From Qipengyuania oceanensis (GTDB taxonomy: Bacteria > Pseudomonadota > Alphaproteobacteria > Sphingomonadales > Sphingomonadaceae), in NCBI RefSeq assembly GCF_009827535.1, contig NZ_WTYN01000001.1, forward strand, positions 682,001 through 746,000: DNA of 64,000 nt. Reading direction: 5' to 3'. The notes beneath the pieces were generated by a model, which saw only the letters and a program-made list of their open reading frames with translations, was not told where the DNA came from and ran no database searches. This document shows, piece by piece, positions 1 through 64,000 of this stretch (positions are counted from its first letter, which is position 1; every line of letters begins with the position of its first letter). The translations under genes and the position numbers were made by a program.

Positions 1-637
1 TCGGATCGTGCGCGAGAATCTCGCCCTTGAAGATCCAGACCTTGATGCCGATGATGCCGTAAGCCGTCAGCGCTTCGGCTTCGGCGTAATCGACATTGGC
101 ACGCAGAGTGTGCAGCGGAACGCGACCTTCGCGATACCATTCGACGCGGGCGATTTCCGCACCGCCAAGACGGCCGCCACACACGATCTTGATGCCTTCG
201 GCACCCAGACGCAGAGCGGACTGCACGGCGCGCTTCATCGCGCGGCGGAAGGCGACACGGCGAACCAGCTGGTCTGCCACGCCTTCGGCGACGAGCTTCG
301 CATCGATTTCCGGCTTGCGGATCTCGACGATGTTCAGCTTCACTTCGCTCTCGGTCATCGAGGCCAGCTTGACGCGCAGCTTCTCGATGTCCGCGCCCTT
401 CTTGCCGATGATGACACCGGGACGGGCCGCGTAGATCGAGATGCGGCAAAGCTTTGCCGGACGCTCGATCACCACCTTCGAGATCGCTGCCTGCGGCAGG
501 TTCGCGATGATGTACTTGCGGATCTCGATGTCTTCCTTGAGCAGCGCGGCATAGTCACGCCCTTCGGCGTACCACCGGCTGTCCCAGGTGCGGTTGATCT
601 GCAGGCGCAGACCGATCGGATTGCTCTTCTGGCCCAT
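1..637 (-). CDS. rpsC: 30S ribosomal protein S3 (3' end outside window)
   Basis: Small-subunit protein of the 30S head and mRNA entry channel. The start [13 protein letters not shown] is typical of S3, and a type II KH domain with the loop [12 protein letters not shown] lies near residues 74-85. About 212 residues are visible; the C-terminal part lies beyond base 1. It is the most distal gene seen in the S10 operon, and its ATG follows the rplV stop codon by one base, which suggests translational coupling. The start is unambiguous because the N-terminal sequence matches the family from the first residue. Confidence 0.97.
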
Positions 638-638
638 C

Positions 639-1016
639 TTACGCCTCTTCTACTTCGCGAACGACGATGCGCAGCTTGCTGAAGGGCTTCAGGATGCGCG
701 TCGACTTGCCGCGGCCACGGGTGTGGAACCGCTTCATCGTGATCGACTTGCCTACCGAAGCCTCGGCAACGACCAGAGCGTCGACGTCGAGATCGTGGTT
801 GTTCTCGGCATTGGCGATCGCCGACGCGAGCACCTTGGATGCATCGCGGGCCATTGCCTTCTTCGAGAAAGCGAGGATGTTCATCGCTTCCTCGGCCTTC
901 TTGCCACGGATCAGAGCGGCAACGAGGTTCAGCTTCTGCGCCGAGCCACGGATCGTGGTGCCGACGGCCAGAGCCTCGTTATCCGCAACGCGGCGGGGGG
1001 ATTTCGCCTTGCCCAT
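639..1016 (-). CDS. rplV: 50S ribosomal protein L22
   Basis: Large-subunit protein that binds 23S rRNA and whose beta-hairpin lines the peptide exit tunnel. It has 125 residues, slightly longer than the usual 110. The segment from about residue 85 with the motif [11 protein letters not shown] corresponds to the tunnel hairpin, and the N-terminal [15 protein letters not shown] is typical of alphaproteobacterial L22. Its ATG overlaps the rpsS stop by one base (TAATG), and it is followed after one base by rpsC, so the three are translationally coupled in the S10 operon. Confidence 0.97.
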
Positions 1017-1291
1017 TAGCGCTTGCCCTTCTTGTCGGCAGCATGGCCCGGGAAGGTGCGCGTGGGCGCGAATTCACCGAGCTTGTGGCCGACCATCTCT
1101 TCCGAAACGGATACAGGAATGAATTTGTGGCCGTTGTGGACGTTGAACGTCAGGCCGACGAACTGCGGCAGGATCGTCGAACGACGCGACCAGGTCTTGA
1201 TGGGCTTGTTGCCACCGGCGTCCTGTGCGTCCTCGGCCTTCTTGAGAAGGCTGAGTTCGACGAAGGGACCTTTCCAGACGGAGCGTGCCAT
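1016..1291 (-). CDS. rpsS: 30S ribosomal protein S19
   Basis: Protein of the 30S head that works with S13 near the A-site tRNA. It has 91 residues, the standard length. The start [12 protein letters not shown] and the central segment with [14 protein letters not shown] are diagnostic of the family. It lies six bases downstream of rplB and overlaps the start of rplV by one base, in the conserved order rplB-rpsS-rplV-rpsC. Confidence 0.97.
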
Positions 1292-1297
1292 GTCCGG

Positions 1298-2134
1298 TTA
1301 CCTCTTCTTCTTGGCGTGGCGCGAACGGATGATCATCTTGTCCGTCTGCTTGTTGTTGCGGGTGCGAGCGCCCTTGGTCGGCTTGCCCCACGGGGTCACC
1401 GGATGGCGACCGCCCGAGGTCCGGCCTTCACCACCACCATGCGGGTGGTCGACCGGGTTCTTGGCGACACCGCGCGTCAGGGGCTTCTTGCCCTTCCAGC
1501 GGTTGCGGCCGGCCTTGGCGAAGTTCTGGTTCGAGTTGTCGGGGTTCGACACCGCACCAACCGTGCCCATGCAGTCGGCGCGCAGGTAACGCTGCTCGCC
1601 GCTGTTGAGGCGCACGATGACCATCCCGCGGTCACGACCGACGAGCTGGACGTAGGTCCCGGCCGAACGGGCGATCTGGCCGCCCTTGCCCGGCTTCATC
1701 TCGACATTGTGGCAGATCGTGCCGACCGGCATCTGACCGAGCAGCATGGCATTGCCAGGCTTGGTATCGGTCTTTTCGCCGGCGATGATCTTGTCGCCTT
1801 CCTGGATCCGCTGCGGACACAGGATGTAAGCCAGTTCGCCGTCCTCGTACTTCACAAGCGCGATGAAAGCGGTGCGGTTGGGATCGTATTCGATCCGTTC
1901 CACGGTGCCTTCGACGTCCCACTTGCGACGCTTGAAGTCGATGTAGCGGTACTTCTGCTTGTGACCGCCGCCCATGCCGCGCGAAGTGACATGGCCCTTG
2001 TTGTTGCGTCCGCCCGTCTTGCGCTTGCCTTCCGTGAGCGACTTGACCGGCTTGCCCTTGTACAGGCCGGACTTGTCGACGAGGATGAGGCCGCGCCGTG
2101 CGGGGCTCGTCGGTTTGAAGTTCTTGAGTGCCAT
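1298..2134 (-). CDS. rplB: 50S ribosomal protein L2
   Basis: Primary 23S rRNA-binding protein needed for subunit association and close to the peptidyl-transferase centre. It has 278 residues, full length. The near-universal motif [11 protein letters not shown] near residue 230 carries the conserved histidine implicated in peptidyl-transferase assembly. The N-terminal [15 protein letters not shown] and the basic C-terminus RSRHAKKKR are typical. It sits between rplW and rpsS in the S10 operon with short spacers. Confidence 0.98.
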
Positions 2135-2142
2135 GTTCCGCC

Positions 2143-2451
2143 TCAGATACCGCTTGTGATGTCGATCATGTCGCCGTCGGCCAGCGTTACGATCGCCTTC
2201 TTCTGGTCGGTGCGCTTGTAGGGCTTGCCCTTCCAGCGCTTGGTCTTGCCCTTGGTCACGACCGTGTTCACGCCCACGACCTTCTTGTCGTAGATCGCTT
2301 CGACCGCTTCCTTGATCTGCGGCTTCGTGGCGTCGCCGGCCACCTTGAAGACAACCGCGTTGTGCTCGGAGAGCAGGGTCGACTTCTCGGTGATGTGCGG
2401 CGCCAGGATGACGTCGTAGTGACGCGCAGCGATGTCCTGCTTCTTAGCCAT
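2143..2451 (-). CDS. rplW: 50S ribosomal protein L23
   Basis: Protein at the exit of the peptide tunnel and the usual docking site for trigger factor and SRP. It has 102 residues. The start is set at the ATG of [20 protein letters not shown]; a longer reading frame upstream lies inside rplD and does not look like L23. The motif ITEKSTLL near residue 20 and the acidic-basic C-terminus are typical. The start lies within the end of rplD (8-base overlap), indicating translational coupling. Confidence 0.96.
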
Positions 2452-3067
2452 TGAAACGCGCCTCCAGCTTCTCGACCGCATCCTTGGTGAGGACCAGCGT
2501 GTCGTGGTTGAGGATGTCGTAGACGTTGGCACCCATCGCTGGCAGGACATTGATGCCCTTCAGGTTGCGTGCAGCCCGCGCGAAACCATCATCGACGCTT
2601 TCGCCACCGATGACCAGCACCTTGCCGTTCCAGCCCGACTTGTCGAGGTGGCCCTTGAGCACCTGGGTCTTGGCATCCTTGAGCTCCAGGCTGTCGACGA
2701 CGACGAGGCCGTCCTTCGCCTTGCTCGAAAGAGCCATCTTCAGACCGAGCGCGCGGACCTTCTTGTTGAGCGACTGCTCGAAGTCACGCTTGCGCGCACC
2801 GTGAGCCTTGCCGCCGCCGATGAAGATCGGAGCACCGCGATCGCCGTGACGGGCACGCCCGCCACCCTTCTGGTTGCCGAACTTGGCGCCCGTGCGAGCG
2901 ACGTCGGAGCGTTCGCGCGTCGGACGCGCGGTTCCGCGACGGTTCTCGAGTTGCCAGGTGACGACGCGATGGAGGATGTCGGCGCGCGGGGTCACCCCGA
3001 ACACGTCATCGCTCAGCTCGACATCGCCGGCAGCCTTGCCGTCGAGTTTCTGGACCTTGACCTTCAC
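2444..3067 (-). CDS. rplD: 50S ribosomal protein L4
   Basis: Large-subunit protein whose internal loop reaches into the peptide exit tunnel. It has 207 residues. The loop region around residues 40-100 shows the typical [20 protein letters not shown] pattern, rich in Arg and Gly, followed by the usual [12 protein letters not shown] segment. In enterobacteria L4 is the autogenous repressor of the S10 operon; whether it acts here is unknown, but the structured spacer upstream of rplC (4053-4189) would be a candidate target. Confidence 0.97.
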
Positions 3068-3069
3068 GA

Positions 3070-3948
3070 TCAGGACTCCTTGCTCTCGTCCGAAGCATCG
3101 GCTTCGGGCGCGTTGTTTTCGGTACCGGCGTCCTTGTCGGCTGCGATCGAAGCTTCGGCCTCCTGGGCCAGCTTTTCCTGCTCCGCGGCGGAAACCTCGG
3201 TCACCACTTCGTGCTCGGCGGCGCTTTCGACCATGCCGGCAGCAGCTTCCTCGCTCTTCGTTTCATCCGCGTTGCGACGCATCGCACCGGGGAACGGAAC
3301 GCCTTCGGGAAGCGGAAGCTTGACCGCATCGCGAACGACCAGCCAGCCGTTCTTGTGGCCGGGGACCGAACCCTTGACGAAGATCAGGCCACGCTCGGCG
3401 TCGGTGCGAACCACTTCGAGGTTCTGCTGCGTGCGCTGGCGATCACCCATGTGACCGGCCATCTTCTTGTTCTTGAAGACGCGACCCGGATCCTGGCGGT
3501 TACCCGTCGAACCGTGGGCACGGTGGCTGATCGAGACGCCGTGGGTGGCGCGCATACCGCCGAAACCCCAGCGCTTCATGGCGCCGGCAAAGCCCTTGCC
3601 CTGCGTGTGTCCGGTGATGTCGACCTTCTGGCCGGCGATGAAGTGGTCGGCCGTGATCGTGGCACCGACGGGAAGGAGACCTTCCTCGTCGTCGACACGG
3701 AATTCGGCGACACGCTTCTTCAAGCCGACGTCCGCCTTCGCGAAATGCTCGCGCTGCGGCTTGGCGACGTTCTTCTGTTTCGCTTCTCCGGCGCCGAGCT
3801 GAACGGCGAAATAGCCGTCCCGGTCGCCGGTACGCTGGGAAACCACCTGACAGTTCTCGAGGGAAAGAACGGTCACGGGAACGTGACGTCCATCCTCCTG
3901 GAACAGGCGGGTCATCCCGACTTTCTTAGCGATCACGCCAGTGCGCAT
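3070..3948 (-). CDS. rplC: 50S ribosomal protein L3 with long acidic C-terminal tail
   Basis: Early 23S-binding protein that reaches the peptidyl-transferase centre. The start is the ATG of [14 protein letters not shown]; the reading frame continues upstream but that part is spacer. The L3 core ends near residue 225, including the conserved central loop around [20 protein letters not shown], where Gln152 aligns with the methylated glutamine of E. coli L3. The protein then continues to residue 292, about 80 residues longer than E. coli L3, with a tail rich in Glu, Asp and Ala. The codons of the tail keep the local GC-rich style, so it is not an obvious frameshift. Confidence 0.96.
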
Positions 3949-4052
3949 GATCCATTCTCCTAAACAGAGGCACCCCGGGCCCATCCCGAAGGTGCATGAC
4001 GAGACCCTGGCAAACCTGCGTCCGCCAGGAGCTCCAGCCCGATATGTGAAAC

Positions 4053-4189
4053 GTCGCCCCGTCCGGGCTGTATGCACTCCTGCCCGGATGGACGAGAGTG
4101 CGAGACGGGGGACGCAGACCCGGATAAATCCGGCGGTATCCCAATGTCTTGCCGGCTTCCTTGAAGCCGACGGGGCCATCGAGAGCCCC
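4053..4189 (-). promoter_or_regulatory. Structured RNA spacer between rpsJ and rplC
   Basis: The 296 bases between the rpsJ stop and the rplC start (3949-4244) contain several strong stems. In transcript order: 4185-4189 pairs with 4172-4176; 4163-4169 pairs with 4153-4159 around a 3-base loop (7 perfect pairs); a short palindrome spans 4120-4133; and an outer stem of 10 pairs with one bulge (4104-4113 with 4053-4063) encloses an inner stem (4082-4086 with 4064-4068). A competing stem, 4096-4101 with 4074-4079, cannot form together with the inner one. No U-tract follows, so this is not a terminator. A regulatory role is inferred; I do not recognise a named RNA family. Confidence 0.5.
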
Positions 4190-4244
4190 TGAAACTTTCG
4201 GCCAGATTTTAGGTCCTGACCGCAGACCGGATCGATCGAGAGGC

Positions 4245-4556
4245 TTACGCCAGCTTGATTTCGACGTTCACGCCGGCAGCAAGATCGAGCTTCATCAGCG
4301 CATCGACCGTCTGGGCGTTCGGCTGCACGATGTCCAGCAGCCGCTTGTAGGTACGCACCTCGAACTGCTCACGCGACTTCTTGTCGATGTGCGGACCGCG
4401 GTTCACGGTGAACTTCTCGATCCTCGTCGGCATCGGAATGGGACCCCGGATCAACGCGCCCGTGCGGCGTGCCGTGTCTGCAATCTCGCCAGTTGCCTGG
4501 TCGAGAACGCGGTGATCGAACGCCTTGAGGCGAATGCGAATATTCTGGGCTTCCAT
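4245..4556 (-). CDS. rpsJ: 30S ribosomal protein S10
   Basis: 30S head protein that is also the NusE subunit of antitermination complexes. It has 103 residues, full length. The start is placed at the ATG of [19 protein letters not shown]; 26 further upstream residues in frame read through the tuf-rpsJ terminator hairpin and are not real. The motif [19 protein letters not shown] in the middle is diagnostic. It is the first gene of the S10 part of the superoperon and starts about 35 bases after an intrinsic terminator. Confidence 0.97.
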
Positions 4557-4590
4557 GTCCGTGTACCGATGAGAAAGAGCAAACATAAAA

Positions 4591-4631
4591 GTTGCCCCGC
4601 CCCCTCCCGTCTCCAGGGAGAGCGGGGCAAC
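4591..4631 (-). terminator. Intrinsic terminator between tuf and rpsJ
   Basis: In the minus-strand transcript a perfect 10-pair GC-rich stem (4622-4631 with 4591-4600) is extended by a second block of C-rich and G-rich pairing, and is followed directly by UUUU-A-UGUUU. It lies between the tuf stop (4702) and the rpsJ start (4556). It should end most transcripts coming from the str part, or act as an attenuator for the S10 part. Confidence 0.8.
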
Positions 4632-4658
4632 CAAATTCGATTTTTACCGAGGTAATTC

Positions 4659-4697
4659 GGCGCGACGGGGACGAATCCCCGCCGTGTTGAGCGCGCC
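4659..4697 (-). other. UUCG-capped hairpin after tuf
   Basis: Just after the tuf stop the transcript can form an outer stem GGCGCG/CGCGCC (4692-4697 with 4659-4664) enclosing a 6-pair stem (4676-4681 with 4666-4671) capped by a UUCG tetraloop. There is no U-tract. It may protect the tuf mRNA 3' end left after termination at 4591-4631; that role is inferred. Confidence 0.5.
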
Positions 4698-4701
4698 TAT
4701 A

Positions 4702-5877
<1,176 letters not shown>

Positions 5878-5969
5878 TTTACTCGTAACCTCTGTCTGTC
5901 AGATTGATTTTCTGCGGGACAGGACGGCACCCGCTGAATCAGGCGCCGCCCCTAGACCGTGTCGCCTGC

Positions 5970-8102
<2,133 letters not shown>

Positions 8103-8175
8103 GTTCATATTCCTCGGGTCTTGGGGGTGAGAAAGCTCTCCACGCCCCATATGGTTACTTTTGTGACCAATTGAA

Positions 8176-8208
8176 GGCAGGGTCGCCGCACGCGCGACAC
8201 GCCCTGCC
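8176..8208 (-). other. Hairpin in rpsG-fusA spacer
   Basis: In the minus-strand transcript 8202-8208 pairs with 8176-8182, and the inner bases 8194-8198 pair with 8182-8186, giving a long GC-rich stem about 75 bases before the fusA start. No U-tract follows, so it is not a terminator. A role in RNA processing or stability is possible but not shown. Confidence 0.4.
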
Positions 8209-8225
8209 CCAATCCGGCCCGCGTC

Positions 8226-8696
8226 CTACCAGCGGTAGTGCGAGAAGGCGCGGTTCGCGTCCGCCATGCGGTGCGTGTCTTCGCGCTTCTTCACCGCGTT
8301 GCCGCGGTTGTTTGCCGCATCCATGAGCTCGCCCGAAAGGCGTGCGGCCATGGTGGTCTCGGCCCGGCCGCGAGCGGCCGTGATGAGCCAGCGGATGGCA
8401 AGCGCCTGAGCGCGCTCGTCGCGCACCTCGACCGGCACCTGGTAGGTGGCACCGCCGACGCGGCGGCTGCGCACTTCGACCTGCGGCTTGATGTTGTCGA
8501 GCGCTGCATGGAACAGCTCGATCGGGTTTGCCTTGGCCTTGGTCTCGACCGTGTCGAGCGCACCGTAGACAATGCGTTCGGCGACCGACTTCTTGCCGTC
8601 GAGCATGAGGTTGTTCATGAACTTCGACAGGACCTGATCACCGAACTTGGGATCAGGCAGGATTTCCCGCTTCTCGGGACGACGACGACGTGACAT
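8226..8696 (-). CDS. rpsG: 30S ribosomal protein S7
   Basis: 16S rRNA-binding protein that nucleates assembly of the 30S head; in E. coli it also represses translation of the str operon. It has 156 residues. The start is the ATG of [19 protein letters not shown]; 30 upstream in-frame residues belong to the rpsL-rpsG spacer. The motif [12 protein letters not shown] near residue 80 and the C-terminal FSHYRW match S7. A hairpin pair at 8705-8738 covers its ribosome-binding site region. Confidence 0.97.
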
Positions 8697-8704
8697 ATTT
8701 CCTA

Positions 8705-8738
8705 ACTCCTTCGGAGTGACCGTCCACCATTGTGGACG
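8705..8738 (-). promoter_or_regulatory. Candidate S7 translational control element before rpsG
   Basis: Directly upstream of rpsG the transcript forms a perfect 7-pair hairpin with an AAUG loop (8732-8738 with 8721-8727) and then a 5-pair hairpin (8713-8717 with 8705-8709) that contains the purine-rich ribosome-binding region. In E. coli, S7 binds the rpsL-rpsG spacer to repress its own operon. The position here is the same, but the sequence is not claimed to be homologous. Confidence 0.5.
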
Positions 8739-8837
8739 TTCTGCGGCACCGCCCGCTCCTTCTCTCCGCCACCCGGAAACCGCCACTCGGGCAGCAGGGA
8801 GGCGGAGCGGTCCGGAGCCGGACCGGCCGCACCAAAC

Positions 8838-9209
8838 TTACTTCGGGCGCTTCGCGCCGTACTTGGAACGGCTCTTGCGACGGTCCTTGACACCCTGCGT
8901 GTCGAGCACGCCGCGAAGGACGTGATAGCGCACGCCGGGAAGGTCGCGCACACGGCCGCCGCGGATCAGCACGACGCTGTGTTCCTGGAGGTTGTGGCCT
9001 TCGCCGGGGATGTAGCTGATGACTTCGCGCTGGTTGGTCAGGCGGACCTTGGCAACTTTACGCAGAGCCGAGTTCGGCTTCTTCGGGGTCGTCGTGTAGA
9101 CGCGGGTGCAAACGCCGCGCTTCTGCGGGTTCTGCTCCATCGCAGGGACCTTGGACTTGGCCTTCTGCGGAACGCGGCCCTTGCGGACCAGCTGGTTGAT
9201 CGTCGGCAT
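8838..9209 (-). CDS. rpsL: 30S ribosomal protein S12, Arg88 form
   Basis: Decoding-centre protein that controls accuracy and is the classical streptomycin-resistance locus. It has 123 residues, full length. [13 protein letters not shown] places the usual Lys at position 43, but the loop reads GGRVRDLPG, so residue 88 is Arg where E. coli has Lys. The change K88R is a known streptomycin-resistance mutation in other bacteria, so a naturally low sensitivity at the ribosome is plausible. The gene is the first of the str operon and follows a leader of about 330 bases with an attenuator-like hairpin. Confidence 0.98.
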
Positions 9210-9438
9210 GTGAGTTCTTTCTCTTCACCGGGTGATGGTGACGACTAGCGGTTGCAGGCGGTGTGTTCGGATCGGGCAATCCCCGCGCGAGACGCCCGGA
9301 ACCGGGCACCCTTGGCGGTCTGATCGCACGAGCCTGAAACGCTCCACCCACGGCCACACGGCCACCGGGTTACTTTGACGGTTGCCCCGAACGGCCCGGC
9401 TTTCGCTTCCGAAAGGACTGGGCTGCTGCAATAGAAAA

Positions 9439-9465
9439 GAGCCTCGCCGCTACTGCGACAGGCTC
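9439..9465 (-). terminator. Attenuator-like hairpin in the rpsL leader
   Basis: In the minus-strand transcript an 11-pair stem with one bulged G and an AGUA loop (9455-9465 with 9439-9450) is followed immediately by UCUUUUCUAUU. It lies 230 bases upstream of rpsL and downstream of the best candidate promoter. No minus-strand gene ends just before it, so it is more likely an attenuator of the str operon than the end of another gene. Confidence 0.6.
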
Positions 9466-9544
9466 CCGGGACAGGTCCGGCAATGTTCAGCTCTATCTGA
9501 CCGGTGCAGGTTCCGCGGTGCGAATCCCACGCCGGATGGCGCGC

Positions 9545-9573
9545 CATGTAGGAGAAGCCGGCAGGCGGGTCAA
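9545..9573 (-). promoter_or_regulatory. Candidate promoter of the str-S10 superoperon
   Basis: On the minus strand a TTGACC box (9573-9568) is separated by 17 bases from TACATG (9550-9545). The -35 box is good (5 of 6 to TTGACA), the -10 box is weak. It would give an untranslated leader of roughly 330 bases before rpsL. Confidence 0.4.
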
Positions 9574-9681
9574 GTAAGACGGGGCGTCCTGCTCGATCCC
9601 GGTTGCCCCTGCACCCACCGCTGCTAGGATGCCCGCCAGGGTCGCGCCCGCACCACACCCTAGTGCCCACCCGGAACGCCG

Positions 9682-10332
9682 ATGCCCCCGCCCGTCCCAC
9701 CGCCTGCCCCCGACCCGATCTCCGCAACTGCGAGCGGCCCCGCAGGCTGCACCATCGTCACCGAACTGGAGAACGGAACGCCGGTCTGCATCCGCACGAT
9801 CACGCCGGGCGACAATGCGCTGATGCGCGCCGGCATCGCGCGGATGTCGCAGCGCTCGCGCTACCTGCGCTTCTTCTCCGGCGGTGCCACCCCGCCCGAC
9901 TGGGTGATCGACCGGCTGCTCGATGCGGACGGGGTCAAGCACATGGCCTGGGGCGCGATCGACCTCGCTGCGGACGGCCAGCCGGCGATCGGCGCGGTCC
10001 ACGCGTTCCGCAACGATGACGATCCGGACTGCGCGGAGTTCTCCATCGCCATTCTCGACGAATGGCACGGTCTCGGGCTCGGCAAGCTGCTGACCGCGAC
10101 GATCCTGCTGGATGCGCAAGCAGAGGGGATCGAGCGCTTCCACGTCGAGACCCTGCACGAGAATCGCAGCGCGATCGACTTCGTGCGCTCGATCGGCGGG
10201 CGGCAGAGCGGAACGGCCGACGTGACCATTCCCTACACGCTCGACGTGTCAGAGGCGCTTGCAGTGCTGGAACAGGAGGCCGATCCGCCGGGGATGGCGC
10301 GGGTATTCGCGGTGCTGCGACCTACTCGGTAA
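9682..10332 (+). CDS. GNAT-family N-acetyltransferase
   Basis: Predicted acyl-CoA-dependent N-acetyltransferase of 216 residues. After a proline-rich N-terminus (about residues 1-25) the GNAT fold runs from about residue 30 to 170, with the acetyl-CoA loop signature LDEWHGLGLGKLL near residues 128-140. The segment SQRSRYLRFFSG resembles the protein-acetyltransferase type of GNAT domains that start 'R.I...D...M'. The substrate is unknown. It is divergent from rpsL, and its last 11 bases overlap the end of the convergent LysR gene. The start is uncertain because no strong ribosome-binding site precedes 9682. Confidence 0.8.
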   Translation: MPPPVPPPAPDPISATASGPAGCTIVTELENGTPVCIRTITPGDNALMRAGIARMSQRSRYLRFFSGGATPPDWVIDRLLDADGVKHMAWGAIDLAADGQPAIGAVHAFRNDDDPDCAEFSIAILDEWHGLGLGKLLTATILLDAQAEGIERFHVETLHENRSAIDFVRSIGGRQSGTADVTIPYTLDVSEALAVLEQEADPPGMARVFAVLRPTR

Positions 10333-11122
10333 GGAAAGCGACCAGCGCCTTGACCTTCTTCTGGCGCCATTGCGGCAACGGAGCGACCAGCCAGTAGGCG
10401 CGGCGGCCCTCGTCCGGCCCTTCGAGCACTTCGAGCCGACCTCGGCCCAGGGCCTCCTCGACCAGCAGGAACGGCAGGATCGCCTTGCCCATGCCCGCCA
10501 TCGCGCTGGAGAGCGCCTGGCCCGCATTGCCGACCTGGATATCGGCCTTGGCACCTTCGGGCAGCGGCGCGCCCGGCCAGTCGATCCAGGTGTTCTGCAC
10601 TTCCTCCGGCGCTTGCGGCGCGCAGACGACCACGCGTTGCGCAGGCGCCAGCTCGATCCCCTCGAGCTCGCCCGGACCGTCGACCAGCCGCACCGCAAGG
10701 TCGAGATTGGCCTCGGTGAAGTCGGCGTTCTCGTTCTCGATCAGCTGGTAATGCACGCCCTCGTTCGCCTTGCGGAAGGCGGCGAGCCGCGGCGCGAGCC
10801 ATTGGGCGTAGAATTCGCGCGGGGCGGCGATCGTGTAGCGGTCGGAGGCCTGGCCGGCCTGCATCGCTTGGACGCTTTCCTCGAACTTGAGGAAGCCTTC
10901 GCGCAACGCATCGAGCCCGGCAGCGCCTTCCTCGGTCAGCTCCAGCCCCTTGCTGGTGCGACGGAAGAGCACCGTGCCCAGGTGATCCTCGAGCGCGCGG
11001 ATCTGCTGGCCGACGGCAGCCGGCGTAACCGCCAGCTCGTCCGCCGCGCGGGTGAAGCTGAGGTGGCGGGCCGCCGCGTCGTAAACGCGCAGGGCGTTGA
11101 GAGGAAGATGCGTGCGTTTCAT
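10322..11122 (-). CDS. LysR-family transcriptional regulator, GcvA-like
   Basis: DNA-binding regulator of 266 residues, shorter than the usual 300. The N-terminal winged helix MKRTHLPLNALRVYDAAARH and SFTRAADELAVTPAAVGQQI is strongly like GcvA and its relatives, which regulate glycine cleavage or, in paralogues, beta-lactamase genes. The effector-binding domain covers about residues 90-266. No gcv or beta-lactamase gene is adjacent, so the target is unknown. It lies 46 bases downstream of apaG on the same strand. Confidence 0.85.
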   Translation of the reverse strand: MKRTHLPLNALRVYDAAARHLSFTRAADELAVTPAAVGQQIRALEDHLGTVLFRRTSKGLELTEEGAAGLDALREGFLKFEESVQAMQAGQASDRYTIAAPREFYAQWLAPRLAAFRKANEGVHYQLIENENADFTEANLDLAVRLVDGPGELEGIELAPAQRVVVCAPQAPEEVQNTWIDWPGAPLPEGAKADIQVGNAGQALSSAMAGMGKAILPFLLVEEALGRGRLEVLEGPDEGRRAYWLVAPLPQWRQKKVKALVAFLTE

Positions 11123-11168
11123 GTCCGGGAAGCGCCTTTAGTGGGCGCAGCGCCTGCTCGCAAGCAGG

Positions 11169-11567
11169 TCAGATCGCGTCGGCAGGCGCGGCGAGCGGGA
11201 AGAACGGGATTGCCACCTCCAGCGGGGCACCGTCCTCGCGGTGGAAGGTATAGAAGCCTTCCATCGATCCGTGCGGCGTCGTCAGCGGGCAGCCCGAAAC
11301 ATAATCGTGGCTCTCGCCGGGCTTGAGCACCGGCTGTTCGCCGACCACGCCTTCGCCGTCCACATGATTGATCATGCCGCGCGCATCGGTGATGCGCCAG
11401 TGCCGCGCGATCAGCTGCACCGTCTCGTGGCTGCGGTTCTCGATCCGCACGTGATAGACCCAGAACCACTTGCCCGCCTCGGGCTGCGATTGCTCGGGCA
11501 GGAAGTTGACCGCCACTCGGACGGTGATGCCTTCGGTGATGGCGGCGTGCTGGAACAGCTGTTTCAT
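11169..11567 (-). CDS. apaG: ApaG protein (Co2+/Mg2+ efflux-associated)
   Basis: Small immunoglobulin-like beta-sandwich protein of 132 residues, linked by genetics in other bacteria to Co2+ resistance and Mg2+ efflux; its biochemical role is not settled. The start is set at MKQLFQHAAITEGITVRV. Typical segments are YHVRIENRSHETVQLIARHW, the GEQPVLKPGESHDYVSGCP region and GSMEGFYTFHREDG. Fifty-two further in-frame residues upstream lie in the intergenic region shared with the TadG-like gene and do not resemble ApaG. Confidence 0.93.
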   Translation of the reverse strand: MKQLFQHAAITEGITVRVAVNFLPEQSQPEAGKWFWVYHVRIENRSHETVQLIARHWRITDARGMINHVDGEGVVGEQPVLKPGESHDYVSGCPLTTPHGSMEGFYTFHREDGAPLEVAIPFFPLAAPADAI

Positions 11568-11783
11568 TGCATTGCCAAGGTAGCGTCTCCCTCGCCCGCT
11601 GCAAGGGGGTGAACCCCTCCATACTACCGGGTTTTCCCAAGATTTGCGTTTGTCGGGAGCAATGGACGCGCGTTTGGTTAACCTGTCGGAAACCCTGTTC
11701 GCGAACGGTCCCTTAGCCAGCATTGCGCCAAAGGCCCAGTGAAGGATTGCGCCCGTTGCGCACAGTCAGGGGACACGATTGAG

Positions 11784-13055
11784 ATGCAGGCATTCCTGAA
11801 ACGCCTCCGCAAGAACACCAAGGGGAACATCCTCGTGATGGTCGGCGCGGGCACGGCTGCGCTCGTCGGATCGGCCGGGATCGCGGTCGACGCGGTGCAA
11901 TGGTACCTGTGGAAACGCCAGATGCAGCAGACCGTCGACAGCGGTTCGATGTCTGCCGCGCTCGCCCTGTGGCGCGACGACGACTGGGAGAACAGCGCGC
12001 AGGACACGATGGCGAAGGCCGCCAACTCCAAGTACGTGATCGAAAAGCTCACCAATCCGCCGGACTCCGGCGCCTATGCCGACGATGATCTTGCGATCGA
12101 GATCATCGCGACGACCAGCGCGAAACTGCCTTTCTCGAGCGTGTTCATGGCCGATCCCGCGGTGATCCGCGTGCGCTCGGTCGCAACCGCGATCGGCGAC
12201 GGCGAATATTGCGTTGTCTCGCTGCGCCAGAGCGGCACCGGGATCAATGTCAGTGGTACCGCCAACCTGGACCTGGGCTGCGGAATGGTCGCAAACTCCC
12301 AGAGCGCCGGTGCGATCACCCTGAGCGGCAGCAGTTACGTCATCGCCGATCCGATCAGCGCGGTCGGCGGGGTGACCTATTCGGACGGCAACCTGGCGAA
12401 GGGAACCTCGGTTCGATCCTACGCCCCGGTTGCTCCCGATCCGATGGCCGATCGCGAGCTCGAGGTTCCGCAGGAACCGAGCAAATGCGATTACACCAAC
12501 GAAAAATCGAGCAACAAGGCCGTCACGAACTACAAGCCTTCCGTCAGCGGCGTGCCGGTGCGTTTCTGCGGCGGCCTCAGCATAGCCGGGCAGGCGAACT
12601 TCGCGCCCGGGGTCTACATCATCGATGGCGGAACCTTCGATCTCGGTAACAAGGCAAATGTCGCCGGTACCGGCGTCACCTTCGTTCTCACCGGAAAGAC
12701 ACCGGCAACTGTCGCGACCATGGACGTCAACGCCCAGGCCAAGGTCAAGCTCTCGCCGCCGGACGATGCCGACAACGAATGGGACGGGGTGCTGGTGTTC
12801 CAGGATCCGATGGGATCCACCAAGGAAAGCATCCTCAACGGCGGGTCGGATATCGACATGGAGGGCATCATCTACATGCCCAAGGGCGACATGCGGTACA
12901 ACGGCAACTCCGAGATGGGGACGGACTGCCTGATGCTGATCGGCTACACGCTGAACTTCATGGGTACCTACGATCTCGTCAACGACTTCTCCGACTGCCC
13001 GTTTGATGCCAGCAGGATCAACAACAAGTCGCGCGTGATCAGGGTGGTCGAATGA
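11784..13055 (+). CDS. TadG-like pilus-assembly protein
   Basis: Secreted or surface-anchored protein of 423 residues of the TadE/TadG type. After a short basic stretch, a Tad domain with one hydrophobic segment (NILVMVGAGTAALVGSAGIA, about residues 13-32) is followed by VDAVQWYLWKRQMQQTVDSG, the usual TadG N-terminal signature. The rest is a long polar, Gly/Ser/Asn-rich domain without a recognisable vWA motif. An AGGGGA site lies 10 bases before this ATG, which favours it over an ATG 15 codons earlier. It overlaps the next gene by 4 bases (ATGA). Confidence 0.83.
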   Translation: MQAFLKRLRKNTKGNILVMVGAGTAALVGSAGIAVDAVQWYLWKRQMQQTVDSGSMSAALALWRDDDWENSAQDTMAKAANSKYVIEKLTNPPDSGAYADDDLAIEIIATTSAKLPFSSVFMADPAVIRVRSVATAIGDGEYCVVSLRQSGTGINVSGTANLDLGCGMVANSQSAGAITLSGSSYVIADPISAVGGVTYSDGNLAKGTSVRSYAPVAPDPMADRELEVPQEPSKCDYTNEKSSNKAVTNYKPSVSGVPVRFCGGLSIAGQANFAPGVYIIDGGTFDLGNKANVAGTGVTFVLTGKTPATVATMDVNAQAKVKLSPPDDADNEWDGVLVFQDPMGSTKESILNGGSDIDMEGIIYMPKGDMRYNGNSEMGTDCLMLIGYTLNFMGTYDLVNDFSDCPFDASRINNKSRVIRVVE

Positions 13056-13558
13056 TGCTGGCATCTTTCGAACCCCTGCGCGGACTTGTCCGGCTCTCGC
13101 GGCGCATTCGGCGCGATACGCGTGGCGTCGCCCTCGTCGAAATGGCGCTGTCCCTGCCGCTGCTGATGTTGCTGTGCCTGGGCATGATCGACATCTCGCG
13201 CCTGGTCGCGACCAAGATCGATCTGGAGCAGGCCGCCCAACGCACGACCGACTTCGTTCTTGCCAAGCGACCGAGCAGCGCGAACACCACGGTCTACGTC
13301 AACGAAGCGGTGAGCGCCTCCGGCCTCCCCAAATCGGGCGTGGTGGTGAAGCTCTACCTCGAGTGCGACGGCGAGGTTCAGGCCAGTTTCACCGATATCT
13401 GCGCCGACGACGAGACCATCGGGCGCTATGCAACGGTCTCGCTGACGAAGAACGTCGGTCTCGATTTCAACTGGTCCGCCTTCGCAACCATGTTTGATGG
13501 CAAGACCCGCTCGTCGACGGTCAAGGTCGTCGGCGACAGCACCGTGAGGTTCCAGTAA
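13052..13558 (+). CDS. TadE-family pseudopilin-like protein
   Basis: Protein of 168 residues with the TadE signature: a basic N-terminus, then RDTRGVALVEMALSLPLLML near residues 21-40, which combines a Gly, a Glu five residues into the segment, and a hydrophobic helix as in minor pilins processed by TadV-type peptidases. The C-terminal part is a small polar domain with two cysteines (LECDGE and DICADD) that could form a disulphide. It is coupled by 4-base and 1-base overlaps with its neighbours. Confidence 0.83.
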   Translation: MMLASFEPLRGLVRLSRRIRRDTRGVALVEMALSLPLLMLLCLGMIDISRLVATKIDLEQAAQRTTDFVLAKRPSSANTTVYVNEAVSASGLPKSGVVVKLYLECDGEVQASFTDICADDETIGRYATVSLTKNVGLDFNWSAFATMFDGKTRSSTVKVVGDSTVRFQ

Positions 13559-13965
13559 TGGCCGTCCGTATCTTTCGACGTATCGCGCATGATCGCCGGG
13601 GTTCGCTCGGCTTCGAATTCGCCATGGCGATTCCCATCCTTGTGACGCTAATGCTGGGGATCCTGCAGTTCGGCATGGCTCTGCACACTGCAGGTGCGAT
13701 GCGGAACGCGATGGGTGAAGGCTTGCGGCTGTACAAGGTCGAGCCGACGACGACCGAGGCCCAAGTCTACACCGAAACGCTCGACGAACTGGTCGGCGTG
13801 GACCAGTCCGGTGTGACATCGCTCAAATTCACCAAGGGCACCGCTACCAACGGGGCCCAGTACGGCCAGCTCAAGATGACCTACAAGATGACGCCGATGC
13901 TTCCTTTCGCGCCGATCCCGGACATCGTGCTGGAAGAGGAAAAGTGGGTATACTTGCAGGCGTGA
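13558..13965 (+). CDS. TadE-family pseudopilin-like protein
   Basis: Protein of 135 residues, the third gene of the Tad-like set. The segment DRRGSLGFEFAMAIPILVTL near residues 12-31 shows the TadE pattern with a Glu in the processing region and a hydrophobic helix. The rest is a short extracytoplasmic domain. Its ATG overlaps the previous stop by one base (TAATG). No secretin, ATPase or prepilin peptidase gene is nearby. Confidence 0.83.
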   Translation: MAVRIFRRIAHDRRGSLGFEFAMAIPILVTLMLGILQFGMALHTAGAMRNAMGEGLRLYKVEPTTTEAQVYTETLDELVGVDQSGVTSLKFTKGTATNGAQYGQLKMTYKMTPMLPFAPIPDIVLEEEKWVYLQA

Positions 13966-13986
13966 CGGCTGCGTGAGGTCGGGGAC

Positions 13987-14586
13987 CTAGGCGGAGAGCT
14001 GGTCCTCGATCTGGCCGAGCCTTTCCTTCCCGAAATAGATCTCGCCATCGACGAAAAAGGTCGGGATGCCGAATGCGCCCCGCTCGACCGCCGCTTCGGT
14101 GTTGTCGATCAGCGCCTGCTTGATGGAGGCGTCCTGTGTGGCAGCTGTCAGCGCGGCCCCGTCGAATCCTGCCGAGTCCAGCGCCGCACCGAGCGCCTCT
14201 GCGTCCGCCGGATCAGTACCGTCCTCCCAGATCGACTTTAGCAGGCACTCGGCAAGGTTGACCCGCTCTTCGCCCTCGACCGCCAGCAGCATGCGTTGCG
14301 GGACGATGGAATTGAACGGAAAGGTCGCGGGCATGCGATATCTGGTGAGGCCGTGTTTCGCGATGAACCGCTCGATCTCGAGCATCGCGTAGGCGTTCTT
14401 GCCCTTGATCTCGGCATTGCGAACGAACGGCGGGGCGTTGCCCGTCAGCTTGTGCATTCCGCCAAGGAAGACCGGCGTCACTTCGAGCGTCGCCTGGTGC
14501 CGGCCGAGCAGATCGCGCAGTGGCCACCACGCGAGATAGGCGTTGGGGCTCACGCAATCGAAAATGAACTCGACGGTCTTCGGCAT
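13987..14586 (-). CDS. 2-hydroxychromene-2-carboxylate isomerase-like (DsbA family) protein
   Basis: Thioredoxin-fold protein of 199 residues related to the kappa-class glutathione transferases and NahD isomerases. The N-terminal VEFIFDCVSPNAYLAWWPL carries the Ser-Pro active-site region of this family in place of a CXXC pair, and GAFGIPTFFVDGEIYFGKERL near the end is the cis-proline region. It is two bases downstream of metZ on the same strand, so the two are probably co-transcribed. The true substrate is unknown. A second family member is encoded at 41805-42434. Confidence 0.87.
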   Translation of the reverse strand: MPKTVEFIFDCVSPNAYLAWWPLRDLLGRHQATLEVTPVFLGGMHKLTGNAPPFVRNAEIKGKNAYAMLEIERFIAKHGLTRYRMPATFPFNSIVPQRMLLAVEGEERVNLAECLLKSIWEDGTDPADAEALGAALDSAGFDGAALTAATQDASIKQALIDNTEAAVERGAFGIPTFFVDGEIYFGKERLGQIEDQLSA

Positions 14587-14588
14587 CG

Positions 14589-15794
14589 CTAGAGCCCTCC
14601 TGCGCTCAACGCGCGATCCATGTCTTCCTTGAGGTCATCGATATCCTCGAGCCCCACGTTAATTCGCAGCAGTCCTTCGGGGATGCCCATTTCCTCGCGT
14701 GCTTCTGCGCCCATGTTGGCATGGGTGGTCGAGGCGGGATGGCACATCAGGCTGCGCGCATCGCCGATGTTGTTGGAAATATCGATCAGCTCGAGCGCAT
14801 CGAGGATCGCATGCGCCTGCGCCCGCCCCTCGACCACGAAGCTGAAGATCGGGCCGCAGGCATCCATCTGGCGCATCGCGAGCTCGTGACGCGGGTGGCT
14901 CGGAAGGCCGGGATGAAGCATGTGCGGCACCCTTCCCTCCATGAACTTGCCGAGCGCCATCGCGTTCTCGCTCTGCTTGTGGGCACGCAGCGACAACGTC
15001 TCCAGCCCCTTGAGGACGACCCAGGCGTTGAACGGGGCACAATTGGGGCCGGTGTTGCGCTGGAAGGGCAGCAGCTTCTCGTCGATGAACTCCTGGCTGC
15101 CGCATACCGCGCCGGCGAGCACCCTGCCCTGCCCGTCCATCAGCTTGGTCGCGCTGTAAGCCACGACGTCGGCGCCCCATTCGAGCGGGCGCTGGAGCGC
15201 CGCAGTGGCAAAGGCATTGTCCACCACCGTGGTCACGCCGTTCGCCCTGGCGACATCGCAGACGTGCTTGAGATCGACGATATCGAGCGTCGGATTGGCG
15301 GGGGTTTCGAAGAAGAATACCTTGGTATTGGGCCGCAGGGCGCGCTCCCATTCCTCGTCCACGGCGCTGTCGATGACCGTCGTCTCGATCCCGAACTTCG
15401 GCAGCAGGTTGTCGACGAGCCAACGGCACGACCCGAAAGCGGCCCGCGCGGCGACGACGTGATCGCCTGCTTGTAGCTGGCACAGGAGAGCAGTCGTCAT
15501 CGCAGCCATCCCGCTCGCCTGCGCGCGGCAGGCATCGGCGCCCTCCATGAGCGCGATGCGTTCTTCCAGCATCGCGACGGTCGGGTTCTGGAGGCGAGAA
15601 TAAGTCATCCCGTCGGCATCGCCCGAGAAACGATCGGCGACCGTCTGGGCGTTGTCGTAGGTGTAGCCCGAGGTGAGAAACAGCGCTTCGCTGGTTTCGC
15701 CGTGTTCGGAGCGCCAGGTACCGCCACGCACGGCCTGGGTAGCCGGACGCCACTTCTTCGTGATGGAACGATCGATGCCGGATGTCTTCTTCAT
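14589..15794 (-). CDS. metZ: O-succinylhomoserine sulfhydrylase
   Basis: PLP enzyme of 401 residues that makes homocysteine from O-succinylhomoserine and sulfide in methionine synthesis. It belongs to the Cys/Met gamma-family fold: FFFETPANPTLDIVDL, VVDNAFATAALQRP, and the PLP lysine in YSATKLMDGQGR near residue 214. The MetZ assignment over MetB or MetC rests on the overall similarity of these motifs. An intrinsic terminator ends 41 bases before the start codon, leaving little room for a riboswitch of the SAM-II type. Confidence 0.9.
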   Translation of the reverse strand: MKKTSGIDRSITKKWRPATQAVRGGTWRSEHGETSEALFLTSGYTYDNAQTVADRFSGDADGMTYSRLQNPTVAMLEERIALMEGADACRAQASGMAAMTTALLCQLQAGDHVVAARAAFGSCRWLVDNLLPKFGIETTVIDSAVDEEWERALRPNTKVFFFETPANPTLDIVDLKHVCDVARANGVTTVVDNAFATAALQRPLEWGADVVAYSATKLMDGQGRVLAGAVCGSQEFIDEKLLPFQRNTGPNCAPFNAWVVLKGLETLSLRAHKQSENAMALGKFMEGRVPHMLHPGLPSHPRHELAMRQMDACGPIFSFVVEGRAQAHAILDALELIDISNNIGDARSLMCHPASTTHANMGAEAREEMGIPEGLLRINVGLEDIDDLKEDMDRALSAGGL

Positions 15795-15835
15795 ATGCCG
15801 GCAGCCTTAGGGTGCGCGCTTTGCCGAGCGCAACG

Positions 15836-15858
15836 AAAAACGGGGCCCGAAGGCCCCG
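15836..15858 (-). terminator. Intrinsic terminator after the 76-residue secreted protein gene
   Basis: In the minus-strand transcript a perfect 7-pair stem CGGGGCC/GGCCCCG with a UUCG loop is followed by UUUUU. It ends the small gene at 15883-16113 and isolates it from metZ. Confidence 0.9.
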
Positions 15859-15882
15859 TCCCGTAACATCGTATTTCTGCGA

Positions 15883-16113
15883 TCAGGCGCTGATCGGATC
15901 GTCGTCGCCATCATCGAGGACCACGATAAGCCCCACGACCACTGCAGCAAGCAAGAGCAAGGTGACCGGGCTACCGAAGCCCATCGCACCGAGTTCGCCT
16001 TCCTGCTCGGCAGCAGGCGCAGCACGTTCGATTGCGGGCGCGGCCTGTGCAACGACAGGTGCGGCAGCAAGCGATGCAGCGGCGGCAACGGTGGCAAGTT
16101 TAGCGAGTTTCAT
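15883..16113 (-). CDS. Small secreted/membrane protein with C-terminal DDDPISA
   Basis: Unrecognised 76-residue protein. It has a clean signal peptide (MKLAKLATVAAAASLAAAPVV then AQA, cleavage near residue 25), a Glu/Ala-rich stretch, a hydrophobic helix around LLLLAAVVVGLIVVL near residues 50-68, and the acidic end DDGDDDPISA. The start is set by a GGGA site five bases upstream. It is a paralogue of the next gene (16266-16493), sharing layout, terminal motif and an upstream DNA element. Function unknown; a small inner-membrane protein is the simplest reading. Confidence 0.8.
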   Translation of the reverse strand: MKLAKLATVAAAASLAAAPVVAQAAPAIERAAPAAEQEGELGAMGFGSPVTLLLLAAVVVGLIVVLDDGDDDPISA

Positions 16114-16206
16114 AAGCGTCCCCTGTAAAAAAGCGTTCATTGAACCAAATGCCCAAAGAACGAACCGTTCCGAAACGGTTGGACGAAAACGACAATTCAC
16201 AAAAAC

Positions 16207-16222
16207 TTGCGGCGAACCGTGG
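16207..16222 (-). promoter_or_regulatory. Shared upstream element, copy 1
   Basis: Sixteen bases (plus strand TTGCGGCGAACCGTGG) matching 15 of 16 bases of the block at 16585-16600. It lies 94 bases upstream of the start at 16113, almost the same distance as the second copy from its own gene, so it is likely part of a duplicated promoter or operator. Confidence 0.5.
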
Positions 16223-16265
16223 CGTTTCGCCGACGGTCCGCTCGCGAGAATGCAGTGATCAGGAC

Positions 16266-16493
16266 TTAGGCGCTGATCGGATCGTCATCATCGTCGGTCA
16301 GCAGCAGGATTGCCATGCCGATCGCGGCGATCGCGATGACGATGAATGCCGGACCGATGCCGCCGCCCATCTCTTCGTTCTGAGCCGAGGGAGCAGCTTC
16401 ACGATCGATGGCAACCGGAGCGGCCTGGGCGGCGATAGGCGCCGTAACGAGGGCGGCAGCGGCGAGAGCAGTGGCAATCTTGGCGGATTTCAT
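16266..16493 (-). CDS. Small secreted/membrane protein with C-terminal DDDDDPISA
   Basis: Unrecognised 75-residue protein, paralogue of the gene at 15883-16113. It has a signal peptide (MKSAKIATALAAAALVTAPIA, cleavage near AQA), a short charged stretch with REAAPSAQNEE, a hydrophobic helix (FIVIAIAAIGMAILLL) and the end TDDDDDPISA. The start is chosen at the ATG that begins the signal peptide; an 11-residue upstream extension would disrupt it. Its spacer to the downstream paralogue contains a 7-pair hairpin (16163-16180). Confidence 0.8.
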   Translation of the reverse strand: MKSAKIATALAAAALVTAPIAAQAAPVAIDREAAPSAQNEEMGGGIGPAFIVIAIAAIGMAILLLTDDDDDPISA

Positions 16494-16584
16494 AATGTTG
16501 ACCCTTTCAGTGCAATGAAGGCTCAATCACCGGCCGGCGTTCCGGTTCCAACAAGAAAACAAAAAATCGAACTTTCCCTAGGGG

Positions 16585-16600
16585 TTGCGACGAACCGTGG
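16585..16600 (-). promoter_or_regulatory. Shared upstream element, copy 2
   Basis: Sixteen bases (plus strand TTGCGACGAACCGTGG), 92 bases upstream of the start at 16493 and nearly identical to 16207-16222. It also lies 77 bases before the divergent glycosyltransferase gene. Confidence 0.5.
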
Positions 16601-16676
16601 TCACATGAGGGTCAATTACCCGGCCGAACGATATGGCGCTTGCGGGGCGCAAGGCCGCCACCTAATCACCGCGACG

Positions 16677-17951
16677 ATGAGTTACGCACCGCCTCACGAA
16701 CGTGATCCGATGGGCTGGTGCTTCGCAATCGCCATCGCTTTCCTCGTCTTGTGCTCCATCCGGCTGACCACGCCCGCAGCGCCCTATTTCGATGAGGTAC
16801 ATTACCTGCCCGCCGCGCGCGCCCTGCTCGAAGGGGCGACCTACCCCAACCGCGAGCACCCGCTGTTCGGCAAGGAAGCGATCGCCGCCGGCATAGCTCT
16901 GTTCGGCGACGGGCCGCTCGGGTGGAGAATTTTCTCGTTGCTGGCGGGCACGATGACGCTTTTCGCCGCGATGCGCGCGCTATGGTTTGCAAGCTGCTCG
17001 CGGCCTGCGACGATCGCATACGGGCTGCTGTTGGCGACCGGCTTTGCGCTCTTCGTGCAATCGCGCATCGCCATGCTCGACATCTTCATGGCCGCATTTC
17101 TTGCCATTGCCGCGTGGCAGTTTGCAGGTGCTGTCCGGGAACCCGAGACGGGACGCAGGCGATTGGCGATGACCGGGATCGCGCTGGGCCTGGCAGCCGC
17201 TTCCAAGTGGAATGCACTGCCGCTGCTGCCTTTGCCCGGCCTCGCTTTTCTTGTCGCGCGCCTGCATGCCGATGGCTGGCGCGGCCTGTGGAGCCGCCGC
17301 GGCGCGCCGGTTCCGGGAATTACCCTGCCCGAGGCCGCTCTCTGGCTCGGAATGGTGCCGCTGATCGCCTATTGGGCGACCTTCCTGCCGGCATACACAT
17401 TCGCGGATGGCTCGATCTCGCAAACCGGGATCATAGCGCTGCACCGCGAGATGCTGGCCCTGCACGAAAGCGTGCTCGCGCCCCATCCTTACCAGAGCAC
17501 CTGGCCCGACTGGATCCTCAACGTCCGCGCGATCTGGTACCTTTACGAGCCGGTCGACGGGGTCCAGCGCGGGATCGTGCTGATCGGCAATCCGCTGACC
17601 ATGCTCCTCGGCCTCGGCGCGCTGGGCTGGTGTGCGTGGGTGGGAGTCGTGCGCCGGCGCATGGACGCGCTGGGGGTATTCCTGGTGTACGCCGCAAGCC
17701 TTGGCCTCTGGTTCTTCGCGGCCAAACCGGTGCAATTCTATTATCACTACTTCGTGCCGAGCATCGCCCTGCTGGCTGCCCTCGCGCTGCTTACGGCCGA
17801 GCTGTGGCGCGACGGCTGGCGCTGGATTTCGCTCGCCATTCCAGCGGCCAGCATCGCGATGTTCGCATGGTTCTACCCGATCCTGAGCGCCGCGGCGCTG
17901 GAAGGTCCGGGGTCTTTCGCGACCTGGATGTGGCTCGACAGCTGGAGGTAG
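16677..17951 (+). CDS. Polytopic glycosyltransferase, PMT/GT39-like
   Basis: Integral membrane protein of 424 residues with about ten hydrophobic segments. Near the N-terminus, PYFDEVHYLPAARALLEG has the Asp-Glu pair in the first periplasmic loop that is catalytic in protein O-mannosyltransferases and related lipid-carrier-dependent enzymes, and EHPLFGKEAIAAG and ASKWNALPLLPLPG are further family features. It would transfer a sugar from a polyprenyl phosphate to protein or envelope glycan; the acceptor is unknown. It converges, with a 16-base gap, on the GT2-GtrA gene that may supply the donor. The start is uncertain; 16605 is also possible. Confidence 0.83.
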   Translation: MSYAPPHERDPMGWCFAIAIAFLVLCSIRLTTPAAPYFDEVHYLPAARALLEGATYPNREHPLFGKEAIAAGIALFGDGPLGWRIFSLLAGTMTLFAAMRALWFASCSRPATIAYGLLLATGFALFVQSRIAMLDIFMAAFLAIAAWQFAGAVREPETGRRRLAMTGIALGLAAASKWNALPLLPLPGLAFLVARLHADGWRGLWSRRGAPVPGITLPEAALWLGMVPLIAYWATFLPAYTFADGSISQTGIIALHREMLALHESVLAPHPYQSTWPDWILNVRAIWYLYEPVDGVQRGIVLIGNPLTMLLGLGALGWCAWVGVVRRRMDALGVFLVYAASLGLWFFAAKPVQFYYHYFVPSIALLAALALLTAELWRDGWRWISLAIPAASIAMFAWFYPILSAAALEGPGSFATWMWLDSWR

Positions 17952-17967
17952 GAAGGCCGGTTGGCCC

Positions 17968-19107
17968 TCAGTATCGACCCCAGACAAAGCGGCTCGACAA
18001 GGCGTAGTTCCACACCGAGCCGATGACGATCCCGGCCAATGCGGCGACGAACCACCAGATCCCGCGCGATTCGAGAAGGGTGGCGACAGCCACGTTGGCA
18101 AAGCCGCCGACCGCACAGGTCGCGCAAAATCCGATCCAGCCGCGCAGCAGCGCGCCCGTCCCGGTCAGCCGCTGGTCGCGGTAGGTGAGCCAGTTGTTGA
18201 GCCAAAAGTTGAAGCTCATGGCGACGATCACCGCGCCCAGCTGCGCCTTCCAGAAGGTAGCGGTCATACCGGGAAACAGCACCGCGAGCACCGCCATGTG
18301 GACGAGCACACCGGCCGCCCCGACCGTGCCGAACAATGCAAAGCGGGTCGGGATGATCTTGCCGAAGGTCTTGTCGTAGAGTCCGGCAAGGAAATCGAAG
18401 GCGATCGCTCGATCGAGCTTGCTCTCGCCCGAGCGGCGTGCGGCGAATTTCAACGGGAATTCCTTTACCCTGAGCGTTTCGGTCGAGGTGGCCAGTAGAT
18501 CGAGCAAGATCTTGAACCCGATGCCCGAGAGGTTCGGAACGAGCGTCCGCGCCCGGTCGCTGGACAGGAGAAAATAGCCGCTCATCGGGTCCGACAGGCT
18601 GACCCCGGTGAGCTTGCGGGCAAGGCCGTTGGCGACGCCGGACAGCTTCTCGCGATCGGGCCGGCCCCAGTCCTCCATGCTCGCCCCTTCGGCAAAGCGC
18701 GATGCGACCGCGACGTCCGCCTCGCCCGAGCGGACCGCGTCGAGCATGCCAGGCAGCAGCGCCGGATCGTGCTGGTGGTCGGCATCCATCACCGCCACGA
18801 AGGGCGCTGCGGTAGCGCAGAAGCCCTCGATGGCCGCGCTCGCCAGGCCGCGACGACCGATCCGCTGGATGACCCGAACCCGCGGATCGACCAGCGAGAG
18901 CGCGCGGGCCGCATCCGACGTTCCGTCGGCGCTGTTGTCGTCGACGATCAGCACTTCCCAGGAAATCTCGCCCAGTGCGCCATCGATTCGCTCGACCAGC
19001 GATGCGAGGTTGTCCCGCTCGTTGAGCGTCGGCAGAATGATGGCGAGTTCGAGCGCGCGGGTGCGATGTTCGGCGGCACGCTGGAATGCGGTCTGATCCA
19101 TGTCCAT
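17968..19107 (-). CDS. Fusion of GT2 polyprenyl-phosphate glycosyltransferase and GtrA membrane domain
   Basis: Protein of 379 residues with two parts. Residues 20-240 are a GT2 domain like dolichyl-phosphate mannose synthase: ELAIILPTLNERDNL, VLIVDDNSADGT, the metal site VMDADHQHDP and SDPMSGYFLL. Residues 250-379 are a four-helix GtrA domain (RFALFGTVGAAGVLVHM and SFNFWLNNWLTYRD). Such fusions make and translocate a polyprenyl-phosphate sugar. The convergent GT39-like gene at 16677-17951 is the likely user of the product. The ATG at 19101 is an alternative start. Confidence 0.9.
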   Translation of the reverse strand: MDMDQTAFQRAAEHRTRALELAIILPTLNERDNLASLVERIDGALGEISWEVLIVDDNSADGTSDAARALSLVDPRVRVIQRIGRRGLASAAIEGFCATAAPFVAVMDADHQHDPALLPGMLDAVRSGEADVAVASRFAEGASMEDWGRPDREKLSGVANGLARKLTGVSLSDPMSGYFLLSSDRARTLVPNLSGIGFKILLDLLATSTETLRVKEFPLKFAARRSGESKLDRAIAFDFLAGLYDKTFGKIIPTRFALFGTVGAAGVLVHMAVLAVLFPGMTATFWKAQLGAVIVAMSFNFWLNNWLTYRDQRLTGTGALLRGWIGFCATCAVGGFANVAVATLLESRGIWWFVAALAGIVIGSVWNYALSSRFVWGRY

Positions 19108-19170
19108 GGCCTCGCGCGATATATGGTAAACGTCAACGCAAGGTTACGAGCCTGCGTTTTTCGACCACCG

Positions 19171-20229
19171 CTAAAGCCGCTCGATCACCGCGTCGCCGAT
19201 CTCGGTGCAACCAGCGCTACCGCCGATGTCGCGACCGCGAACGCCGTCGGCCAGCGCCTTCGCCACAGCGGCTTCGACGCGCGATGCGTCGGCTTCGCGC
19301 CCGAGGCTGTGACGCAGCAGCATGGCCACCGAGAGGATCGCAGCCATCGGATTGGCCCAACCCTTGCCCGCGATGTCCGGCGCGCTGCCATGGATCGGTT
19401 CGTAGAGCCCGAAGGTGCCGAACTCGGTCTGCCGCTCGCCGAGCGAGGCACTCGCCAGAAGCCCGATCGAGCCTACGCATACGCTCGCCTGGTCGGACAG
19501 GATGTCGCCGAACAGATTGCCGGTCACCACGACGTCGAACGCTCCCGGATTGCGAACCAGCTGCATCGCGGCATTGTCGACGTACATGTGGTCGAGCGTC
19601 ACGTCGGGGAAGCTGGCGGCCACCTCGATCACCGTGTCGCGCCAGACCTGGCTCGTCTCGAGCACGTTGGCCTTGTCCACGCTAGTCACCTTGCCGCGGC
19701 GACCCTGGGCCGCGCGAAAGGCGAGCTCGGCGATACGGCGCACCTCGCCGGTCGAATAGGACATCATGTCCCACCCCTCGCGATCGCCGTTTTCGAGCGT
19801 GCGAATTCCCTTGTCGCCGAAATAGACGTCGCCGTTCAGTTCGCGCACGATCAGCATGTCGATCTGGCGGGCGATTTCCGGCCGCAAGGTGGAGAGTTCT
19901 TCCAGCCCGTCGAACAGCGTGGCGGGGCGCAGGTTGGCAAACAGGCCGAGCTCGGCGCGAAGACCCAGGATCGCCTGTTCGGGCCGCATCGCGCGCGGCA
20001 GGTCGTCGCAGGACGGGTCGCCGACTGCGCCGAACAGCACGGCATCGCTCGCGCGGGCCATTTCCAGCGTTTCGGCGGGCAGCGGGTGTCCGTGCCGCCG
20101 GTAGGCGATGCCGCCGACATCCCCTTCGAACAGCACCAGCCGTGGCAGGTCGAGCCGTTCGAGGACCCGACGGGCCTGCGCCGTCACTTCGGGTCCGATG
20201 CCGTCTCCGGGGAATATCGCGATTTTCAT
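19171..20229 (-). CDS. leuB: 3-isopropylmalate dehydrogenase
   Basis: NAD-dependent oxidative decarboxylase of leucine synthesis, 352 residues. The start MKIAIFPGDGIGPEV is diagnostic. Further motifs are RELNGDVYFGDKG, the substrate site VDKANVLETSQVWRD, and GNLFGDILSDQAS followed by GLYEPIHGSAPDIAGKG, which holds the metal and NAD sites. Its ATG overlaps the recO stop by 4 bases, so it is translationally coupled to recO, an unusual partner for a leucine gene. leuC and leuD are not in the window. Confidence 0.96.
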   Translation of the reverse strand: MKIAIFPGDGIGPEVTAQARRVLERLDLPRLVLFEGDVGGIAYRRHGHPLPAETLEMARASDAVLFGAVGDPSCDDLPRAMRPEQAILGLRAELGLFANLRPATLFDGLEELSTLRPEIARQIDMLIVRELNGDVYFGDKGIRTLENGDREGWDMMSYSTGEVRRIAELAFRAAQGRRGKVTSVDKANVLETSQVWRDTVIEVAASFPDVTLDHMYVDNAAMQLVRNPGAFDVVVTGNLFGDILSDQASVCVGSIGLLASASLGERQTEFGTFGLYEPIHGSAPDIAGKGWANPMAAILSVAMLLRHSLGREADASRVEAAVAKALADGVRGRDIGGSAGCTEIGDAVIERL

Positions 20230-20831
20230 TCGACCATCCGTGCCAGGCGCTGTCTCAGCAAAGTCCGCGCGGCCATAACATCGCCCAAGCGGTCGGCAAG
20301 CAGGTAGCGGGCGATCGGCGCTTCCAGCCGGTCCAGAAATTCGAGGGCCGCCGATAGATCGGCTACCTCGGGCCGCTCGGCATTTCCGCCATAGCCCATT
20401 TCGCGCAGCATCAGCGCCTCGTAGGCAACCAGAGCCGGCGCCCAGCCCCGCGCAGAGGGCGCATTGCAGATCGCATCGAGCGTCGCGGACAGTGCGTGAT
20501 AGAGCGCGGGATAGGCATTGCGCTCGGGCAGGACGCTGGCGGTGAGCGCGCAGGACCAGGCGATCGCGGCAGCCGGCAGCGGCTCGCTCAGCCACGGGCC
20601 GCGGCTTTGCACCAGTTCGAGGCGGGCGAAAGGCAGCTGGCTGTCCGAGCGAGCGCGCAAGTCTGCCTCGACCAGATTGCCGGGTATGACCACTGGGCGC
20701 AGGCGCCGGCCCCTGCCCCCGGCGACATAGGCCGCGACGAGGCCGTGTTCCTCGGTCAGGAGGCGCGCAACGACCGCCGTCTCGCCATGCGGACGGGCGG
20801 CAACGAGAATGGCTGGTGCGCGCAGCTGCAT
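20226..20831 (-). CDS. recO: DNA repair protein RecO, short form
   Basis: Recombination mediator that loads RecA in the RecFOR pathway. It has 201 residues; E. coli RecO has 242. The N-terminal OB-fold begins APAILVAARPHGETAVVARLLTE and the helical part contains YEALMLREMGYGG, typical of RecO. The CXXC-type zinc-binding cysteines seen in many RecO proteins are absent: the only cysteines are isolated (WSCAL and AICNA). The gene precedes leuB with a 4-base overlap. Confidence 0.88.
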   Translation of the reverse strand: MQLRAPAILVAARPHGETAVVARLLTEEHGLVAAYVAGGRGRRLRPVVIPGNLVEADLRARSDSQLPFARLELVQSRGPWLSEPLPAAAIAWSCALTASVLPERNAYPALYHALSATLDAICNAPSARGWAPALVAYEALMLREMGYGGNAERPEVADLSAALEFLDRLEAPIARYLLADRLGDVMAARTLLRQRLARMVE

Positions 20832-20857
20832 CGGGTGCAGCTATAGCGCGTTCGGGA

Positions 20858-21106
20858 TCAGGATTTCAGCTTCGCTTCGAGCGCGGCGACGCGGGCTTTC
20901 AGATCGTCCGCCTCTTCGCGCGCCTTTGCGGCCATCGCCTTGACCGCGTCGAATTCCTCGCGGCTGACGAAATCCATGCCGCCGACCGCTTCGCGCACGC
21001 GCTCGCGCGCGCTCTCGCGCGCCTCGCGGGTCATGCCGGCAAAAGTGCCTGCTGCGCCGTTGGCGAGCTTGACGAGATCGGCGATCAGGGGGTTCTGGCT
21101 TTGCAT
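20858..21106 (-). CDS. ubiK: UbiK-like accessory factor of ubiquinone synthesis (BMFP family)
   Basis: Small protein of 82 residues. The N-terminal PLIADLVKLANGAAGTFAGM and the C-terminal coiled coil (about residues 55-81, with AREEADDLKARVAALEAKL) match the BMFP/YqiC/UbiK family, trimeric membrane-fusogenic proteins that support the aerobic ubiquinone-biosynthesis complex in enterobacteria. It is upstream of recO on the same strand with a 26-base gap. Confidence 0.85.
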   Translation of the reverse strand: MQSQNPLIADLVKLANGAAGTFAGMTREARESARERVREAVGGMDFVSREEFDAVKAMAAKAREEADDLKARVAALEAKLKS

Positions 21107-21146
21107 GGCAAGCTATGTGGCGAGGCCGCAGCGCTATCGCAAGCCC

Positions 21147-21698
21147 TTACAGGCGCACCCTCTGCACCGCGCCGCTGTCGCCGGGGACGGCATCGGGGTT
21201 CATCACGATGAATTGCCAGTTGAGCACCGTCGCGAACAGGATCCACGCGAGGTACGGGAGCATCAGCACCGCCGCGAGCCGACGCACGCGCCAGAACAGC
21301 ACGACAGTGATCAGCACCAGCACGTCGAGGACGCCGATCACGACAAGCGCGGCGCGCATGTCCTGCATGCCGAAGAACACGGGCGTCCAGGCCAGGTTGA
21401 CCAGCAATTGCAGGATGAAGAAGGTTATCGCCAGCCCGCGCCCTCGCGCACCCCAGGCCGCGCAGACCAGCGCCAGCGCGAACCCGATCATCGCGTAAAG
21501 GATCGACCAGACGATGCCGAAGGCCGCAGGAGGCGGATAGATTGCCGGTTTTTCGAGGCCATTGAACCACGGATTTTCCGGACCGCTCTGCACCACCATG
21601 CCCGAAAGGAAGCCGAGCAGCATGACGGCCGGTACGGTCAGAAGTGCCCAGCGGAAGAAACTTGCCCGCAATTGGCCACGCGATGCCAGTACGTTCAT
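21147..21698 (-). CDS. tspO: TspO/MBR family tryptophan-rich sensory protein
   Basis: Five-helix membrane protein of 183 residues that binds porphyrins; in Rhodobacter it modulates photosynthesis and tetrapyrrole genes with oxygen. The start MNVLASRGQLRASFF follows a good GGGAGG site. Typical features are ENPWFNGLEKPAIYPPPAAFG, VWSILYAMIGFAL, NLAWTPVFFG and NWQFIVMNP. The family is common in aerobic anoxygenic phototrophs, but no photosynthesis gene is present here; hemA lies 16 kb away. Confidence 0.92.
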   Translation of the reverse strand: MNVLASRGQLRASFFRWALLTVPAVMLLGFLSGMVVQSGPENPWFNGLEKPAIYPPPAAFGIVWSILYAMIGFALALVCAAWGARGRGLAITFFILQLLVNLAWTPVFFGMQDMRAALVVIGVLDVLVLITVVLFWRVRRLAAVLMLPYLAWILFATVLNWQFIVMNPDAVPGDSGAVQRVRL

Positions 21699-21823
21699 TC
21701 GGCCTCCCGGAAGGTGGTTAACGCGATTCGGACCCATAGCCGTATACGCAGCCCCTTGTCAGACGCGCAACGGCTCGCGCCGTTCCGTGTCCCGCTGCGG
21801 ACCAGTAGTGAACGCGGCGCTGG

Positions 21824-22687
21824 TCAGTTGCCGGGCGGTTTGGGCGGAACTCTCAACTCGCGCACATGCGGATACTGGGTCGCGAAGCGCTCTTCCGATT
21901 CGGGCGAGCCGACGACGAGAATCTCGCCCGGGCCGCATTTTTCCAGAATCTCGGCCTCAAGCTCCGGGGCGATATAGGCCGATGGCGGACCGCCCCAGTT
22001 CATCTGTTCGCCTATCCGCGCGAGCGTGCTGCCGGACACGCGATCGCGCAGGATGAAATAGCCTTCCGCATCGACATCGAGACCGATCTCTTCGTGGAAG
22101 AAGGCCAGCTTCTGCGGGGTCCCGTCGCCGGTATCGCCGTAAAAGCAGCCGTCGCGCAGCTCGACCCGGCCCCACAGCAGCGCCTCGTTCTGCGCGCCGG
22201 TGCGCGCCGTCGAGGCAGGCCAGACGCGGATGCCCTTGGCTGCTGCTTGGGAAACGCGCGGCAGTGCCAGTGCGGGCACGAAAGTCCAGTAGATGTGCGT
22301 CGGAAGGGTCCAGCCGTTTTCCTTGGCCCAGGCCTCGAACTCGCTCTCCGGCATTCCGACGTCGATCAGTGAGACCGGACCATCGGGTCCCTTCCCGCTA
22401 AGGCCGTAGCCGCTCAGTGCCTTGCGCTGCTCGAGCCGGTCGATCCATGCCTGTCCGATCGCCTTCGCATCGGCTGGAGGGGCCGATGTTGGTTCGCGCC
22501 GTACCCATCCGCTATCCGCCAGCGGTGCTTCGGCGAGGAGCGCCTTGTAATCGGGCGTCGGAGCCTTGGTCTGCGTCGCGTAAACGCGCTCCTCACCGCC
22601 CTGGACGTCGGCCGCAGCCATCTGGTCGCCAGCGGGCTGGCACCCGGCAACGACTAGCAGCAACGGCAAGTAACATTCTGATCGCAC
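21824..22687 (-). CDS. Putative lipoprotein, unknown function
   Basis: Protein of 287 residues that I do not recognise. The N-terminus MRSECYLPLLLVVAGCQPAG has a short hydrophobic stretch and the lipobox VAGC, predicting lipidation at Cys16. The mature part is polar, with repeated acidic segments and a Pro-rich end (RVPPKPPGN). It sits between gor and tspO on the same strand. The signal peptide has only one basic residue before the hydrophobic core, which is weak but acceptable. Confidence 0.68.
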   Translation of the reverse strand: MRSECYLPLLLVVAGCQPAGDQMAAADVQGGEERVYATQTKAPTPDYKALLAEAPLADSGWVRREPTSAPPADAKAIGQAWIDRLEQRKALSGYGLSGKGPDGPVSLIDVGMPESEFEAWAKENGWTLPTHIYWTFVPALALPRVSQAAAKGIRVWPASTARTGAQNEALLWGRVELRDGCFYGDTGDGTPQKLAFFHEEIGLDVDAEGYFILRDRVSGSTLARIGEQMNWGGPPSAYIAPELEAEILEKCGPGEILVVGSPESEERFATQYPHVRELRVPPKPPGN

Positions 22688-22754
22688 GGCATTGCTCCCC
22701 GGTTACCTCATTCTTGCCGCTGTGCCTGAAAGCGCGCTGAATGGGGCCGGAAGC

Positions 22755-24119
<1,365 letters not shown>

Positions 24120-24192
24120 GCGGCGCTCCTGTCAGGCGTGGGACTGTTGTCTCAGTCCCTTGCCAACAGGAGCCGCGCTGGCAAGTTCCGAA

Positions 24193-25617
24193 TTAGCCGC
24201 GGCTGGCGTTCTGCCCGCCTCCGCTGCGATTGCGATTGCGGTTGCGGTTGCCGCCCGGGCGGCCCTGTCCGCCGGCACCCGCTCCGGCGCCCTGCGGCCG
24301 ACCCTTGCGAGCAGGATGCTTTGCCTTGGGCTTGCGCTGCTGGCCTTCGCCCTGCCCGCCCGCTGCGCCGCTTGCGCCGCGTGCCCCGCCCTTGGGCTTG
24401 GGGCTGACGCGCTGGCGCGGCTGCTTGGCCGGCGGCTTCGTCGGGCCAACGCCTTCGACCACGGCGCGGAAATTGTCCGGCAGCGGCAGCCGCTCGAACT
24501 CGGCATCGGTGTTGCGGGTAATGTCCTTGAGATAGGCACGCTCGTCCTCGGCGCAGAAGGCGATCGCCACCCCGTCCGCCCCGGCACGCGCGGTCCGCCC
24601 GATCCGGTGAACATATTGTTCCGGAACATTGGGCAGCTCGTAATTGATCACGTGGCTGACACCGGGAATGTCGATCCCGCGCGCCGCGACATCGGTCGCG
24701 ATGAGGATCGGGGTCTTGGCCCGCTTGAACTCGTCGAGCGCGCGCTGGCGCTGCGGCTGGCTCTTGTTGCCGTGGATCGCATTGGCCGGGATGCCGCGCT
24801 GGGCCAGCTTCTTCACGACGCGGTCCGCGCCGTGCTTGGTCCGGGTGAAGATCAGCACGCGCTCGAACTTGCCGGGCACCTTGTGGCGCTCGGACAGGAT
24901 GAGCTCGAGCAGCGCCTGCTTCTCGTCCTGCTGGACCATGAAGAGATACTGGTCGATGCGCTCGGCAGTGGTTGCCGCGGGGGTGACGCTGACCTTGACC
25001 GGGTCGTGGCAGTACTTGCCCACCAGTTCCTGGATCTGCTTGGGCATGGTGGCGCTGAAGAACAGCGTCTGGCGGTCGTCGGGGACCAGTTCGCTGATCT
25101 TGCGCAGCGCGTGGATGAAGCCGAGGTCGAGCATCTGGTCGGCCTCGTCGAGCACCAGCACCTCGACCGCGTCGAGACGGAAGGCCTTCTGGTCGATCAG
25201 GTCGAGCAGGCGGCCCGGCGTCGCGACGAGGATGTCGGTTCCCCGATGCAGCTTGTTGCGATCCTTGTTGACGGAGGTTCCGCCGACGATCGAATGCACC
25301 TTGAGGCCCGCCAGCGCGCCGTAATCCTTGGCACTCTGGGCGATCTGGCCGGCAAGTTCGCGCGTCGGTGCAAGCACCAGCATGCGACAGCTCTTGAACG
25401 GGGTCTGGTTGTCGGCAGCCCGCAGCCGGTCGATCGAGGGCAACATGAAGGCTGCGGTCTTGCCGGTCCCGGTCTGGGCGATGCCCATAAGGTCGCGCCC
25501 TTCGAGCACGGGCGGAATGGCCTGCGCCTGGATCGGCGTGGGTTCGGAATAGCCCTTGAGATCGAGGGCCTGGAGGACGGGCTGCGACAGCCCGAGTTGG
25601 TCGAAAGTGATCGTCAT
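24193..25617 (-). CDS. DEAD-box ATP-dependent RNA helicase, RhlE-like
   Basis: RNA helicase of 474 residues. Motifs in order: the Q motif region EPTPIQAQAIP near residue 25, Walker A MGIAQTGTGKTAAF, PTRELAGQI, the DEAD box VLVLDEADQMLDLGF, SAT, and HRIGRTARAGADG. The core ends near residue 375; the tail is low-complexity, rich in Gly, Arg, Lys and Asn (NRNRNRNRSGGG), as in cold-shock and ribosome-assembly helicases. The start is the ATG of MTITFDQLGLSQPV; an 18-residue upstream extension is not family-like. Confidence 0.93.
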   Translation of the reverse strand: MTITFDQLGLSQPVLQALDLKGYSEPTPIQAQAIPPVLEGRDLMGIAQTGTGKTAAFMLPSIDRLRAADNQTPFKSCRMLVLAPTRELAGQIAQSAKDYGALAGLKVHSIVGGTSVNKDRNKLHRGTDILVATPGRLLDLIDQKAFRLDAVEVLVLDEADQMLDLGFIHALRKISELVPDDRQTLFFSATMPKQIQELVGKYCHDPVKVSVTPAATTAERIDQYLFMVQQDEKQALLELILSERHKVPGKFERVLIFTRTKHGADRVVKKLAQRGIPANAIHGNKSQPQRQRALDEFKRAKTPILIATDVAARGIDIPGVSHVINYELPNVPEQYVHRIGRTARAGADGVAIAFCAEDERAYLKDITRNTDAEFERLPLPDNFRAVVEGVGPTKPPAKQPRQRVSPKPKGGARGASGAAGGQGEGQQRKPKAKHPARKGRPQGAGAGAGGQGRPGGNRNRNRNRSGGGQNASRG

Positions 25618-25845
25618 GAAGTAACTCGCATCATGTGCGATGGCGCGCGCAGGCCATCGGCCACGGCGCACGTGTCGCGTCGGTTGAAACCGCCCGCGTG
25701 AATAGGGAAGTCTTGGGAAAAACGTCGAAGCTACGGCCGGGGCGGAGGTCTGTCTGTCATCCGCCGCTTCACGCTGGCTGCGTGCTTCGCTTGGACGGGC
25801 AGATGGATGCTGCGCTGCAAAAAGTCAATGCCAAACGGCCGATCG

Positions 25846-26961
25846 TCAAACCCGCGGCGCGGTCAGAACCTCTTGCGGAAGGAAGAACCGCTTGTTCGCC
25901 GTGAGCACGTAATCGAAGCCGCCAGGCGAGAAATCGAGCGTTGCCCGCCCGTCCAGCCCGCGCGGCGCGATATCGCGCAGGATGCGCGATCCGAAGCCTT
26001 CGGTGATCGCGTTGCGCTGCCCGGTCACGGAGAAATTCTCGCTCCACTTGATCGTGACCCCCTCGGCATGATCGGTGTCGAGGACGATGGTACCGTCATC
26101 GCTCGCGAGCGCGCCGTGTTTGGTCGCATTCGTGGCGAGTTCGTTGAGGACGAGAGTGACGAGGAAAGCGCCGCGCTCCGACACCATCAGGTCGTGGCTG
26201 TCCTCGACCTTGATGCGCCCGGCTGCCACGGCAGCCGAGAACGGCAGCAGGGCGTTCTTGACGAGGTCGCGAAACGGGACGCTGTCGTACTTGTTCGCGG
26301 CAAAGAGCGTCTGCACCTGCGACATCGTGCGGATGTTGTCGTTGAGCTTGCGCATGAAGCTCTGCACGTCGGCTTCCGACTTGCCGATCAACGACGCGAC
26401 ACCGGAAACCTGGGCGTAGAGATTGCCCATCCGGTGCTGCAATTCGCGATTGATGACCTCGAGATCGTCGATCTCGCGTTCCCGCGCGGCCGATTCGATC
26501 TCGTTCATCACGCCGCGCGCCAGATCGCGCAGGATGTCGCGCTCGATCTGCGAGAACTCCTCGCGCGGTACGTGGTCGATGACGCAGAGCGACCCGATCG
26601 CATGGCCCGAGGCGGTGACGAGCGGCGCGCCTGCGTAGAAAGCCACCGGCTTGTCGCTCGCGGTCACGAGGGGATTGGTGCGGAAACGCTCGTCCCGGGT
26701 CGCGTCGAGCACGACCATGACCTCCTCCGGCTTGCGAATGGCGTGATCGCAGAAGGATACGCTGCGCGGGGTCTGCTGCACTTCCATACCGACCCTGGAC
26801 TTGAACCACTGGCGGTCCAGATCGACGAGCGAAATCAGGGCGACGGGTGCGCGAAGCGTGTTGCTCGCCAGGCGGGTCAGGCGATCGAATCGCTCCTCGC
26901 CTTCGGTGTCGAGGAGACCGGTCGCAATCAAGCTGCGCAGGCGCTCGTCTTCTATCGACAT
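25846..26961 (-). CDS. GAF-domain HWE-family sensor histidine kinase
   Basis: Soluble sensor kinase of 371 residues. A GAF domain covers about residues 22-155. The phosphoacceptor helix reads VINRELQHRMGNLYAQVSGV with His176, followed by the ATP-binding region with VLNELATNATKHGAL; both are hallmarks of the HWE/HisKA_2 family. There is no membrane segment. Such kinases often feed the alphaproteobacterial general stress response through PhyR. No cognate response regulator is adjacent. The start MSIEDERLRSL is preferred over an upstream ATG 20 codons earlier. Confidence 0.9.
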   Translation of the reverse strand: MSIEDERLRSLIATGLLDTEGEERFDRLTRLASNTLRAPVALISLVDLDRQWFKSRVGMEVQQTPRSVSFCDHAIRKPEEVMVVLDATRDERFRTNPLVTASDKPVAFYAGAPLVTASGHAIGSLCVIDHVPREEFSQIERDILRDLARGVMNEIESAAREREIDDLEVINRELQHRMGNLYAQVSGVASLIGKSEADVQSFMRKLNDNIRTMSQVQTLFAANKYDSVPFRDLVKNALLPFSAAVAAGRIKVEDSHDLMVSERGAFLVTLVLNELATNATKHGALASDDGTIVLDTDHAEGVTIKWSENFSVTGQRNAITEGFGSRILRDIAPRGLDGRATLDFSPGGFDYVLTANKRFFLPQEVLTAPRV

Positions 26962-27085
26962 GGTAGTGCTGCTTCTCCGCACGTGCCTCGCCATCTCGGC
27001 ACTAGGCCGAGCGCCATACAAGGTGGCTCACGCAGCGGCAATATCAATGCGTAAGAAACTGTATTACCAAGGTTTTCAGCACTAC

Positions 27086-28639
27086 CTACGATAGCCCGGC
27101 AGCCGCCAGCAGCGCCTGTGTGCTGGCATCGAAGGTCTCGCCGCCCGCTTCGATCTTCTTCGCCATCTGCTTGCCGAGTTCGACGCCGAACTGGTCGAAC
27201 GGATTGATCCCCATCAGCACCGCGTTGGCGAACGTGCGATGCTCGTGAAACGCGATCAGCGCCCCGAGCGTGGCGGCATCGATATCGTCGCACAGGATCG
27301 TCGCGCTCGGCCGGTTGCCGGGGAACGCGCGCGCGGGATCTTTGCCATCGGCCGCCATATTGCCGCCCGCCATCAGCGCCGCCCCTTGCGCGAAGCAATT
27401 GGTCAGCAGGATGCGGTGGTGGGCCGGGTCGAGCTCGTCGCCCGGCGCGATGCTGGCGACGAAATCGACCGGGATCAGGTGCGTGCCCTGGTGGAGCAAC
27501 TGGAACACCGCGTGCTGCGCATCCGTGCCTACCCCGCCCCAGGTGATCGGCGCGGTCGGCGCATCGATGGCATTGCCGGATGCCGTCACGCCCTTCCCGT
27601 TCGATTCCATCTCAAGCTGCTGGAGATAATCGGGCAGCAGCGCCAGCCGCTCGTCATAGGCGAAGCAGGCGCGGGTCTGGCAGCCGCGGATGCGCGAATA
27701 ATACTGGTCGGCGAAAGCGGCGCGCAGGGGCAGGTTCGCCCGCCCGTCCGCCTGCGCGAAATGCGTGTCGACCGCCTCTGCACCTTCGAGCATTGCGGCA
27801 AAGTCCTCCCAACCGACCGCGAGCGCGACGGGAAAGCCGATGCTCGACCACAGGGAATAGCGCCCGCCGACGCTTTCGGGGAACGGCAGCACGCGGGTCT
27901 CGTCCACGCCCCAGTCGACTGCCTTTTCGGGCGATGCGGTGAGCGCAACGACCCGCCCATGCGGATCGGACACGCCGTTGTCGCCCAACCATTTGAGCGC
28001 GCTGGCCGCATTGGTCATCGTCTCGATCGTGGTGAAGGTCTTGGACGCCACCGCGATCAGGGTCGTTTTCGGGTCGCAGGCGGCAAAGGCCTGCTCCATC
28101 GCCAGCCCGTCGATGTTCGAGACGACGTGGACGTCCACCAGCTTCAAATCGCGGGTCAGCGCATCCACTGCCAGCGCGGGACCCAGCGCGCTGCCGCCGA
28201 TACCGATGTGGATGAGATGGTTCACGTCTCCCAGGGCGCCCTGGTGGATCGCCTCCACCAGCATCCGCATCCGCGCATGCAGCGCCTGCGCTTCCTCCAC
28301 GTCCGCCTCGTCGCCGGTGCCGCGTTGTGCGGTGTGAGTTGCCGCGCGTCCCTCGGTCACGTTGACTTGCTTGCCGGACAGCAGCGCCGTGCGCTTGCCA
28401 TCGAAATCGCAGGCTTGCGCAAGCGCCTCGAAATCGGCGAGCAGATCGTCTTCGAGATGGGTCTTGGACCAGTCGAACCGGATCCCGGTCTCGGCCTCGC
28501 CCGCCCCCCAGGCGATCCGCCCGGTCAGCTTTTCCACCCTCCCGGGGTCTGCGGCAAACAGCTCCTCCAGCGTAGGGTCGTCATGCAGGCCGATCGCTCT
28601 CCATGCGTCTTCGATCCTGTCTGCTCCGGCATCGCTCAC
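27086..28639 (-). CDS. pgi: Glucose-6-phosphate isomerase
   Basis: Glycolytic and gluconeogenic enzyme interconverting glucose-6-phosphate and fructose-6-phosphate, 517 residues. Signature segments are IGIGGSALGPALAVDAL near residue 147, VASKTFTTIETMTNA, FPESVGGRYSLWSSIGFPVA, and GINPFDQFGVELGKQMA near the C-terminus with the catalytic Lys. It is divergent from lepB with a 47-base gap that must hold both promoters. Confidence 0.96.
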   Translation of the reverse strand: MSDAGADRIEDAWRAIGLHDDPTLEELFAADPGRVEKLTGRIAWGAGEAETGIRFDWSKTHLEDDLLADFEALAQACDFDGKRTALLSGKQVNVTEGRAATHTAQRGTGDEADVEEAQALHARMRMLVEAIHQGALGDVNHLIHIGIGGSALGPALAVDALTRDLKLVDVHVVSNIDGLAMEQAFAACDPKTTLIAVASKTFTTIETMTNAASALKWLGDNGVSDPHGRVVALTASPEKAVDWGVDETRVLPFPESVGGRYSLWSSIGFPVALAVGWEDFAAMLEGAEAVDTHFAQADGRANLPLRAAFADQYYSRIRGCQTRACFAYDERLALLPDYLQQLEMESNGKGVTASGNAIDAPTAPITWGGVGTDAQHAVFQLLHQGTHLIPVDFVASIAPGDELDPAHHRILLTNCFAQGAALMAGGNMAADGKDPARAFPGNRPSATILCDDIDAATLGALIAFHEHRTFANAVLMGINPFDQFGVELGKQMAKKIEAGGETFDASTQALLAAAGLS

Positions 28640-28686
28640 GTGAAAATCCTTTTATGGCGCGTGGGGTGCGGTTAGAGGCCGTCGCG

Positions 28687-29538
28687 ATGAATGTTAAGGA
28701 CCAAACCGCGGCCCAGGCGCCTGCCGAGCCCCCGGAGGCTGCGGCCGCCGACAGGAAGAACAAGAAGGAGGACGGCAGCTTCATCGTCTTCCTGATCAAG
28801 CTGGCGGTAGTCGTGCTGATCTTCCGCAGCTTCATCTTCTCGCCCTTCACGATACCGTCGGAAAGCATGCTGCCCAAGCTGATGAACGGCGATTACCTGC
28901 TGGCGGCGAAGTGGCCTTACGGCTTCTCGAAATATTCCCTCCCGGGCGAGCTGGACGTCTTCGACGGCCGCGCTTTGGCGAGCCAGCCCGAGCGCGGCGA
29001 CGTCGTCATCTTCAAGCACCCGATCGACAAGGTCGACTACATCAAGCGGGTCATCGGCCTGCCTGGCGACACGATCGCGATGGTCAACGGCCAGCTGGTG
29101 CTCAACGGAGAGATGGTGGCGAAAAAGCGGGTCGGGGATTTCATCCTGCCGGTAAGCGACAACACGACCTGCGCATGGGGCGCGGTGGAAGAGCGCGAGA
29201 CCAGCGGCAGGGACGTGTGCCGCTATACCCGGTTCCGCGAGACGCTGCCTTCGGGCAAGAGTTACGAAGTGCTCGATTTCGGGTCCGGCCCGGCGGACAA
29301 TTACGGCCCAACGATAGTGCCCGAAGGATCGATGTTCGTCATGGGCGACAACCGCGACAATTCGCAGGACAGCCGCTTCACCGCCGCGCCCGGTGGCGGG
29401 GTCGGCATCGTCTCACAGGACCTGCTGGTCGGCAAGGCGACCGTGGTGCTGTGGTCTACGGATGGCGGGGCGGAATGGCTGCTGCCATGGACCTGGTTTA
29501 CCGCGGCGCGCTGGAACCGGATCGGAACGACATTTTGA
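28687..29538 (+). CDS. lepB: Signal peptidase I
   Basis: Membrane serine protease that removes signal peptides of exported proteins, 283 residues. One transmembrane helix (FIVFLIKLAVVVLIFRSFIF, about residues 32-51) follows a polar cytoplasmic start. The catalytic Ser60 is in TIPSESMLP and the Lys120 general base in VDYIKRVIGLPGD; GDNRDNSQDSR is the box E motif. The start MNVKDQTAAQ is chosen because upstream in-frame codons overlap pgi. Its stop codon overlaps the rnc start (TTGA), making lepB-rnc-era an operon. Confidence 0.94.
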   Translation: MNVKDQTAAQAPAEPPEAAAADRKNKKEDGSFIVFLIKLAVVVLIFRSFIFSPFTIPSESMLPKLMNGDYLLAAKWPYGFSKYSLPGELDVFDGRALASQPERGDVVIFKHPIDKVDYIKRVIGLPGDTIAMVNGQLVLNGEMVAKKRVGDFILPVSDNTTCAWGAVEERETSGRDVCRYTRFRETLPSGKSYEVLDFGSGPADNYGPTIVPEGSMFVMGDNRDNSQDSRFTAAPGGGVGIVSQDLLVGKATVVLWSTDGGAEWLLPWTWFTAARWNRIGTTF

Positions 29539-30206
29539 GCAAGCTCGCACCTGAAACCCGCGCCTGGCTCGAACAGTCCGGCTTTACGGTCGGCGACGAG
29601 GCCTTGTGGCACGCTGCGCTGACGCACGGCAGCATGGACGAGGACCAGGATTACGAGCGGCTGGAGTTTCTCGGCGACCGGGTCCTGGGCCTGGCGATCG
29701 CGGCCTGGCTCTTCGAACGCGAGCTGTCGCCCGAAGGCACCTTGTCGCAGCAGCTCAACGCTCTCGTCAGCCGCGAGATGTGTGCCCGCGTCGGGCGTGG
29801 CATCGGCCTTGGCGAACATGTCCGGATTTCCAAGCAGGCGCGCAGCGACGGCGGCGCGGACAGCGACAACATCCTCGGCGATGTCATGGAATCGCTTCTC
29901 GGGGCGCATTTCCTTGAACAGGGTTTCGCACCTTCTGCCGATCTCGTGCGCAACCTGTGGCGGCCCGCTATCGAGAGCGGTGCGGGCCGGGACAAGCATC
30001 CCAAGAGCGCGCTGCAGGAATGGGCGGCGGGCAACCAGCGCAAGCCCCCGGTCTACGAGGTCACCGACCGCTCCGGCCCCGATCACGCGGCAAAATTCAC
30101 CGTCAGGGTGACCGTCCACAAGGTCGGCGAGGCCGAGGCGACCGCATCGAGCAAGCAGGAAGCGGAGACCGCCGCCGCGCGTGCCTTCATGGAGAAATTC
30201 GCGTGA
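29535..30206 (+). CDS. rnc: Ribonuclease III
   Basis: Double-strand-specific endonuclease for rRNA and mRNA processing, 223 residues. The catalytic signature ERLEFLGDRVLGLAIA lies near residue 42, with the second acidic cluster in NILGDVMESLLGA; residues about 150-223 form the dsRNA-binding domain ending ASSKQEAETAAARAFM. The start is taken as TTG at 29535, overlapping the lepB stop by 4 bases, with GGAA six bases upstream. An in-frame ATG at 29487 is possible but overlaps lepB by 52 bases. It overlaps era by 4 bases. Confidence 0.92.
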   Translation: MSKLAPETRAWLEQSGFTVGDEALWHAALTHGSMDEDQDYERLEFLGDRVLGLAIAAWLFERELSPEGTLSQQLNALVSREMCARVGRGIGLGEHVRISKQARSDGGADSDNILGDVMESLLGAHFLEQGFAPSADLVRNLWRPAIESGAGRDKHPKSALQEWAAGNQRKPPVYEVTDRSGPDHAAKFTVRVTVHKVGEAEATASSKQEAETAAARAFMEKFA

Positions 30207-31117
30207 GCCAGTCACAAACCCGCTGCGGCGTTGCCGCGATCATCGGCGCGCCCAATGCCGGCAAGTCGACGCTGGTCAATGCGCTCGTCGGGCAGAAGGT
30301 CGCCATCACCAGCGCCAAGGCGCAGACCACCCGCGCACGCCTGATGGGCATTGCTCTGCATTCCGGCGAGGATGCCGAGACGCAGATCATCCTCGTCGAT
30401 ACGCCGGGAATCTTCGCGCCGCGCCGCCGCCTCGACCGGGCGATGGTCAGCGCCGCATGGGACGGGGCCCAGGCAGCCGATGCGGTGCTGCTGGTCGTCG
30501 ACCCCGTGAAGCAACGCCGGCACGAACTGATCCCGCTGCTCGAGCAGCTGGCGAACCGACCGGAGCGCAAGATCCTCGTCCTCAACAAGGTCGATATCTC
30601 GAAGAAGGAGCCGCTGCTCGCGCTCGCGCAGGAATTGTCGCAAACGGCCAGTTTCGACGAGGTGTTCTTCGTCTCCGCTTTGACCGGCGACGGGGTCACT
30701 GAGCTGAAGGACGCGCTTGCCGCGATGATGCCCGAAGGTCCCTGGCATTATCCCGAGGACCAGGTTTCGGATGCGAGCGAGCGCCTGCTTGCCGCGGAAG
30801 TCACCCGCGAGCAGCTCTACCAGCAACTGCACGAGGAACTGCCCTACGATTCGGCCGTGCGCCCGGAAAGCTATCAGGAGCGGCCCGACGGCAGCGTCGA
30901 GATCCACCAGCAGATCGTCATCGCCCGCGACAGCCAGAAGCCGATCGTGCTCGGCAAGGGCGGCGCGCGGATCAAGGCCATCGGCGAGGCTGCGAGGAAG
31001 GAACTGGCCGATATGCTCGGCCAGAAGGTTCACCTCTTCCTGCACGTCAAGGTCGAGGAAAACTGGGCCGAAAGCCGCGAGATCTTCGAGGAAATCGGCC
31101 TGGACTGGGTGAAGTAG
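30203..31117 (+). CDS. era: GTPase Era
   Basis: Essential GTPase that binds the 3' end of 16S rRNA during 30S maturation, 304 residues. G1 is GAPNAGKST near residues 15-23, G3 DTPG with the flanking GIFAPRRRLDRAM, and G4 NKVD. The C-terminal KH domain contains VLGKGGARIKAIGEAARKEL. The start is GTG at 30203, overlapping the rnc stop by 4 bases (GTGA); this is supported by the family N-terminus. It is the last gene of lepB-rnc-era. Confidence 0.96.
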   Translation: MSQSQTRCGVAAIIGAPNAGKSTLVNALVGQKVAITSAKAQTTRARLMGIALHSGEDAETQIILVDTPGIFAPRRRLDRAMVSAAWDGAQAADAVLLVVDPVKQRRHELIPLLEQLANRPERKILVLNKVDISKKEPLLALAQELSQTASFDEVFFVSALTGDGVTELKDALAAMMPEGPWHYPEDQVSDASERLLAAEVTREQLYQQLHEELPYDSAVRPESYQERPDGSVEIHQQIVIARDSQKPIVLGKGGARIKAIGEAARKELADMLGQKVHLFLHVKVEENWAESREIFEEIGLDWVK

Positions 31118-31165
31118 AACCCAACCCTTGCCCGCTGAAACTGCCCGGAAGCAGGCAGCGATATC

Positions 31166-31348
31166 CTACCGCTTCTTCTGGATTTCGATCTTGTTCTTCT
31201 TGGCGAAGTCCTTGGTCGACTCCTCGCTGCGGCCGATGGCCTTGGCGATTTCCTTCAGCCCCTTGCCCTTGCCTGCGAGCATGCGCAGCTGGCCCGCCTC
31301 GTCGGCTTTCCACGGCTGCTTGTGCCGTTCGAAAAACTCCTTCGCCAT
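31166..31348 (-). CDS. Small helix-turn-helix-like protein coupled to topA
   Basis: Unrecognised basic protein of 60 residues. The segment PWKADEAGQLRMLAGKGKGL followed by KEIAKAIGRSEESTKDFAKK has the pattern of a SANT or GcrA-like helix-turn-helix: Trp near the start, a Leu-rich first helix, an IA-x-x-IGRS turn and a Lys-rich third helix. That makes DNA binding plausible but not proven. Its ATG overlaps the topA stop by one base (TGATG), so it is made from the topA mRNA. It converges on era. Confidence 0.72.
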   Translation of the reverse strand: MAKEFFERHKQPWKADEAGQLRMLAGKGKGLKEIAKAIGRSEESTKDFAKKNKIEIQKKR

Positions 31349-33915
31349 CAGTCCGCCTTCGCTGCCTTCTTGGCCGGAGCCTTCTTCTTGGGCGCGGCCT
31401 TCTTCTTGGCAGGAGCCTTCTTCTTCGCCTTCTTCTTGGCGGGCCCCTTGGCCGCGCGGGCATCGATCAGCTCGATCGCCTGCGCATCAGTGAGGTCTTC
31501 GGGCTTCTGATCCTTGGGAATGGTCGCATTCGTCGTGCCGTCGGTGACGTAGGGTCCGTAACGACCCGGCATCACCTTCATCTCGGCACCGCTGGTCGGA
31601 TGCTCGCCCAACGTCTTGATCGGTTCGGCCTTGCCGCGCCCTCTGCCCTTGCGATTGGCTGCTTCGGCCAGGATCGTGACTGCAGCATTCATCCCGACAT
31701 CGAACACGTCGCTTGTCGAGCCGAGCTTGCCGTACTTCCCATCATGCCGCAGGTAAGGCCCGTAACGCCCTATCGCCGCTTCGATTTCCTTGCCGGTTTC
31801 GGGATGCGCGCCGACGATGCGCGGCAGGCTGAGCAACTTGATCGCCCACTCCAGGTCGAAGTCCGGCAGGTCCTTCGGGATGCTCGCCCGCTTCTTCGCC
31901 CCGTCAACTTCCATTTCGACATAGGGGCCGAACCGGCCGGTCTTTCGCTCGACCTGTGCGCCGGTCTCCGGGTCGGTGCCCATGACCCCGTCCTCGCCCG
32001 CGCCGTCCTCTTCTCCGCCCGGCTGGGCAAAGCGGCGGGTGTACTTGCATTCAGGGTAGTTCACGCAGGCGATGAAAGCGCCGTAACGGCCGCCGCGCAG
32101 ATGCAGCTCGCCGCCTGCGCGCCCCTCGTCGCGGCACAGCGGGCAGGCCCGCGGATCGCTCCCGTCGGCGGTCGGCGGGAAGAGATAGTCGGACAGATAC
32201 TCGTCGAGCGCCTCGGTCACTTCCGAGGGCTTCTTGTCCATCACCTCTTCGGTCTTCGGCTTGAAATCGCGCCAGAACTGCTCGAGCAAGGTCTTCCACT
32301 GCTCGTCCCCGGCGGAGACCTCGTCGAGCTCGTCTTCCATCTCGGCGGTGAAATCGTATCCGACGTAGCGGGTGAAGAACCGTTCGAGAAAAGCTGTCAG
32401 CAAGCGGCCCGATTCCTCTGCGAAGAAACGGTTTTTCTCCATCCGGACATAGTTGCGGTCGCGCAGCGTCTGGATGGTCGAGGCATAGGTCGACGGACGT
32501 CCGATGCCCAGTTCCTCCAGCCGCTTGACCAGCGATGCTTCCGAGAAGCGCGGCGGCGGCTGGGTGAAGTGCTGGGTCGCATCGACGCCCGTCTTGGCCG
32601 GCGTATCGCCCTTCTTCATCGCGGGCAGCAGGCCGTCATCGTCGCCGTCGTCGCCGTCCGACTTGTCGTCGAACCCTTCCTGGTAGACCGCGAGGAAACC
32701 GGCGAACTTCACCACCTGGCCGGTTGCGCGAAGCTCGTGCCGGCCGGTCGGGTCGCGCATCGTCACGGTCGTCCGCTCGAGACTGGCAGCGGCCATCTGA
32801 CTCGCCATGGCGCGCTTGTAGATGAGGTCGTAGAGCTTGCCTTCGTCGCCCGATCCGGCCCGGTCGCGCATGAAGTTCGTCGGGCGGATCGCCTCGTGCG
32901 CTTCCTGCGTGTTCTTGGCCTTGGTCTTGTACATCCGCGGCTTTTCCGGGAGGTAATGCCCGTCGTAGCGCTCGGTGATTGCCTTGCGCGCAGCCGAAAT
33001 CGCACTGCCGTCCATGCTCACCCCGTCGGTCCGCATGTAGGTGATCGCGCCCGCCTCGTAGAGCGATTGCGCACAGCGCATCGTGTGGCTGGCCGAAAAG
33101 CCGAGCTTGCGCGCGGCTTCCTGCTGCAGGGTCGAGGTAGTGAACGGCGGGGCCGGATTGCGCTTCAGTGGCCGGGTCTCGATGTCCTCGACCGTGAAGC
33201 GGCCTTCCTCAACGGCCTTCCGAGCCGCCTTGGCAGTGCCTTCCTCGCCGATCGACAGGCGATCGATCTTCTCGCCGTCGTAGCGTACCAGCCGCGCATC
33301 GAACGCGGTACCGTCATGCTCCATGTGCGCGACGACCGACCAGTATTCCTGCGGGACGAAAGCCTCGATCTCGCGCTCGCGATCGACGATCAGCCGCAGG
33401 GCCACCGACTGGACGCGACCGGCGCTCTTGGCCCCCGGCAGGCGGCGCCACAGCACCGGCGAGAGCGTGAAGCCGTAGAGGTAATCGAGCGCGCGGCGCG
33501 CGAGATAGGCGTCGATCAGTGGCTGGTCGAGGTCACGCGGGCTCTTCATCGCCTCGGTCACCGCGTTCTTGGTGATCGCGTTGAAGGTCACGCGATCGAC
33601 CTTGTCGGGCAGCGCCTTGCGCTTTTTCAGCAGTTCGCGGACGTGCCAGGAAATGGCCTCGCCTTCGCGGTCGGGGTCGGTCGCGAGTACCAGCCGGTCC
33701 GCTTTCTTTGCCGCATCGGCGATTTCCTTGAATCGGCTCTGCTTGTCGCGGTAGAGTTCCCAGTCCATCGCGAAGTCCTCGTCCGGGCGGACGCTGCCGT
33801 CCTTGGGCGGCAGGTCGCGGACGTGGCCATAGGATGCGAGGACCTTGAAGTCCTTGCCCAGGTACTGCTCGATGGTTTTCGCCTTAGCCGGCGATTCTAC
33901 AATAACTAGTTGCAT
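31348..33915 (-). CDS. topA: DNA topoisomerase I
   Basis: Type IA topoisomerase that relaxes negative supercoils, 855 residues. The Toprim domain starts MQLVIVESPAKAKTIEQYLG and has DPDREGEAISWH near residue 110; the catalytic Tyr293 is in ITYMRTDGVSM. One classical zinc-finger motif is visible (CPLCRDEGRAGGELHL to NYPECKY), followed by several degenerate topo C-terminal repeats with GRYGPY, and a Lys/Ala/Pro-rich tail of about 35 residues. It is the key enzyme for supercoil balance; its promoter region carries an unusual Z-DNA-prone tract (33935-33960). Confidence 0.97.
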   Translation of the reverse strand: MQLVIVESPAKAKTIEQYLGKDFKVLASYGHVRDLPPKDGSVRPDEDFAMDWELYRDKQSRFKEIADAAKKADRLVLATDPDREGEAISWHVRELLKKRKALPDKVDRVTFNAITKNAVTEAMKSPRDLDQPLIDAYLARRALDYLYGFTLSPVLWRRLPGAKSAGRVQSVALRLIVDREREIEAFVPQEYWSVVAHMEHDGTAFDARLVRYDGEKIDRLSIGEEGTAKAARKAVEEGRFTVEDIETRPLKRNPAPPFTTSTLQQEAARKLGFSASHTMRCAQSLYEAGAITYMRTDGVSMDGSAISAARKAITERYDGHYLPEKPRMYKTKAKNTQEAHEAIRPTNFMRDRAGSGDEGKLYDLIYKRAMASQMAAASLERTTVTMRDPTGRHELRATGQVVKFAGFLAVYQEGFDDKSDGDDGDDDGLLPAMKKGDTPAKTGVDATQHFTQPPPRFSEASLVKRLEELGIGRPSTYASTIQTLRDRNYVRMEKNRFFAEESGRLLTAFLERFFTRYVGYDFTAEMEDELDEVSAGDEQWKTLLEQFWRDFKPKTEEVMDKKPSEVTEALDEYLSDYLFPPTADGSDPRACPLCRDEGRAGGELHLRGGRYGAFIACVNYPECKYTRRFAQPGGEEDGAGEDGVMGTDPETGAQVERKTGRFGPYVEMEVDGAKKRASIPKDLPDFDLEWAIKLLSLPRIVGAHPETGKEIEAAIGRYGPYLRHDGKYGKLGSTSDVFDVGMNAAVTILAEAANRKGRGRGKAEPIKTLGEHPTSGAEMKVMPGRYGPYVTDGTTNATIPKDQKPEDLTDAQAIELIDARAAKGPAKKKAKKKAPAKKKAAPKKKAPAKKAAKAD

Positions 33916-33934
33916 TGCGGTTTTTGGAAGCCCT

Positions 33935-33960
33935 TACGCGTATACGTGTACGTACACGCG
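33935..33960. promoter_or_regulatory. 26-base alternating pyrimidine-purine tract at the topA promoter
   Basis: Bases 33935-33960 alternate pyrimidine and purine without a break and include a perfect 14-base palindrome (33945-33958). Such tracts adopt Z-DNA under negative supercoiling. It lies 20-45 bases upstream of the topA start, between the candidate -10 region and the start codon. A supercoil-sensing role is inferred. Confidence 0.6.
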
Positions 33961-33961
33961 A

Positions 33962-33990
33962 GAGTGGGGTGTGAGATTCGGAGGTGTCAA
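33962..33990 (-). promoter_or_regulatory. Candidate topA promoter
   Basis: A perfect TTGACA -35 box (33990-33985, minus strand) is followed after 17 bases by CCACTC (33967-33962), a poor -10 box. If used, transcription would start near 33955, inside the alternating tract. Confidence 0.4.
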
Positions 33991-34078
33991 GCGCGATCGG
34001 CGCAAGCCTCGGCCTCGTGATTGCCGCGGGGACGATGCCAAGGCCGCGCCCGCGACACCGCCCCCGTTTGTTTCTCGC

Positions 34079-35080
34079 CTAACGCTGGGCGGCCATCTGC
34101 GCGACGATCCTTTCGTTCGCATTGCCTACGAGGGCCACGGCGCCAGCCTGGTACTGCTCGCCGTTGGCAGTGAACTCGAACTTGCGGGTCTTGCCGAACA
34201 TCGGCAGGCCGATACCGGCGGCAGCGGCCAGTCCACCAGCGACATTGGCTGCCGACTGGGTTGCCTTCGCGGCACCGGTACTGGCATCGGCGACCTCGAT
34301 GAACTCGCCGTCGACCGACATCGGCGACGTGATGACGACCTGGTTCTGCTTGCCGTTGGCGCCGATCACGGTCACCTTCGACAGGTCCGGCACGACGGAT
34401 AGGTTGGCGTTCACTTTCAGACTGCCGCCGAAACTGAAGGCACCCGGACGCTTCTGGTCCGAGAAGTCGATCAGGTAGATCACATCGACCGCGGGCACGC
34501 CGCTTTCCTTCGCGTATGTGCCGACCGCCAAGGCGCTGCGCGTGGCCTTCATGTTGCTGCCGATGGAACCGAAACCCCCGCCCAGCGAAACGTCGCCCGG
34601 CAGGATCACCTGGATCGGCAGGGCGCTCGGAGCGTAGAAAACCGCTTTGCCTTTGCTCTTCTTCTCGAGCTGGATCGATTCCTCGCTCGGACCGCGATCT
34701 GACCCGGCCTTGGCCATGGTTTCGCTAGCGAAGACCGTCGCAGGCGCGATGACCGTCATGCCGGCAGCGGCGAGCCTGGCGGTGAAATCGGCATAGGCCG
34801 CATCGGTGATTGCCTGCATCATCTCCGGCGTCACGCCGACCAGCTTGCTTTGCGCCTTGGTCGTCCCCCCGAATGCGCCCATCAGGCCGCCGGTCTTCTT
34901 GGTCTGGTCGATCGATTCGAAGATGAAGCCGACGTTGAAGGCCACGACGGCGACCTGCCCGGCGCCCTGTAGCGCGCCCTTGTCCTTGACCTCGAATTCC
35001 TTGGCATCCTTGGCAACCACTTCGGCCGCCGGAAAAGAAATCGCCAGGGCAATGCCCATGGCCAGCGCAAATTTACGCAT
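34079..35080 (-). CDS. Secreted protein of unknown function between dprA and topA
   Basis: Unrecognised protein of 333 residues. MRKFALAMGIALAISFPAAE is a signal peptide with cleavage near residue 23 (VVA-KD), and a G-rich site lies just upstream of this ATG; 44 upstream in-frame residues are spacer. The mature part is soluble, rich in Ala, Gly, Lys and Val, with a Gly-rich stretch DVSLGGGFGSIGSNM and a short hydrophobic segment VAGGLAAAAGIGLPMFG near residue 290. It sits in the otherwise standard order plsY-dprA-topA. Confidence 0.75.
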   Translation of the reverse strand: MRKFALAMGIALAISFPAAEVVAKDAKEFEVKDKGALQGAGQVAVVAFNVGFIFESIDQTKKTGGLMGAFGGTTKAQSKLVGVTPEMMQAITDAAYADFTARLAAAGMTVIAPATVFASETMAKAGSDRGPSEESIQLEKKSKGKAVFYAPSALPIQVILPGDVSLGGGFGSIGSNMKATRSALAVGTYAKESGVPAVDVIYLIDFSDQKRPGAFSFGGSLKVNANLSVVPDLSKVTVIGANGKQNQVVITSPMSVDGEFIEVADASTGAAKATQSAANVAGGLAAAAGIGLPMFGKTRKFEFTANGEQYQAGAVALVGNANERIVAQMAAQR

Positions 35081-35208
35081 AAGCCCCCCATGTGAATGCT
35101 GAAATGACTGCGGTTCGTTGACCGACTGCGCCCCGTTGATCGGTTGGTTAACAGCCGGCCGGGCTTGCAACAAGACGTTGGGCGAGCAACGCCGAACATC
35201 CCCGAATT

Positions 35209-36321
35209 TCAACGGATTGAAACCTTGCCTCCGGCATGGCGCTCAAGCACGCCGGCGATCTCGAGCTCCAGCAGGGCCAGTTGCACGGCAGCGGTGCTTA
35301 CACCGGACTGGCGAACCAGTTCGTCGACCGAGACTGGCGCATTGCTGAGCAGGCCGGCGATGTCGGCGGGTTCGGCCTCCGACAGTTCCTCGGGCAGGTA
35401 ATCGAACATGGCGGCCGGCTCGCGAAAGGTCGATCGCGGGCTGCCATCGAAGCCGGAGAGCAGTTCGATGACATCCTCGGGCGACTGGACCAGCACCGCC
35501 CCTTCGCGGATCAGGTGGTTGCAGCCGTGCGAGCGCGCATCGAGCGGGCTGCCGGGGATCGCCATGACTTCCCTGCCCGCCTCCCCCGCCAGCCGTGCGG
35601 TGATGAGCGAGCCTGACTTGACCGCCGCCTCGACCACGAGCGTGCCACTGGCGAGGCCCGCGATGATGCGGTTGCGGCTCGGAAAGTGGCTGCCGCGCGG
35701 CTCGGTCCCCGGGGGCTGCTCGGCGATCAGGAGTCCTTCGCGCGCGATCCGATCCTGCAACGCCTCGTGCTGCGGCGGATAGGCGATGTCGATCCCGCTG
35801 GCGATGACGCCGATGGTATGCGGGAACGCACCTTCATGCGCGGCACCGTCGATTCCGCGTGCCAAACCCGAAACCACCACCAATCCCGCTTCGCCGAGCG
35901 CCGCACCGAAATCGCGCGCCAGCTTGACCGCGGCGGCGCTGGCGTTGCGCGCCCCGACCATGGCGACACAGGGCTTGCCGGCGAGCGCGATATCGCCGCG
36001 CCACGTCAGGATCGGAGGTGCGCTTTCCAGCTGGCCGAGCAGCGAGGGATAGTCCGGCTGGTCGTGGAACAGGTATTTCGCGCCCGCCTTGCGAAGCGCG
36101 TCGACCTCGCGCTCGATCCTGTCGACCGGCGCGGCGCGATATTGCCGTCCGCCGCGTTTGCCGAGCTCCGGCAGCGCCTCGAGCGCGTTCGCAGCCGAGC
36201 CGAATCGGACCAGCAGTTGCGCGTAGGAGACCGGGCCGATGTTCGGCGAGCGCAGCAGGCGGATGCGTGCGAACGCTTCGTCCTGCGTGAGAGTAACCGG
36301 GCAACTGGCGGGCGCATCCAT
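35209..36321 (-). CDS. dprA: DNA-processing protein DprA
   Basis: Single-strand DNA-binding protein that protects incoming DNA and loads RecA during transformation, 370 residues. The Rossmann core covers about residues 80-290 with AMVGARNASAAAVKLARDFG, VVSGLARGIDGAAHEGAF and NRIIAGLASGTLVVEA; a C-terminal winged-helix (about residues 310-370) ends GKVSIR. It lies 53 bases downstream of plsY. Presence of dprA hints at natural competence but com genes are not in the window. Confidence 0.95.
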   Translation of the reverse strand: MDAPASCPVTLTQDEAFARIRLLRSPNIGPVSYAQLLVRFGSAANALEALPELGKRGGRQYRAAPVDRIEREVDALRKAGAKYLFHDQPDYPSLLGQLESAPPILTWRGDIALAGKPCVAMVGARNASAAAVKLARDFGAALGEAGLVVVSGLARGIDGAAHEGAFPHTIGVIASGIDIAYPPQHEALQDRIAREGLLIAEQPPGTEPRGSHFPSRNRIIAGLASGTLVVEAAVKSGSLITARLAGEAGREVMAIPGSPLDARSHGCNHLIREGAVLVQSPEDVIELLSGFDGSPRSTFREPAAMFDYLPEELSEAEPADIAGLLSNAPVSVDELVRQSGVSTAAVQLALLELEIAGVLERHAGGKVSIR

Positions 36322-36374
36322 TGCCGACCCGTCGGGCGATGCACCCGCCCGGTCAACTTACGGTGCTGTAAGCG

Positions 36375-36962
36375 TCAGCCCTTCTTGCTTCCGACCTTCG
36401 GTTCCTCGCCCTTCGTCAGCCGGGCGATGTTTTCCCGATGGAGGTACAGGACGACCACCGCGATGGCGGCCAGCACCGGGAAGAACTGGGGGTAACCGAG
36501 CAGGGGGGCTGCCGCGGCTGCGGCGACGACGGCGCTCATTCCCGCAAGCGAGCTGATCCGGAATATGGCGAGCACCGAAAGCCAGATGAAGGCATAGACG
36601 AGACCGATCGGCCAGCCGAGCCCGAAGGCGACGCCGGCGTTCGTCGCCACGCCCTTGCCGCCCTTGAAGCCGAGCCAGATCGGGAAGCAATGGCCGATCA
36701 CCGCGGCGCCGGCAGCAAATGCCATCGCCACGTCGTTCCACAAATGCCCCGCGATGAAGACAGGCAGGAAGCCCTTCACCAGGTCCAGCAACAGCGTGGC
36801 CGCGGCCAGTCCCTTGTTGCCGGTGCGCAGCACGTTGGTCGCGCCGATGTTGCCGCTGCCAATGTTGCGGACATCGCCCATGCCCGCCGCCTTTGTCAGC
36901 AAGAGGCCGAAGGGAATGGATCCGACGAGATAGCCGAGCAGCGCTGCGAATAGTGCGTCCAT
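36375..36962 (-). CDS. plsY: Glycerol-3-phosphate acyltransferase PlsY
   Basis: Membrane enzyme that acylates glycerol-3-phosphate from acyl phosphate, the first step of phospholipid synthesis, 195 residues. Motif 1 SGNIGATNVLRTGNK is near residue 36, motif 2 GFKGGKGVATNAGV near residue 105, motif 3 near residue 150; five or more hydrophobic helices separate them. The start MDALFAALLGYLVGSIPFG is usual. It is the first gene of the minus-strand cluster plsY-dprA and divergent from murI. Confidence 0.95.
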   Translation of the reverse strand: MDALFAALLGYLVGSIPFGLLLTKAAGMGDVRNIGSGNIGATNVLRTGNKGLAAATLLLDLVKGFLPVFIAGHLWNDVAMAFAAGAAVIGHCFPIWLGFKGGKGVATNAGVAFGLGWPIGLVYAFIWLSVLAIFRISSLAGMSAVVAAAAAAPLLGYPQFFPVLAAIAVVVLYLHRENIARLTKGEEPKVGSKKG

Positions 36963-36984
36963 GTCTCTCCCCTACCCGTTAGCC

Positions 36985-37057
36985 CCGAGCTTGTCGAAGG
37001 GGCGTTCTTTCTTCTAAGCGACCGCGAAAGTGAAGTGCGGGGCTTCGACAAGCTCGG
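36985..37057. repeat. REPIN-like pair of inverted repeats
   Basis: The 15-base block CCGAGCTTGTCGAAG (36985-36999) reappears inverted as CTTCGACAAGCTCGG (37043-37057), with 43 bases between. The core CTTCGACAAGCTC is a widespread extragenic palindromic (REP) sequence in sphingomonads and other bacteria, and paired inverted copies are the REPIN form. It lies in the plsY-murI divergent spacer. A longer in-frame start for murI at 37030 would run through it and is rejected. Confidence 0.75.
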
Positions 37058-37074
37058 CCCGAACGGAGTTTTCT

Positions 37075-37875
37075 GTGGACGCCAGCCCCTCTTCCCCCAT
37101 CCTGATGTTCGATTCCGGCGTCGGCGGGCTGTCGGTGCTCGGCGAACTGCGAAAGGTGCTGCCCCAGGCGCCGATCATCTATGCCGCGGACGAAGCGGGC
37201 CTGCCCTATGGCGACAAGAGCGAGGCGGAGATCGCCGCGCGCGTTTCGGGCCTGCTCGGCAGAATGGCCGAACGCTGGCAGCCGCGGCTGATCTGCATCG
37301 CCTGCAACACCGCCAGCACTATCGCGCTCGGCATGGTGCGCGACGTCCTCGAAACCCCGATCGTGGGTACGGTCCCCGCGATCAAGCCAGCTGCTGCGAT
37401 CACGAGGACCGGCGTCTTCGGCCTCCTGGGTACCGAGGCGACGATGCGACAGGCCTATGTCGACGATCTCGAAACCGAGTTCGCTGCCGGCAAGACCCTG
37501 CTGCGTCACGGCGCGAACGGGCTGGTACCGCTGGCCGAGGCCAAGCTGCGCGGCGAGCCGGTTTCGATCGATGCCGTGGCCGAAGCGACCAAGGGCCTGC
37601 TTCTGCAGGTGCACGGGCAGGAGATCGACACGGTGGTTCTCGCCTGTACGCATTTCCCGCTGCTGGCGGACGAGCTCCACGCGGCGCTGGGCCGTGAGCT
37701 GACCTTCGTCGACGGATCGGAAGGGATCGCGCGGCGGATCGCCCAATTGACGCGGGACCAGGCTTTCGAACGCTCGAACCCCGATCGCGCGGTCACCACC
37801 GGCGACCTCGCCGAGTTCCGGCAGCTCGCGGACGCCTTTGCAGGCTACGGCATTGCTCGGCTGGAGAAATTCTAG
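37075..37875 (+). CDS. murI: Glutamate racemase
   Basis: Cofactor-independent racemase making D-glutamate for peptidoglycan, 266 residues. MFDSGVGGLSVLGELR near residue 11 and the two catalytic cysteines, in ICIACNTAST (Cys77) and VLACTHFPLL near residue 187, are visible. The start is GTG at 37075, with a GGAG site six bases upstream; an ATG at 37030 lies inside the REPIN-like repeat and is unlikely. It is divergent from plsY. Confidence 0.94.
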   Translation: MDASPSSPILMFDSGVGGLSVLGELRKVLPQAPIIYAADEAGLPYGDKSEAEIAARVSGLLGRMAERWQPRLICIACNTASTIALGMVRDVLETPIVGTVPAIKPAAAITRTGVFGLLGTEATMRQAYVDDLETEFAAGKTLLRHGANGLVPLAEAKLRGEPVSIDAVAEATKGLLLQVHGQEIDTVVLACTHFPLLADELHAALGRELTFVDGSEGIARRIAQLTRDQAFERSNPDRAVTTGDLAEFRQLADAFAGYGIARLEKF

Positions 37876-37990
37876 CTGCGAATCGCTCGCAAAGATCGCG
37901 GTAGAATTTCGCGGGAAACAGGCCTAAATCGCCCCCGACCAAGGCAGGCACAGACCGGGGCAACCGGCGCCGCAGGATGGACGGACGAGC

Positions 37991-39211
37991 GTGAACTACG
38001 ACCAGATCTTCGACAAGGCGATCGACCGCCTCCACGAGGAAGGGCGCTATCGCGTCTTCATCGACATCATGCGCAACAAGGGTGCCTTCCCCAACGCGCG
38101 CTGTTTCCACGGCCACAACGGCCCCAAGCCGATCACCGTGTGGTGCTCCAACGATTATCTCGCCATGGGCCAGCACCCCAAGGTGATCGAGGCGATGGAA
38201 AACGCGCTGCACGACGTCGGCGCGGGCTCGGGCGGTACGCGCAACATCGGCGGCAACACCCACTTCCATGTCGAGCTCGAACGTGAACTCGCCGACCTGC
38301 ACGGCAAGGATGGCGCGCTGCTCTTCACCAGCGGCTATGTCTCCAACGACGCCACCCTCTCGACGCTTGCGAAGCTGCTGCCCGGCTGTGTGATTTTCTC
38401 CGACGAGCTCAACCACGCGAGCATGATCGCAGGCATCCGCAATTCGGGCTGCGACAAGCGCGTGTTCCGCCACAACGACATCGAGCATCTCGAGGAATTG
38501 CTGGCGGCCGAGGATATCGACACGCCCAAGCTGATCGCCTTCGAAAGCGTCTATTCGATGGACGGCGACGTGGCCCCGATCCACGCGATCTGCGACCTGG
38601 CAGAAAAGTACAACGCGCTGACCTATATCGACGAAGTCCACGCGGTCGGCATGTATGGCGAACGCGGCGGCGGCATCTCCGAACGCGACGAGGCCGCCCA
38701 CCGGATCGACATCATCGAAGGTACGCTGGGCAAGGCATTCGGCGTCATGGGCGGCTATATCGCGGCCGACACCAAGGTGATCGACTGCATCCGCAGCTAT
38801 GCCCCCGGCTTCATCTTCACCACCTCGCTCAGCCCCGTGCTGGTCGCGGGCGTTCTGGCCGCGGTGAAGCATTTGAAATCGAGCTCTGTCGAGCGCGAAG
38901 GCCAGCAGGCCGCAGCTGCCGCGCTGAAAGCGAAGTTCCGCGATGCGGGCCTGCCCGTCATGGACAGCACGACCCACATCGTGCCGCTGATGGTCGGCGA
39001 TCCGGTTCGCGCCAAGAAGATCAGCGACATCCTGCTCGCCGAATACGGCGTCTACGTGCAGCCGATCAATTTCCCGACCGTGCCGCGCGGGACCGAGCGC
39101 CTGCGCTTCACGCCCGGCCCTGCGCATAGCGAGCCGATGATGGACGAGTTGACCAACGCGCTGGTCGAGATCTGGGACCGGCTCGAACTGGAACTGAAGA
39201 AAGCCGCGTAG
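37991..39211 (+). CDS. hemA: 5-aminolevulinate synthase
   Basis: PLP enzyme that condenses glycine and succinyl-CoA, the alphaproteobacterial entry to heme and bacteriochlorophyll, 406 residues. [44 protein letters not shown] and the PLP lysine in [16 protein letters not shown] near residue 248 are diagnostic. The start is GTG at 37991; an ATG a few bases upstream is closed by a stop after five codons. Its presence supports placement in the Alphaproteobacteria. Confidence 0.96.
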
Positions 39212-39382
39212 TCTCGTCGCTCGTGTGGCGGCTTGCCGCGGGCCATTCTGCCTGGCGCAGGAAAGCGATGTAGCATCGTCGAATGGACGACGAGCAGGCG
39301 CTCGAGCACCCCTCCGGAGCGATCCCGCAGCTTGCATAGCCGTGCGGACCGGCGCATCCTCTGTCTCGAGGAGAGACGCACG

Positions 39383-40243
39383 ATGGCCACGATCGCCGAC
39401 AAGACCACGCTGGACACCGGATCACTCGATATCCGGCCGATGACGCCCGCGATCGGGGCCGAAATCCACGATATCGATCTTGGCGCTCCAGACATCGCCA
39501 GCCGCATTCCGGAAATCCGCGCCGCGCTTCTGAAATACGGCGTGATCTTCTTTCGCGAGCAAAGCCTCTCGCGCGCGCAGCACATCGCCTTTGCCAGGTC
39601 ATTCGGGGAGCTCGAGATCCACCCGGCGACTCCGAAGGACCAGCCCGATCCCGAAGTACTGCGAATCGTGCACGGTCCAGAGAGCCGGGGCAGCGAGAAC
39701 AACTGGCATTCCGACGTTACCTGGCGCGAATGCCCGTCGCTGGGCTCGATCCTCTACGCGCACGAAGTGCCCGAAGTCGGCGGCGACACATTGTTTGCCA
39801 ACATGCACCTCGCCTACCAGCGGTTGTCCGAGCAGATGCAGCGCTTTTGCGAAGGGCTGACCGCAGTTCACGATATTGCGCGTGTCTTCGCCAAGCGGCT
39901 CGGCAAATCGCCCGAGGAACTCCACGAGCAATATCCGCCGATGCGCCATCCGGTGATCCGCACCCATCCCGAGACCGGTGAACGGGCAATCTACGTGAAC
40001 ACCGGCTTCACCAGCCATATCGAGGGCCTGTCGAAGGACGAGAGCGCCTGGCTGCTCGACCACCTCTACAAGACCGCCTGGGACGTCGAGATCCAGTGCC
40101 GGTTCCGCTGGCAGAAGGGCTCCGTCGCCTTCTGGGACAATCGCGTCTGCCAGCACCTCGCAGTCAGCGACTATTTCCCCGCACGCCGGGTAATGGAACG
40201 GGTGACGATCGCGGGCGACAAGCCCTTTTTCACCCCCGACTGA
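39383..40243 (+). CDS. TauD/TfdA-family Fe(II)/2-oxoglutarate dioxygenase
   Basis: Non-heme iron dioxygenase of 286 residues. The iron-binding pair is in NNWHSDVTWRECP, the distal His in DNRVCQHLAVSDY, and the 2-oxoglutarate-binding Arg in ARRVMERVTIAG. Similarity to taurine dioxygenase (TauD) is clear, but alkyl-sulfate and chlorophenoxy-acid dioxygenases share these motifs, so the substrate is open. The start follows a good GAGGAGAG site. No transporter or sulfonate genes adjoin it. About 170 bases between hemA and this gene hold no other feature. Confidence 0.88.
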   Translation: MATIADKTTLDTGSLDIRPMTPAIGAEIHDIDLGAPDIASRIPEIRAALLKYGVIFFREQSLSRAQHIAFARSFGELEIHPATPKDQPDPEVLRIVHGPESRGSENNWHSDVTWRECPSLGSILYAHEVPEVGGDTLFANMHLAYQRLSEQMQRFCEGLTAVHDIARVFAKRLGKSPEELHEQYPPMRHPVIRTHPETGERAIYVNTGFTSHIEGLSKDESAWLLDHLYKTAWDVEIQCRFRWQKGSVAFWDNRVCQHLAVSDYFPARRVMERVTIAGDKPFFTPD

Positions 40244-40323
40244 CCAGCCATTCCCTAGCGGACTTTGCGTGCCCCGCTCGCTGCGCTAGCAGTTGGGCGA
40301 AGCCAAGAATTTCAGGAGCGGAC

Positions 40324-41028
40324 ATGGCCGGCAATTCCGAGCAGACTTACGAAGAGGTGGTGCGGGGACGCAAGTCGATCCGCGGGTATCAGGACAAGCC
40401 GGTCCCGCAGGATCTGATCGAGGAAGTGCTCGAACTGGCGATGCGCTCGCCCTCCTCGATGAACACCCAGCCCTGGCATTTCCACGTCATCACCGGCGAA
40501 CCGCTCGACCGGATCCGCAAGGGCAATACCGACAACATCCTCGCAGGCGTACCCGACAGCCGCGAATTTCGCCGGGGCGAGCCCTTCGCGGGCGTCCACC
40601 GCGATCGGCAGGTCGAGGTCGCCAAGCAACTGTTCGGGGCCATGGGGATCGAGCGCGACGACAAGGACCGTCGGCAGGACTGGGTCCTGCGCGGTTTCCG
40701 CCAGTTCGACGCGCCCGTCTGCGTGATCGTCACCTACGACAAGGAACTCGCCGGAAGCGACGATACCGCTTTCGATTGCGGCGCGGTGACCACCAGCCTC
40801 GTCAATGCCGCATGGTCGCGCGGCCTCGGCTGCGTCATCAACTCGCAAGGCATCATGCAAAGCCCCGTGGTGCGCGAACATGCGGGGATCCCCGACGACC
40901 AAGTCATCATGAAGGCCGTGGCGATGGGCTTTCCCGATTACGACTTTCCCGCCAACGAAGTTTACTCGAACCGGAAACCGGTTGACGAAGCGGCGCGTTT
41001 CGTCGGCTTCCCCGATAGAGAGAATTGA
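40324..41028 (+). CDS. Nitroreductase-family flavoprotein
   Basis: FMN-dependent NAD(P)H oxidoreductase of 234 residues. The FMN site RKSIRGYQDKPVPQDLIEEV near residue 13 and MRSPSSMNTQPWHFHVITG near residue 42 are standard for the family, as is GFPDYDFPANEVYSNRKP near the end. The natural substrate is unknown. The start follows AGGAG. Its stop overlaps the next gene's ATG (TGATG), so the two proteins are co-translated. Confidence 0.9.
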   Translation: MAGNSEQTYEEVVRGRKSIRGYQDKPVPQDLIEEVLELAMRSPSSMNTQPWHFHVITGEPLDRIRKGNTDNILAGVPDSREFRRGEPFAGVHRDRQVEVAKQLFGAMGIERDDKDRRQDWVLRGFRQFDAPVCVIVTYDKELAGSDDTAFDCGAVTTSLVNAAWSRGLGCVINSQGIMQSPVVREHAGIPDDQVIMKAVAMGFPDYDFPANEVYSNRKPVDEAARFVGFPDREN

Positions 41029-41801
41029 TGAGCGAACAGATACAGGACCTCGGCCAGGGCTTCCGCACGATCCGCGGCAGCTTCAAGATCGCCGGAATGG
41101 TGGACGTCGGCACGCAATGTTCGCTGGTCGAGATGTCCAATGGCGAGTTCGTTTTCCTCGACAGCTATACGCTGCCAGACGAGATCAGGGACGAGGTCTA
41201 CGAACTGACCGAAAACGGCCGCAAGGTTTCGGCGATCATCAACGTCCACCCGTTCCACACCATCCATTGCGAGTGGATGCATCGCGCCTTCCCGCAGGCG
41301 AAACTTTACGGAACGGCGCGTCATCACCGCAAGTGGCCCGACCTGCCGTGGCAGGACGAGACATGCGAAGGGACCAGCTTCCCGGGCCTGTTCCGGCAGG
41401 ATTTCGAGTTCAGCCAGCCTGCCGGATGCAGGCTCGTGTGCGAAGACGAGAACGTCCACTTCTCGTCGATCCTCGTCTACCACCCGGCAAGCCGGACCAT
41501 CCACGTCGACGACACCCTGTCCTACCTCGACGCGGCCTTTCCGCTGTCGCTGCTGCCGATGACCGGTCGGCTCGACTTCCACCCGACACTGGGCAAGGCG
41601 CTCGAACAGCGGGCAGGAGCGGCCGACGATTTCCGCGAGTGGGCCTACGACATCGGCGTGCGCTGGGCCGACGCGCGCCAGATCGCGGCTGCGCACAACA
41701 GCGTCGTCGAGCTGGAGCCGGAGAGTTTTCCCGATCGCATCGGCGAAGCGCTCGGCAGGGTGAAGAAGACCCTCGACGAGCATCGCGAGAAATACGGTTG
41801 A
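41028..41801 (+). CDS. Metallo-beta-lactamase-like protein with altered metal motif
   Basis: Protein of 257 residues, not firmly recognised. An N-terminal beta-rich part with FVFLDSYTLPDE followed by INVHPFHTIHCEWMHRAFPQ resembles the start of an MBL fold, but the canonical HXHXDH is replaced by HPFHTIHCEWMH, and later His-rich segments (GTARHHRKWPDLPWQ, TIHVDDTL) could complete a metal site. It is translationally coupled to the nitroreductase. The ATG at 41028 is chosen; a TTG directly before it is also in frame. Confidence 0.7.
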   Translation: MSEQIQDLGQGFRTIRGSFKIAGMVDVGTQCSLVEMSNGEFVFLDSYTLPDEIRDEVYELTENGRKVSAIINVHPFHTIHCEWMHRAFPQAKLYGTARHHRKWPDLPWQDETCEGTSFPGLFRQDFEFSQPAGCRLVCEDENVHFSSILVYHPASRTIHVDDTLSYLDAAFPLSLLPMTGRLDFHPTLGKALEQRAGAADDFREWAYDIGVRWADARQIAAAHNSVVELEPESFPDRIGEALGRVKKTLDEHREKYG

Positions 41802-41804
41802 GGC

Positions 41805-42434
41805 TCAACCGATCGCGGTTACCCGGTGCCGCACCAGCGGGAGCTGGTCGTTGCCAAAATACATGCGCTCTGCCCTCTCGCCCGGTCCGCTGACGAACAG
41901 CGTGGGCGAGCCGTAGGCGCCGCGTTCGATCGCTTCCTCGGTATTTGCGCGCAGGCGATCCTTGACCGGCTGGGTGCCGGCCTGCTCGGTCAGCGCAGCG
42001 CCATCCATGCCGATTTCGTCGGCAATGGCCGCCAGCACCGCGGGATCGTCGAGATTGCGCCCATCGGTGAAATACGCCTCGAAGGCCGCGCCCGCGAACC
42101 GCTCGAGCGCTTGCTGGTCGTTTTCCAGCGCACAGCAGAACCGCATCGCGTGGACCGATTTCACCGGATGATGCTCGGACGGGAAGTTCATCGCCACGCC
42201 CGCCAGTTCGGCCCACTCCCTGAGCCAACCGAAACTGCGCGCGAGCCTGGCGGCATTTTCTGGCTTGCGGCTTTCGTAGACCGAGGGATTGACCGCGTTG
42301 AACACCCCGCCGACCAGGAAGGGTCGCCAAGTAATCTCGTAATCGAGGCCGTCCAGCGCCGGGCGAATGTTGCCGAATGCGAGCCGCGTCCACGGACTCG
42401 ACAGGTCGAAGAAGAAATCGATGTGTGCAGTCAT
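41805..42434 (-). CDS. DsbA-family / HCCA-isomerase-like protein
   Basis: Thioredoxin-fold protein of 209 residues, distant paralogue of the one at 13987-14586. HIDFFFDLSSPWTRLAFGN carries the Ser-Ser-Pro active-site region of the kappa-glutathione-transferase/2-hydroxychromene-2-carboxylate isomerase group, and GAYGSPTLFV is the cis-proline region. It is the last gene of the minus-strand run after ornithine decarboxylase, 43 bases away, but has no obvious link to polyamines. The substrate is unknown. Confidence 0.83.
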   Translation of the reverse strand: MTAHIDFFFDLSSPWTRLAFGNIRPALDGLDYEITWRPFLVGGVFNAVNPSVYESRKPENAARLARSFGWLREWAELAGVAMNFPSEHHPVKSVHAMRFCCALENDQQALERFAGAAFEAYFTDGRNLDDPAVLAAIADEIGMDGAALTEQAGTQPVKDRLRANTEEAIERGAYGSPTLFVSGPGERAERMYFGNDQLPLVRHRVTAIG

Positions 42435-42477
42435 GCTGGCAGGCTCTCCCGGTTGTCGGAGAGAGCCTAGCGCAGGA

Positions 42478-43695
42478 TCAGCGAAGGCTCACCACATTAT
42501 CGGCCGCCGGGCGGACCCTGCTGCCATCGTAGAGGCTGGCCATCGGCTCGTCCGCAACGACGATCTGCTCGGCATTGCCGAAGCCGTTGAAGCCGGTCTT
42601 CATAGCGGCACCGTACGCTCCCAGCATTCCGATCTCGATGAAATCGCCGGACTGGATATCGGCAGGCAGAAGGAACGGGCCCTTCATGAAGTCGGCATCG
42701 TCGCAGGTGGGCCCGTAAAAGCTGAACTCGGTCAGGCCTTCATGCAGGTCGTCCTCCAGCGCGCGGACCGGGAAACGCCAGTCGACGTGCGCTGCATCGA
42801 ACAGCGCGCCATAGGCGCCGTCGTTGATGTAGAGCTCGTCGCCGCGACGCTTTTCGACGCGCACGATGATCGAGGAATATTCGGCGCACAACGCGCGGCC
42901 CGGCTCGCACCACAGCTCCGCGTTATAGGCGATCGGCAGGTTCTCGAAATGCCGCGCGATGACTTCGAAATAATCTTCCAGCGGCGGCGGATCCATGTCC
43001 GGATAAGCCGAGGGGAAGCCGCCACCCACATCGACCACGTCGATCACGACGCTGGCCTGCGCCACAGCAGCGCGCACCCGCTCGAGCGCCTGGACATAGG
43101 CGAACGGGGTCATCGCCTGGCTACCGACATGGAAGCACACGCCCAGCCAGTCGCAATGCTGGCGGGTCTGCTGCAGCAGCAGCGGCGCATCGACCAGGTC
43201 GACGCCGAACTTCGATGCGAGGCTCAGCTCGGAAAATTCCGAAGAGACGCGCAGGCGCACGAGCAAGCGCAGGTCCGAAGCCGGATTGCCGGCTTCATCG
43301 CGGCAGGCGTCGACGATCTTTTCGAGCTCCTCGACCGTGTCGAGGCTGAAGGTCTTGCAGCCATGGTCGAAATACGCCTCGCGGATGGCGCGCGGCGTCT
43401 TGACCGGATGCATGAAGCACAACGTCGCTTCGGGCAGCGTCTGGCGCACGAGCCGGACCTCGGCGATCGAGGCGACGTCGTAATGGCGCACGCCATTGTC
43501 CCACAGGATCTGCAACAGTTCCGGCGATGGGTTGGCCTTTACCGCATACAGCGACTTGCCCGGAAACTTCTCTGCAAAGAAGCGGGCTGCGCGCGCGGCG
43601 GCATGCGGTCGGTTGAGGATGACGGGCTCGTCCGGCGAGATAGCGCGGACGACGGCGCGTGCATCTACGTGATCAGCGTGAGGAAATTCGTGCAA
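42478..43695 (-). CDS. Ornithine (or lysine/ornithine) decarboxylase, fold III
   Basis: PLP decarboxylase of 405 residues making putrescine (or cadaverine). The alanine-racemase-like barrel has the PLP lysine in SLYAVKANPSPELL, the HVGSQ motif, DVGGGFP, CEPGRALCAE, and the catalytic Cys in GPTCDDADFMKG, as in eukaryotic-type ODC. Start sites are all TTG; 43695 is chosen because an AGGGGG site lies 9 bases upstream. A TTG at 43740 would add 15 residues overlapping the leader. It follows the genes for carboxyspermidine synthesis, giving a complete putrescine-to-spermidine route. Confidence 0.88.
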   Translation of the reverse strand: MHEFPHADHVDARAVVRAISPDEPVILNRPHAAARAARFFAEKFPGKSLYAVKANPSPELLQILWDNGVRHYDVASIAEVRLVRQTLPEATLCFMHPVKTPRAIREAYFDHGCKTFSLDTVEELEKIVDACRDEAGNPASDLRLLVRLRVSSEFSELSLASKFGVDLVDAPLLLQQTRQHCDWLGVCFHVGSQAMTPFAYVQALERVRAAVAQASVVIDVVDVGGGFPSAYPDMDPPPLEDYFEVIARHFENLPIAYNAELWCEPGRALCAEYSSIIVRVEKRRGDELYINDGAYGALFDAAHVDWRFPVRALEDDLHEGLTEFSFYGPTCDDADFMKGPFLLPADIQSGDFIEIGMLGAYGAAMKTGFNGFGNAEQIVVADEPMASLYDGSRVRPAADNVVSLR

Positions 43696-43708
43696 CTCAA
43701 GGGACCCC

Positions 43709-43804
43709 CTAAACAGCCCTTGCGGGCCATGAAACGACAAGCTGCCTTGCGGTTAGGAAGTCCCCTTGGGGCAGCAGGAGGCGCGCATATAAATCACAGG
43801 TCAT
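43709..43804 (-). CDS. Possible 31-residue leader peptide of ornithine decarboxylase
   Basis: An ATG-initiated frame of 31 codons (begins MTCDLYARLLLPQGDF, ends WPARAV) stops with UAG inside the AGGGGG ribosome-binding site of the decarboxylase gene. Its start has no clear ribosome-binding site, which lowers confidence. The position resembles leader peptides that sense ornithine upstream of speF in enterobacteria, but no homology is claimed. The RNA can also form a GCAA-capped hairpin at 43716-43727. Confidence 0.3.
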   Translation of the reverse strand: MTCDLYARLLLPQGDFLTARQLVVSWPARAV

Positions 43805-43840
43805 GAAACGCAAGTGAATACGCGGGCAAAAATCGCAAGG
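43716..43840 (-). promoter_or_regulatory. Structured leader of ornithine decarboxylase mRNA
   Basis: In transcript order, CCUUGCG (43840-43834) can pair with either of two CGCAAGG copies (43751-43745 or 43724-43718), and the second copy alternatively forms a GNRA (GCAA) hairpin (43727-43716) just before the ribosome-binding site. GCUGCC and GGCAGC can pair around the first copy. These are mutually exclusive folds. A conserved 'speF' RNA motif upstream of ornithine decarboxylase is known in alphaproteobacteria; whether this is it needs a covariance-model search. Confidence 0.4.
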
Positions 43841-43884
43841 ATCGCACCGGACGCGGCGGGGCTGAGATGCGATGGATCGATGCT

Positions 43885-45060
43885 TCAGCTTAGCCGGTCG
43901 CGGAAGGTTTCGTAACCGAATTCCTTCACCAGTTCGAGCGCGTCAGTCTCGCTGTCCCAGAGGTAGATGCTGGGAAGCTGTACCCCGTTGAAAGTGTTGG
44001 TTTTCACCATCGAGTAATGAGCCTGGTCAAGGAAGGCGACGCGCTGGCCCGGCTCTGCCCTGACCGGCAGCATGTAGTCCCCGATGACGTCGCCCGCGAG
44101 GCAGGATGGCCCGCCCAGGCGCACCGGCTGCCCTTCCCCCTGGTCTTCGTGCAGCATCGCTGGGCGATAGGGCGCCTCGATCACGTCGGGCATGTGGCAA
44201 GTGGCCGAAATGTCGAGAATCGCCGTCGGCAATTCGTTGAAACCGGTATCGAGAATCGTACCAACGAGAATGCCGGCATCGAGCGCGACAGCTTCGCCCG
44301 GTTCGAGGTAGATTTCCGCGCCGGTATCGTCCTTCGCGTCCTTCAGGAATTCGATCAGCTCGTCGCGCTGGTAATCGGCGCGGGTAATGTGATGACCGCC
44401 GCCCATGTTGATCCACTTCAGCTGGTCGAAGTACGGCTCGATCGCGTCGAAGACGCGGTCCCAGGTCTGGATCAGCGGCTCCAGGTCCTGCTCGCACAGA
44501 TTGTGGAAGTGGATCCCGTCGACGCCTTCCATGTGCTCTTCGGTCAACTGGTCGAGCGGGAAGCCGAGGCGGCTACCGGGGCTGGAGGGATCGTAGCGAG
44601 GCACTTCGCCCGTCGGGACTTGCGGATTGATCCGCAGGCCCACGTCGAAGGAGCCGCCCATTGCCCTGCCCTGTTCGAGGATCAGCGCAGCGCGCTGCAT
44701 CTGCGCAGGCGAGTTGAAGATCACATGGTCCGACAGGCGGCAGACCTCTTCCAGCTCGTCAGGCTTGTAGGCCGCCGAATAGGTCGCGATCTCGCCGTCG
44801 TAGAACTCGGACGCCAGCCGCGCTTCCCACAGGCCGGAGGTGCACACGCCGTCGAGATATTCGCCGATGATGGGCGCGACCGACCACATCGAGAACGCCT
44901 TCAGGGCGGCGAGAACCTTGATGTCGGCCGCATCGCGGATGTCGGCCAGAACCTGGCAATTGGAGCGCAGTTTCGCCGCGTCCACCACGAAGGCGGGACT
45001 ATCGACCCGGTTCAAGTCGAATTGCGCGAAGGCGCCCGGATCGCCGGCCCTGGTTTCCAT
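43885..45060 (-). CDS. nspC: Carboxynorspermidine/carboxyspermidine decarboxylase
   Basis: PLP enzyme of 391 residues, fold III, that decarboxylates carboxyspermidine to spermidine in the pathway independent of S-adenosylmethionine decarboxylase. The PLP Lys is in VLAALKAFSMWS near residue 48, with FHNLCEQDLEPLIQ, WINMGGGHHITRADY, EPGEAVALDAG and the Cys-containing GGPSCLAGDVIGDY. The start METRAGDPGAFAQF overlaps the stop of the dehydrogenase gene by one base (TGATG), so the two are coupled. Confidence 0.95.
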   Translation of the reverse strand: METRAGDPGAFAQFDLNRVDSPAFVVDAAKLRSNCQVLADIRDAADIKVLAALKAFSMWSVAPIIGEYLDGVCTSGLWEARLASEFYDGEIATYSAAYKPDELEEVCRLSDHVIFNSPAQMQRAALILEQGRAMGGSFDVGLRINPQVPTGEVPRYDPSSPGSRLGFPLDQLTEEHMEGVDGIHFHNLCEQDLEPLIQTWDRVFDAIEPYFDQLKWINMGGGHHITRADYQRDELIEFLKDAKDDTGAEIYLEPGEAVALDAGILVGTILDTGFNELPTAILDISATCHMPDVIEAPYRPAMLHEDQGEGQPVRLGGPSCLAGDVIGDYMLPVRAEPGQRVAFLDQAHYSMVKTNTFNGVQLPSIYLWDSETDALELVKEFGYETFRDRLS

Positions 45061-46271
45061 CAGAAGTCGACCGGACCGTCGAGTTCCTTCACCTGCCAGG
45101 GCAGGCCGTGTTCGTTGAGCATGTCCATGAACGGATCGGGGTCCATCTGCTCCATGTTGAACACGCCGTCGCCCGACCATTTGCCGGTGACCATCATGGC
45201 GCTGCCGATCATGGCGGGTACGCCGGTAGTATAGGATACCGCCTGGTTGCCGGTTTCCTCGTAAGCCGCTTCGTGGCTGCAGATGTTGTTGATGTAGAAG
45301 GTCTTCTCGCCGCTGCCATCCAGCGCCTCGCCGGTGGCGATCACGCCGATGTTCGTGTTGCCCTTGGTCGTCTCGCCCAGCGTTTCGGGCTTGGGGAGGA
45401 CGGCTGCGAGGAACTGCAGCGGGATGATCTCCTTGCCCTTGTACTTGATGGGGTCGATCCGCGTCATGCCGACGTTCTGCAGCACGGTGAGGTGCTTGAT
45501 GTACTCGTCACCGAAGGTCATCCAGAAGCGCGCGCGCTCCATTTCCGGGTTGAACTTGGCGAGGCTTTCCAGTTCCTCGTGGTACATCATGTACATGTTC
45601 TTGGGTCCGACGCCCTCGAAATCGAATTCGACCTTCTTGCCCATAGCGGGGGTTTCGACGAATTCGCCGTTCTCCCAGTGACGCGCGGGCGCGGTGACTT
45701 CGCGGATGTTGATTTCCGGATTGAAATTGGTGGCGAATGCCTGGCCGTGATCGCCGCCATTGCAATCGAGAATGTCGAGCTGGCGGATGGTCTTGAGCTT
45801 GTGCTTCTTGAGCCACATGGTGAAGACGCTGGTCACGCCCGGATCGAAGCCCGACCCCAGGAGGGCCATCAGCCCCGCTTCCTTGAAGCGGTCGTGATAG
45901 GCCCACTGCCAATGGTATTCGAACTTGGCTTCGTCCTTGGGCTCGTAATTCGCGGTATCGAGGTAGGAAACGCCTGCTTCCAGACAGGCGTCCATGATCG
46001 GCAGGTCCTGATACGGCAGCGCGAGGTTCACGACGAGGCTGGGCTGCACCTTGCGGATGAGATTGACCATCGCCGGGACTTCCTCGGCGTCGATCTCGTA
46101 GGTGGCGACATCCACGCCGGTACGCTCCTTGACCGAAGCAGCGATCGCATCGCACTTGCTCTTGGTGCGGCTGGCGAGGTGGATGCTCGAGAAGATATCG
46201 GCATTCATCGCCATCTTGTGGACGCAGACCGAGCTGACGCCCCCTGCCCCGATTACCAGCACTGTCGACAT
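45060..46271 (-). CDS. Carboxynorspermidine/carboxyspermidine dehydrogenase
   Basis: NAD(P)H-dependent enzyme of 403 residues of the saccharopine-dehydrogenase family that joins putrescine (or diaminopropane) and aspartate semialdehyde. The Rossmann signature VLVIGAGGVSSVCVHKMA opens the protein; ASRTKSKCDAI, LLGSGFDPGVTSVFTMW and FYINNICSHEAAYEETG are further family features. It is first of the operon dehydrogenase-nspC-ornithine decarboxylase. In alphaproteobacteria this is the usual spermidine route. Confidence 0.94.
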   Translation of the reverse strand: MSTVLVIGAGGVSSVCVHKMAMNADIFSSIHLASRTKSKCDAIAASVKERTGVDVATYEIDAEEVPAMVNLIRKVQPSLVVNLALPYQDLPIMDACLEAGVSYLDTANYEPKDEAKFEYHWQWAYHDRFKEAGLMALLGSGFDPGVTSVFTMWLKKHKLKTIRQLDILDCNGGDHGQAFATNFNPEINIREVTAPARHWENGEFVETPAMGKKVEFDFEGVGPKNMYMMYHEELESLAKFNPEMERARFWMTFGDEYIKHLTVLQNVGMTRIDPIKYKGKEIIPLQFLAAVLPKPETLGETTKGNTNIGVIATGEALDGSGEKTFYINNICSHEAAYEETGNQAVSYTTGVPAMIGSAMMVTGKWSGDGVFNMEQMDPDPFMDMLNEHGLPWQVKELDGPVDF

Positions 46272-46334
46272 GAAAAGTTACTCCGGAAACGAATCTTTCG
46301 CGCGTCCCATAATCGAATGCGCTAGGGGCGCAAA

Positions 46335-47297
46335 ATGATCCAAGACGATTTCCGGGAGCCCACTGCCCAGGGCGTCGAAGATGCGGCGGCATCGATCGCG
46401 GCGATCCTGCCACCGACACCGCTGCTCCCGATCGAGATCGGCGGTGTGCGCTGCTGGGCAAAGGCGGAAGTTCTCCAGCCGGTCGGCGCGTTCAAGATCA
46501 GGGGCGCCTGGTGGCGCCTGTCGCAGCTATCGCCCGAACAGCGCTCTGCCGGTGTGATCGCCGTGTCGAGCGGCAATCACGCGCAGGGTGTCGCCTGGGC
46601 TGCACGCCGGCTTGGAATAGCGGCGGTGATCGTCATGCCCGCAGATGCGCCGCGCGTGAAAGCCGATGCCACGCGGGCGCTCGGCGCACAGATCGTGACC
46701 TACCGGAGGCCGGGCGAGGATCGCGACGAGGTTGCGGCGAAACTGCTTGAGGAACGTGGCGGCACGCTCGTCCACGCATTCGGCGACCCGTGGGTAATCG
46801 AGGGCCAGGGGAGCGCCGGCCACGAAATCACCCGGCAACTCGGCCGACAGCCCAGCCGCATCGTGGCGTGTTGTGGCGGCGGCGGACTGGCCGCGGGGCT
46901 GGCCCTCGCCTGCCCGGAAGCTGCGATCCACGTCGTCGAACCGCACGGCTGGGACATGGTGGGCCAGTCGCTCGCGGCAGGCGAGATCGTGCGTGTCGGT
47001 AACGATCCGCCCGGAACGATTTGCGATGCACTCCAGCCGGATGCGACCAAGCCCATCAATTTCGGCGTGTTGCAGGGTCGTGCGGAGCCGGGAGTGTCCG
47101 TCACCGACGAGGAAGTCCGCGCAGCCCAGCGTTTCGCCTTTGCGAAGCTGCGGCTGGTGGTCGAGCCCGGCGGCGCAGCGGCGCTGGCAGCGGCGCTTTG
47201 CGGCAAGGTGCCGCTAGACGAGAATTCGGTCATCATGCTTACCGGCGGCAATGTCGATCCGGCTGCGTTTGCGGAGACGATCTCGGCCGCCGGCTAG
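46335..47297 (+). CDS. Threonine/serine dehydratase-like PLP enzyme
   Basis: Fold II PLP enzyme of 320 residues. The PLP Lys is in QPVGAFKIRGAWWRLSQL near residue 54, the substrate loop is SSGNHAQGVAWAARRLG, and the phosphate-binding loop is CCGGGGLAAGLALA. There is no C-terminal ACT domain, so it resembles the short catabolic threonine ammonia-lyases and serine racemases rather than biosynthetic IlvA. It is divergent from the polyamine operon with a 63-base gap. Confidence 0.86.
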   Translation: MIQDDFREPTAQGVEDAAASIAAILPPTPLLPIEIGGVRCWAKAEVLQPVGAFKIRGAWWRLSQLSPEQRSAGVIAVSSGNHAQGVAWAARRLGIAAVIVMPADAPRVKADATRALGAQIVTYRRPGEDRDEVAAKLLEERGGTLVHAFGDPWVIEGQGSAGHEITRQLGRQPSRIVACCGGGGLAAGLALACPEAAIHVVEPHGWDMVGQSLAAGEIVRVGNDPPGTICDALQPDATKPINFGVLQGRAEPGVSVTDEEVRAAQRFAFAKLRLVVEPGGAAALAAALCGKVPLDENSVIMLTGGNVDPAAFAETISAAG

Positions 47298-47366
47298 CTT
47301 GCGTTTGACAATACCCCGGTCCGGCAGCACTCTCGCAGACGGGTCAGACACAGGGGGAGAATCTCG

Positions 47367-47801
47367 ATGCAGGCACAAATGCTCGCGCCGGCGGCAGCGC
47401 TGGTAGCCTGGTCGCTGGTCATGCTCATGCTGATACCGGTCACCCGATTTCCGGCGCTGGCAAAGCTTGGCATCAATGTCGGCAATGCTCCGCGCGGCGC
47501 ACGGGGCGGCGACAGCGAAGACCAGATGCCCGAGCGGGTGAGGTGGATTTCGCACAATTACACGCACCTGATGGAACAGCCGACGATCTTCTATCCGGCG
47601 GTCATCATCATCGCGATGATGGGCGCTGCCGCAGGCGACGTGCTGGCAGCGTGGATCTACGTCGGCCTCAGGATCATCCATTCGCTCTGGCAGGCTTTCG
47701 TGAACGTGGTGGCGGTCCGCTTCCTGCTGTTCCTCGCGATGAGCGCGGCGCTCATCTACCTGTCCGTTCGCGCGGTTATCCTCACCATGGGAGTTGCATG
47801 A
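47367..47801 (+). CDS. MAPEG-family membrane protein 1
   Basis: Four-helix membrane protein of 144 residues of the MAPEG family (membrane-associated eicosanoid and glutathione metabolism). RISHNYTHLMEQPTIFYP near residue 62 and HSLWQAFVNVVAVRFLLFL near residue 105 are the family signature. Substrate unknown. It overlaps the following paralogue by 4 bases (ATGA). A perfect TTGACA box lies upstream at 47305-47310 without a good -10 box. Confidence 0.88.
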   Translation: MQAQMLAPAAALVAWSLVMLMLIPVTRFPALAKLGINVGNAPRGARGGDSEDQMPERVRWISHNYTHLMEQPTIFYPAVIIIAMMGAAAGDVLAAWIYVGLRIIHSLWQAFVNVVAVRFLLFLAMSAALIYLSVRAVILTMGVA

Positions 47802-48232
47802 TGCTCAATGTCGGAACGCTCGGACCGGTCGTCGCCCTGGCGGCATGGACCATGGTGATGTGGATCTGGATGTATGCGACGCGCTTCCCTGCGATGACGA
47901 AGGCAGGCGTCGATCCCGAAAAACTCTCGCGGGAGAATACCGCGAGCGGGCTCGATGCCGCGCTGCCACCGGAGGTCCAGTGGAAGGCGCACAACTACAA
48001 CCACCTGCACGAGGCGCCGACCGTGTTCTACGCGGTCGCGCTGGCACTGGCGCTGGTCGGTGCGGGCGACGGTCTGGCGGCGATCCTTGCCTGGACCTAC
48101 GTGCTGCTGCGCGTTGCCCACTCGATCGTGCAGGCGACGGTCAACAAGGTCGTCGTGCGTTTCATGCTGTTCGCGCTGTCCAGCCTGACCCTAATGGGGC
48201 TGGTAGTGCTCGCCGCGATCGCGGTGTTCTAG
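47798..48232 (+). CDS. MAPEG-family membrane protein 2
   Basis: Tandem paralogue of the previous gene, 144 residues, four helices. AHNYNHLHEAPTVFYAVALA and AHSIVQATVNKVVVRFMLFA align with the same positions in MAPEG 1. The coupled start (ATGA) suggests equal amounts, so a hetero-oligomer is plausible, as MAPEG proteins work as trimers. It converges on trxB with a 9-base gap. Confidence 0.88.
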   Translation: MMLNVGTLGPVVALAAWTMVMWIWMYATRFPAMTKAGVDPEKLSRENTASGLDAALPPEVQWKAHNYNHLHEAPTVFYAVALALALVGAGDGLAAILAWTYVLLRVAHSIVQATVNKVVVRFMLFALSSLTLMGLVVLAAIAVF

Positions 48233-48241
48233 CGGGCGAAG

Positions 48242-49243
48242 CTACTCGGCCGCCTCGTGCGTCGGCTCGACTTCCGGCGCGTGGGCGTGGCCATCGAGAT
48301 CGACTTCGAGGCCGGCGAGATATTTCTCCGCATCGAGCGCCGCCATGCAGCCCGTGCCCGCCGCCGTCACCGCCTGGCGGTAGACATGATCCATCACGTC
48401 GCCGCAGGCAAAGACACCGGGGATTTCGGTCTTCGGCGTGCCCGGCTCGACTAGCAGGTAACCGCTCTCGTCCATCGGCAGCTTGCCCTTGAACAGTTCG
48501 GTCGAAGGGGCGTGACCGATCGCCACGAACGCGCCGTCGACTTCCAGCGTCGATTCCTCGCCGGTCTGCGTGTCCCTGAGCACCAGGTGGTTCAGCGTGC
48601 CGTTGTCGCCGGCGACGAATCGCTCGACCGTTTTGTTCCACAAGGTGCTGATCTTGTCCGACTTGAACAGGCGATCCTGCAGGATCTTCTCGCTGCGCAA
48701 CTCGTCGCGGCGGTGGATCAGGGTCACGTCGTCGGAATGGTTGGTGAGATAGAGCGCTTCCTCGACCGCGGTATTGCCGCCGCCGATCACCGCGACCTTC
48801 TTGCCGCGATAGAAGAACCCGTCGCAGGTCGCACAGGCCGAAACGCCCTTGCCGCCCAGTTCCTGCTCGCCCGGAACGCCGAGCCACTTGGCCTGCGCGC
48901 CGGTCGCGATAACCAGCGTATCACCGATGTACTCGTCGCCGCTGTCGCCCACTGCGCGGAACGGGCCGCCGCTCTCGAGGTCGATCTCGGTGATCGTGTC
49001 CCACATCATCCGGGTGCCGACGTGCTCGGCCTGCGCCTGCATCTGCTCCATCAGCCACGGGCCCTGAATGACGTCGGCGAAGCCGGGATAATTCTCCACT
49101 TCGGTCGTGATGGTCAGCTGCCCGCCGGGCTGCAGGCCCTGCACCACGATCGGCTCCATCATCGCGCGCGCGCCGTAGATCGCGGCGGAAAGCCCGGCAG
49201 GGCCGGAACCGATGATGAGCATCTTGGTGCGGTGGATAGCCAT
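48242..49243 (-). CDS. trxB: Thioredoxin reductase
   Basis: FAD/NADPH disulfide reductase of 333 residues. The FAD loop GSGPAGLSAAIYGARA is near residue 12, the redox pair is in SACATCDGFFYRGKKVAVIG near residue 133, and VFACGDVMDHVYRQAVTAAG closes the FAD domain. The start MAIHRTKMLIIGSG is favoured by a GAAGAG site. After the core ends the protein has about 20 extra acidic and His-containing residues. Confidence 0.95.
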   Translation of the reverse strand: MAIHRTKMLIIGSGPAGLSAAIYGARAMMEPIVVQGLQPGGQLTITTEVENYPGFADVIQGPWLMEQMQAQAEHVGTRMMWDTITEIDLESGGPFRAVGDSGDEYIGDTLVIATGAQAKWLGVPGEQELGGKGVSACATCDGFFYRGKKVAVIGGGNTAVEEALYLTNHSDDVTLIHRRDELRSEKILQDRLFKSDKISTLWNKTVERFVAGDNGTLNHLVLRDTQTGEESTLEVDGAFVAIGHAPSTELFKGKLPMDESGYLLVEPGTPKTEIPGVFACGDVMDHVYRQAVTAAGTGCMAALDAEKYLAGLEVDLDGHAHAPEVEPTHEAAE

Positions 49244-49304
49244 TGTGCGTCTCTTCAAATCTGTCGAATGCGTTTGCGGCTATATGGGAAGCCGGCAGCC
49301 AGAG

Positions 49305-50096
49305 TCACGCCAGGAAGCGCGCCTTCAGCCGTTCGCGCATGGCATCATCCACACCTAGTTTGGTCTCGATGTACCCGTCGAGCGAACCGGCTTCCTCGCG
49401 CGCGGTCTCGAACCAGCGGTGGATATAGTCCTCATGCACGCCCAGCAACGCCTCGAGCGCGTCGTCGTCGAGCGGCCGTCCGAGGCGTTCCTCGATGCCC
49501 GGCGCGGATTGCCGCTTGAGGACGTCGAAGGTCGGCGCGGCATTGGTCAGCACGAACTCGGCGACCTGGTCGTCCTCGTTCACGCCGAGAACGTGCAGCA
49601 GGAGGGTCGCCGCAACGCCGGTGCGATCCTTGCCGGCGAAACAATGAACGAGGCTCGCCCCGTCGCGCTCGTCGAGAATCCGGAAATAGCGCCTGAACAT
49701 TTCGATCATGGCGGGATTGCGCGGCATCCGGGTGTAAAGCTGCATCATCCGGTCGCGAGCATATTCGACAGTCGTGGTCGTTTCGTCGATGTCCATGTGC
49801 GGCGGCGAACTGGCGGTTTCTCCGTCATAGAAGATCACTTCGCCATCCCAGCCGTCCACCCGGCGGCATGGATGCGCGTCGCGCTCGCTGTTGCCGCGCA
49901 GGTCGATCACGGTCTGGATGCCTGCCTCGGCGAACTGGCGCAGGTCCTCGTCGGTCGCGCCGACGTGATGTCCGCTGCGATAGAGCAGGCCGGTCTTTAC
50001 CCGCCCGCCTTCGCGCGTGGTCCAGCCGCCGTAATCGCGGAAGTTGTGGATGCCGGTCGTCGGCACGAAGCGGTCTCGAATCGTAAGGTCAGTCAT
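49305..50096 (-). CDS. Tyrosine-protein phosphatase (Y_phosphatase3 type)
   Basis: Protein of 263 residues with the CX5R active site in LVHCFAGKDRTGVAATLLL near residue 150. N-terminal segments IHNFRDYGGWTTREGGRVK and GLLYRSGHH are typical of the bacterial PtpA/Siw14-like group with a GKDRTG loop, which can act on phosphotyrosine and also on phosphoinositides or lipid phosphates. The substrate is unknown. It is divergent from the receiver gene at 50217 with a 120-base gap. Confidence 0.9.
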   Translation of the reverse strand: MTDLTIRDRFVPTTGIHNFRDYGGWTTREGGRVKTGLLYRSGHHVGATDEDLRQFAEAGIQTVIDLRGNSERDAHPCRRVDGWDGEVIFYDGETASSPPHMDIDETTTTVEYARDRMMQLYTRMPRNPAMIEMFRRYFRILDERDGASLVHCFAGKDRTGVAATLLLHVLGVNEDDQVAEFVLTNAAPTFDVLKRQSAPGIEERLGRPLDDDALEALLGVHEDYIHRWFETAREEAGSLDGYIETKLGVDDAMRERLKARFLA

Positions 50097-50216
50097 CCAG
50101 GTCAGCCGTGCCAGCCACCGGGCGAGCGCACAAGCGCTGCGGGAAAATGCCTAGGCGACCTTTTGCCTGCCCTTGGCGCGCACTGGCTAGATCGGCCCGC
50201 GAACGGAGCGCAAGAC

Positions 50217-50681
50217 ATGGCACACATCCTTATCGCCGACGACGACGAAATCGTCGCGGAACTTGCCTGCAACATACTGATGGACGAAGGCCACGCCTGC
50301 GGCTGGGTTTCCGACGGCGAGCAGGCGCGAAAACTGCTCGAATGGCGGCGACCCGACCTGCTGTTGCTCGACCAGGACATGCCCGGCGTCCACGGCTCCC
50401 GGCTGCTGCGCGAATTGCGCAACAGCGAGCTCTATTACGACTTGCCCATCATCATGTTCACCGCGCTGACCGGCAAGGCGGACGAAGACCAGGCGCGGTA
50501 TCACGGGGCGCAGGACTATGTCCGCAAGCCCTTCGAGCCCGAGCGGCTGGCCTCGGCAGTGGCCGACGTGCTGGCGGCGCGCGCGGACCGACCCAAGCAT
50601 CTCGAACTGCAGGAAGTCCTGCGGCGCAACGCAGGATGGGAAACGGGCGATCGCGCGGAAGGGCGCCGCTCGCTCGCCTGA
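50217..50681 (+). CDS. Single-domain response regulator
   Basis: Receiver protein of 154 residues. The acidic pocket is ADDDE near residue 8, the phosphoacceptor Asp52 is in LLLLDQDMPG, and Thr82 and Lys104 (YVRKPFEPE) complete the switch. A charged tail of about 30 residues follows; no output domain is visible, so it is a CheY-like relay. A GGAG site lies upstream. No kinase is adjacent; the HWE kinase at 25846 is 24 kb away. Confidence 0.9.
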   Translation: MAHILIADDDEIVAELACNILMDEGHACGWVSDGEQARKLLEWRRPDLLLLDQDMPGVHGSRLLRELRNSELYYDLPIIMFTALTGKADEDQARYHGAQDYVRKPFEPERLASAVADVLAARADRPKHLELQEVLRRNAGWETGDRAEGRRSLA

Positions 50682-50685
50682 TGCG

Positions 50686-51363
50686 CTACTCGCCGACCCG
50701 CACCAGGTCGTCCTGCGGGTTGTTCGGCACCAGGATCAGGGTCTGCCCCTCGACCCGCCATGAGGCGAGCCGCGACAGCAGGTTCATGCCGATCACGTTC
50801 ACGTCGCCAAGGTTCGGCGCGATCACCGCGTCGAGTCCGCGCGCGGCGACATTGCCGAAACGCAATTCCTCGATCGGCGCGATCTGCGCGGTAACCTGGC
50901 CGTTGGCCGTATTGAGCATGATCGGGATACCGCCCCGGCGCGGCTCGAGCCCGGCCTCCAACGCGAGGTCCTCGTTGACCGCCGTCAGCGTCGCGCCCGT
51001 GTCGACCAAGAATTCGGCCGGGACGCCGTTGATCTCTGCTTTCAGCCAGAAGTGGCCGTCCTGCGCCATCGGGACGCGCGTTTCATCGCCCTCGACCACC
51101 TGCGGAGGCAGGCCGAGTTCGGGAACCGCAAGGTCGATACGCGGATCGAGGCGCGACATCTGCAGCACGATGGTTACGAGAATTCCGACGAGGATTGCCG
51201 TGCTGGCGCCGCCCAGCAGCCGACCGAGGACCCGCGACCGTTTCATCAGGGCCGCGCCTATCCAGCCGAGGACCAGCGACGCAAGCGCGAGCCACAGCAG
51301 GTCGGTGCGGGGGATCGATCCGATCAGTTCGGCCACGCCGGCCCAGATTTCCCTGAGTTCCAT
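50686..51363 (-). CDS. Membrane-anchored retropepsin-like aspartic protease
   Basis: Protein of 225 residues with two N-terminal membrane helices (DLLWLALASLVLGWIGAALM and ILVGILVTIVLQM) and a C-terminal domain carrying the single-lobe aspartic-protease motif AEFLVDTGATLTAVNEDLA near residue 117. This matches the TIGR02281 clan-AA family. As with retroviral proteases it should work as a dimer. Its substrates are unknown. It is 49 bases downstream of egtD on the same strand. The ATG at 51363 is chosen; a TTG directly before it is also in frame. Confidence 0.88.
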   Translation of the reverse strand: MELREIWAGVAELIGSIPRTDLLWLALASLVLGWIGAALMKRSRVLGRLLGGASTAILVGILVTIVLQMSRLDPRIDLAVPELGLPPQVVEGDETRVPMAQDGHFWLKAEINGVPAEFLVDTGATLTAVNEDLALEAGLEPRRGGIPIMLNTANGQVTAQIAPIEELRFGNVAARGLDAVIAPNLGDVNVIGMNLLSRLASWRVEGQTLILVPNNPQDDLVRVGE

Positions 51364-51412
51364 CAAGGCAACATAGGCGCTCGAAGACAGACCGCCAATG
51401 AACGCGGCCGGA

Positions 51413-52411
51413 TCAGGGTGCGTTGCGCGGCGTTGCTGCGCGCGCCAGGATCAGGGAGAAACGATCCTCTCCATCGGTCCAGCGCCTGACCGGGGTCCAG
51501 CCCCCCGCCAGCAACAGCGTGAAGGCGCTGCGCCGCGAGAACTTGTGGCTGTTCTCGGTATGGATGCTTTCGCCCGCAGACATGGCGAAGCTTTCTCCAG
51601 ACACTTGGAAAGCGATGTCCTGCGTCGCCACGAGATGCATCTCGATGCGTGAATAATCGTCCATCCAGCGCGCCTGGTGGCGCAACCTGTCGAGCGGTAT
51701 CGTGCCGCCCAGTTCGCGATTGATCCGCTCGGCCAAGTTGAGGTTGAAGGCCGCGGTCACACCAGCCGCATCATCGTAGGCCGATTCGAGCACCGCCCGG
51801 TCCTTGACCAGGTCCATGCCGATCAGCAGCATCGCGCCATCGTGGCTATCGTGGCCGAGCGTCGCACGCATCGACCGCAGAAGATCTACTGCCGTTCGCG
51901 CGACCATGTTCCCGATCGTCGAGCCCGGGAAGAAGCCGAGTTTCGGCAAGTCCGCGACTTCGTCCGGCAGCGCCGTCTCGCGCATGAAATCTGCCTCAAC
52001 CGGATGCACCGGCAGATCGGGGAACTTGGCGGACAGGTCGGCTACAGACTGGCGCAGGAAGTCGCCGGCAATGTCGAGCGGCACATAGGCTGACGGATCG
52101 ATGCACCCGAGCAGCACGGGTGTCTTGACCGAACTGCCTGATCCGAACTCGACGACCGCCCTCCCCGGACCGATCAGCTCGGCGAATTCGCCACAGCGTT
52201 CGCGCAGGATCTCCGTCTCGGCGCGGGTCGGATAATATTCGGGCTGCCGGGTGATGTCCTCGAACAGCTGCGATCCGCGATCGTCGTAGAACCAGCGCGC
52301 CGGAACCGCCTTCTGCGGCTGGCGGAGCCCTTCGAGCACGTCGTTGCGAAATGCGCGGTCGACGCCATCCTCGTCGCGATCGACGAGCGCGAGACCCTTT
52401 TGCGAAACCAT
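51413..52411 (-). CDS. egtD: L-histidine N-alpha-methyltransferase
   Basis: SAM-dependent enzyme of 332 residues that trimethylates histidine to hercynine, the first step of ergothioneine synthesis. Features are ARWFYDDRGSQLFEDITRQP, the SAM loop VVEFGSGSSVKTPVLL, PLDIAGDFLRQS and FFPGSTIGNM, all typical of EgtD. The start MVSQKGLALVDRDE overlaps the egtB stop by one base (TGATG), so the two are coupled. Confidence 0.93.
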   Translation of the reverse strand: MVSQKGLALVDRDEDGVDRAFRNDVLEGLRQPQKAVPARWFYDDRGSQLFEDITRQPEYYPTRAETEILRERCGEFAELIGPGRAVVEFGSGSSVKTPVLLGCIDPSAYVPLDIAGDFLRQSVADLSAKFPDLPVHPVEADFMRETALPDEVADLPKLGFFPGSTIGNMVARTAVDLLRSMRATLGHDSHDGAMLLIGMDLVKDRAVLESAYDDAAGVTAAFNLNLAERINRELGGTIPLDRLRHQARWMDDYSRIEMHLVATQDIAFQVSGESFAMSAGESIHTENSHKFSRRSAFTLLLAGGWTPVRRWTDGEDRFSLILARAATPRNAP

Positions 52412-53685
52412 CAAATGTCCTTTGCGAGCCGCAGGCCGGTGAATTGCCAGCGCTGCTGCGGGTAGAAAAAGTTGCGATAGCTGGCGCGCGAATGGCCGCG
52501 CGCCGTGGCGCAGCTGGCGCCCTTCAATACGCCCTGCCCGCTCATGAACTTCCCGTTGTATTCTCCGACCGCGCCCTCCGCGACTTCGAAGCGGGGATAG
52601 GGCAGGTAGGCGGATCGAGTGAATTGCCAGCAATCGCCGAACAGGCCGTCGCTTCCGACCGGCTGCGGCGGCGCGGCTTCGTCGAGCTGGTTACCAGCCG
52701 CAGGATCGTGAGAGGGAGCTGCTTCGGCATGCTGGCCACGGGCAATCGCTTCCCATTCGAACTCGGTCGGCAGGCGGGCTCCGGCCCAGCTGGCGAAGGC
52801 GTCGGCCTCGAAATGGCTGATATGCGTCACCGGTGCATCTGGATTGCGGTCCTGCCAGCCGGAATGGGTAAACTGCTCCGGACCGTCGTCGCCATCGCGC
52901 CAGTACAGTGGCGTGGCTATGCCCTCGCCCTGCACCCAGGCCCATCCGTCCGACAGCCACAGGCGCGCGTCGCTATATCCGCCGTCGGCGATGAATTGGT
53001 CCCATTCGCCGTTCGTGACCAGCCGGTCCGCCAGCGCGAAGGGTTCGAGCAGGACACGATGGCGCGGCCCCTCGTTATCGAAGGCGAAGCCCGCTCCGTC
53101 GTGACCGATCAGCGCTATGCCACCGGGATGCTCATGCCAGCCGATTTCCCGCGGCACAGTTCGCTCGGAAGGGTGGCGTTCCCACATCGCCTCTCCGCAC
53201 GGATTCTGGAACAGCGCATGCTTGATGTCGGTCAGCAACAATTCCTGATGCTGCTGCTCGTGCGCGATGCCCAGCGCGATCAGCGGGCGCAGATCCTCGC
53301 GGTCCAGCAATCGGTCCATCGCCGCGGTGACATGGCCGCGCCAGTCGATAATTTCAGCCAGGGTCGGTCGCGAAAGCATCCCGCGCCGCGCGCGGGCGTG
53401 ACGTTCCCCCTCTGCCTCGTAATAGGAATTGAAAAGGTAGGGATATCGCTCGTCGAACAGGACATAGCCGTCGGCGTGATCGCGCAAAAGGAACGTTTCC
53501 CAGAACCAGGTGACATGCGCGAGATGCCACTTGGTCGGTGATGCATCGTCCATTGACTGGATTGTCGCATCGGCATCCGACAGCGGGGCCGCGAGCGCTT
53601 CGCTCAGCTCTCGCGTTGCCAGGAATCGCTGCCGCAAGCTGTCTTGCTGGCGAAGCTCTGCCGCGGTGCGGCTGGGCTGGGACAC
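52411..53685 (-). CDS. egtB: Ergothioneine biosynthesis sulfoxide synthase
   Basis: Non-heme iron enzyme of 424 residues that joins hercynine with a thiol substrate and oxygen to give the sulfoxide. The DinB-like N-terminal domain supplies the three iron ligands: His57 in HLAHVTWFWETF and His142/His146 in HEQQHQELLL. The C-terminal formylglycine-enzyme-like domain contains HISHFEADAFASWAGARLPT and FSGQG-type segments. The start is GTG at 53685 with GGAGAG four bases upstream; the 54 residues before it are spacer. No egtA, egtC or egtE is in the window, so the direct cysteine route is possible. Confidence 0.93.
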   Translation of the reverse strand: MSQPSRTAAELRQQDSLRQRFLATRELSEALAAPLSDADATIQSMDDASPTKWHLAHVTWFWETFLLRDHADGYVLFDERYPYLFNSYYEAEGERHARARRGMLSRPTLAEIIDWRGHVTAAMDRLLDREDLRPLIALGIAHEQQHQELLLTDIKHALFQNPCGEAMWERHPSERTVPREIGWHEHPGGIALIGHDGAGFAFDNEGPRHRVLLEPFALADRLVTNGEWDQFIADGGYSDARLWLSDGWAWVQGEGIATPLYWRDGDDGPEQFTHSGWQDRNPDAPVTHISHFEADAFASWAGARLPTEFEWEAIARGQHAEAAPSHDPAAGNQLDEAAPPQPVGSDGLFGDCWQFTRSAYLPYPRFEVAEGAVGEYNGKFMSGQGVLKGASCATARGHSRASYRNFFYPQQRWQFTGLRLAKDI

Positions 53686-53788
53686 GGGTCTCTCCTTCGG
53701 CGTCCGTTCCCAGCATAGGGATGCGACAACACAAATAAACCCCCGAGCAAGCCGATGGTTTCGAGCGTTTTTTCCGAGCTGGTCAGGT

Positions 53789-54865
53789 TCACGCAGCCAT
53801 GCGGACCTGGTTGCGACCGGCCTGCTTGGCTGCATAGAGCGCCGCATCGGCGCGGGCGAACAGGCTCAGACTGGTATCGGCGCTGTTGCAAGTGGCGTAG
53901 CCCATGCTCGCGGTTACCGCAGGCATGCCATCCGTCGAACTGCGCAAAGCGATCGCGCGCCGCATCCGCTCGGCAATCATGCGCACTTCCGCCTCGCCTG
54001 CCCCGCGCAGGCCGACGACGAACTCTTCACCCCCGATGCGACCGACGAGGTCGCCCCTGCGCGCTTCCTCGCAGGCGATCTGCGCGATCCGCTGCAGGAC
54101 CCGGTCGCCGGCCTGGTGGCCCCAGGTATCGTTGACCGACTTGAAGTGATCGATGTCGAGCACGATCAGCGAGACCAGTGCTTCGCCCGCCCGGCAAGTC
54201 ACCATCGCGCGGTCGACCCAGTCCATAACGCGTCGCCGGTTGGCGATCCCGGTCAGGGCGTCCGTTTCTGCGAGCTCGCGCGCGCGGCGAGCCTCCATTC
54301 GCGCACTTCGCCTCGACTTGCGCAACTGCTCCTCGCGAATGGCGAGCTCGGTGACGTCGATTACCACCCCGATGATGCAGTGCAATTGTCCGGAACCGTC
54401 GTTCAACCGGCACGCGCGCATCTTGAGCGACCTGTGCTCGCCGTCGAGGTTCTCGACATCGAAGCGCAGCCTGAAGTTGCCCGGCTCGCCGTTGGCTTTG
54501 TTCATGGCATCGTTGACGAGATCGACGCCTTTGGCGGCCAGGAATGTCTCGGCGTCACCCTCCCCAAGCCGGTCCTTTGCTTCCAGACCGAACAGCAACT
54601 TCAGACCTTCGGACCAGACCTGCCTGTCTTCCTTCGGAAAGTACTGCCACAGGCCGATGTCGGCCGTCTCCTCGATCAACCTGCCCACGCGGATGTTGTG
54701 CGCAAGGCGGCGCCCCCTGTTGCGCACGACGAGGTGCAATCGCTCGAGACGATCTGCGGCTTCGGACACTTGCGCGAGCCGCAACGACCGCTCGCGGGCG
54801 AGCAGGACAAACGCCGCGACGGCCATCGCCGTTGCCAAAAGTGCCTGGACAGCAGAAAATTCCAT
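53789..54865 (-). CDS. PAS-GGDEF diguanylate cyclase
   Basis: Protein of 358 residues that should make cyclic di-GMP. It has an N-terminal hydrophobic helix (VQALLATAMAVAAFVLLAR), a PAS-like domain at about residues 60-185, a short coiled coil, then the GGDEF domain with DALTGIANRRRVMDWVDRAM and the active loop RIGGEEFVVGLRG. The inhibitory I-site RXXD precedes the loop by five residues (RRGDLVGRI), so product feedback is likely. There is no EAL domain. Confidence 0.92.
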   Translation of the reverse strand: MEFSAVQALLATAMAVAAFVLLARERSLRLAQVSEAADRLERLHLVVRNRGRRLAHNIRVGRLIEETADIGLWQYFPKEDRQVWSEGLKLLFGLEAKDRLGEGDAETFLAAKGVDLVNDAMNKANGEPGNFRLRFDVENLDGEHRSLKMRACRLNDGSGQLHCIIGVVIDVTELAIREEQLRKSRRSARMEARRARELAETDALTGIANRRRVMDWVDRAMVTCRAGEALVSLIVLDIDHFKSVNDTWGHQAGDRVLQRIAQIACEEARRGDLVGRIGGEEFVVGLRGAGEAEVRMIAERMRRAIALRSSTDGMPAVTASMGYATCNSADTSLSLFARADAALYAAKQAGRNQVRMAA

Positions 54866-54959
54866 CGGACGCCTTGTTTCCCTCGAGGGGGAACTAGGCA
54901 TCCGCGATCAAGATTCCCGTTCGGCCAAGCTACGCATTAGTGCGCAGCCGCGCCGGCGT

Positions 54960-56333
54960 TCAGGCAGCGTCTGCGCGCCTCTCGCTCGCCTCGAGATTGA
55001 GCATTTCGGCGATCAGGAACGACAGTTCGAGCGATTGCGCGGCGTTGAGGCGCGGATCGCAATGCGTGTGATACCGATCGCCCAGCGCCTCGTCGGTGAT
55101 GGCGACGGCGCCGCCCACGCATTCGGTCACGTCCTGGCCGGTCATCTCGACATGGATGCCGCCGGCATGGGTTCCCTCCGCGCGGTGGACCGCGAAGAAG
55201 CCCTTCACCTCGGTCAGGATACGATCGAACGGCCTGGTCTTGTAGCCGCTGTCCGACTTGACCACGTTGCCGTGCATCGGGTCGCAGCTCCATACCACCG
55301 GGTGGCCTTCGCGCTTCACGGCGCGGACCAGCGGCGGCAGGCCTTGCTCGACCTTGTCGTGCCCGAACCGGCTGATCAGCGTGATCCGTCCCGCCTCGCG
55401 CGCCGGATTGAGCGCATCGAGCAGGTGCAGCAGGCTGTCGGGATCGAGGCTGGGTCCGCATTTCATGCCGAGCGGATTGCCGATGCCGCGGCAGAATTCG
55501 ATATGCGCGGAACCGGGGAAACGCGTGCGGTCGCCGATCCAGACCATGTGCGCAGAACAGTCGTACCAATCGCCGGTCAGGCTGTCCTGCCGGGTGAGCG
55601 CCTGCTCGTAGGGAAGCAGCAGAGCCTCGTGGCTCGTGTAAAAACTGGTGCGCTGCAATTGCGGCAGCGTCTGCGGGTCGACGCCGCAGGCTTCCATGAA
55701 ATCGAGCGCTTCGCCGATCCGGTCGGCAATGTCCTTGAACTTGTCGGCCCACGGGCTGCGGCCCATGAAGTCGAGCGTCCACTGGTGGACCTGGCGCAGG
55801 TTCGCATAGCCGCCGCCGGCAAAGGCACGCAGCAGGTTGAGCGTGGCGGCCGCCTGCGAATAGGCCCGCACCATCCGCTCGGGATCATTGGTCCGTCCGA
55901 CCGGGTCGAATTCGATCGAGTTGACGTTGTCGCCGAAATAGCTCGGCAGGGTCACGTCACCCTGCGTTTCGGTCGCGGAACTGCGCGGCTTGGCGAACTG
56001 GCCGGCCATGCGCCCGACCTTCACCACCGGTCGCTTGCTGGCGAAGGTCATGACGACCGCCATCTGCAGCAGCACGCGGAAAGTGTCGCGGATGTTGTTC
56101 GGGTGGAACTCGGCGAAGCTTTCGGCGCAGTCGCCGCCCTGCAGCAGGAAACCGTTGCCATTGGCGACATCGGCCAGCTCGGCCTTCAGTGCGCGGGCTT
56201 CCCCGGCGAAGACGAGTGGCGGATAGGACGCGAGCGTCGCTTCCGCTGCGGCGAGTGCCGCCTGATCCTCGTATTCGGGCAGATGGCGCGCTTCATGCGC
56301 TTTCCAGCCGTCGGGTTGCCAATTGTAAGCCAC
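54960..56333 (-). CDS. 3-deoxy-7-phosphoheptulonate synthase, class II
   Basis: First enzyme of the shikimate pathway, 457 residues. Class II (plant-type) signatures are [54 protein letters not shown] and [13 protein letters not shown], with the metal Cys in the first. The start [21 protein letters not shown] is standard. It lies upstream of the PAS-GGDEF gene with a 94-base gap and is preceded by 133 bases without a clear feature. Confidence 0.95.
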
Positions 56334-56466
56334 GTTGAAAGTCTTTCGTTCTGCGGGAGGCGCGCCTTATGCGCTGCGCAATTCAAACGCAAAGCCGCGC
56401 CGCCCGCAACGATAATATTCTTGTCCGCGGGCTAGCCCCGCTGCCAACCGCCGCGATCTGCCGGGC

Positions 56467-59418
56467 CTATTTGGCCCCGGTGACGACAGCGGTGCCTTCC
56501 GGAACCACTGCCAGCTTGTAGCCCGGCCGGGCGGCGAGGTACTTCTGCGCCAATTGCTGCATGCGTTCCGGCGTAGTCTGCGAATAATCGTTGAGCAGGC
56601 TGCGCATGAGCGCGATGCGGCGCGGGTCGCTGCTCGCGCCCTGCAACTGGTAGAGCCAGAACGAATTGCCCGTGGAGGCTCGGCTGATCAGCTGCTTGAG
56701 CGGCTCCGTCACCCGCTCGAGCTCGTCGGCGCTCGGCGGCGAAGCGGCGAGTTCGCTGGCGATCTTGTCCGCTGCGGCGAAAAATGTCGGCACATCCTCC
56801 GGCTTGATCTGGCCGAGAGCGGTGATCTGGCCGCCGGTATCTATGTCGACGGGCCAGCTGGCACCGACCTGCGGAGTGTAACTCGCACCCGATTCCTCGC
56901 GCATGACATCCATCAGTCGGTTGTTGAACAATTGCGAGAGGATCTCGAGCTGGCGCGATTCCCGCAGGTCCGCAACGCCGCCGCCCGTCGGCCAGCTGAC
57001 AACCGCAGCCGCCTGGTCCGGGTCGCCACGGTGATTGAGCACGCGGATCGGTTCGCCGGCGTCCGGGAAGGCCGGCATGCGGGCAAGCGTGGCCGCGGGG
57101 ATCGGCTCGCGCGCAGGCAACGCGCCGAAAGTCTCGGCCAGCGTCCGCACGGTCGCGTCGCGGTCGAATTCGCCGAAGATCAGCACCTCGACCGGGCCTT
57201 GCTTGAGCAACGGCTCCCATACGGTGCGGAACTGCTCGGGCGTCATGGCCGCGATCTGCTCGGGTGTCGGCATGGCGAAGCGCGCGTCCGCATCGTTGAG
57301 ATAGTAATCGAGGTCGCGGTTGAGCACGCCGCCGGGGCTGGTGCCGAAGCTCTCGTAGGTCAGGGCCGCAGCTGCCTTGGCCCGAAGCACCGGGTTCGCA
57401 TCCCAGCGCGGCATCCCCAGCTTCGCGGCGAAGAGATACAGCTGGTCTGCAAGGTCGGCCGAGCGGGTCTGGGCATCGAAGGTGAACACTCCGTCCTCGA
57501 TTCCGAAATCGAAGCCCATCTTGCGGCCCGTGGTGATCCGGTCGAGCTCTTCCTGCCCGAGTTCGCCCACGCCCGAGCCAACCAGCGCCATTTCGCCCAG
57601 CAGCTTGTAAGGCGCGGTATCGGCAGTGAAGGCGCGTTCGCCTGCGCCGAAGCGCACCTTGACCGCCACGCGACCGGGTTCCGCGTCGTTCGCCCACAGG
57701 ATCGCCCTCGCGCCGTTGGCGAAGTTGACCTGCTCGATTTCGAGCAGACCGATCGGGCCCTCGCTCACGATGGTTCCGGGCTTGCCGATCTTCGGCAGGT
57801 CGTCGAACGAGATGGTCTGCGCGGCGAGGCGCGATGTTCCATCGGCATCGACGGACTGGCTCAGGGCCGTTCGCAGAGCAGCCGCATCGGCCTCTTCACC
57901 CTGCGGCGTGACATAGACCGAGCGAACCACGTCGCCGTCGAACAGCGTGCGGGTATGGGCGAGGATATTCGCCGGGGTCATCTTGTCGCGCATGTTGCGG
58001 AACACGTTCAGCACCACATCGGGTGCGGCCACGGTTTCACGGATGTTCACCGCTTCGACGATGTTGTCCGCGAGTTCCGACCCGGCGCGTACCGAGGCCT
58101 GTTCGAGCGTGCTGGCGAGCGCGACGTCGAATTCGGCGGCTTCACGATCGATCTCTTCCTGCGTCGGCGGCTCGGCCAGCGCATCGGCGATCACCGCGCG
58201 GACATCGGCCAGTGCGGACTGCCAGTCCTGCGACAGCGGGGCGACGGTCACGAAGGTCGCATCGGTCGAACGATAGACGTCCTCTTGGTAGACCTGCGCG
58301 TAGAGATAGGAGCCGCCTGCCCGTGCTCGCGCTTCGAGCCGGCGATTGATGATCGCCTGTGCCAGCGAATCCAGCATCAGCCCTTCGTTGTAGACGATGG
58401 TGTCCTTGACCGGGCGCCACGGCCGCATGACCGCGTAGGTGAGACTGCGCGGCAGGTCGGGTTCCACGAGCACTGCCGTCTCGCCGAGCGGAAACTGCGG
58501 GTCGGCCCCGGCCGGTGCCACCGGATCGCCGAAGGCAGGAGGCGCGGTACGCGGTCCCTTGCCTTTCCAGTCGCCGAAATATTTCTCGATCATCGAGGCG
58601 AACAGCTTGGGATCGAGATCGCCGGCCACCACCACGATCGCATTCTCGGGCCGATACCAGCGATCGTGGAAGGCGCGGATGGTCTCGGGCGTTGCGCTGT
58701 TCAGCGTTTCCTCGGTACCGATGGGCAGCCGGATCGCCAGCCTCTGACCCGAAAACAGCGTCTTGCGGGTCGCTTCCTCGACCCGGCTCGCTGCGCCGCC
58801 CCGCTCGCGCTTCTCGGCCAGCACGATCGGCAGGTCGGCAGCCAGGTTCGCCTTGTTGAATACCGGTTCGCGCATCATCCCCGACAATAGCTTGAAGATC
58901 TCGTCGAGCTTGGCCGGCGTCGCTTCGGGCAGGTCCATCTGGTAGACGGTCTGGGTCGGCGTGGTCGAGGCGTTGGTGTCGTAGCCGAACGTCGCACCGA
59001 GGCGCTGGAACGTGGGGATCGCCTCGCCCGGCCCAAGGTACTTGCTCTGCCGGAAGACCATGTGCTCGAGCAGGTGCGCATAGCCCTGCTCGTGGTCCAG
59101 TTCGTGCAGCGAACCGGCGTCCATCAGCACGCGGATCGAGACCTGGCCGGGCGGCACGCCATTGTGGCGCACGGCATAGCGCACGCCGTTGTCCATCTTG
59201 CCGAACAGCCAGTCCTTGTCCTGCGGAATGTCGCTGTCTTCGTAGAGCCAGGGCGTCTCGCCCCCGGTCTGGAGAGCCGTGGGCGCCGGCAGGGCGCTTG
59301 CCGCGACCGACTTGCCGACGGCAGCTTCCTGCGCCGGAAGCGGGGTGGTCAGCAGCAGGAATGGGAGGGCAAGCGAGATGCGCCGCAGGGCGCCGGTCGG
59401 GAAGGTCATGCGCGCCAT
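56467..59418 (-). CDS. Secreted M16-family zinc metalloprotease
   Basis: Protein of 983 residues with a signal peptide (FPTGALRRISLALPFLLLTT, cleavage near residue 30) and two M16 repeats, about residues 70-470 and 520-980. The inverted zinc motif is in YAHLLEHMVF (HXXEH) near residue 120, with the downstream Glu in IVLAEKRERGG. The C-terminal half lacks the motif, as usual for the inactive lobe. It probably degrades peptides in the periplasm. The ATG at 59409 is an alternative start. Confidence 0.92.
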   Translation of the reverse strand: MARMTFPTGALRRISLALPFLLLTTPLPAQEAAVGKSVAASALPAPTALQTGGETPWLYEDSDIPQDKDWLFGKMDNGVRYAVRHNGVPPGQVSIRVLMDAGSLHELDHEQGYAHLLEHMVFRQSKYLGPGEAIPTFQRLGATFGYDTNASTTPTQTVYQMDLPEATPAKLDEIFKLLSGMMREPVFNKANLAADLPIVLAEKRERGGAASRVEEATRKTLFSGQRLAIRLPIGTEETLNSATPETIRAFHDRWYRPENAIVVVAGDLDPKLFASMIEKYFGDWKGKGPRTAPPAFGDPVAPAGADPQFPLGETAVLVEPDLPRSLTYAVMRPWRPVKDTIVYNEGLMLDSLAQAIINRRLEARARAGGSYLYAQVYQEDVYRSTDATFVTVAPLSQDWQSALADVRAVIADALAEPPTQEEIDREAAEFDVALASTLEQASVRAGSELADNIVEAVNIRETVAAPDVVLNVFRNMRDKMTPANILAHTRTLFDGDVVRSVYVTPQGEEADAAALRTALSQSVDADGTSRLAAQTISFDDLPKIGKPGTIVSEGPIGLLEIEQVNFANGARAILWANDAEPGRVAVKVRFGAGERAFTADTAPYKLLGEMALVGSGVGELGQEELDRITTGRKMGFDFGIEDGVFTFDAQTRSADLADQLYLFAAKLGMPRWDANPVLRAKAAAALTYESFGTSPGGVLNRDLDYYLNDADARFAMPTPEQIAAMTPEQFRTVWEPLLKQGPVEVLIFGEFDRDATVRTLAETFGALPAREPIPAATLARMPAFPDAGEPIRVLNHRGDPDQAAAVVSWPTGGGVADLRESRQLEILSQLFNNRLMDVMREESGASYTPQVGASWPVDIDTGGQITALGQIKPEDVPTFFAAADKIASELAASPPSADELERVTEPLKQLISRASTGNSFWLYQLQGASSDPRRIALMRSLLNDYSQTTPERMQQLAQKYLAARPGYKLAVVPEGTAVVTGAK

Positions 59419-59513
59419 ATAGGGAGCCGACAGGTGAAGGGATAGTGAATGTATGGCGCGCCCGTGGCCGGATTTGCTTGTGGGCGGATGGTCGGACACC
59501 TACATTCCCGGGT

Positions 59514-60095
59514 ATGTTCATCGAAACCGAAACCACGCCCAATCCGCAAAGCCTCAAGTTCCTGCCCGGTCAGCCGGTCATGACCTCGGGCACGCGCGAG
59601 TTCGCTTCTCCAGAAGCCGCCGAAGCAAGCCCGCTTGCTCAAGCGATCTTCGATACCGGTGAAGTGACGAACGTGTTCTTCGGCAGCGATTTCGTTTCGG
59701 TGACCGCCGCACCCGGCGTCGAGTGGAGCGCGCTCAAGCCGCAGGTCGTGGCGATCCTGCTCGATCATTTCGTTTCCCAGGCCCCGCTGTTCGTGCCAGG
59801 CACCGCAGGTGGAATCGCAGTGCCGCCGGAAGACGAAGAGATGGCGGTAAAAGACGATCCGGCCGATGCCGACATCGTCGCCCAGATTCACGAGTTGCTG
59901 GATACGCGCGTGCGACCGGCCGTGGCCGGCGACGGTGGCGACATCCGCTATCGCGGTTACAAGGACGGCGTCGTGTATCTGACCATGCAGGGCGCATGCG
60001 CCGGTTGCCCGAGCTCGACCGCGACGCTCAAGCACGGGATCGAAGGTTTGCTGAAACATTACGTGCCCGAGGTCGTTGAGGTCCGCGCCGCCTGA
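59514..60095 (+). CDS. NfuA-like iron-sulfur carrier
   Basis: Protein of 193 residues with an N-terminal Nfu_N domain (FIETETTPNPQSLKFLPGQ, about residues 1-90) and a C-terminal NifU-like domain. The cluster cysteines are Cys162 and Cys165 in GACAGCPSS. It receives or delivers [4Fe-4S] clusters. This is the alphaproteobacterial/mitochondrial Nfu1 arrangement. It is divergent from the M16 gene with a 95-base gap. Confidence 0.94.
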   Translation: MFIETETTPNPQSLKFLPGQPVMTSGTREFASPEAAEASPLAQAIFDTGEVTNVFFGSDFVSVTAAPGVEWSALKPQVVAILLDHFVSQAPLFVPGTAGGIAVPPEDEEMAVKDDPADADIVAQIHELLDTRVRPAVAGDGGDIRYRGYKDGVVYLTMQGACAGCPSSTATLKHGIEGLLKHYVPEVVEVRAA

Positions 60096-60119
60096 ACCGC
60101 GCACGACTTCGAGGACTCC

Positions 60120-60728
60120 ATGACGACCCAATTCCACGAGAAGACACTCAGCGCCGACGCGCTCGACCAGATCTTTCGCGAGGCGCGCAGCTACAATGGC
60201 TGGCTCGCCAAACCCGTCACCGAAGCGCAGATAAGTGCCATCTACGAGCTCATGAAAATGGGCCCGACGTCCGCCAACATGCAGCCCGCCCGTATCGTCT
60301 GGGTCAAGAGCGCGGACGCGAAGGACCGGCTCGCTGCCTGCGCGTCGGAAGGCAACCGCGACAAGATCCTGACCGCGCCGGTAACCGCAGTCATCGGCTA
60401 CGACATCGATTTTCACGAGGAACTGCCCTGGCTGTTCCCGCATACCGATGCCAAGAGCTGGTTCGACGGCGACGAGGAAGGTCGCAAGGAAGGCGCGTTT
60501 CGCAATTCGGCGCTGCAAGGCGCCTACCTGATGATCGCGGCGCGCGCGATCGGTCTCGACTGCGGCCCGATGTCGGGCTTCGATGCCAAGAAGGTCGAGC
60601 AGGAATTCTTCGGCGACAATCCGTGGCACCGGGTGAATTTCATCTGCTCCATCGGCTATGGCGATCCCACGTCCATTTTCGATCGCAGTCCGCGCCCCGA
60701 ATTCGACACCTTCAACACGCTCGTCTGA
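60120..60728 (+). CDS. Malonic semialdehyde reductase-like nitroreductase
   Basis: FMN oxidoreductase of 202 residues. DQIFREARSYNGWLAKPVTE, LMKMGPTSANMQPARIVWV and AIGLDCGPMSGFDAKKVEQE are typical of the RutE group, which reduces malonic semialdehyde in uracil breakdown. No other rut gene is nearby, so a broader role is possible. It starts 24 bases after the Nfu gene and may be co-transcribed. Confidence 0.86.
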   Translation: MTTQFHEKTLSADALDQIFREARSYNGWLAKPVTEAQISAIYELMKMGPTSANMQPARIVWVKSADAKDRLAACASEGNRDKILTAPVTAVIGYDIDFHEELPWLFPHTDAKSWFDGDEEGRKEGAFRNSALQGAYLMIAARAIGLDCGPMSGFDAKKVEQEFFGDNPWHRVNFICSIGYGDPTSIFDRSPRPEFDTFNTLV

Positions 60729-60764
60729 CTTGAAGCGCGCCGTCCGCTGAGGCAGGGGCGCATC

Positions 60765-61385
60765 ATGCGCGTGCTCGCCATAGAAACCGCCAGTGAAGCC
60801 TGCTCGGTCGCCCTGTTCGACGGTGCGGAATTTCTCGCGGGCAGTCACCGGTTGCTGGGGCGCGGCCATGCCGAAAGGCTGGTCCCGATGATCGCCGACT
60901 TGCCTGGCCGGGGCCGCGCCGACCGTATCCTCGTATCGCTCGGCCCGGGCAGCTTCACCGGCGTCCGGATTGGCCTCGCCACCGCCCGGGCTCTCGGCGT
61001 CGCGTGGAATGCCGAGGTTCTCGGATACCCGACGCTGGCGCTCGTCGCGGCGATGGCCCGCGGTGCGAGCAGGCAATCCGTTACCGTCTGCGTGAACGGC
61101 GGCCACGGACAGTGGTTCGTCCAGAACTTCGACGAAGCGGGAGTTCCTGAGGACGAGGTCGCTTCGCTTGCTCCGGCAGATGCCGCCCGCACGGTCGTGC
61201 ACGAGTTCATCGCCGGCAACCGTGCCCGGGACCTCGCGGCCCTCGTGCCGGACAATCGACAGGTCCGCGACCTGCAGCCCGATGCCCGCGAAACCCTCGC
61301 GCTTGCGGACGCCGTGATGACCAGCGACCTCGCTCCGATCTACGGGCGGGCGCCCGATGCCAAGCCACAGCAGGCCGCGTCATGA
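60765..61385 (+). CDS. tsaB: tRNA threonylcarbamoyladenosine biosynthesis protein TsaB
   Basis: ASKHA-fold partner of TsaD in t6A37 synthesis, 206 residues. MRVLAIETASEACSVALFDG opens the fold and LVSLGPGSFTGVRIGLATAR near residue 62 is the hallmark. The C-terminus is shorter than in E. coli. Its stop overlaps the rimI start by 4 bases (ATGA), a common pairing. Confidence 0.94.
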   Translation: MRVLAIETASEACSVALFDGAEFLAGSHRLLGRGHAERLVPMIADLPGRGRADRILVSLGPGSFTGVRIGLATARALGVAWNAEVLGYPTLALVAAMARGASRQSVTVCVNGGHGQWFVQNFDEAGVPEDEVASLAPADAARTVVHEFIAGNRARDLAALVPDNRQVRDLQPDARETLALADAVMTSDLAPIYGRAPDAKPQQAAS

Positions 61386-61858
61386 TCGAGGAACTCGATG
61401 CCGTGATGGAGGTCATGGAAACCGCTTTCGATCCGCATTGGGGCGAAGCGTGGAACCGGGCGCAGGTGCTGGGATCGCTGCAGATGCCGCACAGTCACCT
61501 GCTGATCGCCGATCCATCCGGCGACCCATGGGCATACCGAAGGGAGCCTGCCGGTTTCCTGCTGTCGCGAAATGCGCCCGGCGAAGAAGAATTGCTGCTG
61601 GTCGCCGTCGTCCCCGCCCACCGCGGCAAGCGGATCGGGGCAACGCTCATGGAACGGTTCCGCCAAGACGCACAGGCCCGCGGGGCGGAACGACTGTTTC
61701 TGGAAATGCGCGCCAACAATCCGGCCGAAAGACTGTATCGCGCCCAGGGTTACCAGCCGATCGGCAGGCGCAAGGACTACTATCGGCTGGCCGACGGCAG
61801 CAGATTGGACGCGATTACTTTCGCTCTCGATCTCGAAACGGATGCGCGTTCCTATTGA
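61382..61858 (+). CDS. rimI: Ribosomal-protein-S18-alanine N-acetyltransferase-like GNAT
   Basis: GNAT protein of 158 residues. The acetyl-CoA loop is VAVVPAHRGKRIGATLMERF near residue 78, followed by LFLEMRANNPAERLYRAQGYQ, the classical RimI motif with NxxAxxLY. Coupled to tsaB, the standard neighbour, which supports the RimI name over a generic acetyltransferase. Confidence 0.9.
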   Translation: MIEELDAVMEVMETAFDPHWGEAWNRAQVLGSLQMPHSHLLIADPSGDPWAYRREPAGFLLSRNAPGEEELLLVAVVPAHRGKRIGATLMERFRQDAQARGAERLFLEMRANNPAERLYRAQGYQPIGRRKDYYRLADGSRLDAITFALDLETDARSY

Positions 61859-61887
61859 ACCAATATTTCGACTATTGTGTCGATGGC

Positions 61888-61917
61888 TTGAAAAATTAGC
61901 TCCATTACGGATATAGC
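61888..61917 (+). promoter_or_regulatory. Candidate mucR promoter
   Basis: TTGAAA (61888-61893, 5 of 6 to consensus) and TATAGC (61912-61917) are separated by 18 bases. Transcription would begin near 61924, about 50 bases before the mucR start. The region is A/T-rich compared with the surroundings, as expected for a MucR-type autoregulated gene. Confidence 0.5.
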
Positions 61918-61976
61918 CGACTAATCGCAGAATCGAAAAGCCGGGTCGCACTGGCTTCGACTGGAGAAACATAATC

Positions 61977-62471
61977 ATGGAAGCCCCAGAAAACGATATG
62001 ACCGAAACGCTGATCACGCTGACGTCCGACATTGTCGCCGCACATGTCAGCAACAACAGCGTGGGCGTGGACGATGTCCCTGCCCTCATCCGCAACGTGC
62101 ACGAAGCGCTTGCCGGGCTTGGCAGCCCCGCGGCTTCCGAAGCGCCGCGGCCCGATCCGGCAGTCTCGGTTCGCAACTCGGTCAAGAAGGATCATCTCGT
62201 CTGCCTCGAAGACGGCAAGAAGATGAAGATGCTCAAGCGTCACCTGATGACCGAACACGGCATGACGCCGGCCGAATATCGCCAGCGCTGGGAGCTGCCT
62301 TCGGATTATCCGATGGTCGCGCCAGCCTATGCGGAAACCCGCCGGGACCTGGCGAAGAAGATCGGCCTCGGGCGCAAGCCGGGCCAGAAAGTAGCCAAGA
62401 AGACGGCGGCTCCCGCGGCGAAGAAAACGGCTGCGACGAAGACTTCCAAGAAAGCACCGGCCAAGAGCTGA
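61977..62471 (+). CDS. MucR/Ros-family zinc-finger transcriptional regulator
   Basis: Protein of 164 residues. The helical N-terminal part carries TLTSDIVAAHVSNNSVGVDD as in MucR oligomerisation regions. The zinc finger uses Cys76, Asp79, His89 and His94 (HLVCLEDGKKMKMLKRHLMT), so the second ligand is Asp rather than Cys, as in some family members. A tail rich in Lys, Ala and Thr (about 35 residues) is added after the core. The GGAGAA site eight bases before ATG 61977 favours that start. MucR proteins act as global H-NS-like regulators in alphaproteobacteria. Confidence 0.93.
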   Translation: MEAPENDMTETLITLTSDIVAAHVSNNSVGVDDVPALIRNVHEALAGLGSPAASEAPRPDPAVSVRNSVKKDHLVCLEDGKKMKMLKRHLMTEHGMTPAEYRQRWELPSDYPMVAPAYAETRRDLAKKIGLGRKPGQKVAKKTAAPAAKKTAATKTSKKAPAKS

Positions 62472-62515
62472 GGCTGCGAAGTCTGCGGGTATCGGCCCGA
62501 GTTCGCTTGAGAAAG

Positions 62516-62549
62516 ACGCCCCGCCACCCTATGTGGTCGGGGCGTTTTT
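62516..62549 (+). terminator. Intrinsic terminator after mucR
   Basis: An 8-pair GC-rich stem (62516-62523 with 62538-62545), extended by CCAC/GTGG, is followed by a run of five T. It ends 17 bases before the fur TTG start, so fur transcription must start within or just after the hairpin or come from readthrough. Confidence 0.9.
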
Positions 62550-62565
62550 GCACTGAGGGACCGGC

Positions 62566-62988
62566 TTGCAGCAGAAAATCGATCTCGAGCAATTGTGTGC
62601 GGACAAGGGCCTGCGCATAACGGAACAGCGCCGCGTCATCGCGCAGGTGCTGTCCGATAGCGACGACCATCCCGATGTCGAGCAACTGCATCGCCGGGCG
62701 AGCCGGGTCGATCCGAAGATCTCGATCGCTACGGTCTACCGCACGGTGCGCCTGTTCGAAGAGGCCGGGATACTCGACCGACACGATTTCGGAGACGGCC
62801 GGGCGCGTTACGAAGCCGCGCCGGAAGCGCATCACGATCACCTGATCGATGTCGAGAGCGGCAAGGTCGTCGAATTCGTCGACCCCGAGCTCGAGGCCCT
62901 GCAGCGCCAGATCGCCGAGAAACTCGGCTACCGGCTCGTCGACCATCGTATGGAACTCTACGGTGTCCGGCTCGACCGCGACAACTGA
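62566..62988 (+). CDS. fur: Fur-family iron-responsive regulator
   Basis: Metal-dependent repressor of 140 residues. The winged helix covers residues 10-85 with ISIATVYRTVRLFEEAGIL. His35 (DDHPDVE) and the cluster HHDHL at residues 89-93 are metal ligands. The structural CXXC pairs of E. coli Fur are absent, as in other alphaproteobacterial Fur proteins. The start is TTG at 62566 with GAGGGA five bases upstream, unusual but well supported by the family N-terminus. It could be a Mur-type (manganese) member; the name fur is by family. Confidence 0.9.
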   Translation: MQQKIDLEQLCADKGLRITEQRRVIAQVLSDSDDHPDVEQLHRRASRVDPKISIATVYRTVRLFEEAGILDRHDFGDGRARYEAAPEAHHDHLIDVESGKVVEFVDPELEALQRQIAEKLGYRLVDHRMELYGVRLDRDN

Positions 62989-62995
62989 GCGGGCA

Positions 62996-63871
62996 TTGCG
63001 CAAGGCCGAGCTGCGGGCTGCCGCTGCGCGCGGCGAAGGCTATCCGATTTCTCCCATTGGCTGGCTGCGGCTTTCCGTCCGTGCGCTTGGCCTGATCCTG
63101 GCGCTGATGGTCTGTGTCCCGCTGCATTACCTCTACCGCCTGCTCAAATACGGCTCGCCCTTCCCCAAGCTGTTCCTGTGGCTGGCGACCCGGATCGTCG
63201 GCGCGCGCGTTAGACGCCACGGTGTGTACCTGAGGCGCGACGTCTTCTTTGTCGCCAACCACATCTCGTGGGTGGACATCCTCGCGCTGGCGGGTGCCAG
63301 TGGAACGGCCTTCGTCGCCAAGCAGGAACTGTCCGAAGTACCCGTCATCGGCTGGCTGTGCCGCCTCAACCGTACCGTTTTCGTCAAGCGCGAGCACCGG
63401 ATGGGCGTTGCCGAACAGATCAACGACCTGCGCGAGGCACTGGCCGACAACTGGTCGGTCACCGTTTTTCCCGAAGGCACGGTTACCGACGGACAATCGC
63501 TGCTGCCGTTCAAGACTTCCATGCTTTCCGTGCTCGAGCCACCTCCGCCCGGAGTGCTCGTCCAGCCGGTAGTCCTCGATTATCGCGAGAATGCGGAGGA
63601 GATCGGCTGGGTCGGCGACGAAAGCGGGCTGAACAATGCCAAGCGCTTGCTCGCACGGCGCGGCACTTTCCGGCTCGACATCCATTTCCTCGAGCCGTTC
63701 AGTCCCGAGGAGTTTCGTGGCCGCAAGGCGATCGGCAATGAATCGCGTCGGCGGATCGAGGACAAGCTGGTCGAGGTCCTGGGCAAGCCCCTGCGCGAAT
63801 ATCGCTTCCCGTCAGAACCCGTGCGCTACATCCCCAGGCCACAGGCCCAGGCGGACATCCCGATCGAATAG
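62996..63871 (+). CDS. plsC: 1-acyl-sn-glycerol-3-phosphate acyltransferase
   Basis: Membrane acyltransferase of about 291 residues making phosphatidic acid. Motif HX4D is in FVANHISWVDILALAG and the phosphate-binding motif in SVTVFPEGTVTDGQ. A hydrophobic helix near LGLILALMVCVPLHYLY anchors the N-terminus. The start is uncertain: TTG at 62996 is chosen, seven bases after the fur stop; no ATG upstream in this frame outside fur is plausible. It stands between fur and miaB, a common alphaproteobacterial order. Confidence 0.88.
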   Translation: MRKAELRAAAARGEGYPISPIGWLRLSVRALGLILALMVCVPLHYLYRLLKYGSPFPKLFLWLATRIVGARVRRHGVYLRRDVFFVANHISWVDILALAGASGTAFVAKQELSEVPVIGWLCRLNRTVFVKREHRMGVAEQINDLREALADNWSVTVFPEGTVTDGQSLLPFKTSMLSVLEPPPPGVLVQPVVLDYRENAEEIGWVGDESGLNNAKRLLARRGTFRLDIHFLEPFSPEEFRGRKAIGNESRRRIEDKLVEVLGKPLREYRFPSEPVRYIPRPQAQADIPIE

Positions 63872-63915
63872 CCACCTTGGCTTGGCAGCGCGCCCGCGCT
63901 AATGCGCGCCCTCCG

Positions 63916-64000
63916 ATGAAACCGACCACGCCTCCCAAGACCTACAGGGTCAAGAGCTTCGGCTGCCAGATGAATGTCTATGATGGCGAGCGGATGGCCG
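63916..64000 (+). CDS. miaB: tRNA-2-methylthio-N6-dimethylallyladenosine synthase, N-terminal fragment
   Basis: Only the first 28 codons are in the window. VKSFGCQMNVYDGERMA is the UPF0004 start of MiaB, with the first cysteine of the auxiliary Fe-S cluster. MiaB methylthiolates A37 of tRNAs. The gene continues past base 64000. Order fur-plsC-miaB supports the call. Confidence 0.9.
   Translation, partial: MKPTTPPKTYRVKSFGCQMNVYDGERMA

Follow-up and report, generated by a model that had tools for sequence, protein, structure and literature searches.

The window, i.e. the whole 64-kb stretch (64,000 nucleotides) of Qipengyuania oceanensis DNA analysed here, carries on its minus strand topA, the gene for DNA topoisomerase I, preceded by a core promoter in which pyrimidines and purines alternate without interruption across the predicted transcription start. 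In the direction of transcription the features are:

33985..33990, minus strand: -35 hexamer TTGACA (TTGACG in 91% of the relatives, with a C before the hexamer in 94%)
33967..33984, minus strand: 18-bp spacer, free to drift in sequence but of constant length in 190 of 197 anchored modules
33961..33966, minus strand: -10 element CACTCT (family consensus CAyyyT; A at 0.96, last T at 0.98)
33935..33960, minus strand: alternating (pyrimidine-purine)13 tract, CGCGTGTACGTACACGTATACGCGTA in topA direction, comprising the discriminator, the predicted start and the first 19 transcribed bases
33953..33953, minus strand: predicted transcription start, the A of a conserved TA step, 8 nt past the -10 element
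33931..33934, minus strand: purine run AGGG closing the tract (AAGG or GAGA in relatives)
31348..33915, minus strand: topA, DNA topoisomerase I, 855 aa (NCBIfam topA_bact, 714 bits; Pfam Topoisom_bac and Toprim)

Read on the minus strand, the order is CTTGACACCTCCGAATCTCACACCCCACTCT-CGCGTGTACGTACACGTATACGCGTA-AGGGCTTCCAAAAACCGCA-ATG, the ATG being the topA start codon. The strict alternation over 26 bases at 33935-33960 was already recorded in the initial annotation and is confirmed here, as is the TTGACA box that it noted near the tract, on the minus strand at 33985-33990. Its location of the tract at the topA promoter also holds, but not its placement upstream of that promoter: the tract follows the -10 element, precedes the start codon and covers the predicted start. 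It forms that half of the topA core promoter which contains the start site, the start site itself being predicted, and is no separate upstream element.

The second-longest alternating run in the 64-kb window measures 13 bases, and when the window was simulated 60 times with a third-order Markov model the longest run never exceeded 19. Throughout the 2.87-Mb genome, where counts were derived from pattern searches, the topA tract is the sole alternating run of at least 22 bases; pyrimidine-first runs of 18 occur at only two other places, and one of these two long tracts falls within an open reading frame. With independent steps, about 0.1 run of at least 26 bases would be expected per genome, at any position. 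Elsewhere in the window long alternating runs seem mildly avoided, since they stop at 13 and the simulations usually reach 14-17.

Upstream regions of topA were taken from genomes of the same GTDB family as the window, plus named Erythrobacteraceae and Novosphingobium records. The resulting sample comprises 210 distinct regions from Sphingomonadaceae including Erythrobacteraceae (about 30 lower-scoring genomes of the family were left out). An unbroken pyrimidine-purine tract of at least 10 bases is present in 202 of the 210. Tract length ranges from 10 to 28 bases and is nearly always at least 14 (10 bases in one region, 12 in two, 14 in 43, 16 in 26, 18 in 27, 20 in 57, 22 in six, 26 in 38 and 28 in two). 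The peaks at 14, 20 and 26, with no tract of 24, follow a 6-bp step that may reflect common ancestry or a helical-phase preference. Two further regions (L219, L243) have the module with one transversion within the tract, and the remaining six are without the entire promoter module. The search among relatives proposed in the initial annotation accordingly finds the alternation kept family-wide, sequence and length not; the refuting outcome named there, a tract absent from close relatives, did not occur. In a few genera of the family (topA upstream regions L205, L266, L214, L261, L225, L221) the whole -35/-10/tract module has been lost and the sequence upstream of topA is unrelated, which makes them natural controls for any function. 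At the 3' end of the tracts of L031 and L076 there seems to be a partial duplication (CACGTATAGGCACACCTAAGGG and CACGTAGGCACACGTAAGG, respectively), as if tract and purine tail had been copied jointly.

Outside this range the tract is missing, namely in 27 genomes of other alphaproteobacterial families, in 10 others of the order and in 4 deep-branching members of the family, where the longest runs measure 4-11 bases. Because these outgroup and deep-branching regions are without the tract, the element evidently arose inside the family, followed by a few losses. Its absence outside the family, in the deep branches and in the secondary losses also means that it is dispensable for topA homeostasis.

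Across the 202 modules the core promoter consensus is gCTTGACG-N18-CAyyyT, followed by the tract. The sequence CCAyyyT stands directly before the tract and a purine run, usually AAGG, directly after it; this closing run is retained even in relatives with a much longer leader. Counted from the first base of TTGAC, the tract begins at a distance of 30 nt in 181 of the 202 modules and of 28 or 29 nt in the rest. Its most conserved step is TA at offsets 6-7 (T 0.80, A 0.85), and the predicted start falls at offsets 6-8, the tract spanning roughly -7 to +20. It would accordingly cover the discriminator (CGCGCG by consensus), the predicted start and between 7 and 21 bases at the beginning of the transcript. 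In the middle of the tract C/T and A/G are each near 50:50.

For Zymomonas mobilis the sigma-A consensus is TTGnnn and TAnnnn with a spacing of about 17 bp (PMC7566282). Judged against it, TTGACG is strong, CAyyyT retains the A of the second position but not the T of the first, and the spacer is 18 bp long. The topA promoter shows a geometry of the supercoiling-sensitive type, a spacer other than 17 bp (18 bp in 190 of 197 modules) combined with a G+C-rich discriminator. A heat-shock (sigma32) promoter of E. coli topA was reportedly described by Lesley et al. in 1990 (listed in PMC4770202); it shares with the present promoter the CTTGA at -35 and a run of C with an A in the -10 region. Such a sigma32 promoter, suspected from CTTGAC...CCCCA, is nevertheless less likely here, since the distance from A to T in the -10 element (CAyyyT) fits sigma70 better than the sigma32 pattern CCCCATnT.

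When the module pattern was searched in 30 and 40 related genomes, it was found at topA and otherwise as scattered matches, only slightly more numerous than those of a control with the backwards pattern. The module is essentially unique to topA in each genome, and a shared regulon was rejected because matches elsewhere barely exceed that control. No comparable tract lies within 150 bp before the profile match of gyrB or of a gyrB paralogue, the 150 bp being counted from the match and not from the gene start. A dprA-like C-terminus ends just upstream of the module in at least 60 modules, and dprA directly precedes topA in many relatives. In others, the window and locus L014 among them, dprA and topA are separated by something else, and it is topA that the module accompanies; in the window the intervening gene (34079-35080, minus strand) encodes a secreted-looking protein with no Pfam or NCBIfam match.

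Substitutions were counted by parsimony within tract-length classes on a tree built from 99 topA coding sequences. The tract shows 153 transitions and 0 transversions on this tree, as compared with 179 and 332 in the adjacent spacer of the same promoters, and tract length changed at least 25 times. In 96 disjoint nearest pairs the corresponding counts are 163 and 0 for the tract vs 248 and 467 for the spacer. Both counts used tracts preselected as unbroken, omitting the two broken ones. A count without that bias was obtained from an alignment of 197 modules anchored on TTGAC and CAnnnT, which is blind to alternation. Here, alternation in the first 14 positions after the -10 element is broken in only 5 of the 197 modules (6 of 2758 cells); 7 further anchored modules are one base out of register, their tract beginning at the T of the -10 element. 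The first 7 tract bases, predicted to be untranscribed, alternate as strictly as the rest. Since the spacer is saturated with changes and the tract is without transversions, the purine/pyrimidine class of the tract must be under strong purifying selection. By these sequence comparisons, strict alternation itself is what is selected, with little else in the middle of the tract, which suggests selection for a structural property of the DNA rather than for a particular sequence. Superimposed on the alternation, the sense strand has 182 CA steps vs 93 TG steps, and the self-complementary steps CG and TA are over-represented.

Origin by chance or as a mutational by-product, e.g. dinucleotide slippage, would fit the even-numbered length changes. 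It could by no means account for a tract that recurs in 202 of 210 upstream regions at a constant distance from the promoter and has collected no transversion beside a saturated spacer; the 0 tract transversions on the 99-locus tree refute it in practice, and its probability is negligible.

The initial annotation had also stressed a perfect 14-base palindrome within the tract. This is present (CGTGTACGTACACG, 33945-33958), but incidental: the longest palindromes of the tracts average 7.66 bases vs 7.68 and 7.48 in two null sets, no longer than in alternation-preserving shuffles. A palindrome or cruciform was rejected as the conserved feature for this reason, and a dyad operator is likewise not apparent. 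The same result weighs on recognition of the tract, partly by shape, by a DNA-binding protein (a repressor, a nucleoid protein, gyrase or TopA itself). Such a protein would explain why the element, constant at its ends and variable in between, behaves like a single unit, and why the words CGTA, GTAC and ACGT and the tract end CGTRAGG are enriched. It would have to tolerate, however, near-random base identity (C/T and A/G) in the middle, a twofold variation in length and a dyad symmetry not above shuffles, and to do so for a module that is not clearly carried by any other gene. We consider this distinctly unlikely.

At the RNA level, the 5' leader might either adopt or avoid a structure that controls topA translation or stability. 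In favour of this are the 3' part of the tract, which by prediction is transcribed and is followed directly by a purine-rich, Shine-Dalgarno-like run, and the preponderance of CA over TG among the sense-strand steps. The folding energy of the leader differs from that of alternation-preserving shuffles by 0.01 +- 0.10 kcal/mol, though, and no Rfam family matches the leader at gathering score; an RNA hairpin or riboswitch was rejected on these grounds. Moreover, the 7 bases predicted to be untranscribed are held to the same alternation. Any such RNA-level function is very improbable.

The strand asymmetry would also fit a reading of the alternation by RNA polymerase itself, to which successive pyrimidine(-1)/purine(+1) steps would present, like a ladder, many positions for starting or pausing, so that start choice, early pausing or promoter escape is tuned. 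The extent of the tract from about -7 to +20 and the peak of conservation at the TA step of the predicted start would be as expected, and the known pause signature purine(-10)/pyrimidine(-1)/purine(+1) has the parity of an alternating ladder. Start choice requires only a few bases near +1, however, and pausing a single site, so that 14-28 unbroken bases would be superfluous. We regard a ladder read by the polymerase as rather unlikely.

Whether the tract is suited to form Z-DNA, as the initial annotation had proposed, was evaluated with a two-state B-Z model, comprising two junctions of 5 kcal/mol each and assumed energies per dinucleotide (CG 0.7, CA/TG 1.3 and TA 2.5 kcal). The predicted flip lies at |sigma| 0.046-0.047, nearly equal for tract lengths from 14 to 28, and at 0.0475 for the window's own tract. 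The alternating run is unbroken and, by this prediction (|sigma| about 0.046), long enough to flip under physiological supercoiling. Beyond alternation itself no preference for Z-DNA was found, the tracts requiring 0.0468 vs 0.0461 for shuffled alternating tracts; they are slightly less Z-prone than the shuffles because the self-complementary steps CG and TA are over-represented. Within length classes the spread of the B-Z threshold is half that of column shuffles. The spread of duplex stability is likewise halved, and it is therefore overall stability or composition that is held constant, rather than anything specific to Z-DNA. At strongly negative supercoiling Z-DNA is possible, and the tract sequence, in terms of the model, is not optimised for it.

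In a strict Z-DNA switch, supercoiling at an alarm level would flip the tract, and a B-Z junction at the -10 element would open, block or buffer the topA promoter. Its attraction is that strict alternation, the classic requirement of Z-DNA, is the one conserved feature, and that the predicted threshold is almost constant across lengths, with half the spread of column shuffles. The reduced spread is not specific to Z-DNA, as duplex stability is constrained equally, and the tracts are slightly less Z-prone than shuffles. In addition, TA, the worst step for Z-DNA, is over-represented, (CG)7 alone would flip earlier (at a predicted 0.039), the tract is strand-asymmetric with CA over TG, and Z-DNA covering the start site would more naturally block topA than stimulate it. 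The Z-DNA claim is consequently not supported by our data in its strict form, and we consider the switch unlikely; it would be a specific version of the broader torsional explanation preferred here.

According to that explanation, to which we assign a probability of roughly 0.45, the tract would make topA initiation depend on negative torsion, with negative feedback through TopA. Most simply, we infer, the alternating steps over the start site are a torsionally soft segment that would gather under-twisting where the polymerase must open the DNA and leave. Under-twisting would concentrate in these soft steps over the discriminator and the start site, either as partial untwisting of B-DNA or as a Z-like transition, and the weak -10 element, the 18-bp spacer and the G+C-rich discriminator would act jointly with the tract. 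Supercoiling that is too negative would then ease open-complex formation or promoter escape, relaxed DNA would hamper them, and the higher topA output under excess negative supercoiling would close the feedback via TopA. Promoters with long spacers have been found to be activated at highly negative superhelicity (PMC9303308), those with G+C-rich discriminators lose activity on relaxation (PMC8422995), and mycobacterial topA promoters are supercoiling-sensitive through their spacing (PMC4770202). The link to supercoiling, proposed in the initial annotation as a homeostatic loop tuning topA, becomes more plausible because a fixed 18-bp spacer and a G+C-rich discriminator are both reported to favour negative supercoiling (PMC9303308, PMC8422995); by analogy, the two are predicted to point in the direction that a homeostatic loop needs. 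Taken as a whole, the interpretation given in the initial annotation is partly supported.

Three observations fit the torsional explanation poorly. The spacer of 18 bp and the G+C-rich discriminator would already confer sensitivity, leaving alternation up to 20 bases into the transcript unexplained. The preponderance of CA steps over TG steps on the sense strand (182 to 93) is not predicted by a strand-symmetric property of the duplex and hints at a contribution of polymerase or RNA. Finally, the element is missing outside the family, in its deep branches and in a few secondary losses. That a promoter element consisting of alternation alone serves as a cis-acting supercoiling sensor, possibly via Z-DNA, and in this way controls the cell's own DNA-relaxing enzyme, is a tentative and somewhat doubtful proposal.

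It has been difficult to settle whether non-B DNA plays a selected regulatory role in bacteria, since conservation has seldom been demonstrated for candidate tracts. The approximately 200 genomes compared here represent a natural mutagenesis, in which letters and length vary but alternation persists at a single fixed position of a gene for supercoiling control; a selected role of non-B DNA therefore becomes directly testable. If the torsional explanation is true, models of supercoiling-sensitive promoters would extend beyond the start site.

Feedback on topA, sensitive core promoters and alternating DNA are all known already. In the open-licence full texts searched, on Z-DNA in connection with topA, alternating tracts, Sphingomonas, Zymomonas or alphaproteobacteria, the element is not reported, nor is any promoter element in which alternation is conserved and sequence is not. 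Z-DNA-forming sequences near eukaryotic promoters (e.g. PMC5066173) likewise place an alternating purine-pyrimidine tract at the start of transcribed genes; the present tract, in contrast, is bacterial, not optimised for Z-DNA, and bound to one gene and one promoter geometry. Closer to the case at hand, the topA promoter of E. coli is supercoiling-sensitive. The same is true of Mycobacterium topoI (PMC4770202) and Streptomyces coelicolor topA (PMC5055605). All three share with the promoter described here a topA core promoter of non-optimal geometry and a proposed homeostatic feedback. The mycobacterial spacers are short (14-16 bp, PMC4770202) where the present one has 18 bp. A conserved alternating tract was not found in the work consulted on these promoters, and Z-DNA goes unmentioned in the mycobacterial paper (PMC4770202). 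Promoters with G+C-rich discriminators (PMC8422995) resemble the topA promoter in their stretch between -10 and +1, here CGCGCG, which is predicted to need negative supercoiling for opening. They depend on G+C content, whereas in the topA promoter it is the order of purines and pyrimidines that is conserved, and this well past +1.
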